Source: a virus | Direction: 5' to 3' (one strand) | Length of the DNA stretch: 40,807 bases | Virus record (IMG/VR): IMGVR_UViG_3300022690_000311 | Span: 1 to 40,807 of that record | Shown: one piece after another, positions 1 to 40,807 of the stretch | Numbering within the stretch: position 1 is the stretch's first letter | Layout of the letters: every line of letters begins with the position of its first letter | The notes under the pieces: model-generated | The model's input: only the letters and a program-made list of their open reading frames with translations | The model's database searches: none | What the model was told of the DNA's origin: nothing | Program-made: the position numbers and the translations under genes

Positions 1-144
1 AGATATAACAAGCCGGGCATTCGTCATCATCTTCGTCATCGTAAATATCACCGCAATCGGGGCACTCTGTCGGGCAGTTATTACATTCAATCCCTGAGCC
101 ATTTACATAACCGCATTCAGGGCAACTGTCATCGTCAGGGTATG
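1..144. repeat. Terminal redundancy, left copy (identical to 40664-40807)
   Basis: The first 144 bases recur exactly as the last 144 bases of the window. Both copies lie inside one zinc-ribbon reading frame that is intact only when the ends are joined. This is what a circular assembly of a circularly permuted or cohesive genome looks like. A physical direct terminal repeat of T7 type cannot be excluded, but those usually fall between genes rather than inside one. Confidence 0.95.
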
Positions 145-148
145 GCAT
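1..148 (-). CDS. Small multi-zinc-ribbon protein, 5' part (continues at 40807-40509)
   Basis: On the minus strand an ATG at 148-146 overlaps the TAA of the YopX gene (TAATG). It opens a frame that leaves the window at base 1 and continues at 40663 down to a TGA at 40511-40509, giving about 100 aa. The N-terminal half is acidic and holds four CxxC-type knuckles (CPEC, CNNC, CPDC, CPAC), consistent with two zinc ribbons. The C-terminal half is Lys/Glu/Arg-rich and probably helical. No function is recognised. Its main value is structural: it proves that the two window ends are contiguous. Coupling to the YopX gene puts it in the leftward accessory operon. Confidence 0.85.
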   Translation of the reverse strand, partial: MPYPDDDSCPECGYVNGSGIECNNCPTECPDCGDIYDDEDDDECPACYI

Positions 149-543
149 TATCTACCTCCGATAACGTGAGCATATTTGTATATGTGAGGATGTTCGTAAA
201 TATTCCCAATGATTTTAAACCAATGCCATCTTAATTTAGCGCTCCACCTTTCATAAGAATCATCCCAGTTATTATTTCTAAATGATGGTTCAAGGCCCCC
301 TCCCCCTTCTTGATAACCGTTCCATTCAACCACAGCCATTCCGTCATATCCTGTGACTATATCGCCTTCGAATATCTCTTTTTCATCTTCACCTCTTAGA
401 CCAGTAGATTGCATAATGACAGTACTACTAGTAGAAAAAGGGAGACAATGCTCTGATTTAGAAAAAACTAAACCGACAACTGAAAGATGGAAGAATACCA
501 TTTGCTCTCCATCCCATGCTCTGAAGTTAAATCTATTTGTCAT
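148..543 (-). CDS. YopX family protein
   Basis: The product is 131 aa. It has the YopX pattern: an N-terminal FRAWDGEQMV, then a MQSTGL segment, EIFEGDIV, a VEWN strand and a C-terminal IIGNIYEHP. YopX proteins are beta-rich phage/prophage proteins of unknown biochemical role. The gene follows a sigma70-type promoter at 604-576 whose spacer is a perfect palindrome, so it is probably the first gene of a separately regulated leftward transcript. Its stop codon overlaps the start of the zinc-ribbon gene that crosses the window ends. Family assignment is firm; function is unknown. Confidence 0.88.
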   Translation of the reverse strand: MTNRFNFRAWDGEQMVFFHLSVVGLVFSKSEHCLPFSTSSTVIMQSTGLRGEDEKEIFEGDIVTGYDGMAVVEWNGYQEGGGGLEPSFRNNNWDDSYERWSAKLRWHWFKIIGNIYEHPHIYKYAHVIGGR

Positions 544-575
544 CCTGGCTTTCTTTCCGATTAAGTTACGCTCAC

Positions 576-604
576 ATCATACTGTAACAAAGTTACAGCG
601 TCAA
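576..604 (-). promoter_or_regulatory. Promoter with palindromic operator filling the spacer
   Basis: Minus strand: -35 TTGACG at 604-599, -10 TATGAT at 581-576, spacer exactly 17 nt. The spacer (598-582) is the perfect palindrome CTGTAACTTTGTTACAG, with 7-bp arms and a 3-bp centre. A protein bound there would block RNA polymerase. The -35 overlaps the end of the VRR-NUC gene. The same core (TAAC-NNN-GTTA) recurs at other promoters in the window. Confidence 0.8.
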
Positions 605-924
605 GACCTTTTTTCTAAAGCTTCAATCACGTCATCAATGGTATATGCCAGCACATAAACATGTCCTGCTGCTAGAATGTCTCTCTGGAAGCCAATCTGC
701 GCTTCTGAGAGCTTTCCTGATCTACCATCCCTTCTGCATGGGTTCTTTACCTCGATCCACCAGGAAGGCTCTCCGGGCTTCAGAGCAATAATGTCTGAAA
801 TGCCCTTTTTTGTTACATTTGCTCTTCCCTTAACACCTTGGTTTCCGTTGCGCCATGCCATCCAGCCTAACATTGTCAAATACCTGACAATTGCTTTACT
901 TGTTTCATTTTCTACTTTTGCCAT
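601..924 (-). CDS. VRR-NUC domain nuclease
   Basis: The product is 107 aa, a single VRR-NUC (PD-(D/E)XK superfamily) domain of normal length. Visible catalytic pattern: GISD with D44, the WIEVK strand with E58 and K60, and a following SEAQ helix with Q76. Such stand-alone domains are common next to phage replication and recombination genes and resemble structure-specific nucleases (the FAN1 C-terminal domain is the cellular relative). Resolution of branched DNA is inferred from the family. It starts 1 nt after the stop of the PD-(D/E)XK-like gene. Its own stop overlaps the -35 box of the next promoter. Confidence 0.88.
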   Translation of the reverse strand: MAKVENETSKAIVRYLTMLGWMAWRNGNQGVKGRANVTKKGISDIIALKPGEPSWWIEVKNPCRRDGRSGKLSEAQIGFQRDILAAGHVYVLAYTIDDVIEALEKRS

Positions 925-925
925 T

Positions 926-1393
926 TTAAACCTTGCAAAACCTTATTAAATCCAATGGACAGAAATAACATTGCTGTTTTTCATTGTATCTTGAATCGTG
1001 TACTTCTTTCACAGTCCATCTATCACTAGTGTCACTTCTTATCACAGCGACGTGATTCATATTTTTGTTAAATATCAAATAAACATATGGTTTTGGCTTT
1101 GCCCTGTCATAAGATTTCTTTTCACAGACAATAACATCTCCTTGGAATGGATAGTCTTGAGCGCATGTGAAGTCAAAAGAGCGTTTTTTAATTTCTACTC
1201 GCTGTTCTATGAATATATCACCGAAGTCTGAGTGGTTTTGATGATCTCCTCTAGTTTCAGCTTTAGTCGTAGGTGGCATTTTGACACTATATCCAAGTTT
1301 ACCGAGCCATTTGCTTGCTTTAAATACGTCAACTTCACTTTCAGCTAAGAATCTCAGGAATTTTTCATGATTGTCATTATATTTATCCGTCAT
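926..1393 (-). CDS. PD-(D/E)XK nuclease-like phage protein
   Basis: Starting at the ATG at 1393, which overlaps the stop of the replication gene by 11 nt, the product is 155 aa. A longer in-frame opening to 1450 exists but lies inside the replication gene. Residues 57-70 read FGDIF-x5-VEIKKR, a D...E-x-K arrangement (D59, E67, K69) typical of restriction-endonuclease folds. Later segments (DYPFQGDVIV, YVYLIFNK, HVAVI) look like the remaining core strands. I do not know an assigned function. Position between the replication protein and VRR-NUC suggests DNA processing. Confidence 0.65.
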   Translation of the reverse strand: MTDKYNDNHEKFLRFLAESEVDVFKASKWLGKLGYSVKMPPTTKAETRGDHQNHSDFGDIFIEQRVEIKKRSFDFTCAQDYPFQGDVIVCEKKSYDRAKPKPYVYLIFNKNMNHVAVIRSDTSDRWTVKEVHDSRYNEKQQCYFCPLDLIRFCKV

Positions 1394-2201
1394 TTTGTTG
1401 TTTATATTCCTTTTTCCACCTAGCTTCTTGTTGTTTAGCTGTCTCTCCACGACTGTTAACTATCGTTGGCATGTCTTTTACGTCTAAATGTCGGATCCTA
1501 GTTTTTGTCAATGGCTCCATATAATCCTCGTACCTGGCATCTCTGCCAAAAAAGTTCCGCATCCTAATAACAAATTTTCCATCGCCGGTTTTTATTGTGT
1601 CATGATAATTTTTGACATATTGAAATAATTCATTAGTTGATTTCTTGCCGAGTTTTTTAATCAGATTTCTTAGATTTCTTTTTCCTGATGGAATTTCAAC
1701 TGGATTAATATTTTCTTTGTAGAAGCTGGTTATCTCATCGATACAATCCTCAACAGGATCACGCGGACTCAGGTTAAGGGAATCAGGACTCAGGTTAAGG
1801 GAATCAGCCGGACTCGACTGTCGGTTTTCCGGCCTCTCCCGTAATAAAGTTGGCTTGTGGTTTATTTCGTCAAAAGGCTTGATATCAGACCCTCTTTCCT
1901 TCTCATGCTTGTGTGGATTTTGATGTTCAAGAAATTTATTTATCCAAATGAATTTTCCTTCATCGTTTTCATATCTAGTTATAAATTTACCATTTGATAA
2001 ATCATCAAGCATCTTTTTTATATTTAATTTAGGCTCATAAGGGAATATTTCTATATGGATTCTTTCTGGATCATCTTCTAATCTACCTTCACAATCCGCA
2101 TACATCGGAAGGCATATAAAAAGTAACCTTAGATGTGGGTTCATTTTTCCAAGTTTAGAATTTTTAGTAAAGCCTGGTTTTATATTTCTTGATCGAGCCA
2201 T
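1383..2201 (-). CDS. Phage replication protein (initiator / replisome organiser-like)
   Basis: The product is 272 aa. The N-terminus (MARSRNIKPGF, then ADCEGRLEDDPERIHIEIFPYE) is the conserved front of many phage replication-region proteins with a winged-helix fold. The middle (about 125-150) is a low-complexity linker carrying a duplicated DSLNLSP heptapeptide. The C-terminal part (about 150-240) is basic and helical (KRNLRNLIKKLGKKS, FVIRMRNFFGRDARYEDY), as in DnaD-like or loader-binding tails. It is the only candidate initiator in a genome without a recognisable polymerase or helicase. It has its own promoter at 2361-2333 and a structured leader at 2326-2248. Role inferred; no catalytic motif is expected. 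Confidence 0.65.
   Translation of the reverse strand: MARSRNIKPGFTKNSKLGKMNPHLRLLFICLPMYADCEGRLEDDPERIHIEIFPYEPKLNIKKMLDDLSNGKFITRYENDEGKFIWINKFLEHQNPHKHEKERGSDIKPFDEINHKPTLLRERPENRQSSPADSLNLSPDSLNLSPRDPVEDCIDEITSFYKENINPVEIPSGKRNLRNLIKKLGKKSTNELFQYVKNYHDTIKTGDGKFVIRMRNFFGRDARYEDYMEPLTKTRIRHLDVKDMPTIVNSRGETAKQQEARWKKEYKQQNDG
1765..1806. repeat. Perfect 21-bp tandem duplication inside the replication gene
   Basis: Two exact 21-bp copies (1765-1785 and 1786-1806), starting ggactcagg, lie head to tail and in frame; each encodes DSLNLSP. A third, decayed start (ggactcgac) follows at about 1810. Lambdoid phages carry origin iterons inside gene O, so this is a possible origin element, but two copies are few. 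Confidence 0.8.
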
Positions 2202-2247
2202 CTAAGTCTTTTTAACTTTCTCTTCGAAAACGCCCTTCCCTCCCCTG

Positions 2248-2326
2248 TGTAGTACGAGCAGGCCGAAGGCCAGAACGTCAGGGTTAGGTCGGGCGAAATC
2301 TTTAAGCGAAATTCACTCGTACTACA
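2248..2326 (-). ncRNA. Structured 5' leader RNA of the replication gene (candidate)
   Basis: An 11-bp perfect inverted repeat (TGTAGTACGAG at 2326-2316, matching arm at 2258-2248 on the minus strand) encloses 57 nt. That interior contains a GGCC-UUC-GGCC hairpin (2271-2261) and two copies of the heptamer ATTTCGC. The expected transcription start of the upstream promoter falls almost exactly at the first arm, so the transcript would open with this closed structure about 45 nt before the gene. No known RNA family is recognised. A small inverted-repeat element is the alternative. Confidence 0.5.
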
Positions 2327-2332
2327 GCTATA

Positions 2333-2361
2333 ACTTTATCAAAACTGACGTAATGCGTCAA
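2333..2361 (-). promoter_or_regulatory. Promoter of the replication gene
   Basis: Minus strand: -35 TTGACG (2361-2356), 17-nt spacer, -10 TAAAGT (2338-2333). An inverted repeat TGACG-N5-CGTCA (2360-2346) overlaps the -35, and a further ACTTTAT element lies just upstream (about 2390). The -10 is imperfect, which suits a regulated promoter. Confidence 0.55.
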
Positions 2362-2421
2362 CTTTTCTATAAGTATTTCCGTCATAAAGTTGAGACAGAA
2401 TCGCCGGGTTATTTTTTTAAA

Positions 2422-2449
2422 TAAAAAAAGCCCCGAATTTCTCCGAGGC
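2422..2449 (-). terminator. Intrinsic terminator after ssb
   Basis: Minus strand: GCCTCG, 8-nt loop, CGGGGC (one G-U pair), then TTTTTTT. It lies about 30 nt past the ssb stop and separates the ssb/annealing-protein transcript from the replication-gene promoter. Confidence 0.85.
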
Positions 2450-2477
2450 CGTGATAAGTTATTCTCTCAGGGGTGAT

Positions 2478-2870
2478 TTAAAATGGAATATTTTCCACTG
2501 ATTCCGGTGCAGGTTGATTTTCGCCTGGTGGTTCATCACTAGATATATTCTTACTACTTTTACCGATAGGGAATGAGACTTCATTAGCTACCAATTTATG
2601 TTGACTTTTCTTCTCTCCATCTTTTTCCCACTGTTCAAGATTGAGAATGCCATCAATAAGGATCCCATCACCTTTATTAAAATGTTTACTGACAAACTCT
2701 GCTTGCGGCCCCCAAAAAGTGACGTTTAAGAAATTACTTTTCTTATTATCACCCCAGCCTGTGTCGTAGGCGATGTTATTATTTAAAAAATGTGTGCCTT
2801 TTTCTGTTTGATGTATCTCTGTTGGGCGGCACAACCTACCCATAACAATAACTTTTATATAACCTGCCAT
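2478..2870 (-). CDS. ssb: Single-stranded DNA-binding protein
   Basis: The product is 130 aa, an OB-fold SSB. The N-terminal IKVIVMGRLCRPTEI, the strand SNFLNVTFWGPQAEFV and the HFNKGDGILIDGILNLEQWE segment match bacterial/phage SSB. The tail ends SVENIPF, the acidic tip that binds partner proteins (consensus DDIPF). It coats phage ssDNA during replication and recombination. Its ATG shares one base with the stop of the small 53-aa gene upstream, which in turn overlaps the annealing protein, so annealing protein and SSB are co-translated. A terminator follows. Confidence 0.92.
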   Translation of the reverse strand: MAGYIKVIVMGRLCRPTEIHQTEKGTHFLNNNIAYDTGWGDNKKSNFLNVTFWGPQAEFVSKHFNKGDGILIDGILNLEQWEKDGEKKSQHKLVANEVSFPIGKSSKNISSDEPPGENQPAPESVENIPF

Positions 2871-3031
2871 TAATCCTCCTTTTCTACGAATATGATTGGA
2901 TCTTTACTTCCCATTGCTTCATCTAGAGCTTTCAGGACTCTATCCCTGCATTCATCAAGCATAGGATTTGTTTTAATCTCATTTCTAATATCATCTTCAT
3001 TATCTGAAGTAATTATTATTTTATGCGACAT
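2870..3031 (-). CDS. Small protein between annealing protein and SSB
   Basis: The product is 53 aa (starts MSHKIIITSD, ends FVEKED). The ATG at 3031 lies inside the last codons of the Rad52-like gene (11-nt overlap) and the TAA overlaps the ssb start (TAATG). Both overlaps and the absence of any other frame make it a real gene. It is acidic, with a predicted beta-strand then helix. Function unknown. Its position suggests an accessory to recombination or SSB. Confidence 0.75.
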   Translation of the reverse strand: MSHKIIITSDNEDDIRNEIKTNPMLDECRDRVLKALDEAMGSKDPIIFVEKED

Positions 3032-3827
3032 CTTTAAGATCCTCTATTACTGCCTTGATCATAGAAAGTGCTTTTTTAACTTCTAAATCGAATCCTGGCA
3101 GTTTTATGTCGATGCAAGTAACAAAATCTTCACATCTTTGTTGTCTATCTTGTGGAAGATCATTTATAAGGGTGAACGCTTCGGAAAGCTGAGGCATCAC
3201 TAAAATGTTGTCAAGCGTTTTTGGCATCTTTTCGAATATCTCCTCACAGAAGACTCTTCGTTTATCAGGGAGCTTCTTAGACATCCTGTAGGCTTGTTTC
3301 TTCGCTTTGTCTAAATCTGCGCTAGGAGCCATTGTGGTTTTTTCTTGTTTTAAGTCTTCAACGTATTTATTGTCTTCCCACATACCCAAGAATATATCCG
3401 CATTGAAGCCTAAAAGCGATAGGCATTTAGTTGTTCCATCTGTTAAAGCTTTTTTAAATGCGTCGTCATCTTTGTCAGCATTTCGACAACCGCCATATTG
3501 ATGAACTTTCCCAAAATATTCTGGTATGTTTGGCCTTTTAAGTTCGTTTATCTTACAATCGTCATTCAAAATGATAGGAGTTGGATAATATAAAATAACT
3601 TTGATTATGACATTGGGCGATTCTTTAATGATCTCACTTTCGATCCACCATCTATGACCCATGGGCCCCCATGTTTTGGTAGCTTCCATGATCTGATATT
3701 GAGCGTTAATCGCTGTGAATTTACGTCCAAATGCAACATCTTTTGTATATTTCGGATCTGTTTTTTGTACGGCGTTCCATAATTTCATTTGATTATGGGT
3801 TTCTTTTTTAGGGTCAGGTTCGTTCAT
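3021..3827 (-). CDS. Rad52/ERF-superfamily single-strand annealing protein (probable)
   Basis: The product is 268 aa. The N-terminal 160 residues are the conserved part. They include FTAINAQYQIMEATKTWGP, a WWIESEII strand, IIKVILYYP, and the hallmark FKKALTDGTTKCLSLLGFNADIF followed by WEDNKYV, seen in phage recombinases of the Rad52/ERF type. The remainder (165-268) is a variable helical tail. Such proteins anneal ssDNA coated by the phage SSB, encoded two genes downstream. The exact subfamily cannot be settled by eye. Confidence 0.68.
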   Translation of the reverse strand: MNEPDPKKETHNQMKLWNAVQKTDPKYTKDVAFGRKFTAINAQYQIMEATKTWGPMGHRWWIESEIIKESPNVIIKVILYYPTPIILNDDCKINELKRPNIPEYFGKVHQYGGCRNADKDDDAFKKALTDGTTKCLSLLGFNADIFLGMWEDNKYVEDLKQEKTTMAPSADLDKAKKQAYRMSKKLPDKRRVFCEEIFEKMPKTLDNILVMPQLSEAFTLINDLPQDRQQRCEDFVTCIDIKLPGFDLEVKKALSMIKAVIEDLKDVA

Positions 3828-3830
3828 TGG

Positions 3831-4028
3831 TTATTCCTTTTCGTTGTTGGTCTTCTGCCATAAAACTTTTCCGCAACTATGTTCAAGATAAGTCACATAT
3901 CCAGTAGCATTGTCTATCCACCATTTTATAACTGAACAAATATTATCACAAGTATGTTCTATATTTGGCATTTCTGGATGCCATTTCATGTGATTTAAAT
4001 CTGGGGAACCTATATACATTACTTCCAT
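3831..4028 (-). CDS. Hypothetical protein (65 aa)
   Basis: Short protein with one Cys/His cluster (HTCDNICSVIKWW, later HSCGKVLW) that could bind a metal. The ATG at 4028 overlaps the end of the preceding coiled-coil gene by 10 nt, and its stop is 3 nt before the annealing protein start. Not recognised. Confidence 0.65.
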   Translation of the reverse strand: MEVMYIGSPDLNHMKWHPEMPNIEHTCDNICSVIKWWIDNATGYVTYLEHSCGKVLWQKTNNEKE

Positions 4029-4270
4029 CGTTGGTTGATATATTTATCTATTGATACGTTTGCCTCTGCCAGTTCGGCTTGAAGTTTATTAGCTGTATCT
4101 CGCCATTCAATCATTTTTTCTCTGCGCCATTCTGATTCGGTTTCAAGCTCATTTATTCTGGCTTGGGCATCTTTATAAAAAACAAAATCACCATGTTCAC
4201 TAGGTTCAACGCCTTCAAAGTTAAAGTTTTCGACATTGTAGGCCATTGCGTATCGCTCAAGATCACTCAT
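4019..4270 (-). CDS. Hypothetical coiled-coil protein (83 aa)
   Basis: N-terminus MSDLERYAMAYNVENF followed by a long helix (about 33-75) with the heptad-rich stretch ARINELETESEWRREKM and KLQAELAEANV. Proteins of this shape (short acidic head plus coiled coil) are common phage early fillers of unknown role. It overlaps the preceding gene by 8 nt and the following gene by 10 nt. Confidence 0.7.
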   Translation of the reverse strand: MSDLERYAMAYNVENFNFEGVEPSEHGDFVFYKDAQARINELETESEWRREKMIEWRDTANKLQAELAEANVSIDKYINQRWK

Positions 4271-4655
4271 GATTGGGTTCCTTTAGGGCTTGTTTTGCAA
4301 TATCTTGACAAAATCTCCCACTAGAGCCTCGGCAAGAAGTTCCGCTGTTACCTATTTCTTCCAAAGCCTCACGCAACCTAGCTACCTCGGCTTGAAGTTT
4401 TCCAACATCTGTATTTGTATGCTCAAGAATTAAATCTAATTGTTTCCTTTCAGATAAAAATAATTTATTCTCAAGCTCATCTATTTTGTCTAAAGCGGAT
4501 TGAAGTCGGTTTTTGCAATCGGTTATTAAACGAGTGAAAAGCTCCTCTTCTTCGGTGAGAATGTTTTCATTTAAAACTTTTACAACAGCGTCTATGGCTA
4601 TAAATAATTCTGTATCAGTTGGCTTCCAATCACTTGGCTCATTCGGCTGGGTCAT
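4263..4655 (-). CDS. Hypothetical coiled-coil protein (130 aa)
   Basis: The ATG at 4655 is chosen because it forms an ATGA overlap with the upstream stop and follows AGGAG at 6 nt; the longer opening to 4673 lacks this. The middle is a long coiled coil (LQSALDKIDELENKL, later KLQAEVARLREALEEIG). The C-terminus carries two cysteines (SCRGSSGRFCQDIA). It resembles its downstream neighbour (KLQAE motif), so the two may share ancestry. Function unknown. Confidence 0.72.
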   Translation of the reverse strand: MTQPNEPSDWKPTDTELFIAIDAVVKVLNENILTEEEELFTRLITDCKNRLQSALDKIDELENKLFLSERKQLDLILEHTNTDVGKLQAEVARLREALEEIGNSGTSCRGSSGRFCQDIAKQALKEPNHE

Positions 4656-4876
4656 GCTGGCTCCTGTTCCCAAAATCCTTTATAGTATGACGATTTACTT
4701 TTTCTACCTTCTAAACGAACATAAATGCATCTACCATCTCTACTAAATCCACAAATAACGCCTGTCGTTGGGTGTTCTTTACACCAATACCAAAAATATC
4801 TTTTACCATATTTGCTCAATCTGATTTCAGTATTAATATTGAAATGGCTTTTAATCGTATTTAAATATTTATTCAT
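4652..4876 (-). CDS. Hypothetical basic protein (74 aa)
   Basis: Start set at the ATG at 4876, which has AGGAG 8 nt upstream. That ribosome-binding site lies in the short gap after the stop of the Gly-repeat gene. The sequence is rich in Tyr, Trp and Lys/Arg (KRYFWYWCKEHPTTGVICGF, IYVRLEGRKSKSSYYKGF) and looks beta-rich. No family recognised. Confidence 0.68.
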   Translation of the reverse strand: MNKYLNTIKSHFNINTEIRLSKYGKRYFWYWCKEHPTTGVICGFSRDGRCIYVRLEGRKSKSSYYKGFWEQEPA

Positions 4877-4890
4877 CCCGCTTCTCCTGT

Positions 4891-5154
4891 TCAATAGCCA
4901 TAGCCATAGCCAGAGCCATCGCCATAGCCAGAGCCATCGCCATAGCCAGAGCCAGAGCCATAGCCATAGCCATCGCCATAGCCAGAGCCAGAGCCATCGC
5001 CATAGCCAGAGCCATCGCCATAGCCAGAGCCAGAGCCATAGCCATAGCCAGAGCCATCGCCATAGCCAGAGCCATCGCCATAGCCAGAGCCATCGCCATA
5101 GCCAGAGCCATCGCCATAGCCATAGCCAGAGCCATCGGCGCTTAAGCTGTCCAT
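4891..5154 (-). CDS. (Ser/Tyr/Asp-Gly)n repeat protein
   Basis: The product is 87 aa. A 7-residue start (MDSLSAD) is followed by a strict dipeptide repeat in which every second residue is Gly (codon GGC) and the other is Ser, Tyr or Asp (TCT, TAT, GAT). The ATG has GGAG 7 nt upstream and overlaps the end of the DUF6948-like gene, so it is translated by coupling. From memory, similar Gly-Tyr-Ser-Asp repeat proteins occur beside this family in other phages. Function unknown; low complexity suggests a flexible, possibly self-associating chain. Other frames through the repeat are also open but lack start context. Confidence 0.72.
   Translation of the reverse strand: MDSLSADGSGYGYGDGSGYGDGSGYGDGSGYGDGSGYGYGSGSGYGDGSGYGDGSGSGYGDGYGYGSGSGYGDGSGYGDGSGYGYGY
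4897..5136. repeat. Hexanucleotide tandem repeat, 40 units
   Basis: Exactly 240 bp of uninterrupted hexamers on the plus strand: gccata, gccaga or gccatc. Only the last two bases vary. The order is not periodic overall, but the triplet ata-aga-atc recurs many times. All units are in frame with the Gly-repeat gene. Such an array should expand and contract by slippage or recombination without breaking the frame. Confidence 0.97.
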
Positions 5155-5513
5155 ATCTTTACTCCATCAATACTATCCTTAGCTTTTTCTGTAACATCAA
5201 GTAATTCGACTACATTAGTCAAAATAACTCTGTCAACTTCACATGGAAATTTACAATTTTTAGGAGTTTTAGTTCCTTCCATAGCGAGTTGAGAAAGACT
5301 AGCTGCTCCTGACCATTTCCATATACGCCGAGCTTTTAAAACTTCAGCCTCTTGACCATTACGAGATTTTAGATATCCCGCAAAAACTCCTGCTGAATAA
5401 GTTCTAACAATCATGTAAGGCATCCCGTCCAAAGATTCAGCTTTTTTAGTTTCTACTGAATCTTTGCGAATGTACTCCACATTGTTTATTTTCATTGTTT
5501 CTGGTTCACTCAT
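5142..5513 (-). CDS. DUF6948-like conserved phage protein
   Basis: The product is 123 aa. Hallmarks are MIVRTYSAGVFAGYL near residue 34, then ARRIWKWSGAASLSQLA, CKFPCEV and EKAKDSIDGVKIW at the end. This set is highly conserved in phages and prophages, and I recall it as DUF6948. The role is unknown; the beta-rich core with paired Cys suggests a small folded domain. Its end overlaps the start of the Gly-repeat gene and its ATG overlaps the stop of the ABA-sandwich-like gene. Confidence 0.8.
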   Translation of the reverse strand: MSEPETMKINNVEYIRKDSVETKKAESLDGMPYMIVRTYSAGVFAGYLKSRNGQEAEVLKARRIWKWSGAASLSQLAMEGTKTPKNCKFPCEVDRVILTNVVELLDVTEKAKDSIDGVKIWTA

Positions 5514-5881
5514 TTCTTTTTCCTTTCGTTAGTTTTATCCTGTTCAAGAACTTCTACCCAGGCTTGGGTGATTTGTTCGGGGGTTAGCGATAATATATAA
5601 CTAAAAAATGTAGGATAGATTGTGTCATCGTTATCATAAAAATCGCACCATAGTTCATTTAGTAAGCTGTTATAGTGTATTCTTCTTTCTGATTTTTTAG
5701 CAATTTCCTTCACACCCAGCATAGCCCAATCATATGATGTGGTGAATTTAAGATCTATTTTAGCGTACATCTTATTGTTATTATCATAAAAAACGCCGTG
5801 ATGAGCCTCATAACAATCATCTTTACATGGTTGATAGCTCCACCCCAAACACTTAGCTGCTCTCACGTTCAGATCATCCAT
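5510..5881 (-). CDS. Phage_ABA_S-like protein
   Basis: The product is 123 aa. It has the typical N-terminus (NVRAAKCLGW), a central SYDWAMLGV, and the C-terminal PEQITQAWVEVLE helix of the phage ABA-sandwich domain family. Function unknown in the family. Related proteins at 7537-7998 and 13824-14399 suggest this fold has been duplicated in the genome. It overlaps the Lar-like gene by 8 nt and has an ATGA overlap with the next gene. Confidence 0.65.
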   Translation of the reverse strand: MDDLNVRAAKCLGWSYQPCKDDCYEAHHGVFYDNNNKMYAKIDLKFTTSYDWAMLGVKEIAKKSERRIHYNSLLNELWCDFYDNDDTIYPTFFSYILSLTPEQITQAWVEVLEQDKTNERKKK

Positions 5882-6374
5882 TGGTCTTGTCCTGCTTGAT
5901 GGCTGAGAGTGCTTGTTTTAAGTAATCTTCAAGTCCACCTTTTAGATTATAATCACTCATTGTGGCGTCAAAATAGCCTTCGTCGTAACCCTCTGAATAC
6001 GCTTTTTCCAAAGCCTCTACCAACATCGGATCGGGGGTTGGGGTTGGGTGCTTATTCCAGGATTCGACTTCTTTTTTAGCTTCTTCCTCACTATCAAATA
6101 AGCAATACGACATTAATCCCAATGAACCGCCATAAGCACTCCACTTTTTTCCTTCCGGCCAAACTGCATATCTTCCATCATTTCCCTGAGCTTCTTCACG
6201 TAAAGATTCCCATCCAAAGTAATCCCAACCTTTTCCCATAACAACAGTACCATCAAATTTCACATCTCTTGTATCTTCCCAAAGCATGGCATCTAGGATT
6301 GGGCGGGTGTTCCAGGAGATTACTTTTACACCGCAAGATGGGCAAGCTCTAAGCTCAGGCTCTTGGGTGGTCAT
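5874..6374 (-). CDS. Lar-like (restriction alleviation) zinc protein, enlarged
   Basis: The product is 166 aa from ATG 6374, with AGGTGG upstream. Residues 8-20 (LRACPSCGVKVISWNTR) resemble the N-terminal knuckle of Lar-family proteins. About 70 residues later the sequence SYCLFDSEEEAKKEVESWNKHP resembles the C-terminal part of that domain (EEAIxxWN). Between them is an unrelated Trp-rich insertion. Typical Lar proteins are 60-90 aa, so this is either an insertion-bearing Lar or a fusion. Lar proteins modulate host type I restriction; that role is inferred only. The tail (DPMLVEALEKAY...) is a generic phage C-terminus. Confidence 0.5.
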   Translation of the reverse strand: MTTQEPELRACPSCGVKVISWNTRPILDAMLWEDTRDVKFDGTVVMGKGWDYFGWESLREEAQGNDGRYAVWPEGKKWSAYGGSLGLMSYCLFDSEEEAKKEVESWNKHPTPTPDPMLVEALEKAYSEGYDEGYFDATMSDYNLKGGLEDYLKQALSAIKQDKTNG

Positions 6375-6375
6375 T

Positions 6376-6567
6376 TTATAACCACCTACTGAATGAAACC
6401 TGAAACCAAAGCCACCGAAACCACCATATATTATTTCCCTGCTCTTTTGCCATTTCGGATAGATCACATCTATTAGTAAAAGATGGCTTCCACCAGAACC
6501 CAAAAGGACTTATGTCTATGGAAATCTTCATTGCTCTTAATGGATACGGTATTCTATTTTTCATCAT
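6376..6567 (-). CDS. Small Trp/Phe-rich conserved phage protein (63 aa)
   Basis: The motif FGFWWKPSF near residue 24 and the C-terminus WFRWLWFQVSFSRW resemble a recurrent family of about 60-aa phage proteins of unknown role. The ATG at 6567 forms an ATGA overlap with the upstream 56-aa gene, and the stop is 1 nt before the Lar-like start. Not clearly membrane-spanning: the aromatic stretch is short and broken by Arg. Confidence 0.7.
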   Translation of the reverse strand: MMKNRIPYPLRAMKISIDISPFGFWWKPSFTNRCDLSEMAKEQGNNIWWFRWLWFQVSFSRWL

Positions 6568-6734
6568 TGTTGTGCCTCCATAAAATCCTTATAACCAATA
6601 CCGTCAAGCCAATGTAAAATCCACTGCGTTGACTCTGATTCATTAAATCCGACTTCCATAAAATCGGTATAATAGCTATAAACTACCATCATAGATAAAA
6701 ACCTATTTTTATCTGTCCAGGATTCTTTATCCAT
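6564..6734 (-). CDS. Small hypothetical protein (56 aa)
   Basis: The frame starts MDKESWTDKN and ends DFMEAQQ. Its ATG lies inside the last codons of the upstream gene (8-nt overlap) and its TGA overlaps the next ATG (ATGA). It is acidic and aromatic (STQWILHWLDGIGYKDF). Too short for automatic calling but fits the operon without a gap. Function unknown. Confidence 0.68.
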   Translation of the reverse strand: MDKESWTDKNRFLSMMVVYSYYTDFMEVGFNESESTQWILHWLDGIGYKDFMEAQQ

Positions 6735-7011
6735 TCTTTTTCTTCCAATCTCTCATAGCCTCCACAATCTCATCCTCAGTTAGTCCGGTGCAGGCGTTGA
6801 TGACGGTTACTATGCGTCTTGTATTAGCTTCCATTTGTCCACATGTAGGTATACTGTTATAGATACTCATTTGACCCACTACGTAATCCGGATCTTCTGG
6901 AGACTTTTTCCATCCATCATGAGGATTAGCAAAAATCCGGCTTTCGCTTTCATCTGTATACCAAGGCTCAGGCGTATGCACTTGTTCTGGTTGGGTGGGG
7001 TTATTCTTCAC
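6727..7011 (-). CDS. Conserved phage accessory protein (94 aa)
   Basis: Begins at a GTG (7011-7009). Has the widespread phage signature HTPEPW at the N-terminus and EANTRRIVTVINACTGL near the end, as in the family that carries ANARRIVACVNAC. That family is of unknown function and common in early phage operons. It overlaps both neighbours (11 and 8 nt). Confidence 0.75.
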   Translation of the reverse strand: MKNNPTQPEQVHTPEPWYTDESESRIFANPHDGWKKSPEDPDYVVGQMSIYNSIPTCGQMEANTRRIVTVINACTGLTEDEIVEAMRDWKKKNG

Positions 7012-7192
7012 CTTGATTCCAAGCTATAGGCCTACATACGATATCTTTATTAGTTATTTTCCTAATCCGATATTTAGTTTTACCAAGGGTGAACTCTTGC
7101 CCGATTTCGATAATTTCATTACCTAACTTCCTGAATTTATCTACCTCGTTTTCTTTTAATGGGTCGTGAGTTTCAGTGTCATTGTTTATCAT
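7001..7192 (-). CDS. Hypothetical protein (63 aa)
   Basis: N-terminal acidic helix (PLKENEVDKFRKLGNE) followed by a small beta segment (IGQEFTLGKTKYRIRKITNKDIVCRPI). The second half looks like a compact barrel strand set. No family recognised. It ends overlapping the GTG of the next gene. Confidence 0.65.
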   Translation of the reverse strand: MINNDTETHDPLKENEVDKFRKLGNEIIEIGQEFTLGKTKYRIRKITNKDIVCRPIAWNQGEE

Positions 7193-7225
7193 AATATCAC
7201 CTTTCTTTTGGTTTGGTTGGGTTAT

Positions 7226-7537
7226 TCATTGAAACATCTCTCTTACATGTTGACCGCTTGATTTAATTTCATTAGTTCCGCAATCACAATGATTTTCCGG
7301 CTCATTACAATTACAACAAACATATCCACCACCATCACAATTAAAACATTTCTCAAGTTCCTGTGCATCAAAAAGTTCTTTTAGAGTTTCCTCATTATTA
7401 TAATTATATTCATATTGGTATCCCACAGACCAACACTTGGAGCAAGTCTCTATAGTATTATTTTTAATCCATTCTTCCATCCAGCCTGAATCTTCCCCTA
7501 AGATCAAATCAATAGCTAATTTATCTTGATAACTCAT
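7226..7537 (-). CDS. Cys-rich zinc-binding protein (103 aa)
   Basis: Cysteine pairs CSKC (residues 32-35), CFNC, CCNC and CDC near 64-86 form a DnaJ-like CxxC series (CFNCDGGGYVCCNC). Probably binds two zinc ions. DnaJ-type zinc fingers act in chaperoning, but no J domain is present here. Its ATG overlaps the stop of the upstream gene by one base. Confidence 0.72.
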   Translation of the reverse strand: MSYQDKLAIDLILGEDSGWMEEWIKNNTIETCSKCWSVGYQYEYNYNNEETLKELFDAQELEKCFNCDGGGYVCCNCNEPENHCDCGTNEIKSSGQHVREMFQ

Positions 7538-7998
7538 TATTTCTCTCCTTCTTTAGCCATCCAAATTGCTGTTAATATTGCTAGGGCTGGGGATTTGTCT
7601 TTAGCACCGTAACCCCCACCATATAAAATACCTTTATTTCTTTGTTCCTCAGTGACTTCTTTTTCTAAATCGCAAACCCATTCTTGAAAAGGAGAATTCC
7701 ACCATAATTTATATAACCAACCTTTATTTAAAAACTTCTTAACACACTGAAATGTCTGGCCTAAATGAGTGTCTAGGTGGGGTTGCCAATGTTCTGATTC
7801 AAGATCACCGCAAATTAAATCCCCGTCAATTCCATCCCACATACCAACTAATTCAGCACCTTTAGTATCTCTGTTATAATTATTGAAACGCCAACGTTCT
7901 TCTTCACAGTCGTACACACCCCATTTCTCAATCCATTTCCAACCCATAACTTTCTCAGCCATGTACTTTGATAACGCTTCGGGGGTTGGGGTGGTCAC
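7537..7998 (-). CDS. Phage_ABA_S-like protein (153 aa)
   Basis: Starts with GTG (7998-7996), which overlaps the TGA of the upstream zinc gene. The N-terminus LSKYMAEKVMGWKW and the C-terminus KSPALAILTAIWMA match the pattern of phage ABA-sandwich family proteins. It is clearly paralogous to 13824-14399 (LNKYMAEKLM ... MSLAILKAIYEA). Function unknown. Confidence 0.68.
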   Translation of the reverse strand: MTTPTPEALSKYMAEKVMGWKWIEKWGVYDCEEERWRFNNYNRDTKGAELVGMWDGIDGDLICGDLESEHWQPHLDTHLGQTFQCVKKFLNKGWLYKLWWNSPFQEWVCDLEKEVTEEQRNKGILYGGGYGAKDKSPALAILTAIWMAKEGEK

Positions 7999-8171
7999 GC
8001 TATTTCTTTCTTTGAACGCTTATTGTTTTCTAATCTCAGGGAGGATTTAACTAATTGATATGTTATGTCATGGGTTATGCAGTATACGCAGGTGATATTT
8101 TTACACTTATTAGAAAATACAAGTTTCTGACTGCATCCGGTGCATTTAAACACCAGTAACGTGGCTTTCAA
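7995..8171 (-). CDS. Small zinc-ribbon protein, TTG start (58 aa)
   Basis: TTG start at 8171-8169 with AAGGAG 7 nt upstream; no ATG alternative. Product MKATLLVFKCTGCSQKL, then CKNITCVYC, so CxxC-x14-16-CxxC, a classic zinc ribbon. The C-terminus is basic (NNKRSKKEIA). Its stop overlaps the GTG of the next gene (GTGA). Function unknown. Confidence 0.7.
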   Translation of the reverse strand: MKATLLVFKCTGCSQKLVFSNKCKNITCVYCITHDITYQLVKSSLRLENNKRSKKEIA

Positions 8172-8190
8172 TCAGTTTCTCCTTTTACTT

Positions 8191-8223
8191 TAAAAAGCCC
8201 TGGTAGCGGGAACTACACAGGGC
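8191..8223 (-). terminator. Intrinsic terminator or attenuator inside the leftward operon
   Basis: Minus strand: GCCCTG, about 15-nt loop, CAGGGC, then TTTTT. It lies 20 nt before the zinc gene that starts at 8171, so it is placed like an attenuator rather than an operon end. No obvious promoter lies between it and 8171. Confidence 0.65.
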
Positions 8224-8304
8224 CAAAACATGAGAAGAATCATTAGATTCTGTAAAAAAGGAATTATAATTATAACACTTTCTTATAATTATGTCTATAT
8301 TTCA

Positions 8305-8445
8305 TTAGAACAAAATGAAGTCGGAGGGATTGAAATCATCTTCAAATATTTCCCTATCCACTTCTGACAACATATCACTATCCATATATCCGATGAATCC
8401 GTTACGTTGCATTTCTTCCAATTGATATTGTTTAATTTTTAGCAT
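8305..8445 (-). CDS. Small acidic hypothetical protein (46 aa)
   Basis: Frame MLKIKQYQLEEMQRNGF ... DDFNPSDFILF. The Shine-Dalgarno is weak (AAGAAAG upstream), which lowers confidence. It fills part of an otherwise empty stretch between two RNA hairpins (8471-8531 and 8191-8223). The acidic, amphipathic character is plausible for a phage microprotein. Confidence 0.45.
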   Translation of the reverse strand: MLKIKQYQLEEMQRNGFIGYMDSDMLSEVDREIFEDDFNPSDFILF

Positions 8446-8470
8446 TTGGTCATCTTTCTTATTAGGTTTT

Positions 8471-8531
8471 ACTGCCGATAGGGAGGTCAGCCGAACTGGT
8501 ACCTCCCGTGCAGTTCCCTAGCCTGGGAATT
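8471..8531 (-). ncRNA. Stacked-hairpin RNA in the operon gap (candidate)
   Basis: Minus strand, right after the stop of the gene at 8532. First comes a TTCCC-AGGCTA-GGGAA hairpin (about 8531-8515). Then CTGC, AC, GGGAGGT, CCAG-UUCGG-CUG interior, ACCTCCC, TATCG, GCAG (8513-8472): three coaxial helices with an asymmetric internal loop. The 7-bp and 4-bp arms are perfect. No poly-U follows, so it is not a terminator. An RNA-processing or stability element is possible. Confidence 0.45.
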
Positions 8532-8825
8532 TTAGTTTGGGAATCTTTCGAAAGCTCTGCGAATATCGCAATGAAGTCTTTTAAGTTCTTGAAAATCTTC
8601 GTTTAGTTTCTTATTAAGTTGGGCTTGATAATCGTCCATTGATTGTATTCTTTCAATCCATTCTCTCAATTGTTGTCGTATTTCATCTTTTTCACCTATG
8701 CTCTTATATCGATAAGTATGAAAACAAGCTTTACATTGTGCCCAATATATGTTGTGATCATGTCTAGGGAGATGTTTAAACCATGTGCAACCGCATTTAG
8801 GGCAATTATCCGGATCTTTCATCAT
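8532..8825 (-). CDS. Zinc-ribbon plus coiled-coil protein (97 aa)
   Basis: Start at ATG 8825 (GGAGG 4 nt upstream, ATGA overlap with the previous gene) rather than further upstream. Residues 5-45 carry a zinc ribbon (CPKCGCTWF ... CKACFHTY). The rest is helical: EKDEIRQQLREWIERIQSMDDY and onward. The helix EKDE-x4-L-x2-WI-x4-SMD recurs in the protein at 9300-9488. Function unknown. Confidence 0.72.
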   Translation of the reverse strand: MMKDPDNCPKCGCTWFKHLPRHDHNIYWAQCKACFHTYRYKSIGEKDEIRQQLREWIERIQSMDDYQAQLNKKLNEDFQELKRLHCDIRRAFERFPN

Positions 8826-9310
8826 TTTTCCTCCAAACATGAATACCAACCTTCGAAAAACTCTTCTGCTTCTTCCCTGTTTTCAAATTGATCATCAAAT
8901 AATCCTTTAATATAAATTCCGTTTTTATGCAGTTCTTCTATTATTCGATAGGACATATCTTCATGTAGATAATATTCTGGTGATTCTTCACTTATCCATC
9001 TTTCACAATCTGTACATTTAAAACCGTGTGTGTATCTGCCACGCCGATTATGAGGATGCTTCCTATTTAAACATTGTTTCTTGGTAAAATAAAGCGGTTT
9101 CCATTTGATTATTTTTGTTTCGACCTCAACTTCTGCTTCTACTTTCTTTTCACATTTTGTACATACTGTGAACCATCCTCGACGTACCATTGGATTGCTT
9201 GTTTCGATATGATGTGGTTTATCCCACTTATGAGAACATTTACGTCTAGGCTTTTGAAATATTCCAAATGCCATCTCTTGGGCTAACAGAGTAAAATCTT
9301 TATCTATCAT
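8822..9310 (-). CDS. Zinc-binding hypothetical protein (162 aa)
   Basis: Two Cys/His sets: CSHKWDKPHH with CTKC (residues 25-55), and CLNRKHPHNRRGRYTHGFKCTDC (residues 80-102). The C-terminal third (HEDMSYRIIEELHKNGIYIKG, EEAEEFFEGWYSC) is helical. Not recognised. Overlaps both neighbours. Confidence 0.68.
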   Translation of the reverse strand: MIDKDFTLLAQEMAFGIFQKPRRKCSHKWDKPHHIETSNPMVRRGWFTVCTKCEKKVEAEVEVETKIIKWKPLYFTKKQCLNRKHPHNRRGRYTHGFKCTDCERWISEESPEYYLHEDMSYRIIEELHKNGIYIKGLFDDQFENREEAEEFFEGWYSCLEEK

Positions 9311-9488
9311 CTAATCTCTTATTGACTTTGGATTGATAAACTCTTTTGCTGCGGCAGTTGTCCATTGAGTCCATTGTTGAGATCCATTTTTCTAATCGTC
9401 TTTTCATTTCGTCTTTTTCATCTAAGGTTCTGATTTGTTTATCAAACATACTGTCGAATAATGCGTCAATAAAAGCTTTTGTAATCAT
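9300..9488 (-). CDS. Small helical protein (62 aa)
   Basis: All-helical, basic C-terminus. Contains DEKDEMKRRLEKWISTMDSMDN, paralogous to the helix in the 8532-8825 product. ATG at 9488 overlaps the TGA of the upstream gene. Function unknown. Confidence 0.62.
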   Translation of the reverse strand: MITKAFIDALFDSMFDKQIRTLDEKDEMKRRLEKWISTMDSMDNCRSKRVYQSKVNKRLDDR

Positions 9489-9844
9489 TCTGATTGATTT
9501 TCGGTTAATTCTTTATCGCATCTGGGACATCTGGATTCTTTTATCCATTTGACTATTTTGATGTCAGAAAAGTCAAACGGATTGGCAATTACATGATTAC
9601 ACTTTGGCTCTTGTTTCTTAATTGGTCTGGGGCAGATTAAGAGGGCTTCTTCTTTCTGTCCACTATAGTCATCACGTAATATTGGATTAGTCCATAATCC
9701 ATTTGTACTACCGACCACTCTGACACCTTTCATATTTAGTCTGCCATTGGCAATAGAGCAAGCTAAATTTTCTTGTTTACAATCTGTCCTACCTAATATC
9801 GGTTTAAAATACTCTGGTTCAAAAAACTTAAATAATTCAGTCAT
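9485..9844 (-). CDS. Hypothetical protein with zinc knuckles (119 aa)
   Basis: Contains EPKCNHVIANPFDFSDIK and a C-terminal SRCPRCDKEL knuckle. The first half (CKQENLACSIANGRLNMKGVRVVG) is not recognised. Coupled to neighbours by 4-nt overlaps on both sides. Confidence 0.66.
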   Translation of the reverse strand: MTELFKFFEPEYFKPILGRTDCKQENLACSIANGRLNMKGVRVVGSTNGLWTNPILRDDYSGQKEEALLICPRPIKKQEPKCNHVIANPFDFSDIKIVKWIKESRCPRCDKELTENQSE

Positions 9845-10050
9845 TTAAAAACATCCTTTTTAGCTTTAAATCTTCTAATACATCTCTCTGGAAGTTTGGT
9901 ATCTTTAGCCAAGCGTTTGATTGACCGGTTGCAGTATTTCCTTAGATGAGTAAGTTGGGACGCTGCCATATTGGCGGCTGTGATCTTTAATTTAGTCCCA
10001 GCAATCATGTATTCGACTAGTTGTTCGTCTTTTATGGGGAGGTTTTTCAT
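9841..10050 (-). CDS. Small basic protein, possible HTH (69 aa)
   Basis: Very basic second half: SIKRLAKDTKLPERCIRRFKAKKD has the spacing of a helix-turn-helix (RLAKDTKLPERCIRRF) and could bind DNA. The N-terminus is helical. It is the only HTH-like sequence in the early operon. Alternative: a helical RNA-binding microprotein. Recognition is weak. Confidence 0.55.
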   Translation of the reverse strand: MKNLPIKDEQLVEYMIAGTKLKITAANMAASQLTHLRKYCNRSIKRLAKDTKLPERCIRRFKAKKDVFK

Positions 10051-10211
10051 AGTTTTCTTTTAATTGAATTTTTCGTCATTAATAGGAGGATTTCATGGAT
10101 GTCGAAGAAAGCCCGTTCTATTTTAGTTAAATAGCCGCTTTCTCTTGCTCTTGATTTTAGATGTTCATTATAAAAAGTATCAATTTTCTGGCGGATTTCG
10201 TCTTCGATCAT
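10047..10211 (-). CDS. Small hypothetical protein (54 aa)
   Basis: MIEDEIRQKIDTFYNEHLKS ... LTKNSIKRKL. ATGA overlaps with both neighbours (10208-10211 and 10047-10050) make it almost certainly translated. Helical, basic C-terminus. Function unknown. Confidence 0.68.
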   Translation of the reverse strand: MIEDEIRQKIDTFYNEHLKSRARESGYLTKIERAFFDIHEILLLMTKNSIKRKL

Positions 10212-10408
10212 TCTTTACTCTTTTCTAAAGATCTTGATATTTCACTTATTTTAAGTAATGCGCATCCTATGATCATGGATCCATGTTTGTCATTTTTAAA
10301 TAGTTTCTCCACATCATCAAGTTTTTTCATGAATGCAGAATATTCGTCATCATTAGATAACATATGTTTGAATGATTCTTCATAGAGTATTTCAGTTGGG
10401 TGGTTCAT
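10208..10408 (-). CDS. Hypothetical helical protein (66 aa)
   Basis: Two starts are possible. The ATG at 10408 overlaps the upstream stop as ATGA, but GGAGG is only 2 nt away. A GTG at 10417 is the alternative. Sequence MNHPTEILYEESFKHMLSND, then a heptad stretch (AFMKKLDDVEKLFKNDK). Not recognised. Confidence 0.6.
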   Translation of the reverse strand: MNHPTEILYEESFKHMLSNDDEYSAFMKKLDDVEKLFKNDKHGSMIIGCALLKISEISRSLEKSKE

Positions 10409-10614
10409 GTCCTCCACTTCTTTCTATCTTTCCAGGCTCTTTCAGCACACTTCTTTGCAATTTCTATAAAACAGTCCTTGAGTTCTTTTTTCGTAATATT
10501 GTTCGCTAATTCACAAGGGACAGTTAATAATTCATAAGGCTCTATCCAATTTAATTTGTCCTTGATTGCTAATTTTATATATGCCTTATATGCACCATAA
10601 CGTTTTCCACTCAT
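10405..10614 (-). CDS. Hypothetical protein (69 aa)
   Basis: Basic helical protein (KRYGAYKAYIKLAIKDKLNW ... KKCAERAWKDRKKWRT). Overlaps both neighbours by 4 nt. No family recognised. Confidence 0.62.
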   Translation of the reverse strand: MSGKRYGAYKAYIKLAIKDKLNWIEPYELLTVPCELANNITKKELKDCFIEIAKKCAERAWKDRKKWRT

Positions 10615-10805
10615 GAAAAAAGCCTGTTTAAATCAGTATTTTCAGTAATTCTGTCGATCTTATAGCCCAATTCTTTGATTTGATTGAGAGTGCGCGTGGT
10701 AAGAGTGGTTGTGCCAGCTATTTTGGCAAATGCGTGAGATTTTTTACAATGTGGATAGATTTTGTCAGATCCATAGATTGATTTGATTGTTACTTGAATT
10801 TTCAT
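10611..10805 (-). CDS. Conserved small phage protein, first gene of the 10.8-kb transcript
   Basis: The product is 64 aa. The pattern MKIQVTIKSIYGSDKIYP, then KSHAFAKIAGTTTLTTRTLNQIKELGYKI belongs to a very common small phage family (AFAxIAGTKTLT...IKxLGY) of unknown role. It is the first gene after the promoter at 10869-10841, with a 29-nt leader and a fair ribosome-binding site (AAGGGAT). Confidence 0.78.
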   Translation of the reverse strand: MKIQVTIKSIYGSDKIYPHCKKSHAFAKIAGTTTLTTRTLNQIKELGYKIDRITENTDLNRLFS

Positions 10806-10840
10806 CGTTATCCCTTTGGCTAGGTTTCTAATATGTTCTT

Positions 10841-10881
10841 AGTATAAGAAAGGGATAAGGATAAGTCAATAACTTTGTTAT
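10841..10881 (-). promoter_or_regulatory. Main leftward promoter with upstream palindrome
   Basis: Minus strand: -35 TTGACT (10869-10864), 17-nt spacer, -10 TATACT (10846-10841). Directly upstream is the perfect 13-bp palindrome ATAACAAAGTTAT (10881-10869), the same core as at 582-598. Placement upstream of -35 rather than in the spacer would allow activation as well as repression. Confidence 0.85.
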
Positions 10882-10933
10882 AGATAAATGAAATTAATTG
10901 TGGGTTCGAATCTCAGTGTTTTGCTGGAATATC

Positions 10934-11167
10934 TTAATCAAGGGCATCTATTCTCCCTTCCCAGATTCCACTTTCCCATTCTCCACACCATCCAGTATCC
11001 AGTGTACTTGGGAATTCACTTTGCTCATAATCAATCTCGTGACCCCACTTATCTCTCCCTCCTATAAATACAACGGTAGGAGGATTTCTACGACAGAGAT
11101 ATCGATCATCCCAATATTTACAATTTTCACATCTTTCTTTAATACCGAGCCCTTGGCTTTCTCTCAT
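10934..11167 (-). CDS. Small Cys-rich conserved phage protein (77 aa)
   Basis: CENCKYWDDRYLCRRNPP near residue 13 and DTGWCGEWESG near the end form the pattern of a widespread small phage/prophage family (CxxCxyW ... CrrnPP ... WCGE), likely binding one metal. Separate promoter upstream (11225-11197) and AGGAAAG ribosome-binding site. There is no following gene until the next promoter, so it may be a single-gene transcript reading into the main operon. Confidence 0.76.
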   Translation of the reverse strand: MRESQGLGIKERCENCKYWDDRYLCRRNPPTVVFIGGRDKWGHEIDYEQSEFPSTLDTGWCGEWESGIWEGRIDALD

Positions 11168-11196
11168 CTCGTCTTTCCTTTATTAATTTACGTGAT

Positions 11197-11225
11197 AAGT
11201 ATAAGAAAGTGACGATAGCAAGTCA
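11197..11225 (-). promoter_or_regulatory. Leftward promoter of the Cys-rich gene
   Basis: Minus strand: -35 TTGACT (11225-11220), 17-nt spacer, -10 TATACT (11202-11197). Nearly identical in design to the 10.85-kb promoter. The spacer end reads GTCACTTTCTTAT, one of the recurrent elements. Confidence 0.82.
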
Positions 11226-11958
11226 ATAGAATTGTGCGGTAATAACTCTCTCTCAAGAACCGCCGACATCAGGCGGTCTGCACTCTTCCACCTTGGCTAA
11301 ACCTTTTCTCGGATTACAGAGCTTTTTCTCACTCTCTTATAGTCCCAAATGACAAAGTTAGCTTAAATAGGGTAGGGTAATCAAGCAGATTATGACATAC
11401 TTCTTGTCACTTTCTTAGCAATTCACAGAAATAAAGCTATTAATCATAGTTAATATTGAGAACACCACTTCCTTAAACAAACAAAACAACGTGGTGTGAT
11501 TCGGATTGAGGGGTTGAGATCCATTTTTAACCCGCATAAATGCCTGATCTTCCTGCGCACACGTCCCGTAATGGACACTTCCTAGTTATGGATTTTACAT
11601 TTTACCATAAAGTTCACCGCACTTGTCAAGGGTTTCTCTGAATTGGTATGGAATCGCTGTTCTTTGTTGTTAATGGCTGGTTCTTGCGCTGTGCCTGTGT
11701 GTGGTATTAGCCTCTTGTGTGGTGGTTGATTTCATCACCGCTGTTTCTGCGCTTAAAATGGATGCGTTATTCGGTAGAATTATACTAATCTACCGATGTT
11801 CGCAGGAACTAACATGCCACCCCATCGATGTTTTACGACTTGGCCAGGCGAAGGGGGGAGGGGGTAATTGCGTGGATTCTGATTAATAGTCCGGACAACA
11901 GAAACATTTTTCCCAATTTTTGAACTTCAAACATTTCGATCCCGTCCAGTGCGACTCA
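11226..11958. other. Non-coding control region between leftward operon and integrase
   Basis: I see no convincing gene here; a GTG-started frame at 11701-11886 lacks coding character. It holds operator-like elements at 11349-11361 (minus CTAACTTTGTCAT) and 11406-11417 (plus GTCACTTTCTTA). It also has a perfect ACCGCC-7-GGCGGT hairpin (11258-11276) and an inverted repeat ACACCAC-22-GTGGTGT (11462-11497). A weak minus-strand promoter (TTGACA at 11629-11624, TAAAAT at 11604-11599, 19-nt spacer) is also present. Likely a regulatory/attachment region. Confidence 0.6.
11771..11796. repeat. 8-bp perfect inverted repeat; possible recombinase core or operator
   Basis: TCGGTAGA (11771-11778) and TCTACCGA (11789-11796) flank a 10-bp AT-rich spacer that contains TATACT. 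It lies about 200 bp upstream of the integrase gene, where phage attachment sites commonly sit. Paired inverted arms around a short AT-rich core are what tyrosine recombinases bind. A repressor site over a -10 box would look the same. Confidence 0.45.
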
Positions 11959-11986
11959 TTGACTTTGTACGTCACTTTGTTACAAT
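11959..11986 (+). promoter_or_regulatory. Integrase promoter with operator in the spacer
   Basis: -35 TTGACT (11959-11964), 16-nt spacer, -10 TACAAT (11981-11986). The element GTCACTTTGTTAC (11971-11983, one mismatch from a perfect palindrome) sits in the spacer. Predicted start of transcription is at about 11993, on the integrase ATG itself, so the mRNA is probably leaderless. Confidence 0.78.
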
Positions 11987-11991
11987 GGACT

Positions 11992-12543
11992 ATGTCTAAA
12001 TCGGGACAAACTCTGTGTCCATCAAAAAAGGAAGTTGACTCGTTACTGGGCTATCTATGGTCTGATGCTTTAGAAAAGGGTGGTGTGAGGCGATGGAATA
12101 GGTGGGCTGTAGTCTCCGTTGCCGTTCACACAGGAATGCGAGTATCTGAAATTGCTCGATTGAAGATAGATCATATAACATTTGGCAGTCCTCATGCCTG
12201 CATATGGATACCAAATAGAAAGAATGGTTGCTCTACCACTGTCCCCTTAAGTGATTTTTATATTGAGAAACTTAGACTATACCTAAATAAGAAAGGCATA
12301 AGCTCAGGTCATGTTATACAAAGTGAAAGGAAAAAGCCTTTTTCTAGATGTGGGCTCCAGAAATTATTTAAGAGAATTATCAATGAGCGTGGATTGTGTG
12401 CAGAATATTCGATCCACTCTTTACGCCATTATTTTTGTAATTGGCTTTTTGATTCGACTCATGATATACAGCATGTTCAATCTTGTATGGGCCATAAAAC
12501 AAATGTAACAATAGATTATCTTAAACGATCCTATAGATCTTGA
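11992..12543 (+). CDS. int: Tyrosine recombinase (integrase), catalytic domain only
   Basis: The product is 183 aa from ATG 11992. All catalytic residues are visible: R50 (HTGMRVSEIARL), K77 in the beta-hairpin, H142 and R145 (IHSLRH), H168 (MGHK), and nucleophile Y176 (TIDYL). The core-binding and arm-binding N-terminal domains of usual 320-400 aa phage integrases are absent, making it similar in length to FimB/FimE-type recombinases. The longer opening (to 11920) would run through the promoter and is rejected. No excisionase was found. It could integrate the genome or invert/resolve DNA. Confidence 0.88.
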   Translation: MSKSGQTLCPSKKEVDSLLGYLWSDALEKGGVRRWNRWAVVSVAVHTGMRVSEIARLKIDHITFGSPHACIWIPNRKNGCSTTVPLSDFYIEKLRLYLNKKGISSGHVIQSERKKPFSRCGLQKLFKRIINERGLCAEYSIHSLRHYFCNWLFDSTHDIQHVQSCMGHKTNVTIDYLKRSYRS

Positions 12544-12567
12544 TTTATATTGTCACTTTGCTATGAT
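12540..12567 (+). promoter_or_regulatory. Promoter of the tRNA cluster
   Basis: -35 TTGATT (12540-12545), overlapping the integrase stop; 16-nt spacer; -10 TATGAT (12562-12567). Element GTCACTTTGCTAT at 12552-12564. The transcript would run about 80 nt, with a CCCC-gctaa-GGGG hairpin at about 12610-12622, before tRNA-Pro. Confidence 0.72.
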
Positions 12568-12650
12568 GCAATCATGAATTCTCGCCGCCCGCTTCCACAT
12601 CTCCATCAACCCCGCTAAGGGGAAATATTATCTTTACAATTTGAATTTTA

Positions 12651-12724
12651 CGGGGATGAGGTGTAATGGTTGCATGTGGGCTTTGGAAGCCTGAGGCACA
12701 GTTCGATTCTGGCATCCCCGACCA
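12651..12724 (+). tRNA. tRNA-Pro (UGG)
   Basis: Acceptor CGGGGAT pairs fully with ATCCCCG, then A73 and encoded CCA (12722-12724). C1-G72 with A73 is the proline signature. Anticodon loop TTTGGAA gives UGG. The T-stem contains an extra A (bulge), so folding is slightly irregular. Confidence 0.85.
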
Positions 12725-12725
12725 T

Positions 12726-12802
12726 GGGGAAGTAGCCCAATTGGCAGAGGCGATGGTCTTAGAAACCATGCGATATAGGTTCGAATCCTATCTTCCCTAC
12801 CA
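12726..12802 (+). tRNA. tRNA-Leu (UAG) with short variable loop
   Basis: Acceptor GGGGAAG/CTTCCCT with G1-U72, anticodon stem ATGGT/ACCAT, loop CTTAGAA (anticodon UAG), T-stem ATAGG/CCTAT, encoded CCA. The variable region is only about 5 nt, whereas bacterial leucine tRNAs are class II with a long arm. Confidence 0.88.
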
Positions 12803-12805
12803 TTT

Positions 12806-12880
12806 AGCGAGATCGTCTAATAGGTAGGACACAGCGCTTTGAACGCTACAATCTTGGTTCGAACCCAAGTCTCGCTACCA
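12806..12880 (+). tRNA. tRNA-Gln (UUG)
   Basis: Acceptor AGCGAGA/TCTCGCT fully paired, anticodon loop CTTTGAA (UUG), T-stem CTTGG/CCAAG with TTCGAAC loop, A73 and encoded CCA at 12878-12880. It begins 3 nt after the CCA of tRNA-Leu. Confidence 0.9.
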
Positions 12881-12883
12881 TAT

Positions 12884-12957
12884 GGTGGATATGATGTAGT
12901 GGCAGCATGACAGACTGTGAATCTGTTCGGCAGGGTTCGAATCCCGTTTCCACCCCA
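12884..12957 (+). tRNA. tRNA-His (GUG)
   Basis: Acceptor GGTGGA/TCCACC, anticodon stem ACAGA-like with loop CTGTGAA (GUG), TTCGAAT T-loop, encoded CCA at 12955-12957. The leading G opposite C is consistent with the extra G-1 of histidine tRNAs. The T-stem has one mismatch. Confidence 0.87.
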
Positions 12958-12965
12958 ATTTTATG

Positions 12966-12993
12966 TTGCACTCCCATGTCACTTTGTTATAAT
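12966..12993 (+). promoter_or_regulatory. Promoter of the 13.0-kb RNA and small genes
   Basis: -35 TTGCAC (12966-12971), 16-nt spacer, consensus -10 TATAAT (12988-12993). Element GTCACTTTGTTAT (12978-12990) ends inside the -10. Predicted start is at about 13000. Confidence 0.8.
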
Positions 12994-12999
12994 GCCATA

Positions 13000-13131
13000 C
13001 GAACAAACATTGAAACAATCTGCTCCTCACGAGTAGCCTTGTAGGACACGGTTAGTAGGAACTGTACGGGTGCGATCCCCTGCTCATCTTCGGATGATGG
13101 TGTAAGCAAACACGCCGAAAGCTTTTTGTAT
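13000..13131 (+). ncRNA. Structured leader or small RNA with alternative stems (candidate)
   Basis: GAGTAG (13031-13036) can pair with an upstream CTGCTC (13020-13025, 5-nt loop) or with a downstream CTGCTC (13080-13085). These two structures exclude each other. The downstream fold encloses CGGTT/AACTG and a GGG-TGCGATC-CCC arm that looks like a degenerate tRNA T-arm. Next come a CATC-UUCG-GATG tetraloop hairpin (13086-13097), a GGTGT/ACAC stem, and a GCTTTTTG tract (about 13120-13128). The element sits between a strong promoter and the 52-aa gene at 13162. It could be a switch-like leader, a small RNA or a decayed tRNA. Confidence 0.45.
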
Positions 13132-13161
13132 TATCGATTGACTTTACTTTTTAGGAGGAGA

Positions 13162-13320
13162 ATGAGGGATAGACTAGATTCAATATTAAATAAATGCAAA
13201 CTTCTTAGGGAAGAAAAGCTTGAAAACGATGAAGGTCATATTCTTTGTTCTCCACGGAATATTGAGAAAGTACTACTTGAAATGATTGAAGAGCTTGCGA
13301 AAGAGATAGTGGCTATGTAG
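13162..13320 (+). CDS. Small helical protein (52 aa)
   Basis: Start at ATG 13162 because of AGGAGGAG just upstream; the frame is open further back but without a start signal. Mostly helical: MRDRLDSILNKCKLLREEK ... EKVLLEMIEELAKEIVAM. Stop is 1 nt before the next gene. Function unknown. Confidence 0.68.
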   Translation: MRDRLDSILNKCKLLREEKLENDEGHILCSPRNIEKVLLEMIEELAKEIVAM

Positions 13321-13321
13321 T

Positions 13322-13651
13322 ATGACAGTTAATAAAGTTGACCTTAAACTTTTAGATTTCTATGTCCGAGAAGTGATTGATGAAGAAGAAATTGCTCTTT
13401 ATAAAGAAAGTAAACATTTATCGGAACCCCAAGATGAATATATTATCTCATGGCCAAAAAACTGGTGGGAACACTTTAAGGATCGTTGGTTTCCTAAATG
13501 GGCTAAGAAAAAGTGGCCAATTAGAAAAGAGGCTCATAAAATAAAAATCAGCATTCTTTATCCGAAATTTAAAATCTCACTCCCAGATGAGGAAACTACA
13601 TGTCGGGTTAGTATCTATAAATGCTGGGATGATGCTTCTCTTTCCACTTGA
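13322..13651 (+). CDS. Conserved phage protein with WWEHFKDRWFPKW motif
   Basis: The product is 109 aa. The central WPKNWWEHFKDRWFPKWAKKKWPI is a well-conserved phage motif (often written PxxWWxxxKxRWxPxWxxxxxPV) of unknown function. Flanks are acidic (N-terminal) and beta-like (IKISILYPKFKISLP). The next promoter begins inside its last codons. Confidence 0.72.
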   Translation: MTVNKVDLKLLDFYVREVIDEEEIALYKESKHLSEPQDEYIISWPKNWWEHFKDRWFPKWAKKKWPIRKEAHKIKISILYPKFKISLPDEETTCRVSIYKCWDDASLST

Positions 13652-13676
13652 CTTACCTATAACTTTCTGATACAAT
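13648..13676 (+). promoter_or_regulatory. Promoter of the 13.8-14.9 kb gene set
   Basis: -35 TTGACT (13648-13653), 17-nt spacer, -10 TACAAT (13671-13676). Element ATAACTTTCTGAT (13659-13671) in the spacer. Confidence 0.78.
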
Positions 13677-13680
13677 ACCC

Positions 13681-13807
13681 TATCTCCATTCCGTGGAACT
13701 GGCATAAAGAGCGGCGTCGTCGGTTTTGGTCATCTTGAAGACGTTTGCTAAATGGGTATCGCAGGGTGCTTTCTTGTGTCGGCCTGTCTTGTCTGCGGGG
13801 TGGAGAT
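13681..13807 (+). ncRNA. Structured 5' leader of 13824 gene (candidate)
   Basis: The predicted transcription start (about 13683) falls on ATCTCCA (13682-13688), which pairs perfectly with TGGAGAT (13801-13807), directly before TTTTTAGGAGAAGG, the ribosome-binding site. Inside are a hairpin built on CCATTCC/GGAACTGG (about 13687-13702) and other short stems. Closing the ends of a leader next to the ribosome-binding site and U-run is the layout of regulated leaders. No known riboswitch class is recognised. Confidence 0.45.
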
Positions 13808-13823
13808 TTTTAGGAGAAGGATA

Positions 13824-14399
13824 ATGGATCTTAATAAATATATGGCTGAGAAATTGATGTGTGGAGAACAGTTCGATACCCCTGGCGGAATAGTTTGGAA
13901 GTTTCATGGCATAAACGGAATATTAGTTAAAGATTGGAACCCCAGAGAAGACATGAATCAAGTCATGATGTGTGTCGAAGAGATATCTAAAAAAGGTTGG
14001 AGTATTTCTATTGGGAAAGACATTGACGATAAATATTGGGATTGTGAATTAAATTACGAAACCGAGAAATCTGTGCTTGGTCAAGACGAACTTATGTCCT
14101 TAGCAATTCTTAAAGCTATATACGAGGCCACAAGTGGGATAGAAGTTTTAGAAGAAAAAAATCCCACAATGACTGATAATATTTTAGTAGATAGTAAATG
14201 GGGAAAAAGCAATGGGATATTTTATACTTATTGGACAAGAAATAATTGTACTGGAATTGTTCGTTTAGCAGATTATGGAAATATAGGGGATGAAGAAAAG
14301 ATTATAAATAGATTAAAAAATGAAATTGATGATTCTACTTTTGACTATACTGCACCGGATTTAAGGTACTGCCCTATCCCGAAGGATGGTGAGGAATGA
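13824..14399 (+). CDS. Phage_ABA_S-like protein with C-terminal extension (191 aa)
   Basis: Start at ATG 13824 with AGGAGAAGG upstream; an open frame back to 13752 runs through the leader RNA and is rejected. Residues 1-115 (LNKYMAEKLM ... MSLAILKAIYEA) are paralogous to 7537-7998. The extension from about residue 114 (MTDNILVDSKWGKSNGIFYTYW ... PDLRYCPIPKDGEE) may be a second small domain. Function unknown. ATGA coupling to the next gene. Confidence 0.68.
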   Translation: MDLNKYMAEKLMCGEQFDTPGGIVWKFHGINGILVKDWNPREDMNQVMMCVEEISKKGWSISIGKDIDDKYWDCELNYETEKSVLGQDELMSLAILKAIYEATSGIEVLEEKNPTMTDNILVDSKWGKSNGIFYTYWTRNNCTGIVRLADYGNIGDEEKIINRLKNEIDDSTFDYTAPDLRYCPIPKDGEE

Positions 14400-14575
14400 G
14401 TGATGACGACATAATCTATATAAATCATGGCTATGGGAAGCTTACCAAGCATAGTAGGAAACAAATGCAAAATAATCAGGATAAAGTTTTTGAAATGCTG
14501 ACTGAAAGAAATAAAAAACTTAAAGCTGAAATAGAAGAATTAAAAAGAACCCCCAGTGAAGGTGGTGAGGGATGA
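14396..14575 (+). CDS. Small coiled-coil protein (59 aa)
   Basis: MSDDDIIYINHGYGKL then a helix rich in Lys/Glu (FEMLTERNKKLKAEIEELK). ATGA overlaps on both sides. Ends with SEGGEG, encoded by the GGTGAGG sequence that also serves as ribosome-binding site for the next gene. Function unknown. Confidence 0.72.
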   Translation: MSDDDIIYINHGYGKLTKHSRKQMQNNQDKVFEMLTERNKKLKAEIEELKRTPSEGGEG

Positions 14576-14805
14576 ATAATTATCTTTTAACTTGTTTTGA
14601 AATGGAAATTGATCATATGCTTAAAACTAAAAGTATAGAAGATGCTATGCGAAGAGCAATCGAAAATCCCATTCTCCCTTTTCTTTATAATCCAAATGAA
14701 ATAAGCGAAGAAGACAGATTATTTATATTACATTTAAAGGATAAAAGCATTTCTGAATTAGAAGAAATGATTAAAAAGGCCACTCCGAAGGATGGTGAGG
14801 TATGA
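14572..14805 (+). CDS. Hypothetical helical protein (77 aa)
   Basis: MNNYLLTCFEMEIDHMLK, then DAMRRAIENPILPFLYNPN and a leucine-rich helix. ATGA-coupled to both neighbours. Shares the GATGGTGAGG gene-junction sequence with 13824-14399. Not recognised. Confidence 0.7.
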   Translation: MNNYLLTCFEMEIDHMLKTKSIEDAMRRAIENPILPFLYNPNEISEEDRLFILHLKDKSISELEEMIKKATPKDGEV

Positions 14806-14924
14806 AATGCAACTTCTGCGGAAAAGAACGAAGAACACACATCTTCAGTCATTGCTGTAAGGAAGCGGTATTTGATGGTAAAGAACGTGAATACAAGTTA
14901 AACGTTCCATTCAAGATTCTATAA
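14802..14924 (+). CDS. Small zinc-finger protein (40 aa)
   Basis: MKCNFCGKERRTHIFSHCCKE: CxxC, then H...HCC, enough to bind one zinc ion. The rest is beta-like. The start overlaps the stop of the previous gene (ATGA) with GGTGAGG upstream. Function unknown. Confidence 0.65.
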   Translation: MKCNFCGKERRTHIFSHCCKEAVFDGKEREYKLNVPFKIL

Positions 14925-14946
14925 ATGAGACTTTAAACGATATAAT
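14917..14946 (+). promoter_or_regulatory. Possible promoter of the tRNA-Ser pair
   Basis: -10 TATAAT (14941-14946) preceded by GAGACTTTAAACGA, a loose match to the recurrent ACTTTgTTA element. The -35 (TTCTAT, 14917-14922, 18-nt spacer) is poor. Confidence 0.4.
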
Positions 14947-14973
14947 TAAAAAAAAAGATCAATCAAATTAAAT

Positions 14974-15059
14974 GGAGGTGATCCGGCTGGATGAGGAAAC
15001 GGTTTTGAAAACCGTTGGATGTAAAAGTCTTGTGGGTTCAAGTCCTACCGCCTCCGCCA
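14974..15059 (+). tRNA. tRNA-Ser (UGA)
   Basis: Acceptor GGAGGTG/CGCCTCC, anticodon arm ACGGT-TTTGAAA-ACCGT (UGA), long class II variable arm, G73 and encoded CCA (15057-15059). All are serine features. Confidence 0.93.
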
Positions 15060-15064
15060 TCTTT

Positions 15065-15150
15065 GGAAGTAACCCGGTCGGATGAGGATCCTGTTTGCTA
15101 GACAGGTGGGTCTAACAGCCTTGGGGGTTCGAATCCCTCTGCTTCCGCCA
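15065..15150 (+). tRNA. tRNA-Ser (GCU)
   Basis: Acceptor GGAAGTA/TGCTTCC, anticodon arm CCTGT-TTGCTAG-ACAGG (GCU), long variable arm, TTCGAAT loop, G73 and encoded CCA (15148-15150). It lies 5 nt after the other serine tRNA and looks like a divergent duplicate of it. Confidence 0.93.
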
Positions 15151-15205
15151 TATCTCAATTTCTTCTTGTTTTCGCCAAATTAAGCATATATACTTGATAT
15201 TAAGT

Positions 15206-15259
15206 TACAATTACGCTCCCTAGTGCGTTTTTTGGCTTTAGCGTACTGGGAGCCTTTTA
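15206..15259 (+). promoter_or_regulatory. Late-operon leader: -10-like box and long hairpin
   Basis: TACAAT at 15206-15211 follows AAGT, as in other promoters here, but no -35 is found. A long hairpin follows: GCTCCC-T-AGTGCG (15215-15227) with CGTACT-GGGAGC (15242-15253), then CTTTT. This is a terminator-like or attenuator-like structure just before the first late gene. Confidence 0.5.
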
Positions 15260-15269
15260 AGGAGATACC

Positions 15270-15428
15270 ATGCCACAACATCCTGGAAGTGCAGACAATC
15301 CAACAAAAAGATCTAAGTCTAAGCGCCAAGTAGCATTTTTACTATCAACCGGCACACCCTTACAAGCAATGCAGAAAAGAAAGTTAAAACGTGAATTAAC
15401 ATCTGGCGCCGTTAAAGTCCGTGGCTAA
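15270..15428 (+). CDS. Small basic protein upstream of terminase (52 aa)
   Basis: MPQHPGSADNPTKRSKSKRQ, then VAFLLSTGTPLQAMQKRKLK and RELTSGAVKVRG. GGAG 6 nt upstream of the ATG. Small proteins with a QxxLLSxGxPL...KxKLxREL pattern precede terminase in other podoviruses, as I recall; their role is unknown. The end overlaps the open terminase small-subunit frame by 13 nt in the -1 frame. Confidence 0.72.
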   Translation: MPQHPGSADNPTKRSKSKRQVAFLLSTGTPLQAMQKRKLKRELTSGAVKVRG

Positions 15429-16120
15429 ATAGTATTTCAGAAGAACTCCCAGGCCCAGAAGTCGTTTATGACGAAAAACTTTCAATCTCCGAGAAAGAGG
15501 CGATCCATGAAAGGAAGATTAGGGAGATAATCTCTGTTCTAGGATCGGATAACGGCGAGGCCAGCGAGTTATTCGACTTAAACGCCAGACAACTATCTAA
15601 TATTAAATCGCTGACTAAGTCCCGGGTCGATTGCTTTCTTAAACTTTATTCCGATCTCGGCACAATCACCGCCGCTTGTAAATATATAAATATCAATATT
15701 TCTGCCGTACTTAATGCGAGAAACAAACATCCACGTTTTGCAGCGGCAGTTAAAGAAGCTAAAATGAGATACGATGCGTCACTCATCCAAGAGGCTACCC
15801 GCCGAGGACGTGACGGTTATGAAGAGAAGGTTTTCTTTAAGAATGAGGAAATCGGCACCCAGACAAGATACTCTGATCGCTGTTTGGAACTTCTTCTTCA
15901 GGCAAATATCGGAAGTTTCAAGAAAAAAGCTGATGCCCTCCAGGCTCAGCAAACTATCATTAATATCCAACTATCAGATGGAACAACACTAGAAAGCATC
16001 AATGGCAGTCAACCAACACATAATAACGCTCCCTCACGATTGGAAGCAGAGGAAATACCAGATTCCAGCGTGGAAGTACATGGAAACCAAGCTTCTGGAG
16101 AGCAAGAAGCAGAACTATAG
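15416..16120 (+). CDS. terS: Terminase small subunit (start codon unresolved)
   Basis: The frame is open from 15416 to the TAG at 16120. Homologous features: FLKLYSDLGTITAACKYIN with a helix-turn-helix (ISAVLNARNKHPRFAAAV), then EATRRGRDGYEEKVF and the conserved IGTQTRYSDRCLELLLQANI. The N-terminal HTH lies upstream of the first in-frame ATG (15764), so that ATG would lose the DNA-binding domain. No in-frame ATG, GTG or TTG exists between 15416 and 15764. An ATT at 15434 (about 228 aa, no Shine-Dalgarno) or a -1 frameshift from the 52-aa gene could supply the start. It recognises packaging sites and recruits TerL. Confidence 0.82.
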   Translation, partial: SPWLNSISEELPGPEVVYDEKLSISEKEAIHERKIREIISVLGSDNGEASELFDLNARQLSNIKSLTKSRVDCFLKLYSDLGTITAACKYININISAVLNARNKHPRFAAAVKEAKMRYDASLIQEATRRGRDGYEEKVFFKNEEIGTQTRYSDRCLELLLQANIGSFKKKADALQAQQTIINIQLSDGTTLESINGSQPTHNNAPSRLEAEEIPDSSVEVHGNQASGEQEAEL

Positions 16121-17573
16121 GATTGAAGGTGGTAGGGTCACCACCGTCTGGCATCGCCGTGCTGGCAAGGATGACACGGCTGAGAACTTTTGCGCGGTAG
16201 CTTCCCAGATAAGAATCGGTTCCTACTGGCATTTATTCCCAACTTATAAACAAGGTCGTCGGGCAATCTGGAATGGCGTCAAAGCGTCGGGGCAGAAGTT
16301 TATCGATGCATTCCCAGGATCTAGGAAACCAGGTGGCCCGGGCATTGTCTTAAGAAAACGTGAAGATGAAATGCTCATTGAGTTCAAAAACGGGTCTTAT
16401 TACCAGGTTGTTGGTACTGATGATCTCGATTCTCTCGTTGGCGCCAATCCTGTCGGTCTGATCGTATCTGAATTTGCGCTTCAGGATCCAAGGGCAATGC
16501 AGTTGTTAGAACCTATCATGGCAGAGAATGGTGGCTGGATCTGGTATACATATACTCCCCGTGGCAGAAATCACGGCCACTCCCATTATCTGTCTGAATT
16601 AAAAAACCCTAAGCACTTCAGTCAATTGCTCACTATCAAAGATACTAGACGACATGATGGAACAGCGGTGGTGACCGAGGAGTATGTTCAGAACCTAGTT
16701 GATGCTGGCAAAATGTCATACGAGATGTCCCAACAAGAATTTTATTGCTCATGGGATGTCGGAATGGAAGGCGCTTATTATACCACTCAAGTAAAGAAAG
16801 CCAAAGAAGAAGGTCGCTGGATGTGCGATAAAGCACGATATGAACCCAATGTCCCTGTTGATACTTTCTGGGATCTTGGACGTAAGGACTATATGACGGT
16901 GGTCTTCACACAGAGGATTAGCCCGCGTGAAATCCGCATTATCGATTGTTATTGGAACTGCGGCGAAGATATGAGGCATTATATTAAGGTTGTACGTGAT
17001 AAACCCTACCTTTACGGTGAACATTGGGCACCTCATGATATTAACGTCACCGAATTAACCGCAAATAATCTGTCAAGAAAAGAAGTGGCCAGGAGATTAG
17101 GCGTCAGATTCAACGTTATGAAGAAGGTCGGATCAATTCAGGAACGTATCGATGCCACCAGGCGGATGTTACATATGTGTTGGTTTAACAGTAATTGCAA
17201 GGAGATGACCGACGAAAAGGGTCTTTTGTCTGCACTTGAGCAATATATGAAACTTTGGAATTCAGAAAAACAAATATTCTCTGATCAGCCAGATAAGGGA
17301 TGGCCAAATCACTTCGCAGATGCTTTTGGGGGAATGTGCATGACATATGATATTGTTCCACGCCAGAAACCCGATCAGACGTTTGCCTTAGATCAATGGG
17401 ATAACTTCGATCACGACCAAGGTCAAAATAGGAATGCCGAAGCCGATTACGATATGTTTAATCATAAGAATCAGATACAAATCCAGTCAGGTAGTACACT
17501 TAAGGAAAAAAGTTTTAAAAATCACGCCGAAAGACTGTTACAGAAATATTACAGTGAAAATAAGGAAACTTAA
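16002..17573 (+). CDS. terL: Terminase large subunit
   Basis: The product is 523 aa, full length. ATPase: Walker A-like HRRAGKDD (51-58), Walker B VGLIVSE with E157, and the coupling motif near WYTYTPRGR (181-189). C-terminal nuclease: VDTFWDLGRKD (D291, D296), HWAPHDINV and HFADAFGG, giving the acidic cluster. It cuts and pumps DNA into the prohead. The N-terminus ITLPHDWKQRKYQ is homologous to relatives, so the start at 16002 is kept even though it overlaps terS by 119 nt. Confidence 0.95.
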   Translation: MAVNQHIITLPHDWKQRKYQIPAWKYMETKLLESKKQNYRIEGGRVTTVWHRRAGKDDTAENFCAVASQIRIGSYWHLFPTYKQGRRAIWNGVKASGQKFIDAFPGSRKPGGPGIVLRKREDEMLIEFKNGSYYQVVGTDDLDSLVGANPVGLIVSEFALQDPRAMQLLEPIMAENGGWIWYTYTPRGRNHGHSHYLSELKNPKHFSQLLTIKDTRRHDGTAVVTEEYVQNLVDAGKMSYEMSQQEFYCSWDVGMEGAYYTTQVKKAKEEGRWMCDKARYEPNVPVDTFWDLGRKDYMTVVFTQRISPREIRIIDCYWNCGEDMRHYIKVVRDKPYLYGEHWAPHDINVTELTANNLSRKEVARRLGVRFNVMKKVGSIQERIDATRRMLHMCWFNSNCKEMTDEKGLLSALEQYMKLWNSEKQIFSDQPDKGWPNHFADAFGGMCMTYDIVPRQKPDQTFALDQWDNFDHDQGQNRNAEADYDMFNHKNQIQIQSGSTLKEKSFKNHAERLLQKYYSENKET

Positions 17574-18036
17574 GGAAGATGACATCCCTTCCATGGTCTA
17601 TCATGGAAAATGTATGGCTAGAGAGACTTCATTTCACGACTTTGACTACGATATTCGCAAGATTTACGACCTCTGTCACAATATTCTAGAAAATGAGGAT
17701 GATTGGATTTTTATAATCGCTGAAGATGAAAATTCATCCTTTTGCGGCTTTTTTGTAGGATTTATTGAAGAGACCTATTTTGGCACTGACAAGATTGCGA
17801 GTGACTACCTTTTGTACGTAATTCCTGAAAAAAGGAAAGGTAGAGCCGCATATATGCTACTTAAAGAATTTGATAGATGGGCGCAGAAGCGTGCAAGATA
17901 CATGCAGTTAGGGGTAACTACCGGACTGAATGAAGAAAATACTATTCAATTTTACAAGAAGATGGGTTATCATCGTAAAGGTGTAATTATGCAAAAGGAA
18001 ATAAAGAGAGGTATGACAGATGAGAGAACTAGATAG
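17554..18036 (+). CDS. GNAT N-acetyltransferase
   Basis: From GTG 17554 (160 aa) the first strand VKIRKLKEDDIPSM is included; no good Shine-Dalgarno is visible, so the start is tentative. It overlaps terL by 20 nt. GNAT motif A: SDYLLYVIPEKRKGRAAYMLL (acetyl-CoA pyrophosphate loop, here R-K-G-R-A). Motif B: FYKKMGYHRKG. Phage GNATs are often next to terminase/portal genes in marine and environmental podoviruses. Substrate unknown. Confidence 0.82.
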   Translation: MKIRKLKEDDIPSMVYHGKCMARETSFHDFDYDIRKIYDLCHNILENEDDWIFIIAEDENSSFCGFFVGFIEETYFGTDKIASDYLLYVIPEKRKGRAAYMLLKEFDRWAQKRARYMQLGVTTGLNEENTIQFYKKMGYHRKGVIMQKEIKRGMTDERTR

Positions 18037-18094
18037 GGTACTCGTTGGGCCGATTGAAGAACTTAAAAACTTAGACACGATCTAGGAGGTTATT

Positions 18095-18292
18095 ATGTGC
18101 GGAGGCGGAAGTAGACGACCTGTAATTGTAGAGGCACCACCTCCACCTGATGAGGCGGCCATCACCGCAGATATCCAAGCTAGAAAAAAGCAACAACGCA
18201 GAGCCATTGGCTTATCTTCAACTATCTTGACCTCCCCTCTTGGCGTGACGGAGGCGACTCCTACAGCGCCACGGACATTATTAGGTGGCTAA
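18095..18292 (+). CDS. Conserved small structural-region protein (65 aa)
   Basis: MCGGGSRRPVIVEAPPPP, a Pro-rich front, basic middle (QARKKQQRRA) and the conserved tail TILTSPLGVT ... TLLGG found in many phages just before the portal gene. AGGAGG upstream. Function unknown, possibly virion-associated. Its stop overlaps the portal start by 8 nt. Confidence 0.78.
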   Translation: MCGGGSRRPVIVEAPPPPDEAAITADIQARKKQQRRAIGLSSTILTSPLGVTEATPTAPRTLLGG

Positions 18293-19958
18293 CGGAATAC
18301 AGACAGTAAACTTCACTCCATCAACTTTTTCTGTACAGGTTGAGAGAGAGAAGAAATTGGGCGAAGATATTATGGCCCATTTTGAAAGTATTAAATCTGA
18401 TCGCGGTTTACTTGATACTCATCTTCAGGAGATCTCTGAAGTCATTATCCCCAATTCTAAAGGATTTAATTCTACAGAAACTCCTGGCAAGAAACTCATG
18501 GAGCGTGTTTTTGATAATACTCCTATATGGGCTAATGAACAATTAGCGGGCGCTGTTCATGGAATGCTTGTTAATCCATTTCAAAGATGGTTCCAATTGA
18601 AAATGACAAACAAACCTCTTAATGAAGAACGTGCTGTCAAATTATGGTTAGATGAAGTTGAAGATATCATCTATGCTGTCTTCGCTGACCCTGTTGCAAA
18701 TTTTAATTCTCAATCACATTCACTGTTTTTAGAACTCGCTGCATTCGGAACATCGCCAATGCTTATCCAACCTACACCAGGGATTTCTCCTGGTATCAGA
18801 TACACAGCATTGCCATTAAGACAAACATATGTTCTTGAAGGTGGTGACGGAACAATTGATACAGCATTTATCCAATTAATCATGACGGTTAAACAAGCTA
18901 TTGAAACCTATGGTGAGAAGAATGTTAGCGAAAGTATGCGTAAGAAAGGATTGAAACAGCCGTTTTCTAAAGTAGATATCGTTGTCGCCATAATGCCGCG
19001 AATACTTAGGGACATAACGAGAATAGATAATATTAATAAACCTTGGGCAAGCACTCATGTCGAAATGGATACTAAACATGTTGTCAAAGAATCTGGATTT
19101 GATTTTTTTCCAATGCTTGTTCCAAGATGGACTAAACGTTCTGGTGAGACTTATGGACGTAGCCCTGGCATGACTGCTCTTCCTGATGCGAACATGCTGA
19201 ATGAACAGATGCGAACTCATTTAAGGGCAATGCAGAAGATCGTCGATCCGCCTCTATTAGTTCCTGATGATGGTTATTTATTGCCGATCCGTACCGCGCC
19301 AAGTTCACTTAATTTCTTCAGGACAGGTCAAAGTAAAGACGACAGGATTCATCCACTTATTACAAATGCAAATTGGCAGGCAAGTAACCTTGAATTAGAT
19401 TCCACAAGAGAAAGAATCTTAAGAGCTTTTTTTCTTGATCGTTTCAGATTGCAAAAAGAAAAAATTGAAATGACTAGGGCTGAAGCGGTTATTCGTAAAG
19501 AAGAAGATCTTCAACAACTTTCCCCAACAGTAGGAAGATTGGAAACGGAGTTTCTTAATCCTCTTATTGACAAGACTTTCACTACGTTGCAGAAAGCGGG
19601 AAGAATACCCCCTCCCCCTCCTGAGATTACAAAGAATGATGCTATTGGGATCGAATATGTTTCTGCGATTGCAAGAGCCCAAAAGGCAGATGAATCAAAC
19701 GCAGTGCTTAGATCTATCGAAGTCTTGACACCGATTATTCAAGCGCAACCAGATATCCTTGATAATTTTAACGGAGATGAGATTGCAAGAGCTACAGAGA
19801 AGTGGTTCGGAACTCCTGTGAAGCTTTATAACAGTCGTGATGAAGTTCAGCAAATGAGAGATCAAAGACAACAAGCAAATTTTGAAAATCAGGGTAGGGA
19901 AGATACTTTACTCACTTCAGAAGTCGCCAAAAATATGGAACAAGCTAGGCCATCTTAA
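18285..19958 (+). CDS. Portal / head-tail connector protein (T7/BPP-1 type)
   Basis: The product is 557 aa, GTG start. Matches the bacteriophage head-to-tail connecting protein family. Features are RVFDNTPIWANEQLAGAVHG near residue 70, NPFQRWFQL, ELAAFGTSPMLI, then RSGETYGRSPG, ALPDANMLNEQM, KIVDPPLLVPDDG and RAEAVIRKEED with TVGRLETEFLNPLI. It forms the dodecameric ring that terminase docks to and through which DNA leaves. Length is typical. Confidence 0.93.
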   Translation: MANGIQTVNFTPSTFSVQVEREKKLGEDIMAHFESIKSDRGLLDTHLQEISEVIIPNSKGFNSTETPGKKLMERVFDNTPIWANEQLAGAVHGMLVNPFQRWFQLKMTNKPLNEERAVKLWLDEVEDIIYAVFADPVANFNSQSHSLFLELAAFGTSPMLIQPTPGISPGIRYTALPLRQTYVLEGGDGTIDTAFIQLIMTVKQAIETYGEKNVSESMRKKGLKQPFSKVDIVVAIMPRILRDITRIDNINKPWASTHVEMDTKHVVKESGFDFFPMLVPRWTKRSGETYGRSPGMTALPDANMLNEQMRTHLRAMQKIVDPPLLVPDDGYLLPIRTAPSSLNFFRTGQSKDDRIHPLITNANWQASNLELDSTRERILRAFFLDRFRLQKEKIEMTRAEAVIRKEEDLQQLSPTVGRLETEFLNPLIDKTFTTLQKAGRIPPPPPEITKNDAIGIEYVSAIARAQKADESNAVLRSIEVLTPIIQAQPDILDNFNGDEIARATEKWFGTPVKLYNSRDEVQQMRDQRQQANFENQGREDTLLTSEVAKNMEQARPS

Positions 19959-19967
19959 TAAGGATTT

Positions 19968-20264
19968 ATGGAAGATTATAGAGATCGAAATCAAGAGATT
20001 CTTGACGAAAAGTCAATCGAGCTAGGAAAATTACACGACAATTACTGTAAAACGTTCATTGATAGCGTTCATGGTAAAGAAGTTTTGGCACATTTAAAAA
20101 GTGTCCATTATTTTGAATTCGATTCTATATATGTGTATGGTCAACCGGGTTCAGACAGTGCGTTCAAACTTGGGCAGAGATATGTCATCGCAAGCCTTCT
20201 CAAGTTTTTGGATCAATCGCCTGATCAATTTAAACAACAACCCAAGATAGCTGAGGAGCAATAA
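19968..20264 (+). CDS. Bbp19-like structural-region protein
   Basis: The product is 98 aa. Pattern GKEVLAHLKSVHYFE, then YGQPGSDSAFKLGQRYVIASLLKFL resembles the Bbp19 domain first named from Bordetella phage BPP-1, encoded between portal and scaffold. Function unknown. Its stop shares a base with the scaffold ATG. Confidence 0.75.
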   Translation: MEDYRDRNQEILDEKSIELGKLHDNYCKTFIDSVHGKEVLAHLKSVHYFEFDSIYVYGQPGSDSAFKLGQRYVIASLLKFLDQSPDQFKQQPKIAEEQ

Positions 20265-21208
20265 TGGCAGAAGCAGATACTGGCGTCACAGGCGTCACCG
20301 ATGTAACAGATCAAATAATAGATGAGGGCCAACCAGGCCAGCAAACCACCGTCATAACCCAAGAGGGCGATAAAGGCACGCTGATAACCGATCCAGGAAA
20401 AGTTTCTGTGACATCGGATACTGCGTGGAAAAGTCAACTTGATGAGGAATTTAGAACACATCCTTCATTAGCTTCGATCAATACGATGAATGACATGGCC
20501 AAAAGCTATGTTCATGCACAATCGATGGTCGGTAAAGACAAAGTTGTGAAAATTGGCGCAGATGCAGACATGGCAGCTAAGCAGAATTTCTTTAAAGAGC
20601 TTGGATGGGGACAACGTCCAGATACTAAAGATGATTATGCTTTAAATACTCAGGATGCACATGCTGATTTTCAGGGAAATTTAGACAATACCGTCGCTTT
20701 TATGCGAGAAAAGTTTCATGAACACGGTTTGACAAAAACTCAGGCAGAGGGGATTTTCAATGATTTTATTGCGAATCAATCTAGTTCTTATGAACAATCG
20801 ACTAAAGACATAGCGATGCAGGAAGAACAGGCTGTTAATGATCTCAGGCAGGAATTTGGCCAATCATTTGACCATAAAATCGGTCTAGCCAAGCAGACTT
20901 TGGATCAAATAGATCCTAGCGGAGAAATCAAATCTATCCTAAATGAAACCCGATTAGGCAATAATCCTCATATTTTGAAGATGTTTATCGCTATTGGGGA
21001 AAAAGTCTTAGGTGATAATATCGTTCCAGGCCAAGCAAATCGTCAATTTGTTGTGTCTCCAGATCAGGCAAAAGGCGAAATTGAAACGCTAAAAGGTGAT
21101 AAGGAATTCCAAGCTGCATTATTTGATAGGGGTAATCCTGGTCATGAACTGGCCAGAAAGAAGTGGACTGAACTCCATCAAATCGGTCATCCTGGCGAGA
21201 GAACTTGA
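20264..21208 (+). CDS. Scaffolding protein (probable)
   Basis: The product is 314 aa, acidic. The low-complexity front (GVTGVTDVTDQIIDEGQPGQ) precedes a helical body: LDEEFRTHPSLASINTMNDM, KSYVHAQSMVGKDKVV, then a C-terminal region ending in PGHELARKKWTELHQ. This matches podovirus scaffold proteins in order (portal, scaffold, capsid) and composition. It guides prohead assembly and is later released. Confidence 0.8.
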   Translation: MAEADTGVTGVTDVTDQIIDEGQPGQQTTVITQEGDKGTLITDPGKVSVTSDTAWKSQLDEEFRTHPSLASINTMNDMAKSYVHAQSMVGKDKVVKIGADADMAAKQNFFKELGWGQRPDTKDDYALNTQDAHADFQGNLDNTVAFMREKFHEHGLTKTQAEGIFNDFIANQSSSYEQSTKDIAMQEEQAVNDLRQEFGQSFDHKIGLAKQTLDQIDPSGEIKSILNETRLGNNPHILKMFIAIGEKVLGDNIVPGQANRQFVVSPDQAKGEIETLKGDKEFQAALFDRGNPGHELARKKWTELHQIGHPGERT

Positions 21209-21238
21209 AAAGTTTAGTTTTTTTATATATATTTATAT

Positions 21239-21365
21239 TTGACAGATAACCAAAGGCCTGTCTAAGCATGTGAGTCATGCCTCTCGGAGGAGAGAATAAA
21301 CTTATGCGCAGATCCGTATCTCGGGCAGTCTGATTGCGAAGGTAATTAGCTGTTTTTTAGGAGGT
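21239..21365 (+). promoter_or_regulatory. Capsid-gene promoter and three-hairpin leader
   Basis: -35 TTGACA (21239-21244) follows an A/T-tract like an UP element; 16-nt spacer; -10 TCTAAG (21261-21266, 4 of 6). The leader holds GCATG-5-CATGC (21266-21280), CTCTC-GGAG-GAGAG (21281-21294) and a GCGCAGA/TCTG-at-TGC hairpin (about 21304-21336). Then come TTTTTT and AGGAGG. Likely boosts capsid expression. Confidence 0.5.
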
Positions 21366-21371
21366 ATGGAA

Positions 21372-22283
21372 ATGTCCAACCAAATTAATACAGCCTTCGT
21401 AAATGAGTACAAGTCGTTTATTACGCTTTTGCTTCAACAACGAGGGTCTAAACTAAGAAGCTCGGTTATGAATGAAACTCAGAATTCTGAGTTTAAATTC
21501 TTTGACCGTGTTGCGCAGGTTGCGGCTCAGGAAATAACTACCCAACATGGGGATACTGAGTATGTCAACACACCACATGACAGGCGTAGGTTACAACTTC
21601 GCCATTTCGATGTAGCTGATCTTATCGACAGAAAAGATAAGGTTCAAATGCTTGCTGATCCAACGAATTCGTATGCCAAATCTCAGGCAATGGCTCTTGG
21701 TCGTAGAATGGATGATTCTATTATCGAGGCTTATTTTGGTAATGCTAATTCAGGAAAAACAGGTGCAACATTAATTCCTTTTCCCGCTGCTCAAGAAGTG
21801 TCGGTGGAGTTTGTTGAATCTGGTGCTGACGTTGATTCAGGGCTGACAATCGCTAAATTGCGAAGAGCTTTGAATATTTTGGAAAGCGGAGAAGTTGATC
21901 CTGAAATGGAGGAAATCTTTATTGTTGTTTCTCCACAACAAAAGCAGGATCTATTGGCAACGACTGAAGTCACAAGTCACGACTTCAATACCGTACGAGC
22001 CTTGGTAAATGGTCAAATTGATACTTTTATGGGTTTCAAGTTCATAACAAGTAATCGTTTACAGACCAAAACTACAACTGGTGCCGGTGGGTCGATTACA
22101 GCCCGACGTATACCTGTTTATACCAAAACAGGAATGTTAATGACTACAGCAATGGATATTACTGTAGAAATTGATAGATTGCCTACTAAACGTTTTAGCG
22201 TTCAAGTTTATGCAGCTTCTTCTTTCGGTGCTTCACGCATGGAAGAAGCAAGAGTTGTTGAAATTGAATGTTTGGAAACCTAA
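21372..22283 (+). CDS. Major capsid protein
   Basis: The product is 303 aa from ATG 21372. The ATG at 21366 is only 1 nt from AGGAGG and is rejected. Matches the phage capsid family with QINTAFVNEYKS, LLLQQRGSKLR, then TTQHGDTEYVNTPHDRRRL, the RHFDVADLIDRKDK segment, and ALGRRMDDSIIEAYFG. HK97-type fold expected. Preceded by a structured leader and own promoter, followed by a decoration-like gene and a terminator, so it forms a high-expression unit. Confidence 0.93.
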   Translation: MSNQINTAFVNEYKSFITLLLQQRGSKLRSSVMNETQNSEFKFFDRVAQVAAQEITTQHGDTEYVNTPHDRRRLQLRHFDVADLIDRKDKVQMLADPTNSYAKSQAMALGRRMDDSIIEAYFGNANSGKTGATLIPFPAAQEVSVEFVESGADVDSGLTIAKLRRALNILESGEVDPEMEEIFIVVSPQQKQDLLATTEVTSHDFNTVRALVNGQIDTFMGFKFITSNRLQTKTTTGAGGSITARRIPVYTKTGMLMTTAMDITVEIDRLPTKRFSVQVYAASSFGASRMEEARVVEIECLET

Positions 22284-22299
22284 GGAAAGGGGTTAGCAC

Positions 22300-22761
22300 A
22301 TGGCTATTACAAACCAAGATAGTACGGAATTTACTCAGCAAACAACTTTTCCTATTGATCCTTTGGAAACAAATGAATTTCAAGGGAGGGAAAGGATAGC
22401 TCATTTTACTCATGCCCAAGTTGGTGCGGGTGATGCGGATTCAACCGTAGAGCTTATTAAAATGCCTGGTGGTAAAGTGCGTATTACGGAAATCGTGTTC
22501 GCAACGTCAGCCTTTGGCGCATCGCGTGTATTGGATATCGGCTTTAGGGCTCATACCAATATTGATGCTGTCACTGCTGTAGCGGAAGATCAAGATGCTT
22601 TTTCAGCTAATCTTGATGTTTCTGCTGCTGTTGATATCCGCGACCTTGTTGATGTTCTGGTTGAATCCTTCGATGGATTTGACATCTTCGCTAAAGTCGA
22701 AGGTGGGACGATACCAGATCTTGCAACATTGGCTGGGTTTATCCGTTACGTCCGTGACTGA
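22300..22761 (+). CDS. Capsid-adjacent virion protein (decoration or stabiliser, probable)
   Basis: The product is 153 aa, acidic and beta-rich (VELIKMPGGKVRITEIVFATSAFGASRVLDIGF). Lies directly after the capsid gene (AAGG upstream of ATG) and before a terminator. Similar beta proteins of this position are head decoration or minor head proteins. The assignment is positional, but the conserved AFGASRVLDIGFRA segment recurs in phages. Confidence 0.65.
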   Translation: MAITNQDSTEFTQQTTFPIDPLETNEFQGRERIAHFTHAQVGAGDADSTVELIKMPGGKVRITEIVFATSAFGASRVLDIGFRAHTNIDAVTAVAEDQDAFSANLDVSAAVDIRDLVDVLVESFDGFDIFAKVEGGTIPDLATLAGFIRYVRD

Positions 22762-22770
22762 AGAAAAATA

Positions 22771-22799
22771 AGGGGGGGATTAATTTCCCTCCCTTTTTA
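22771..22799 (+). terminator. Intrinsic terminator after the capsid unit
   Basis: GGGGGGGA, 6-nt loop ttaatt, TCCCTCCC, then TTTTT. Stops most capsid transcripts; the tail genes downstream need read-through. Confidence 0.85.
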
Positions 22800-22814
22800 T
22801 AAAGAAAGCGATCT

Positions 22815-23447
22815 ATGGCCGAAGTAGATATATGTAATCAGGCTCTACTGTCTGTAGGCGCTGATCAAATTTTAAGTCTTGATGCCGTAAGTAAAGAAGG
22901 AGTTCTTTGCAATGGTCTATATTCACTTTTAAGAGATGAAGAGCTTGCAAAACACCCTTGGAATTTCGCTATTAAACGCGCCCTAATTCCTGCAAACGCA
23001 ACAGTTCCTGTTTATACTTATGAATTCACCCTCCCCCTTCCTCCTGATTATTTAAGACTTTTAGAAGTTGAATCTACTGGTATCAATCCCAGCTTAGGCA
23101 ATATAGGGACACTTGATTTTGGATCATGGGTAGTTGAAGGAAAATTCATATTAGCTTTTGAATCACCACTTAATATTAAATATATTTCCCGTGAAACTGA
23201 TACGCTTCAATTTTCAACAATGTTTACATCATGCATTGTCGCGAGATTGGGCGCTGAGTTGGCTATTCCGCTTAGAAATGATGCTAAATTAGCTGAAAGA
23301 TTCGCAGAGAAGTATGAAAGATTGACCGCGGCGGCCAGATTTTCAGATGCTACCGAAGATGCGGTTACAAGACTTGATGCAGATGATTGGTTACTTTCTA
23401 GGGGTGATTTTAATCTTAGCCAGGTTCCTAAAAAAATAGTTCCTTAA
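22815..23447 (+). CDS. Tail tubular protein A (T7 gp11-like)
   Basis: The product is 210 aa. Has the gp11-type pattern: DICNQALLSVGADQI at the start, RDEELAKHPWNFAIKRALIP, then LPPDYLRLLEVE and FTSCIVARLGAELAIPL. It forms the adaptor ring under the portal to which gp12 binds. Order gp11, gp12, internal virion proteins is the T7 order. Confidence 0.9.
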   Translation: MAEVDICNQALLSVGADQILSLDAVSKEGVLCNGLYSLLRDEELAKHPWNFAIKRALIPANATVPVYTYEFTLPLPPDYLRLLEVESTGINPSLGNIGTLDFGSWVVEGKFILAFESPLNIKYISRETDTLQFSTMFTSCIVARLGAELAIPLRNDAKLAERFAEKYERLTAAARFSDATEDAVTRLDADDWLLSRGDFNLSQVPKKIVP

Positions 23448-23448
23448 T

Positions 23449-25671
23449 ATGGCCTTCTCATCACAAGAGATCCATCCAATCAAGCCAAACTTCACGTCAG
23501 GTGAAGTCAGCCCACTTATTAAAGGTAGAGTTGATGTATCAAGATACTTATCTGGCGTCGCAAGAATGGAAAACATGCTGCCTCTTGTTCAAGGTGGAGC
23601 ATTCAGGAGATCGGGTACAGTATTCGGTGCTGAAACTAAAGATAGTGGTAAAGTCAGAATGGTTCCATTTATTTTCAGTGAAGAACAATCTTACACGTTG
23701 GAATTCGGCGATCTTTATATCAGATTCTATACACAGAATGCACAGGTTACTGAGGCTGGAACGGCTATAACCAACACTTCACAGACAAATCCTGTTGTCG
23801 TCGATGCGACTGCTCATGGATTATCCAATGGGGATAGAGTGGTAATCACAGGCGTTATCGGAATGACAGAATTAAATAACAGGGAATTCACCGTAGCCAA
23901 TCAGACAGCGAATGACTTCGAACTATCTGGTATCGATGGAACTGGATTTACTGCCTATACTTCCGGTGGAACTGTTGCTGAGATTTTTGAAATAGTTTCT
24001 CCTTGGTCTGGAACAGAAATTCAAGAACTTCAATTTGCTCAGAGTGCAGATGTCATGTATATAACTCACCCGGATTTTGATGTTAGGAAATTAAGCAGAA
24101 CATCCGCTCTTGTCTGGCCGCTTACGCCAGTCACTTTCACAGGAATAACATTTACTGGCGTTGATGAAAGGCCGGGAAGCGTGGCTTTTTATGAGCAGCG
24201 TCTTGTCTTAGCGAGAACGAATGAAAAACCATTGACCGTGTTCCTTTCTAAAGCCGGAGACTTGGAAAATTTTACTACAGGGACTAACCCAGAAGATGCG
24301 ATTGAATACGCGATGGTGGCCAAGCAAGTCAATGAGATCAGATGGCTCTCACTTACAGGTAAGGTTTTGGGAATAGGAACTGAAGGAGCCGAGTTTGAAG
24401 GTGGGTCTACAGATTTTAATGAAGGTGTGACTCCATTAAATTTCAGGATACGTCAACACACTTCATTTGGATCTAAATCACAGGTTCCTGTCGCATTTGA
24501 TACTTCTACTCTCTATCTGCAAAGAGCAAAAAGAAAACTCAGAGAATTCACATATGATTTTCAAAAAGATGGATTTATCTCTACTGACTTAACCGTTCTC
24601 TCCGATCAGATTTTATTTGAAGAAGGTATTGATTTAGCTTATCAGCAAGAACCAAATAATAATATTTATGTCACGACGACAAGTGAACATATGGCCTGTC
24701 TAACTTATCAAAAAGAACAGCAGGTAGTCGGTTGGGCTAAAATATTTCTTGGCGGAACTGATGTATTAATCGAATCGGTTGGTGTCATCCCAGGTACAAC
24801 AGAAGATCAAGTATGGGTAGCTGTCAAAAGGACAATTAATAGTAGCACATTCAGATCTACTGAGTTCTTTAAACCAAGATTTATTGAGACAGTAACAATC
24901 AGAAAAGAAGATGCATTTTTCGTTGATAGCGGCTTAACATTTGAAAGTCCACCGAAGACTATTTCTGGCGCAACAAAAACCGATCCGGTTGTTATCACAG
25001 CCACGGCACATGGATTTTCTGATGGAGACTTTATCAAAATCAGATCTGTGAAGGGCATGACTGAGTTAAATGATAGAAGGTTTAAAGTTGCCAGCAAGAC
25101 TGCTAATACATTCGAATTGAATGACAGAGATGACAATACAATTGATGGAACTGGATTTACAGAATATATCTCAGGTGGAAACGCCAGACTTGAAGTCACT
25201 ACCATTGAAAATCTGAATCATCTTATCGGTGAAACGGTAGAGATTCTAGTTGATGGAAGATCTCATGATAAATTAATTGTTGATAGTGGTGGTAGGATAA
25301 CTCTTAGCTTTGGGGGAAGTATCATACAAATAGGGCTCGGAAATACAGCTTTAATAGAAACATTGCCTTTTGAACCAGGTAATCCACTTGGCACGACTCA
25401 GGGTAAGACAACAACAATTTCTAGAATAAAAATACGTTTTTATCAGGCATTGGGTGGAACAATAAGAATTCAAGATGGCGATAAGTCTCAATTGGTATTT
25501 AATAAATTGTTTGACACAATGGATCAGTCACCTCCACTTTTGACAGGTCTGGTACCAGATACATATCCATTTAATGCAATTCCAGAGGAACCGAGTTTAA
25601 TTTATGAGAATAGTCAGCCATTTCCAGTTACAATATTAGCAATACTTCCAGAATATAAGGTAAGTCCATAA
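23449..25671 (+). CDS. Tail tubular protein B / nozzle (T7 gp12-like) with two FCCH-like inserts
   Basis: The product is 740 aa. The start PIKPNFTSGEVSPLIKGRVDVSRY and ENMLPLVQGGAFRRSGT are typical of podovirus tail nozzle proteins; YTLEFGDLYIRFYT, ERPGSVAFYEQRLVLA and the C-terminal GTTQGKTTTISRIKIRFYQ also match. Residues about 108-175 and 503-580 are two copies of a small beta domain (TNPVVV-ATAHGLSNGD, GMTELNNREFTV, FELSGIDGTGFTAYTSGG), recalled from databases as E1 FCCH-like. Forms the tail tip with gp11. Confidence 0.92.
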   Translation: MAFSSQEIHPIKPNFTSGEVSPLIKGRVDVSRYLSGVARMENMLPLVQGGAFRRSGTVFGAETKDSGKVRMVPFIFSEEQSYTLEFGDLYIRFYTQNAQVTEAGTAITNTSQTNPVVVDATAHGLSNGDRVVITGVIGMTELNNREFTVANQTANDFELSGIDGTGFTAYTSGGTVAEIFEIVSPWSGTEIQELQFAQSADVMYITHPDFDVRKLSRTSALVWPLTPVTFTGITFTGVDERPGSVAFYEQRLVLARTNEKPLTVFLSKAGDLENFTTGTNPEDAIEYAMVAKQVNEIRWLSLTGKVLGIGTEGAEFEGGSTDFNEGVTPLNFRIRQHTSFGSKSQVPVAFDTSTLYLQRAKRKLREFTYDFQKDGFISTDLTVLSDQILFEEGIDLAYQQEPNNNIYVTTTSEHMACLTYQKEQQVVGWAKIFLGGTDVLIESVGVIPGTTEDQVWVAVKRTINSSTFRSTEFFKPRFIETVTIRKEDAFFVDSGLTFESPPKTISGATKTDPVVITATAHGFSDGDFIKIRSVKGMTELNDRRFKVASKTANTFELNDRDDNTIDGTGFTEYISGGNARLEVTTIENLNHLIGETVEILVDGRSHDKLIVDSGGRITLSFGGSIIQIGLGNTALIETLPFEPGNPLGTTQGKTTTISRIKIRFYQALGGTIRIQDGDKSQLVFNKLFDTMDQSPPLLTGLVPDTYPFNAIPEEPSLIYENSQPFPVTILAILPEYKVSP

Positions 25672-26153
25672 TGGCATTCGGTGATTTTATAGGTTCAGGT
25701 GGATTCTCTTTCTTAACAGGCGCCGTCAAGACCTACGCAATTGTTCAAGCTGGTAAACAGCAAAAGAGAGCCCAAGATTTTAATGCCGCTGTTGCTGCAC
25801 AGCAAGGGGAGCAGGCTAGAGATTGGGCTAGGTATAATGAGCAGAGAGAACGTAGAAAGCAGAAGTTCAGACGCGGTCAAATGGTCGTTGATCTACTTAA
25901 AAACGGTATCTCTATTGATGAGGGCACGACGCCAGATTTATTATTGATGGAACAAGAAATTCAAGATGAAATGGATGCCTTGGCTATAAGGAATCAGGGT
26001 CTATCAAGGCAAGCTCAATTATTAAGCAGAGCTTCATTCTTTAAATTTCAAGGGGCTGTGGCTGAAAGCACTTCTAAAATTGCAGCCATTGGGACTGTTT
26101 TAGAAACAGCCGGTAGAGTAACTGTGGCGCAACAACAACAAAAGATAACGTAA
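25671..26153 (+). CDS. Internal virion protein, gp14-like (ejection protein)
   Basis: The product is 160 aa. Front glycine/hydrophobic (FIGSGGFSFLTGAVKTYAIVQAG), then a charged helix rich in Gln/Arg (QARDWARYNEQRERRKQKF), then Ala-rich helices. Size, position and shape match the first, membrane-active ejectosome component of T7-like phages. Coupled to gp12 (1-nt overlap) and to the next gene. Confidence 0.75.
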   Translation: MAFGDFIGSGGFSFLTGAVKTYAIVQAGKQQKRAQDFNAAVAAQQGEQARDWARYNEQRERRKQKFRRGQMVVDLLKNGISIDEGTTPDLLLMEQEIQDEMDALAIRNQGLSRQAQLLSRASFFKFQGAVAESTSKIAAIGTVLETAGRVTVAQQQQKIT

Positions 26154-28444
26154 TGGCAGAGATTAAGATTAATTTTGCAGATCAAGTTCAGCCTCAGTTC
26201 ACTGATGCACCCGTGCTAACAGGTGGAGGTGAAAGGGAAGTCGCAGCAATACGCGCTCTTGAGCAAGGGGAACAGGCTTTTTTACGTGTTTTTAAACGAC
26301 AAGGAGAGATCGCGGCGCTTAAAAAATCTGCGGAATTAAAAGTTACATCATCAGCAATATTTTTAGATTCCGTCAATAATTCCAAAAATGATGAAAAGAA
26401 TGTACAGATACTTGTCGATAATCCAAACGCACTTGATCCAAATTCAAATGGTCAGACATTTTCTAAACATACGATATCTCAATATGACGCCGCTGTTAAG
26501 AAAATCATGGACGGCGTCGATAACCCATTTGCAAGGCAAATATTACGCCAAGACATCGCTAGTGAGAGAGTAAGATTAAATTCTAAATCATTTAATTATG
26601 AAGCCCGTCAAACTAGACAGCTTAATCTGGAGTTGATCGGTGATACGGCAGATATTTATTCTACAATCCTAATTGATGATCCTAATCAATTCGGTGAACT
26701 TAACGATAGATTGATGGGATCAATTGACAATGCCAAGCTTGGTAGTGTCGATACAAAAAAAACACAGAACAGATTGTCCAATCTCTTGGCGCAGTCGTCT
26801 GCCAGAGGCCTTATTCAACAGGATCCCCAGCTTGCAAAGAAAGTTTTAAATGGAGAGAAAGTACCAGAGTTTGTTAGTTTTAGCGGTGAAGCAATGGGCG
26901 GAGAGAAAGCTCCATTTTTGGAGCATCTTACTGCAAATCAATTGATCACGCTAAGAAATCAGGCTGATGTCGGAATTGAGAGACAGCTTAGGAGTGTCAG
27001 GTCAGAATTAAAAAATGTTATGCAATCTCATTTTGATAGTATTCAAAATACTGGTGTAGGTGTACCAGGGATGGACAAAAGAGTTTCTGAAGCATGGCCA
27101 AATAACCCTGAAGTTGTTGAAGAATTCAGAAGGAATGAAGCTGTTGTAAAACAGTTTCACCCATTGAATCAACAGTTGAATGGAATGGCAATTGAAAAAA
27201 TACCAGAGTTTCTTAAAACATTAGAACCAGTTCCAGGATCAAAGGATTTTACGCAACAACTCAATCTACAGAGACTAGCATTACAAAATGTCAACAGGCA
27301 ACAACAATTGATGAGAGATGATCCAGGTAAATTGGTTGAAGATTTATTTGTTGATGAAATGCAATTGTTCAGAGATCAGGAACGAACAGAAGCGGAAATT
27401 TCAAAACAAAGATTGATATTGCAAGATATGAAGGGGATTTCTGAAAATCGCAGAAGATTATTAACAAACTCTCAGAGAGAAGGTCTTCTTGAAAGCATAC
27501 AAAGAAGTCCCGCTGATCAGATTTTAAACACAATACAGTCAATCGTAACGGATTATGATAAGGTGTTCGATGAGTCTGAAACCCCTATGGGTAATGCTGT
27601 TATCAAAGAACTATCCCAAACCAAAGATGGGTTGAGTCCAGTCTATAGAGTGATCTTAGCCAACATGGCGAGTCGTGATGATCCTGGATCAAGAAGTACC
27701 GCTGGCGACCTTGTCAAGGCGGAACAGTTTAAAAAAGAGATTAATAAAACGCTAACAACAGAACAAAAAAGTGATATTGAAGAAAAAGTAAATACTGCTT
27801 CTGCCGCATGGTTCAGAGCATTTACAAATGACAAAATAGAGAATGTTCCCAATGGAACAGCCATGATAAGCGCCACGACGCAGTTAGCTTCCATGTATAT
27901 GATAATTGATAATATGAATGAAAAAGAAGCTGTAAATAAAGCTGTGAACAATTTGATAACAAAAAAAATTGCTGAAGATGGAATTATAACCAACAGCGCA
28001 ACGGAAGGTCTAATAGTTCCGAGACAAATTATTGATGGGAATAAAGCCATTTTGATGAATGCCGATAATATCAGCGATCAACTTTCATCGTTAAAAAATT
28101 CAATTATTCAAGATAAATTCCCGACACCGAGTTTCTTTGGATTAGAAGAAGAGGCTGAGCGCATTGGTATAACAAATGCAGTCTTAGCTAGGGAATTATC
28201 TAATAGAATTGATCTTGCAAAAACAATCAGAGGTGCATCAGATATATTTACGCCTGATTTCAAGAATGACAACGCGCAAGAAGCTCTCAGAAATATGGTA
28301 TTTATCAATACCCCAGATGGTGAAGGCGCCATGCTCATGATTAAATTTATAAACGCAACGCTACCAATATTAGATAAGGATAGTAAAGAAATAATTGTGA
28401 AATTTAAAGATATCAATCAATCAATATTTATTCGGGGTCGATAA
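26153..28444 (+). CDS. Internal virion protein, gp15-like
   Basis: The product is 763 aa, almost entirely helical, Gln/Asn-rich with few cysteines. No enzymatic motif. Follows gp14-like and precedes two large internal proteins, exactly as gp14-gp15-gp16 in T7. Probably forms the periplasmic tube of the DNA ejection channel. Confidence 0.75.
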   Translation: MAEIKINFADQVQPQFTDAPVLTGGGEREVAAIRALEQGEQAFLRVFKRQGEIAALKKSAELKVTSSAIFLDSVNNSKNDEKNVQILVDNPNALDPNSNGQTFSKHTISQYDAAVKKIMDGVDNPFARQILRQDIASERVRLNSKSFNYEARQTRQLNLELIGDTADIYSTILIDDPNQFGELNDRLMGSIDNAKLGSVDTKKTQNRLSNLLAQSSARGLIQQDPQLAKKVLNGEKVPEFVSFSGEAMGGEKAPFLEHLTANQLITLRNQADVGIERQLRSVRSELKNVMQSHFDSIQNTGVGVPGMDKRVSEAWPNNPEVVEEFRRNEAVVKQFHPLNQQLNGMAIEKIPEFLKTLEPVPGSKDFTQQLNLQRLALQNVNRQQQLMRDDPGKLVEDLFVDEMQLFRDQERTEAEISKQRLILQDMKGISENRRRLLTNSQREGLLESIQRSPADQILNTIQSIVTDYDKVFDESETPMGNAVIKELSQTKDGLSPVYRVILANMASRDDPGSRSTAGDLVKAEQFKKEINKTLTTEQKSDIEEKVNTASAAWFRAFTNDKIENVPNGTAMISATTQLASMYMIIDNMNEKEAVNKAVNNLITKKIAEDGIITNSATEGLIVPRQIIDGNKAILMNADNISDQLSSLKNSIIQDKFPTPSFFGLEEEAERIGITNAVLARELSNRIDLAKTIRGASDIFTPDFKNDNAQEALRNMVFINTPDGEGAMLMIKFINATLPILDKDSKEIIVKFKDINQSIFIRGR

Positions 28445-30378
28445 TGGGAGTGCCCATATATGGTGAGAGCTTAGTTGTAGACGAAGCTCTCTATGAAGAC
28501 AATTTTAGTCAAGTTCCACAGAGTAGTATGCGTGTATGGGGTGCTGGCGCTCATGAGGCATTCCTAGATAATCCTGTAGCTTCTATTTATAGGATGAGTG
28601 AGTTAAATAATCTCCGCGCTGAAGAAGGGGAGGACATCGGAGATTTGATTCTTAAAAAACAGTTTGACGGATTATATGGACAACTCGGATTACAATGGGA
28701 TGACCGTATGACTTGGGCCTCAGCTAAAGTATTAGCAGCGCGAAAAACGAGAGAACGTCAAAATCAATTCATTATGAGCAGAGGAAAAGGGACAGTTTTT
28801 GAAAAAGTGGGATTGTTTGGGACAAGTTTGGTTGCCAGCCTGATGGATCCGGTTAATATTGCAATGTCATTTCTTCCGGTTGTTCAAGCTCCTAGATATG
28901 CACGATTGACGCAAAGAACAGGTGGCTTTTTGGCTAGATTCCAATCTGGAATCATTAAAGCACCTAATCTTGTTGAAAAAGCGATGGGTGGAAGCACTAT
29001 TGCAAGAATACAAATAGGTCTAATCGAAGGTGCGGCTGGAGCATTACTAACTGAACCAGTTACTTATTTTGCAAGAAATCAGGAGCAAGCGGATTATACG
29101 GCTTTAGATTTCCTAAATAATATTCTCATTGGATCAGCGCTAGGGGCCGGGCTTCATGCTGGGACAGGAAAGATATCAGACATCTTTTCTGATCTTGGAA
29201 TGAAAAGAATTAACGCCGATTTAAGATCAGCCGAAATGGCAATGCGTCAAATGGTTGACGGTAAACGTGTCGACGTCAGTCCATTAAGAGCGATGGATGA
29301 TGCAGAGATAACAATTGCCAATAATGATTTTAGTTTAGATGGTAGACAAGTTGAAACAAGTTTAGAAATGGAAAGTCTAAATTTAGGGTCGCTTCCAGAA
29401 GTTGAAATTACAAATAGAACTAAAGCTGGCATTGAAGTCAGATTCAAAGGTGATTTTGGACATAATCTAACAGGTTTCGGATCAACCGTAGAAAGAGCGA
29501 CAGATAATCTGGTAGCTGAATTCAGAAGATTAAAAACAGACATTAGAAATAGTGCTATTAAGGGAAAGACTAGAGAACTTCAAAGCAATTTAGAAAGACT
29601 CGTCACTGAGAGAAATTTACTTAGGGCAAATTTAGAAGGAAGATCATCGTCACAATCTCTGCAAACAATCGATAAGTTACAAGCTAGACTTGATAGTCTT
29701 AATTCACCAGATGCATTTCAAATTAAATTGAGAGAGCTTGGCTTCCCGACAGAGACAAGGGATCAGATCAGGACAAAGATAGATGCGCTTGAACAACAAA
29801 GAAGTGAGATCTTTGGAAAAGGCCGTGGCAAAAAGAAGCTGCCAAAATTGGATGAAGAGGTGGCCGCTTTAGAATTCCAATTCAGAGACTTCATCAAAAG
29901 AAATGATGAAGGTAAGTTTGCCAAATCCAGGGAACTTCTTAGAAGGGAAAAATCGACCCTACGTAAACAGATTAAGGGTGCGGAATTGAAGTTTGATAGG
30001 AATAGAATATCAGCTAGACTCAAGAAAGTCGAAAAACAGATTGAATCTATGAGAAAACAGATCGAAGATAATGCTGTTAATTTGGTTCAAGATTATAAAT
30101 CAAAGAATTTAAGTCAAGAAACTGATTTATTTCCAAGTAGACCGCGTGATCCAGAGGTATTAGAAAAACTAGACCGTCCTGTAAAATCTGATATAGAGGA
30201 AGCTGAAACCGCGCTGAGGGATGTAGAAGAACTTTTAGAAGCTGAATTACAAGAAGGCTTACCTTCAAATCTTAGAAAGCAAATCGATGATACGGTTGAA
30301 CTCGGTAAATTGGTAGAAACGATGAGTAAAGCCCAAACTACTGGTATCGAATGCATGGCAGGATTAATAGATGGCTAA
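28444..30378 (+). CDS. Internal virion protein, gp16-like part 1
   Basis: The product is 644 aa. The N-terminal third has hydrophobic stretches suited to membrane insertion (VGLFGTSLVASLMDPVNIAMSF, IGLIEGAAGALLTEPV, ILIGSALGAGLHAG). Residues 350-640 are coiled-coil (ERNLLRANLEGRS, KLQARLDSL, LEQQRSEIFGKGR). I see no soluble lytic transglycosylase motif. Acts in DNA ejection; assignment by order and architecture. Overlaps the next gene by 8 nt. Confidence 0.7.
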   Translation: MGVPIYGESLVVDEALYEDNFSQVPQSSMRVWGAGAHEAFLDNPVASIYRMSELNNLRAEEGEDIGDLILKKQFDGLYGQLGLQWDDRMTWASAKVLAARKTRERQNQFIMSRGKGTVFEKVGLFGTSLVASLMDPVNIAMSFLPVVQAPRYARLTQRTGGFLARFQSGIIKAPNLVEKAMGGSTIARIQIGLIEGAAGALLTEPVTYFARNQEQADYTALDFLNNILIGSALGAGLHAGTGKISDIFSDLGMKRINADLRSAEMAMRQMVDGKRVDVSPLRAMDDAEITIANNDFSLDGRQVETSLEMESLNLGSLPEVEITNRTKAGIEVRFKGDFGHNLTGFGSTVERATDNLVAEFRRLKTDIRNSAIKGKTRELQSNLERLVTERNLLRANLEGRSSSQSLQTIDKLQARLDSLNSPDAFQIKLRELGFPTETRDQIRTKIDALEQQRSEIFGKGRGKKKLPKLDEEVAALEFQFRDFIKRNDEGKFAKSRELLRREKSTLRKQIKGAELKFDRNRISARLKKVEKQIESMRKQIEDNAVNLVQDYKSKNLSQETDLFPSRPRDPEVLEKLDRPVKSDIEEAETALRDVEELLEAELQEGLPSNLRKQIDDTVELGKLVETMSKAQTTGIECMAGLIDG

Positions 30379-32989
30379 AATAAAATTCAAGAATTGTGCT
30401 AGAAAAATAGCCGCTGATTCCAAAGGCGCTATCAGTGAGGCTGAAGCAAGAGCTTTTTTAGAAATTGTTTCCAACAGAGCGAGAAGAAAGCGTCTGGATG
30501 GGGATACAACAACACTATCCGATTTACTTGTCAGTGAAGGAAATAAACAGATCAAAGCGAACAAAGTTGAATCCGCGATTCAGAAACGGAATGCAAAACT
30601 TCAGGCGCTTAGTTTTATAAGAAACAAGGAAAGACTTGATCTCGCTGGAAGTAAATTCATTGGACTTAAATCTTTATTAGGTGGTCATGCTGGATTTATC
30701 CGGGCGTCTGTTGATGTTGATCAGAAGGCGACAAGGGCGAGAATCTTAGGCGATCTCCATGCTGACTTAGACGCAAAAGGACTTGTTGGCGCTTATAATA
30801 AAGACGAAGTTAGCCGGGCTCTTGCCAAAGAAATGGCTGAACTCAATTTGCCAAATCCAAAAGCAAATATTAGCGGAAATCCAAGGGCATTTGAAATAGC
30901 TAAGATCATTAACAAACACATGAAAAGAACAATCAACGAATTAAATTCTAAAGGAGCCTGGATAAGAGAGGTTGAAGGATACATTACTCGTCAATCACAT
31001 GATTCTGAAAAACTTAGAAAAATGGGTTTTGCTGGATGGTATAACCTTCTATTAGATAAGCTCGATAAAGAGGCGACATTCAAGGAAAGGGGTGTGCTTG
31101 AAGCTGATGAAAAAGATTTCCTCCTTGAAGTCTATGATAATCTCGTAACAGGAGATCATAACAAGCACGGACAATTAAGATTCGGCGTTAAAGAGGCATT
31201 GAGTAAGAGTGGCTTTGTTGCTAAAAAGAATTCACATGAAAGAGTTATCCATTTCAGAGATTCTGACGCATGGTTCGATTATAATTTAGAAGCTGGAACA
31301 GGGAGTCTTCAAAGCTCAATAAATCGATCTTTTCAATATATGGCAGATGATTTAGGACTCATGCAAAATATGGGGCCAAATCCACATCAGATGCTAGAAG
31401 ATTTGAAGCGAGCGGCCATCAATGATTTGAAACCAATCGCCGCAGATGTAAAAGATCTTAAGGCATCTAAAAGGGCACAGAGAGAGATTGATAAAATCAA
31501 AGGTGATGCATTAGATAATATTATGTCTGTTCTTGATGGATCCACTGATTTAATCGGAGGCAACTTTCTCGCAAGACAAAATGCTGCATTAAGAGCCGGT
31601 GTCAGGATGAACACGATGGGTGCAACTGTACTCACATCATTCACTGATGTCGCTAGCACCGCGAGTGAAATGAATTATCAATTTGGGACTAATTATCTTG
31701 GAAGTGTTGCTAAAGAAATGACACGACTTGGAACTGGTCTTTCTAAAGAAGGTAAGTCAGAAATGTACCGTATCTTAGGTGTCATGGCCGATAGAATGAT
31801 CGGCGAATATCATATGAGGTTCGATGCAGACGGATCAATGCCAGGTCAACGTGCAAAATTGGAATGGATATATTATACCCTTAACGGCCAAAGAGGATGG
31901 GACGCATTTAGGAAATCTGGCGCCGTCGCAGGAATGCTTAGTAACTTAGCTGGATTATCTAAATTGAAATTCAATGACATCCCAATGGAAACTAGAAGAG
32001 TGATGGGTCTTTATGAAATTGATGAATCTCAATGGTCTTTGTTTAAAAAGATTGTTCGGAAAGATGAATCTGGGACGGACTTCGTCACGCCAGAACTTGT
32101 TAAAGACATAGAAGATTCAGATATTTCAAAAATAATTGGGAAATCCGATAGAAAATCAATCGATCAATATAAACAGCGACTTGAAAGAAACGTTAGGGCA
32201 TATGCGGTAGACAGAGCCGATCACGCTGTCCCAACTCCAGGTGCCAATGAACGCGCTATCTTGCTCAGGGGAACCCAGCGGGGCACGCCAGAAGGCGAGG
32301 CTTTACGTCACTTTGCTATATTTAAGTCATTTCCAACTGCCTATCTATCTAAAATAATGATGAGAGACACATCCGGCAAGCTTCCAATACCAGCAGACGG
32401 TGGGCCAATCCAAGCCACTGAGTTTGGTCTAAGGGGTGCCGTAGAGGGGCTGAGAGAGGGTAAGGGCGCTTGGGGAGCTATCGCTCAGACAATGGTCGGA
32501 ATGACCGGCTTGGCTTATATGTCTATGGTCGCTAAAGATCTTGCGAAAGGACTGGAGCCAAGGGATCCAACTAAAGCAGAGACATGGCTTGCCGCTATGG
32601 CTCAAGGCGGTGGATTCGGAATTTATGGCGATTTTATGTTCGGTGAATTTAATCGTTATGGAATGAGCGTTACCCAAACATTCCTGGGGCCAACTGCCAA
32701 TCTTTTCGATGATATTGGTTCTCTCTATGCTAAATTCAGGGATGGTGACGATGTCGCTGCAAGTGCTGTAAGAATCATTAGGAATAATATGGGGATCTTG
32801 GCCAGTTTTGCGCCTAACAGATATATTGCTGTTCCAGCTATCTTGACCAATATGTTTTATACCCGAGCAGCCTTAGACCATTTGTTCTTATACCAATTAC
32901 AAGAAAACATGAATCCAGGATTTTTACGCCGTATGGAGAAGAGGATTATGCAAGAACGCGGCCAAGAGTTTATAATATCACCGAGGTAA
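30371..32989 (+). CDS. Internal virion protein, gp16-like part 2
   Basis: The product is 872 aa. Basic, helical N-terminus (CARKIAADSKGAISEAEA), a folded middle with EGYITRQSHD, then GVRMNTMGATVLTSFTDVAS, AIFKSFPTAYLSKIM and LAYMSMVAKDLAKG. The C-terminal half matches the end of T7-family gp16-like proteins, so what is one 1300-1400 aa protein in some phages appears to be two genes here. No lytic motif recognised. Confidence 0.7.
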   Translation: MAKIKFKNCARKIAADSKGAISEAEARAFLEIVSNRARRKRLDGDTTTLSDLLVSEGNKQIKANKVESAIQKRNAKLQALSFIRNKERLDLAGSKFIGLKSLLGGHAGFIRASVDVDQKATRARILGDLHADLDAKGLVGAYNKDEVSRALAKEMAELNLPNPKANISGNPRAFEIAKIINKHMKRTINELNSKGAWIREVEGYITRQSHDSEKLRKMGFAGWYNLLLDKLDKEATFKERGVLEADEKDFLLEVYDNLVTGDHNKHGQLRFGVKEALSKSGFVAKKNSHERVIHFRDSDAWFDYNLEAGTGSLQSSINRSFQYMADDLGLMQNMGPNPHQMLEDLKRAAINDLKPIAADVKDLKASKRAQREIDKIKGDALDNIMSVLDGSTDLIGGNFLARQNAALRAGVRMNTMGATVLTSFTDVASTASEMNYQFGTNYLGSVAKEMTRLGTGLSKEGKSEMYRILGVMADRMIGEYHMRFDADGSMPGQRAKLEWIYYTLNGQRGWDAFRKSGAVAGMLSNLAGLSKLKFNDIPMETRRVMGLYEIDESQWSLFKKIVRKDESGTDFVTPELVKDIEDSDISKIIGKSDRKSIDQYKQRLERNVRAYAVDRADHAVPTPGANERAILLRGTQRGTPEGEALRHFAIFKSFPTAYLSKIMMRDTSGKLPIPADGGPIQATEFGLRGAVEGLREGKGAWGAIAQTMVGMTGLAYMSMVAKDLAKGLEPRDPTKAETWLAAMAQGGGFGIYGDFMFGEFNRYGMSVTQTFLGPTANLFDDIGSLYAKFRDGDDVAASAVRIIRNNMGILASFAPNRYIAVPAILTNMFYTRAALDHLFLYQLQENMNPGFLRRMEKRIMQERGQEFIISPR

Positions 32990-32993
32990 TATA

Positions 32994-34388
32994 ATGACAG
33001 TATCAGACACAACACCTAAAGAACAATTTCCAGGAGATGGGGTTACTGTCGCATTTCCCTTTAATCATTTGTTTTTTGAAAATAGTGATGTTCAAGTAAA
33101 AAAATTAACTATATCGACAGGGATCGAGCAGATTATAACTACAGGATTTACAACTACGGGCGCTGGATCGCCCACTGGCGGTCTTGTCACATTCGATGTA
33201 GCCCCCACTACTGATGAAAGAACCACTCTGGAGAGAATTGTAGACTTAGATCAAAACGCTAATTATCGAGAAAATGAGGGCTTTCCTTCAGATGAGCATG
33301 AACAACAAATGGATCGTCAAACAATGATGATTCAGCAACAAGATCTAAAAATCAATAGATCTATTACCCTTCAATCCTCTGTCTTAGATGCATTCAACAA
33401 AGAAATACAAGGTCAACCAATAATAGGCGCATCAATTTTCGTTAATGAAACCAATGATGGTTTTGTATTTTCCGTTACTAATCTGCTTGATCTTAATCAA
33501 GCTGTTATCGATGCTGACGCCTCGGCTACTGCTGCTGCGACCTCAGAGACTAACGCTGCCACTTCTGAGACAAATGCGGCTAGTTCGGCTGCCGCAGCTT
33601 TGGTGTCTGAAGATAACGCTGCTGCGTCCGCAGGGACAACAACAAATCTCTTACCAAGCCCACAAGATACGCCTGATGACACTATTGAGACATTAGCCGG
33701 ATCTATTTTTGATCCATTTGATCGAACAAAATCTCCTACAGCAATCACAGCAGGGGCTGCAGACTCAGTTACTTTTCCGGTAGTTGGCGCGGATAGCAGG
33801 ATTGACCTTTTGGTAGTAGATAAAACTGGAACGTTTTCTAGGGTGGCTGGGGTGCAATCAGCATCTCCGGTAGCTCCAGCGTATCCAATAGATAAAGAAA
33901 CTATTGCCGAGGCCACGATTGACGAAACTGTTACCGTAGTTCTTGATACGGCTGACATCCGAGATGTTCGTAGGTTTAAAGATTTCATGCAAGGAACTCA
34001 AGAAATAAAACGATTGAGTTTCACAAGAGCTACAAATGTAAGCGGGGTACAGAATATAGCACATGGTTTAACAGGCACTCCCAGAAGCTGTGAGATTTTT
34101 ATGACGGGAGCCGCTCCGGCTCAAGATGGGTTTTCCGTTGGTCGATATTATGAAACTGAAGATGGAGTGAGTAATGCCCAGGCTTGTATGTTTCAAATTA
34201 ATAATGGTCTCGGAACCGGAGCGCATAAAAACTCAGACGACTTTGTTGCGGTTTATGCGGATGGTGGGACGGTTAAAACTTTTAAGGGTGTTCTTTCATT
34301 TGACGAAACAAACGCTACGATGACATGGACGATTGTTGCCACTCCAGCAACTAAAACAATGGATATTACTTTAGTAATAAGGACTTAG
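32994..34388 (+). CDS. Tail fibre protein (T7 gp17 N-terminus type)
   Basis: The product is 464 aa. Residues 1-125 (GDGVTVAFPFNHLFF, FDVAPTTDERTTLERIVDLDQ, FPSDEHEQQMDRQTMMIQQ) are the T7-like virion-attachment domain. Residues 165-205 are an Ala/Ser/Thr/Asn heptad (ATSETNAATSETNAASSA), a trimeric coiled coil. The C-terminal domain (TGTPRSCEIFMTGAAPAQDGF ...) is beta-rich and presumably binds the host receptor. It contains no chaperone domain that I recognise. Confidence 0.88.
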   Translation: MTVSDTTPKEQFPGDGVTVAFPFNHLFFENSDVQVKKLTISTGIEQIITTGFTTTGAGSPTGGLVTFDVAPTTDERTTLERIVDLDQNANYRENEGFPSDEHEQQMDRQTMMIQQQDLKINRSITLQSSVLDAFNKEIQGQPIIGASIFVNETNDGFVFSVTNLLDLNQAVIDADASATAAATSETNAATSETNAASSAAAALVSEDNAAASAGTTTNLLPSPQDTPDDTIETLAGSIFDPFDRTKSPTAITAGAADSVTFPVVGADSRIDLLVVDKTGTFSRVAGVQSASPVAPAYPIDKETIAEATIDETVTVVLDTADIRDVRRFKDFMQGTQEIKRLSFTRATNVSGVQNIAHGLTGTPRSCEIFMTGAAPAQDGFSVGRYYETEDGVSNAQACMFQINNGLGTGAHKNSDDFVAVYADGGTVKTFKGVLSFDETNATMTWTIVATPATKTMDITLVIRT

Positions 34389-34397
34389 GGAGGATAG

Positions 34398-34754
34398 ATG
34401 TTTGCATTAATTAAAGATTCTGATAATACCATTTCATCTATTTCAGATGTTTTAATTTCAGAAAATGGTCATACTTGTGTTGATCTTAATACAATTACCA
34501 TTAATGGTGACGCTGTTCCTGAAGACAATAAAGAAATGACACGCGGAAGTCTCACTGGATCAGGGCCATATACTTATTCAAAGCCTGTACAGACCACAGA
34601 AGAAGCACGGAAAATTTCTTGGGATTTGACAAGAGCCGCTGTTCCTTCACTAGATTGGTCTACTCTTACGGTTGAAGAAAAATTAGTTGTACAAGGAGAA
34701 TTTAACTCGTTGACTGACGCTCAGTGGACAACTTTAATAGCAAAGTATTCTTAA
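34398..34754 (+). CDS. Tail-fibre-associated protein (118 aa)
   Basis: Follows the fibre directly with GGAGG upstream. N-terminal beta part (SSISDVLISENGHTCVDL) and a C-terminal helical segment (TEEARKISWDLTRAAV, SLTDAQWTTLIAKYS) of a type often seen in fibre tips or assembly proteins. Role inferred from position only. Confidence 0.55.
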   Translation: MFALIKDSDNTISSISDVLISENGHTCVDLNTITINGDAVPEDNKEMTRGSLTGSGPYTYSKPVQTTEEARKISWDLTRAAVPSLDWSTLTVEEKLVVQGEFNSLTDAQWTTLIAKYS

Positions 34755-34765
34755 AAGGAGAGAAG

Positions 34766-35230
34766 ATGAAAAAATGGATTATTTTAATCGTTTGCAGTTT
34801 ATGTCTTAGCGCCTGTAGTTGGCAAGGCGTTAAGGATTACTTTATTGGCAAAAAAAAAGATGTTGTCACTATTGACCCTATAACCAAAGAAAAAACCGTT
34901 GTTACCACTTATGAACCTGCCCCTATTGACGCATGGATGCCGCTCTTAAGTGTTTTTGTTCCCGGTTTAGGGGTAGCCGCTGCCGCTGCAATGAGAATGG
35001 CGCGTAAGGCTACAAAAACCAAAGACGCTCTTATGGATGCGAACAAATTGGCTATTGAAGGTGCGGATTGGAAGAAAATTAATTCTGCCGAATCCTTTAA
35101 AATCCTACTTAAAGATTCTCAAGGGATTCATAGTGATGCGAAATTGTTACGCAAGGAATATGTAAAGTGGAGAGATAAGAGAGCTACAAAAGAAGCAAAC
35201 GCTAAGATTAGAAAGTTAGTGAAAAAATAA
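34766..35230 (+). CDS. Lipoprotein with central hydrophobic segment (154 aa)
   Basis: Start at ATG 34766 (AGGAGAG upstream). Signal peptide MKKWIILIVCSLCLSAC with lipobox LSAC and C17 as the lipidated residue. A second hydrophobic stretch (MPLLSVFVPGLGVAAAAAM) lies near residues 54-72, followed by a basic helical tail. Could be an outer-membrane spanin-like lysis protein or a moron lipoprotein; it lacks the Pro-rich short form of Rz1. It requires a Gram-negative style lipoprotein pathway. Confidence 0.72.
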   Translation: MKKWIILIVCSLCLSACSWQGVKDYFIGKKKDVVTIDPITKEKTVVTTYEPAPIDAWMPLLSVFVPGLGVAAAAAMRMARKATKTKDALMDANKLAIEGADWKKINSAESFKILLKDSQGIHSDAKLLRKEYVKWRDKRATKEANAKIRKLVKK

Positions 35231-36259
35231 ATGAGTGTTACCCCCTCTATTTACCCTGTCACAACTAGTGAATTAGCTATATCCCCAGGTTATAAAACTA
35301 ATAATTTCAGGAATCTTTATTCAACGTGTCTTATCAAAGGCTGTGATGTAACCATCAATGGTGGAGACAATACAAAATTTGATATAGCTTCAGGTACAGT
35401 AATCCATACGGACAATTTTACCGACCCTCTAAATCCTACAGGAGGTGGCGTTCAAGCATTCCCTGCAGTCACAGGAATACCTATAGCTGCAGATCCTGCA
35501 ACTTTGGTTTTTATAGATTTGAATTTAACGCCCATTGCCCTAGTTTCTCCTAGTTTAGCAATTAATGATATTGCTTCTGCTCGCAGAGATGGTGTTAATT
35601 TAGCGATTATTCAACACCCTGCAGGAGTGATTACAAGTATCGACCCTATTGTTTCTACGATAGGAATCGACTATATCCATCAGATCAAAGATTTATCAAG
35701 TGCAGTGGGAGCTATTCGTTTATCTGGATTGCGCATCGCTCCTAATGGCGCTAATCTCAGTTTAGATAGAAAGGCGGGAATATTTTATTCACAATTCTAT
35801 GAGAATTATTTTGTTGATAAGAAAAATCCCAGTCAGATAACTGCAGCACAGGAAACAGCTTTTTCGTTTCTTCCCATTTGGAGATTACTTGCAGGCGGTT
35901 CTGATATTGGAGCTTCCGTGACTGTCATTGATCCTTCAGTATATGATGATGGGACAGCAGTCGCATTAGACACTGAGCCACAAGGGATTGTCAATAATAA
36001 TCAAGCCCAAAATCTTAGAGTATATGAAGTCGGAGGCTCTGGAACTTTTGTAATTGAATATGGTCAAATCCTATATACCACTTTAAGCTTAGCCGTAGAG
36101 AGTGCATTCTCTGAAATTCACGTAACTTCTGGTTTAGTGGAGAACACATCTTTAAGAGCTATAATATCTATTAGAGGTGGCGCTGCTGACTTAAGCAATG
36201 TAATTGACGCAGTTATTTTAAATCCTCCAACAGATTTTAATACGGTTAGGGCGAATTAA
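35231..36259 (+). CDS. Probable virion appendage protein (342 aa)
   Basis: Beta-rich, low-charge protein (SELAISPGYKTNNFRN, CDVTINGGDNTKFDIASGTVI, LVFIDLNLTP). Composition and location among fibre genes suggest an appendage or receptor-binding accessory. It starts on the base after the lipoprotein stop. No family recognised. Confidence 0.55.
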   Translation: MSVTPSIYPVTTSELAISPGYKTNNFRNLYSTCLIKGCDVTINGGDNTKFDIASGTVIHTDNFTDPLNPTGGGVQAFPAVTGIPIAADPATLVFIDLNLTPIALVSPSLAINDIASARRDGVNLAIIQHPAGVITSIDPIVSTIGIDYIHQIKDLSSAVGAIRLSGLRIAPNGANLSLDRKAGIFYSQFYENYFVDKKNPSQITAAQETAFSFLPIWRLLAGGSDIGASVTVIDPSVYDDGTAVALDTEPQGIVNNNQAQNLRVYEVGGSGTFVIEYGQILYTTLSLAVESAFSEIHVTSGLVENTSLRAIISIRGGAADLSNVIDAVILNPPTDFNTVRAN

Positions 36260-36441
36260 TGGCTATTGATATTATTCCTGTGGCAACTGAAATAACAAGA
36301 TTGGAATCTTGTAGAGATGATGCGCTTACTAATGGAATGACTGATGAATACTTAAAATTCCGTGCAAGGGCCGCAGACATGCAAGTTATTTACGATGCTT
36401 TAGTTACTATTAAAGATGAAATAGAAAGTCTACACCCATAA
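36259..36441 (+). CDS. Small helical protein (60 aa)
   Basis: MAIDIIPVATEITRLESCRD, then DEYLKFRARAADMQVIYDAL. Predicted helical hairpin. One-base overlaps at both ends. Not recognised. Confidence 0.6.
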   Translation: MAIDIIPVATEITRLESCRDDALTNGMTDEYLKFRARAADMQVIYDALVTIKDEIESLHP

Positions 36442-36641
36442 TGAATAATAGTGATAGAGATGATTTACTTATTAGGATGGATGAACGTGTGGGATATATG
36501 CACGCGAGTTTAGAAAAAGTTAATAAAACGGTTGAATCTCATGATGATGATATTAAAAATGCGAAATCCTCTATTAAAGTATTGCGCTGGATATGGGTTA
36601 TATTCCTAGGCTTTTTAACTATCTGGAAATTACTTTTGTAG
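36441..36641 (+). CDS. XhlA-like membrane protein (possible lysis accessory)
   Basis: The product is 66 aa: acidic/coiled N-terminal helix (RMDERVGYMHASLEKVNKTV) and one C-terminal transmembrane segment (WIWVIFLGFLTIWKLLL). This is the layout of haemolysin XhlA-type proteins associated with phage holins. It is the best holin-related candidate in the late operon. Confidence 0.6.
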   Translation: MNNSDRDDLLIRMDERVGYMHASLEKVNKTVESHDDDIKNAKSSIKVLRWIWVIFLGFLTIWKLLL

Positions 36642-36898
36642 TGCATAGAGAATATTTACCTTTTTCTAGTCTCAATGATGCTGAATCTTGGATTGAAACT
36701 GTAGACGCTGCATTAGGTTACCCTAAAAATGGGACACAGACACATTCATTAGTTGTTCAGAATGGAAATAAAACTATTGTTTTATCGACTATAAAGGGTT
36801 TACCTTATATGAGCGAAGAACAAATAGATTCGCTCATGACACATGAGGAAGCAGTAGCTTCCGGACATATTATAATACCGGATGCTTTAGATGGCTGA
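36641..36898 (+). CDS. Hypothetical protein (85 aa)
   Basis: GTG start at 36641 overlapping the upstream TAG (TAGTG) is chosen over the longer opening that runs through the preceding gene. Small alpha-beta protein (HREYLPFSSLNDAESWIETV ... SEEQIDSLMTHEEA). Overlaps the lectin-like gene by 8 nt. Unknown. Confidence 0.6.
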   Translation: MHREYLPFSSLNDAESWIETVDAALGYPKNGTQTHSLVVQNGNKTIVLSTIKGLPYMSEEQIDSLMTHEEAVASGHIIIPDALDG

Positions 36899-37682
36899 AA
36901 AATTTAGATGGAGAGCTGATCAAGGAATAACCTTAAACGGTTCAACTGTTTCAAATTGGATTGATAGTGTCTCAGGACTCGGTATCCCCCAATCAGTAGA
37001 GGCTAATCAACCTGACTTTATATCTGATTCAAATAAGGGGCATCCTTCTGTTAAAGGAAATGGTACGAGTAAATCCTTGGAGACTTTCTCGGCAGCATCA
37101 GGGCTGCGACATAATACAACTAATTTTCCTTCTGGAATTTTGCATTTTCACGTAGTTATGAAATTGAATGCTTTGTCCAATCTTGGAAGGCCATTTGGTT
37201 TTGGGTTTTTTACTCCTGGTGAATGGCATTTAGTCCTTGAAACTGTCAGCAATGGTATTGATTCATTCTTTAATAAACTAGGAGCAACAGCCAGAAATCA
37301 AAGACTGTCTGCGGCCGAAATTCTCACGGCTGGTGTACTTATGACAATATCAGGTCAGTATGAATTAGGAACGAATAATCATAGTATATTTTTAGATGGT
37401 GTTAACGTAGTCGATTCGTCACCATCTACTGATAACGTAGCGGACACAGGTACAGATGATGGCTTTGCCATACTTGCAGCCCCTAATGGTGTATCTGCGG
37501 TAGCAGGACATTCAAATTCTGAAATCTATGATATAAGGATATTTGATGAAGCTCAGGATGCTGTCGCACTTGATAACGAATCAAGAAATTTTTGGGACAC
37601 TCCAGCCATCGGAAACGGTATTTATCCTAAAGCTTCTCTGCCTAAAGCGATATCTCCAGCAATCTTTTCTATTTATCCTTAG
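36891..37682 (+). CDS. Concanavalin-A/LamG-like lectin-domain protein (263 aa)
   Basis: Begins KFRWRADQGITLNGSTVSNW (the usual front of such phage lectin proteins), then a jelly-roll strand pattern including HFHVVMKLNALSN, GEWHLVLETVSNG, NHSIFLDGVNVVDSS and EIYDIRIFDEAQD. This domain binds carbohydrates, so it may decorate a fibre and attach to host polysaccharide. No hydrolase residues recognised. Confidence 0.72.
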   Translation: MAEKFRWRADQGITLNGSTVSNWIDSVSGLGIPQSVEANQPDFISDSNKGHPSVKGNGTSKSLETFSAASGLRHNTTNFPSGILHFHVVMKLNALSNLGRPFGFGFFTPGEWHLVLETVSNGIDSFFNKLGATARNQRLSAAEILTAGVLMTISGQYELGTNNHSIFLDGVNVVDSSPSTDNVADTGTDDGFAILAAPNGVSAVAGHSNSEIYDIRIFDEAQDAVALDNESRNFWDTPAIGNGIYPKASLPKAISPAIFSIYP

Positions 37683-37739
37683 GTTAATGATATTGAATTT
37701 AATATTTGTTAATATAAGTAATTAATTATAGGAGGTATC

Positions 37740-38087
37740 ATGACAATTCCAAATCCAGCCGCAGTGACCACCACAGATCTTATTTCTGGTAAGAAATCAA
37801 TAACTCAGGCAACTGGAGGTTTACGCACCGACTTCGTTCTCTTAGATCCAAATAGGAATACTTCTATCCTTGTTAATAAACAGGGCGAATCAGCAGTTGT
37901 ATCTGTTACAAATGATGCTTTTAACGCCAATATTGATGATGCAGCCGTCGAATTTTCTGATGTTTCAACTGGGACGTTAGACTATTTAGCCGGAGATTCC
38001 AAAGGCTTGACGGGAATGAAGATTGTATCAACTCCCGTTACAAACCCTGTTGAAGGCCGAATTATCCAATATAAAGAGGATCGTTAG
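37740..38087 (+). CDS. Hypothetical protein (115 aa), last late gene
   Basis: Perfect AGGAGG upstream. Beta-rich with a repetitive feel (RTDFVLLDPNRNTSILV, GESAVVSVTNDAF, TGTLDYLAGDSKGL). Stops 2 nt before the convergent regulator gene. Probably a minor virion protein; not recognised. Confidence 0.65.
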   Translation: MTIPNPAAVTTTDLISGKKSITQATGGLRTDFVLLDPNRNTSILVNKQGESAVVSVTNDAFNANIDDAAVEFSDVSTGTLDYLAGDSKGLTGMKIVSTPVTNPVEGRIIQYKEDR

Positions 38088-38089
38088 AT

Positions 38090-38314
38090 TTAAACTTCGC
38101 CTCTTCCTTCTTGATATGCGTTAATCTCTCCACGCACATAACTAACGATTCCCGCCCTAATCTCATTAGGCAAAAAGACCTGATATGAGCGATATCCTCT
38201 TTCTCTCATCTTATGATAATACTTTTGGGAACTATGGCGATAGTTCTGCTTACGCTCTTCTTCGTTAAAAACAGGTCTTTTAACGTGATGAGTTATTTTT
38301 TTAGCTTGTTTCAT
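38090..38314 (-). CDS. Candidate ribbon-helix-helix regulator (74 aa)
   Basis: Basic protein. Residues 42-49 (RSYQVFLP) can form the DNA-contacting beta strand and 50-68 (NEIRAGIVSYVRGEINAYQ) the first helix of an Arc/MetJ-like fold, although the second helix is truncated or short. The N-terminal 40 residues are very basic. It has its own promoter whose start region overlaps an ATAACTTTTTTAT element like the operators elsewhere, so autoregulation is inferred. Alternative: a basic RNA- or DNA-binding protein without an RHH fold. Confidence 0.55.
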   Translation of the reverse strand: MKQAKKITHHVKRPVFNEEERKQNYRHSSQKYYHKMRERGYRSYQVFLPNEIRAGIVSYVRGEINAYQEGRGEV

Positions 38315-38330
38315 GTATTTCTCTTATATT

Positions 38331-38387
38331 ATAACTTTTTTATAATTTTATTAAATTTATTATTTATTATCAACGATAACTTTTTTA
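38331..38387. promoter_or_regulatory. Divergent control region with operator-like elements
   Basis: Minus-strand promoter: -35 TTGATA (38373-38368), 17-nt spacer, -10 TAAAAT (38350-38345), start at about 38338. Elements ATAACTTTTTTAT (38331-38343) and ATAACTTTTTTA (38376-38387) flank it and resemble the TAAC-NNN-GTTA operators. The rightward gene at 38401 has no clear promoter of its own. Confidence 0.6.
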
Positions 38388-38400
38388 GAAAGGCTTCAAT

Positions 38401-38787
38401 ATGAAGAATAAGAATAACATTTTTGCAATAAGCATTATAATCAATTGTTTGATATTGATTTTAAATGCTAGGATTTCAACCAATACTCAACAAATAATCA
38501 TACCAGATTATTCAAATGAAATTTCAAAAGTCCGTAAAAAAGTAGAAAAAGCGGAGAAAAATGGAGAAAAAATAGAAGAATTGAATGCCAAATTTAAAAA
38601 ATTAGGCAATTTTCTTGTAACTAAAAATATCCATGTAAATGATCCTGGCGCCGGTACTCGCGTTGTTCTTAATGGCGGAGGAGCCTTATTCAAAAGACGT
38701 ACCAATGCTGATTATATACGAATTAATGATGATGGTTTATCTATCGTCAGAACCGATAAATCTGTCGAATGGATTGCTAAATATTAA
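38401..38787 (+). CDS. Membrane-anchored coiled-coil protein (128 aa)
   Basis: Residues 8-24 (FAISIIINCLILILNAR) form one N-terminal transmembrane segment, then a coiled coil (KVRKKVEKAEKNGEKIEELNAKF) and a beta-rich C-terminal domain (DPGAGTRVVLNGGGALFKRR). Could be an inner-membrane spanin-like or superinfection protein; the family is not recognised. Transcribed toward the terminator at 38799. Confidence 0.62.
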   Translation: MKNKNNIFAISIIINCLILILNARISTNTQQIIIPDYSNEISKVRKKVEKAEKNGEKIEELNAKFKKLGNFLVTKNIHVNDPGAGTRVVLNGGGALFKRRTNADYIRINDDGLSIVRTDKSVEWIAKY

Positions 38788-38798
38788 TTTAATATTAG

Positions 38799-38832
38799 AC
38801 AGGGAGGGCTAACAATCTTCCCTGTTTTTTTA
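38799..38832 (+). terminator. Intrinsic terminator ending rightward transcription
   Basis: ACAGGGA, 13-nt loop, TCCCTGT (perfect 7 bp), then TTTTTTT. The T-run overlaps the stop codon of the convergent small zinc gene. Confidence 0.92.
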
Positions 38833-38967
38833 AGTAATTTTAATTCTTTTACAATCTTCTTTTAAATGTTTTTCCATATTATAGAATGAAATAGTTGATT
38901 TACATTTTAAACAACTAATAAAATTTAATCTCTTCATTTCTTTAACCCAGTAATCATGTTTACTCAT
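38830..38967 (-). CDS. Small C2HC zinc-finger protein (45 aa)
   Basis: MSKHDYWVKEMKRLNFISCLKCKSTISF..., with CLKC and HLKEDC giving a C2HC finger. ATG 38967, TAA at 38830-38832. GGAAAA upstream is a modest ribosome-binding site. Function unknown. Confidence 0.6.
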   Translation of the reverse strand: MSKHDYWVKEMKRLNFISCLKCKSTISFYNMEKHLKEDCKRIKIT

Positions 38968-38991
38968 TATATTTTCCAATTACTTTCTATG

Positions 38992-39017
38992 AAAAGACCT
39001 ACCCCGAAGGGTAGGCC
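38992..39017 (-). terminator. Intrinsic terminator with UUCG loop
   Basis: Minus strand CCTACCC-TTCG-GGGTAGG followed by TCTTTTC. It lies just after the gene at 39027-39209, so the small zinc gene beyond is reached only by read-through. Confidence 0.88.
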
Positions 39018-39026
39018 AGCTAACAA

Positions 39027-39209
39027 TCAATCAGATTCCATCCAATACTTAGCATTCTCGGTATAAAACACTATATCAGGTTTTATATCGTTACTAGGTA
39101 TACCGTCATACCAAAGAGCTTCGTAGAAAGCTTCTTTGCTAATCTCGACAGGTATGAATTCTTTCAAATCCTCACCTTTCATGTACATTTTATGCTTAAA
39201 GTATTTCAT
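39027..39209 (-). CDS. Hypothetical protein (60 aa)
   Basis: MKYFKHKMYMKGEDLKEF, then EISKEAFYEALWYDG and a beta end (IVFYTENAKYWMESD). AGGAT upstream of the ATG. Similar small acidic proteins are scattered in phages. Not recognised. Confidence 0.65.
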   Translation of the reverse strand: MKYFKHKMYMKGEDLKEFIPVEISKEAFYEALWYDGIPSNDIKPDIVFYTENAKYWMESD

Positions 39210-39441
39210 AGTTATCCTTTCTATTGATTAACTATCACTACTTCGGATGTTTTCGATACGATCTTTAAAAAAGTGATATGCCCCATAAAGGCGGTTAATT
39301 AAAGATTACTTTTTACTCATTAACCTTTTACGTTTTTCAGTTCTTACTTTCTGCACACTTCACTTTTCGCCTTTAAGATCTAACCCTTTAGCCGCCAGAA
39401 TTAATGGGATCTGACAAACCTGGAGCTTGATACAAAATCAA
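39210..39441. other. Gap without a supported gene
   Basis: Only very short frames. It contains a perfect GCTTGAT-5-ATCAAGC hairpin (39425-39441) immediately 3' of tRNA-Asn on the minus strand, which could protect or end the tRNA transcript. Confidence 0.5.
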
Positions 39442-39513
39442 GCATTTCACCTGGATTTGAACCAGGTCACTTACCTTAACAGGGTAATGCTCTACCAATT
39501 GAGCTATGAAATG
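39442..39513 (-). tRNA. tRNA-Asn (GUU)
   Basis: Acceptor CATTTCA/TGAAATG fully paired, D-arm TAGCTCAATTGGTAGAGC, anticodon arm TTACC-CTGTTAA-GGTAA (GUU), T-arm CCTGG-TTCAAAT-CCAGG. No encoded CCA (CTTG follows), unlike the other six tRNAs, and C1-G72 is unusual. Confidence 0.9.
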
Positions 39514-39602
39514 TAAAGTGCAAACGCTATGTCATGACAAAGCTAAATGTTTAGGGCACATTTGCAAAGCCCTCCTTTATCGCTGACATATCACCTAGTT
39601 TT

Positions 39603-39812
39603 TTATTTCTTTTTTTTCTTCGTAATAAACCACATTATCAGGCAGAATAAGGCAATAACCAAAAGTATGAGAGGCGCGCCCCAAAAAGGGGCAGTGACCC
39701 ACCACCATGACCATTTTATAACTCCGCATAATTTTAAGGTAACGAAAACACAACCAAGTAATCCGGCAAGGCCTATTCCACTACTTGATGAAGAGCTAAC
39801 ACTACTCCTCAT
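39603..39812 (-). CDS. Two-segment membrane protein (69 aa)
   Basis: Ser-rich start, then hydrophobic segments GLAGLLGCVFVTLKLCGV and APLILLVIALFCLIMWFI, ending in five lysines. WWWVTAPFWGAPL is a recurrent phage motif. Could be a holin or membrane accessory. It overlaps the DIP1984-like gene by one base. Confidence 0.65.
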   Translation of the reverse strand: MRSSVSSSSSSGIGLAGLLGCVFVTLKLCGVIKWSWWWVTAPFWGAPLILLVIALFCLIMWFITKKKKK

Positions 39813-40144
39813 TACTGCATTCCTTCTGGCGCTGTGTAGCTACCTAAATCTACCGTCCAGTTAGCTTGCTGAATTGCGGCATCAAGCTTCCTTAATGACG
39901 TTGCTAATCTGTCAAACTCTTTGAAAATACTTTCTGGCGTGAGGAGCGGTTCTTTCTTAGTCACCTCATCTGTTCCAGCCGCTATCTTTTCATCAGTTGA
40001 TCCCGGAATAGGATCAGTTACTCTGATGCGCGTTACTGTCTCTTTGAAGTATCCTTGCTCCGCCTGTATTTTAAGTGGTTCAAGTCTCTCAATCCGTTGG
40101 ACTAATTGCTTTCTTAAAGCTAAACCCTCTGCTAGTTTCATCAT
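39812..40144 (-). CDS. DIP1984-like family protein (110 aa)
   Basis: MMKLAEGLALRKQLVQRIERL, then a long helical region and FKEFDRLATSLRKLDAAIQQAN, the pattern of the DIP1984 (septicolysin-related) family of small helical proteins. Biological role unsettled. AGGAAAA upstream; an inner part is divergent (YFKETVTRIRVTDPIPG). Confidence 0.7.
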   Translation of the reverse strand: MMKLAEGLALRKQLVQRIERLEPLKIQAEQGYFKETVTRIRVTDPIPGSTDEKIAAGTDEVTKKEPLLTPESIFKEFDRLATSLRKLDAAIQQANWTVDLGSYTAPEGMQ

Positions 40145-40370
40145 TTTTCCTTTCTGTTTGATAAATTGGTCTTGAATCTCTTTGACTGTACGGTCTTTCT
40201 ACCGCTGTTTCTTTTGTATATATTCTTGGTATATATTCCTTGAATGTGTCCATCCTGATCTTACATGTACTACAGGATGGGACTACTATTGGATATGTTG
40301 CCTCCACCTTTATGACAAGACATTTTTTACATAAGAATAAATATAATTTATCTGGAAATGGTTCGTTCAT
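40089..40370 (-). CDS. Zinc-ribbon hypothetical protein (93 aa)
   Basis: CKKC near residue 14 and CSTC near 33 in MNEPFPDKLYLFLCKKCLV ... VVPSCSTCKIRM. The C-terminal half is polar and overlaps the next gene by 56 nt in a different frame, so the true end may be less conserved. Function unknown. Confidence 0.6.
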   Translation of the reverse strand: MNEPFPDKLYLFLCKKCLVIKVEATYPIVVPSCSTCKIRMDTFKEYIPRIYTKETAVERPYSQRDSRPIYQTERKNDETSRGFSFKKAISPTD

Positions 40371-40371
40371 T

Positions 40372-40512
40372 TTATTTTACCACCTTTTTATTTGGCCAAG
40401 TTGTTTTATTGGCGCTGACTTTTTTATATCTAAGTATGGTTGCACCTGTTTCGGTATGAAATTTCACTGGCTTATTCACATCCAAAACATATTTAAAATT
40501 TCTTTTCGTCAT
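40372..40512 (-). CDS. Small basic protein (46 aa)
   Basis: MTKRNFKYVLDVNKPVKF ... KKVSANKTTWPNKKVVK. The ATG at 40512 overlaps the TGA of the zinc-ribbon gene that crosses the window ends (ATGA), and its stop lies 1 nt before the next ATG. Beta-like, very basic. Unknown. Confidence 0.65.
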   Translation of the reverse strand: MTKRNFKYVLDVNKPVKFHTETGATILRYKKVSANKTTWPNKKVVK

Positions 40513-40807
40513 ATAGATTGTTTTTCTTGCTGGAATTTTTCTGTGAGTTCTTTCATTCTTTTCATTGTTTTTTCAATCTCTTTTGACCTTCTTCGTTTTT
40601 CACTTTCAATCAGTAATTCCAGTGCGATCCTCTGTGATATTGTTAAGTTTTCATAAAACTCAGAGATATAACAAGCCGGGCATTCGTCATCATCTTCGTC
40701 ATCGTAAATATCACCGCAATCGGGGCACTCTGTCGGGCAGTTATTACATTCAATCCCTGAGCCATTTACATAACCGCATTCAGGGCAACTGTCATCGTCA
40801 GGGTATG
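40509..40807 (-). CDS. Small multi-zinc-ribbon protein, 3' part (continues from 148-1)
   Basis: The remainder of the gene that starts at 148. From 40807 the frame repeats the zinc-ribbon half, then gives SEFYENLTISQRIALELLIE, followed by a basic coiled tail, and ends at TGA 40511-40509. Without its ATG, which lies beyond the right end, it would look truncated; joining the ends restores 100 aa. Confidence 0.85.
   Translation of the reverse strand, partial: YPDDDSCPECGYVNGSGIECNNCPTECPDCGDIYDDEDDDECPACYISEFYENLTISQRIALELLIESEKRRRSKEIEKTMKRMKELTEKFQQEKQSI
40664..40807. repeat. Terminal redundancy, right copy (identical to 1-144)
   Basis: Exact 144-bp copy of the window start. See the left copy; removing one copy gives a circle of 40663 bp. 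Confidence 0.95.

Follow-up and report, generated by a model that had tools for sequence, protein, structure and literature searches.

What does an inverted-repeat element on the minus strand do between the ssb gene (2478-2870) and the replication initiation protein gene (rep) of a phage, and is it a leader RNA that controls the initiator or a by-product of base composition? The window, that is, the whole stretch of 40,807 nt that was analyzed, is a 40.8-kb virus record. With identical 144-bp repeats at 1-144 and 40664-40807, the record is probably complete, either as a circular genome or as one with terminal repeats. It encodes an integrase-like gene, tRNA genes and a podovirus-type head-tail connector, and the source phage is temperate and podovirus-like. 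The answer that we favor, at a probability of about 0.4, is that the element belongs to a folded 5′ leader of the initiator mRNA that would limit, or time, initiator synthesis. This leader is plausibly an ordinary control region, rather than an established RNA switch of a new kind. It is genuinely intergenic, its promoter is credible and the evidence that it is structured is moderate.

The rep gene and its promoter

The rep gene (1383-2201, minus strand) encodes a protein of 272 aa that matches PHROG 16167 (E 2.1e-35), and its start codon is backed by alignment to two relatives. In lambda O, the iterons lie inside the coding sequence of the initiator. Two 21-bp iterons (GGACTCAGGTTAAGGGAATCA) occupy 1765-1807 within rep and are the likely replication origin, and the initiator family match together with these iterons inside the gene marks the protein as a lambda-O-like initiator. 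Repeats of a like kind, built from 7-bp-based units (CTGATTC / CCTTAAC), were present in the rep genes of relatives L002, L003 and L009-L020, which suggests that initiators of this family share a lambda-like origin inside the gene.

In the window, 276 nt separate rep from the nearest upstream gene, and a terminator scan placed a strong terminator-like hairpin at 2450-2429, separating ssb from the rep promoter. Because this site would close the ssb transcript ahead of the promoter, rep would need a transcript of its own. A sigma70-type promoter (TTGACG-17-TAAAGT, with TG before the −10 box) is located at 2333-2361 on the minus strand, with the expected +1 at about 2326-2327. The consensus match by itself is weak evidence for a promoter, since a consensus scan over 500 bp found one promoter where 0.9 were expected by chance. 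When scored with a sigma70 weight matrix, the site ranked 9th of the 81,542 scored genome positions, a rank that makes it fair to place +1 near 2326, give or take 1-2 nt. The initial annotation had proposed a promoter at 2361-2333 with the first arm of the inverted repeat on its expected +1, and this ranking supports it.

A promoter-like motif, GTCACTTTGYTATAATG, recurs in the window at 11971, 12552, 12978 and 32307 on the plus strand and at 2352 on the minus strand. These sites are found near the integrase start and around the tRNA cluster, with a weaker form at the rep promoter, and at some of them TAC stands just upstream; the motif is possibly a site for a shared phage regulator. The tRNA cluster itself (12652-12957), directly 3′ of the integrase, holds Leu, Gln and His tRNAs and a further tRNA-like sequence (12652-12720) that was detected by Rfam and not by ARAGORN, and it is a possible attachment site. 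Elsewhere in the window, a small ORF on the minus strand (4891-5154) encodes a product made nearly entirely of DGSGYG repeats (MDSLSADGSGYGYGDGSGYGDG...) from an array of 12/18-nt repeats, across which further frames are also open.

Predicted folding of the leader

The sequences TGTAGTACGAG (2248-2258) and CTCGTACTACA (2316-2326) are perfect inverted repeats with 57 nt between them, and reading from the minus strand adds one U·G wobble to the 11-bp pairing. In RNA they would form helix A, with the 5′ arm UGUAGUACGAG at 2316-2326 and the 3′ arm CUCGUACUACA at 2248-2258, around a GGCC-UUC-GGCC hairpin at 2261-2271. Inverted repeats with perfect arms of 11 bp or longer and a loop no longer than 90 nt occurred twice in the window, against a mean of 1.11 in 100 shuffles. 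The isolated 79-nt element folded at −23.1 kcal/mol (z = −2.87 against shuffles), and once composition was corrected for, 116 of the 4,074 same-length genome windows were as extreme or more so. By these counts the 11-bp arms alone are not exceptional, and the notable part is their location at the predicted +1.

The full leader of 126 nt was predicted to fold at −40.8 kcal/mol (a z of only −2.01), and the 11-bp helix is absent from this fold. Instead, the fold contains a stronger, imperfect hairpin, B (2295-2231), which did not appear in the initial annotation and which excludes pairing of the 11-bp arms in any unknotted fold. Its 5′ arm (CGCCCGACCUAACCCUG, 2279-2295) and its 3′ arm (CAGGGGAGGGAAGGGCG, 2231-2247), both on the minus strand, pair in a stem of 5+3+5 bp with two symmetric two-base mismatches, and the 3′ arm directly adjoins that of helix A and holds the sequence GGAGG (2243-2239). 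Taken alone (2231-2296, 66 nt), hairpin B folded at −32.7 kcal/mol with a z of −3.45, and 200 shuffles gave nothing of equal stability, figures that are somewhat flattering in that the ends of the hairpin were picked by the fold itself; 13 of the 4,076 same-length genome windows were equally extreme. The GC content of 2231-2326 is 55% compared to 39% for the genome, within the top 1.4% of windows. Folding was better for the minus strand, that of the mRNA, than for the plus strand (−36.8 versus −30.8), as expected if the RNA is read from the minus strand.

In a folding series, an equilibrium model computed at each RNA length, the probability of helix A was 0.97 at 81 nt, 0.77 at 87 nt, 0.014 at 90 nt and 0 at 96 nt, at which length that of hairpin B was 0.98; the GGCC-UUC-GGCC hairpin was retained in both folds. 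In this model, helix A is probably a folding intermediate and hairpin B the stable fold. The 79-nt element first proposed at this locus is thus upheld in its perfect 11-bp arms and its internal GGCC-UUC-GGCC hairpin, while its closure by the arms is lost from the predicted equilibrium fold (P ~0 from 96 nt onward). The accompanying remark that it resembles no leader recognized at the time agrees with a search of the Rfam covariance models, in which tRNAs alone passed the gathering threshold and nothing significant was found in 2150-2480.

When 2248-2326 was held fixed and the tail was shuffled, 4 of 500 sequences folded equally well, and helix A was lost in 352 of 500 tail shuffles (70%) compared to 24 of 500 random phage tails. 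The loss of helix A is largely due to the composition of the G-rich tail, and since shuffling of the tail alone mostly destroys the helix, a designed switch is not established. No transient helix of 12 bp occurred in 300 shuffles or in 300 phage windows, by a statistic devised after the structure had been seen.

The remainder of the leader (2202-2230, minus strand), running from UUUUCGAAGAG... to UAG|AUG, has no proper Shine-Dalgarno sequence before rep. The anti-Shine-Dalgarno duplex of rep was calculated at −0.9 kcal/mol, 36th among 44 genes, and several further genes of this phage also have no Shine-Dalgarno sequence. The GGAGG at 2243-2239 is, at 37 nt before the AUG, too distant to serve rep directly, and it is only partly paired in hairpin B, where three of the five bases form pairs and the other two fall in a symmetric internal loop.

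In the mechanism that we propose, a leader of about 125 nt on the lambda-O-like initiator mRNA would be read from its own sigma70-type promoter, and helix A (11 bp) would be the first to form during transcription. As the G-rich segment 2247-2231 emerges, the leader would refold to hairpin B (2295-2231), which would take up the strong ribosome-binding-like GGAGG. The leader would keep initiator synthesis low, and perhaps shield the 5′ end, and helix A may set the timing of this while the RNA is being transcribed; low synthesis is the most likely outcome because the rep start codon has no Shine-Dalgarno sequence of its own. The start of the RNA at 2326, its folding in cells, its effect on Rep translation and, with these, control of the initiator by the leader are what we infer from the predicted promoter and folds.

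Relatives and the closest known systems

With rep as the query, L002 and L003 were retrieved at about 51% identity, while protein searches with ssb, portal and terminase for close relatives gave none of use. In all 14 rep relatives (L002, L003 and L009-L020), a same-strand upstream ORF ends no more than 39 nt from the rep start, and in 13 of them it ends within 11 nt of the start or overlaps it. Given how close the upstream gene ends, translation of rep in these relatives is probably coupled to that gene, and with rep directly behind an upstream gene in all 14, the independent leader is peculiar to this phage.

No similarity to the leader DNA was found in phages, plasmids or E. coli genomes, and exact patterns of the arms and B-arms retrieved no related leader from the viral contigs of IMG/VR, a search that possibly left out records very near the window. 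The sole viral-contig pattern match (L004) falls within the coding sequence of a gene in an unrelated phage and was dismissed as chance; the arm-pattern matches in bacterial genomes (L005 and L006) are plain long inverted repeats, no more than chance, and were not accepted as relatives. A mobile element was also rejected, as the element is single copy and has no target-site duplication at the repeat ends. Since the leader was present in no relative found, there is no sign of selection on helix A or hairpin B.

The literature offered analogies only for the leader. The leader of IncI/ColIb-type repZ has a pair of helices with the potential to cross in a pseudoknot. The rep leader described here also has two helices able to cross in this way, but it shows no similarity to any plasmid record, and the one candidate for a leader peptide coupled to rep is a 36-codon open frame that ends at TAG|ATG and has no standard start codon; a consensus scan for a promoter of an antisense RNA, as in the IncI/ColIb type, gave no plus-strand promoter-like site in 2100-2600. 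The hok and aapA3 type I toxin mRNAs form metastable hairpins during transcription (PMC6733600), and the predicted folding here is similar in that an early nascent-RNA hairpin would be replaced by a stabler fold holding a Shine-Dalgarno-like sequence. In contrast to those mRNAs, the gene here is a phage replication gene, its start codon lies 37 nt away from the GGAGG, and no antisense promoter was found. The resemblance is therefore in predicted folding order only, and the leader is not classed as a member of this group, because the GGAGG taken up by hairpin B is away from the start of rep and the search for an antisense partner gave none. The lambda O gene and origin (PMC3985674) are among the closest systems, with an initiator gene as here. 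Unlike lambda and all examined relatives, in which the gene is read in a longer operon, rep here has its own promoter and leader.

Alternative readings and significance of the leader

Almost as likely as a control leader is a region of no special function, a GC-rich remnant left after the usual pre-rep gene was lost and a promoter was put in, with the repeats and the stability as by-products of composition. This is consistent with the appearance of 11-bp repeats of such a span about once per shuffled genome, with the 116 of 4,074 windows that match the 79-nt fold, and with the upstream ORF that adjoins rep in all 14 relatives where, in this phage, a 36-codon open frame ends in a TAG directly ahead of the rep ATG. 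Among the six frames, this alone has a positive codon score, although the signal is weak, and the TAG and the frame may be a trace of an older upstream-gene layout. However, the frame lacks an ATG, GTG or TTG start, no homologue of it was found, 15% of shuffles gave stop-free frames, 6% of which scored as well, and a relic coding frame upstream of rep was rejected on the missing homologue and weak codon signal. Hairpin B, moreover, is still unusual for its composition and the inverted repeat starts at the predicted +1, both of which speak against a functionless remnant. It is unlikely that the locus acts as a DNA control site, in which the 11-bp arms (68 bp centre to centre) would be paired operators for a repressor looping over +1, or in which a promoter palindrome would control and the leader be passive. 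One arm does lie on +1, and the palindrome TGACG-TAATG-CGTCA (TGACGTAATGCGTCA, 2346-2360), a possible operator and the single exact match to TGACGNNNNNCGTCA in the window, overlaps the −35 box; it has a one-mismatch copy at 11960, close to the integrase start, and the spacer motif TACGTCA-N-TTT of the rep promoter is common to sites at 11968 and 32304. Operators usually recur, and so the finding that the 10-bp arm core has no other genome copy at up to one mismatch counts against operators, while the minus-strand wobbles, one beside helix A and one in hairpin B, favor RNA over DNA pairing.

The arms of helices A and B alternate along the RNA, so that an H-type pseudoknot is topologically possible, and the two 3′ arms run together as a continuous 28-nt strand (2258-2231); the folding tools used give no pseudoknot scores. 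We think it quite unlikely that the two helices coexist in this form and act as an RNA switch, specific to this phage, through which the initiator level is set, for instance in response to a ligand or to the initiator. Attenuation is improbable as well: hairpin B followed by UUUUC would end some transcripts near 2227, yielding an RNA of about 100 nt and less read-through to rep, with helix A delaying the terminator. Hairpin B is the long, GC-rich hairpin of an intrinsic terminator, with UUUU directly after it, and helix A precedes it and yields as its second strand emerges. The tract (UUUUCGAA) nevertheless contains only four U's, short of five in eight, the site was not listed in the scan that detected the ssb terminator, and B carries internal mismatches. 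Autoregulation by Rep through an iteron-like leader site, AGGGTTAGG (2280-2288), is very improbable, for despite the resemblance of this site to the AGGTTAAGGG core of the rep iterons, the best gapped match between leader and iterons ranked 154th of 1,292 segments and was not significant.

The folded leader that limits or times initiator synthesis is, at present, a single-genome, testable candidate. If real, it would represent a temperate phage in which a lambda-O-like initiator has a promoter of its own and a folded leader instead of the usual operon coupling, and RNA folding would be a simple means to set the timing of replication.
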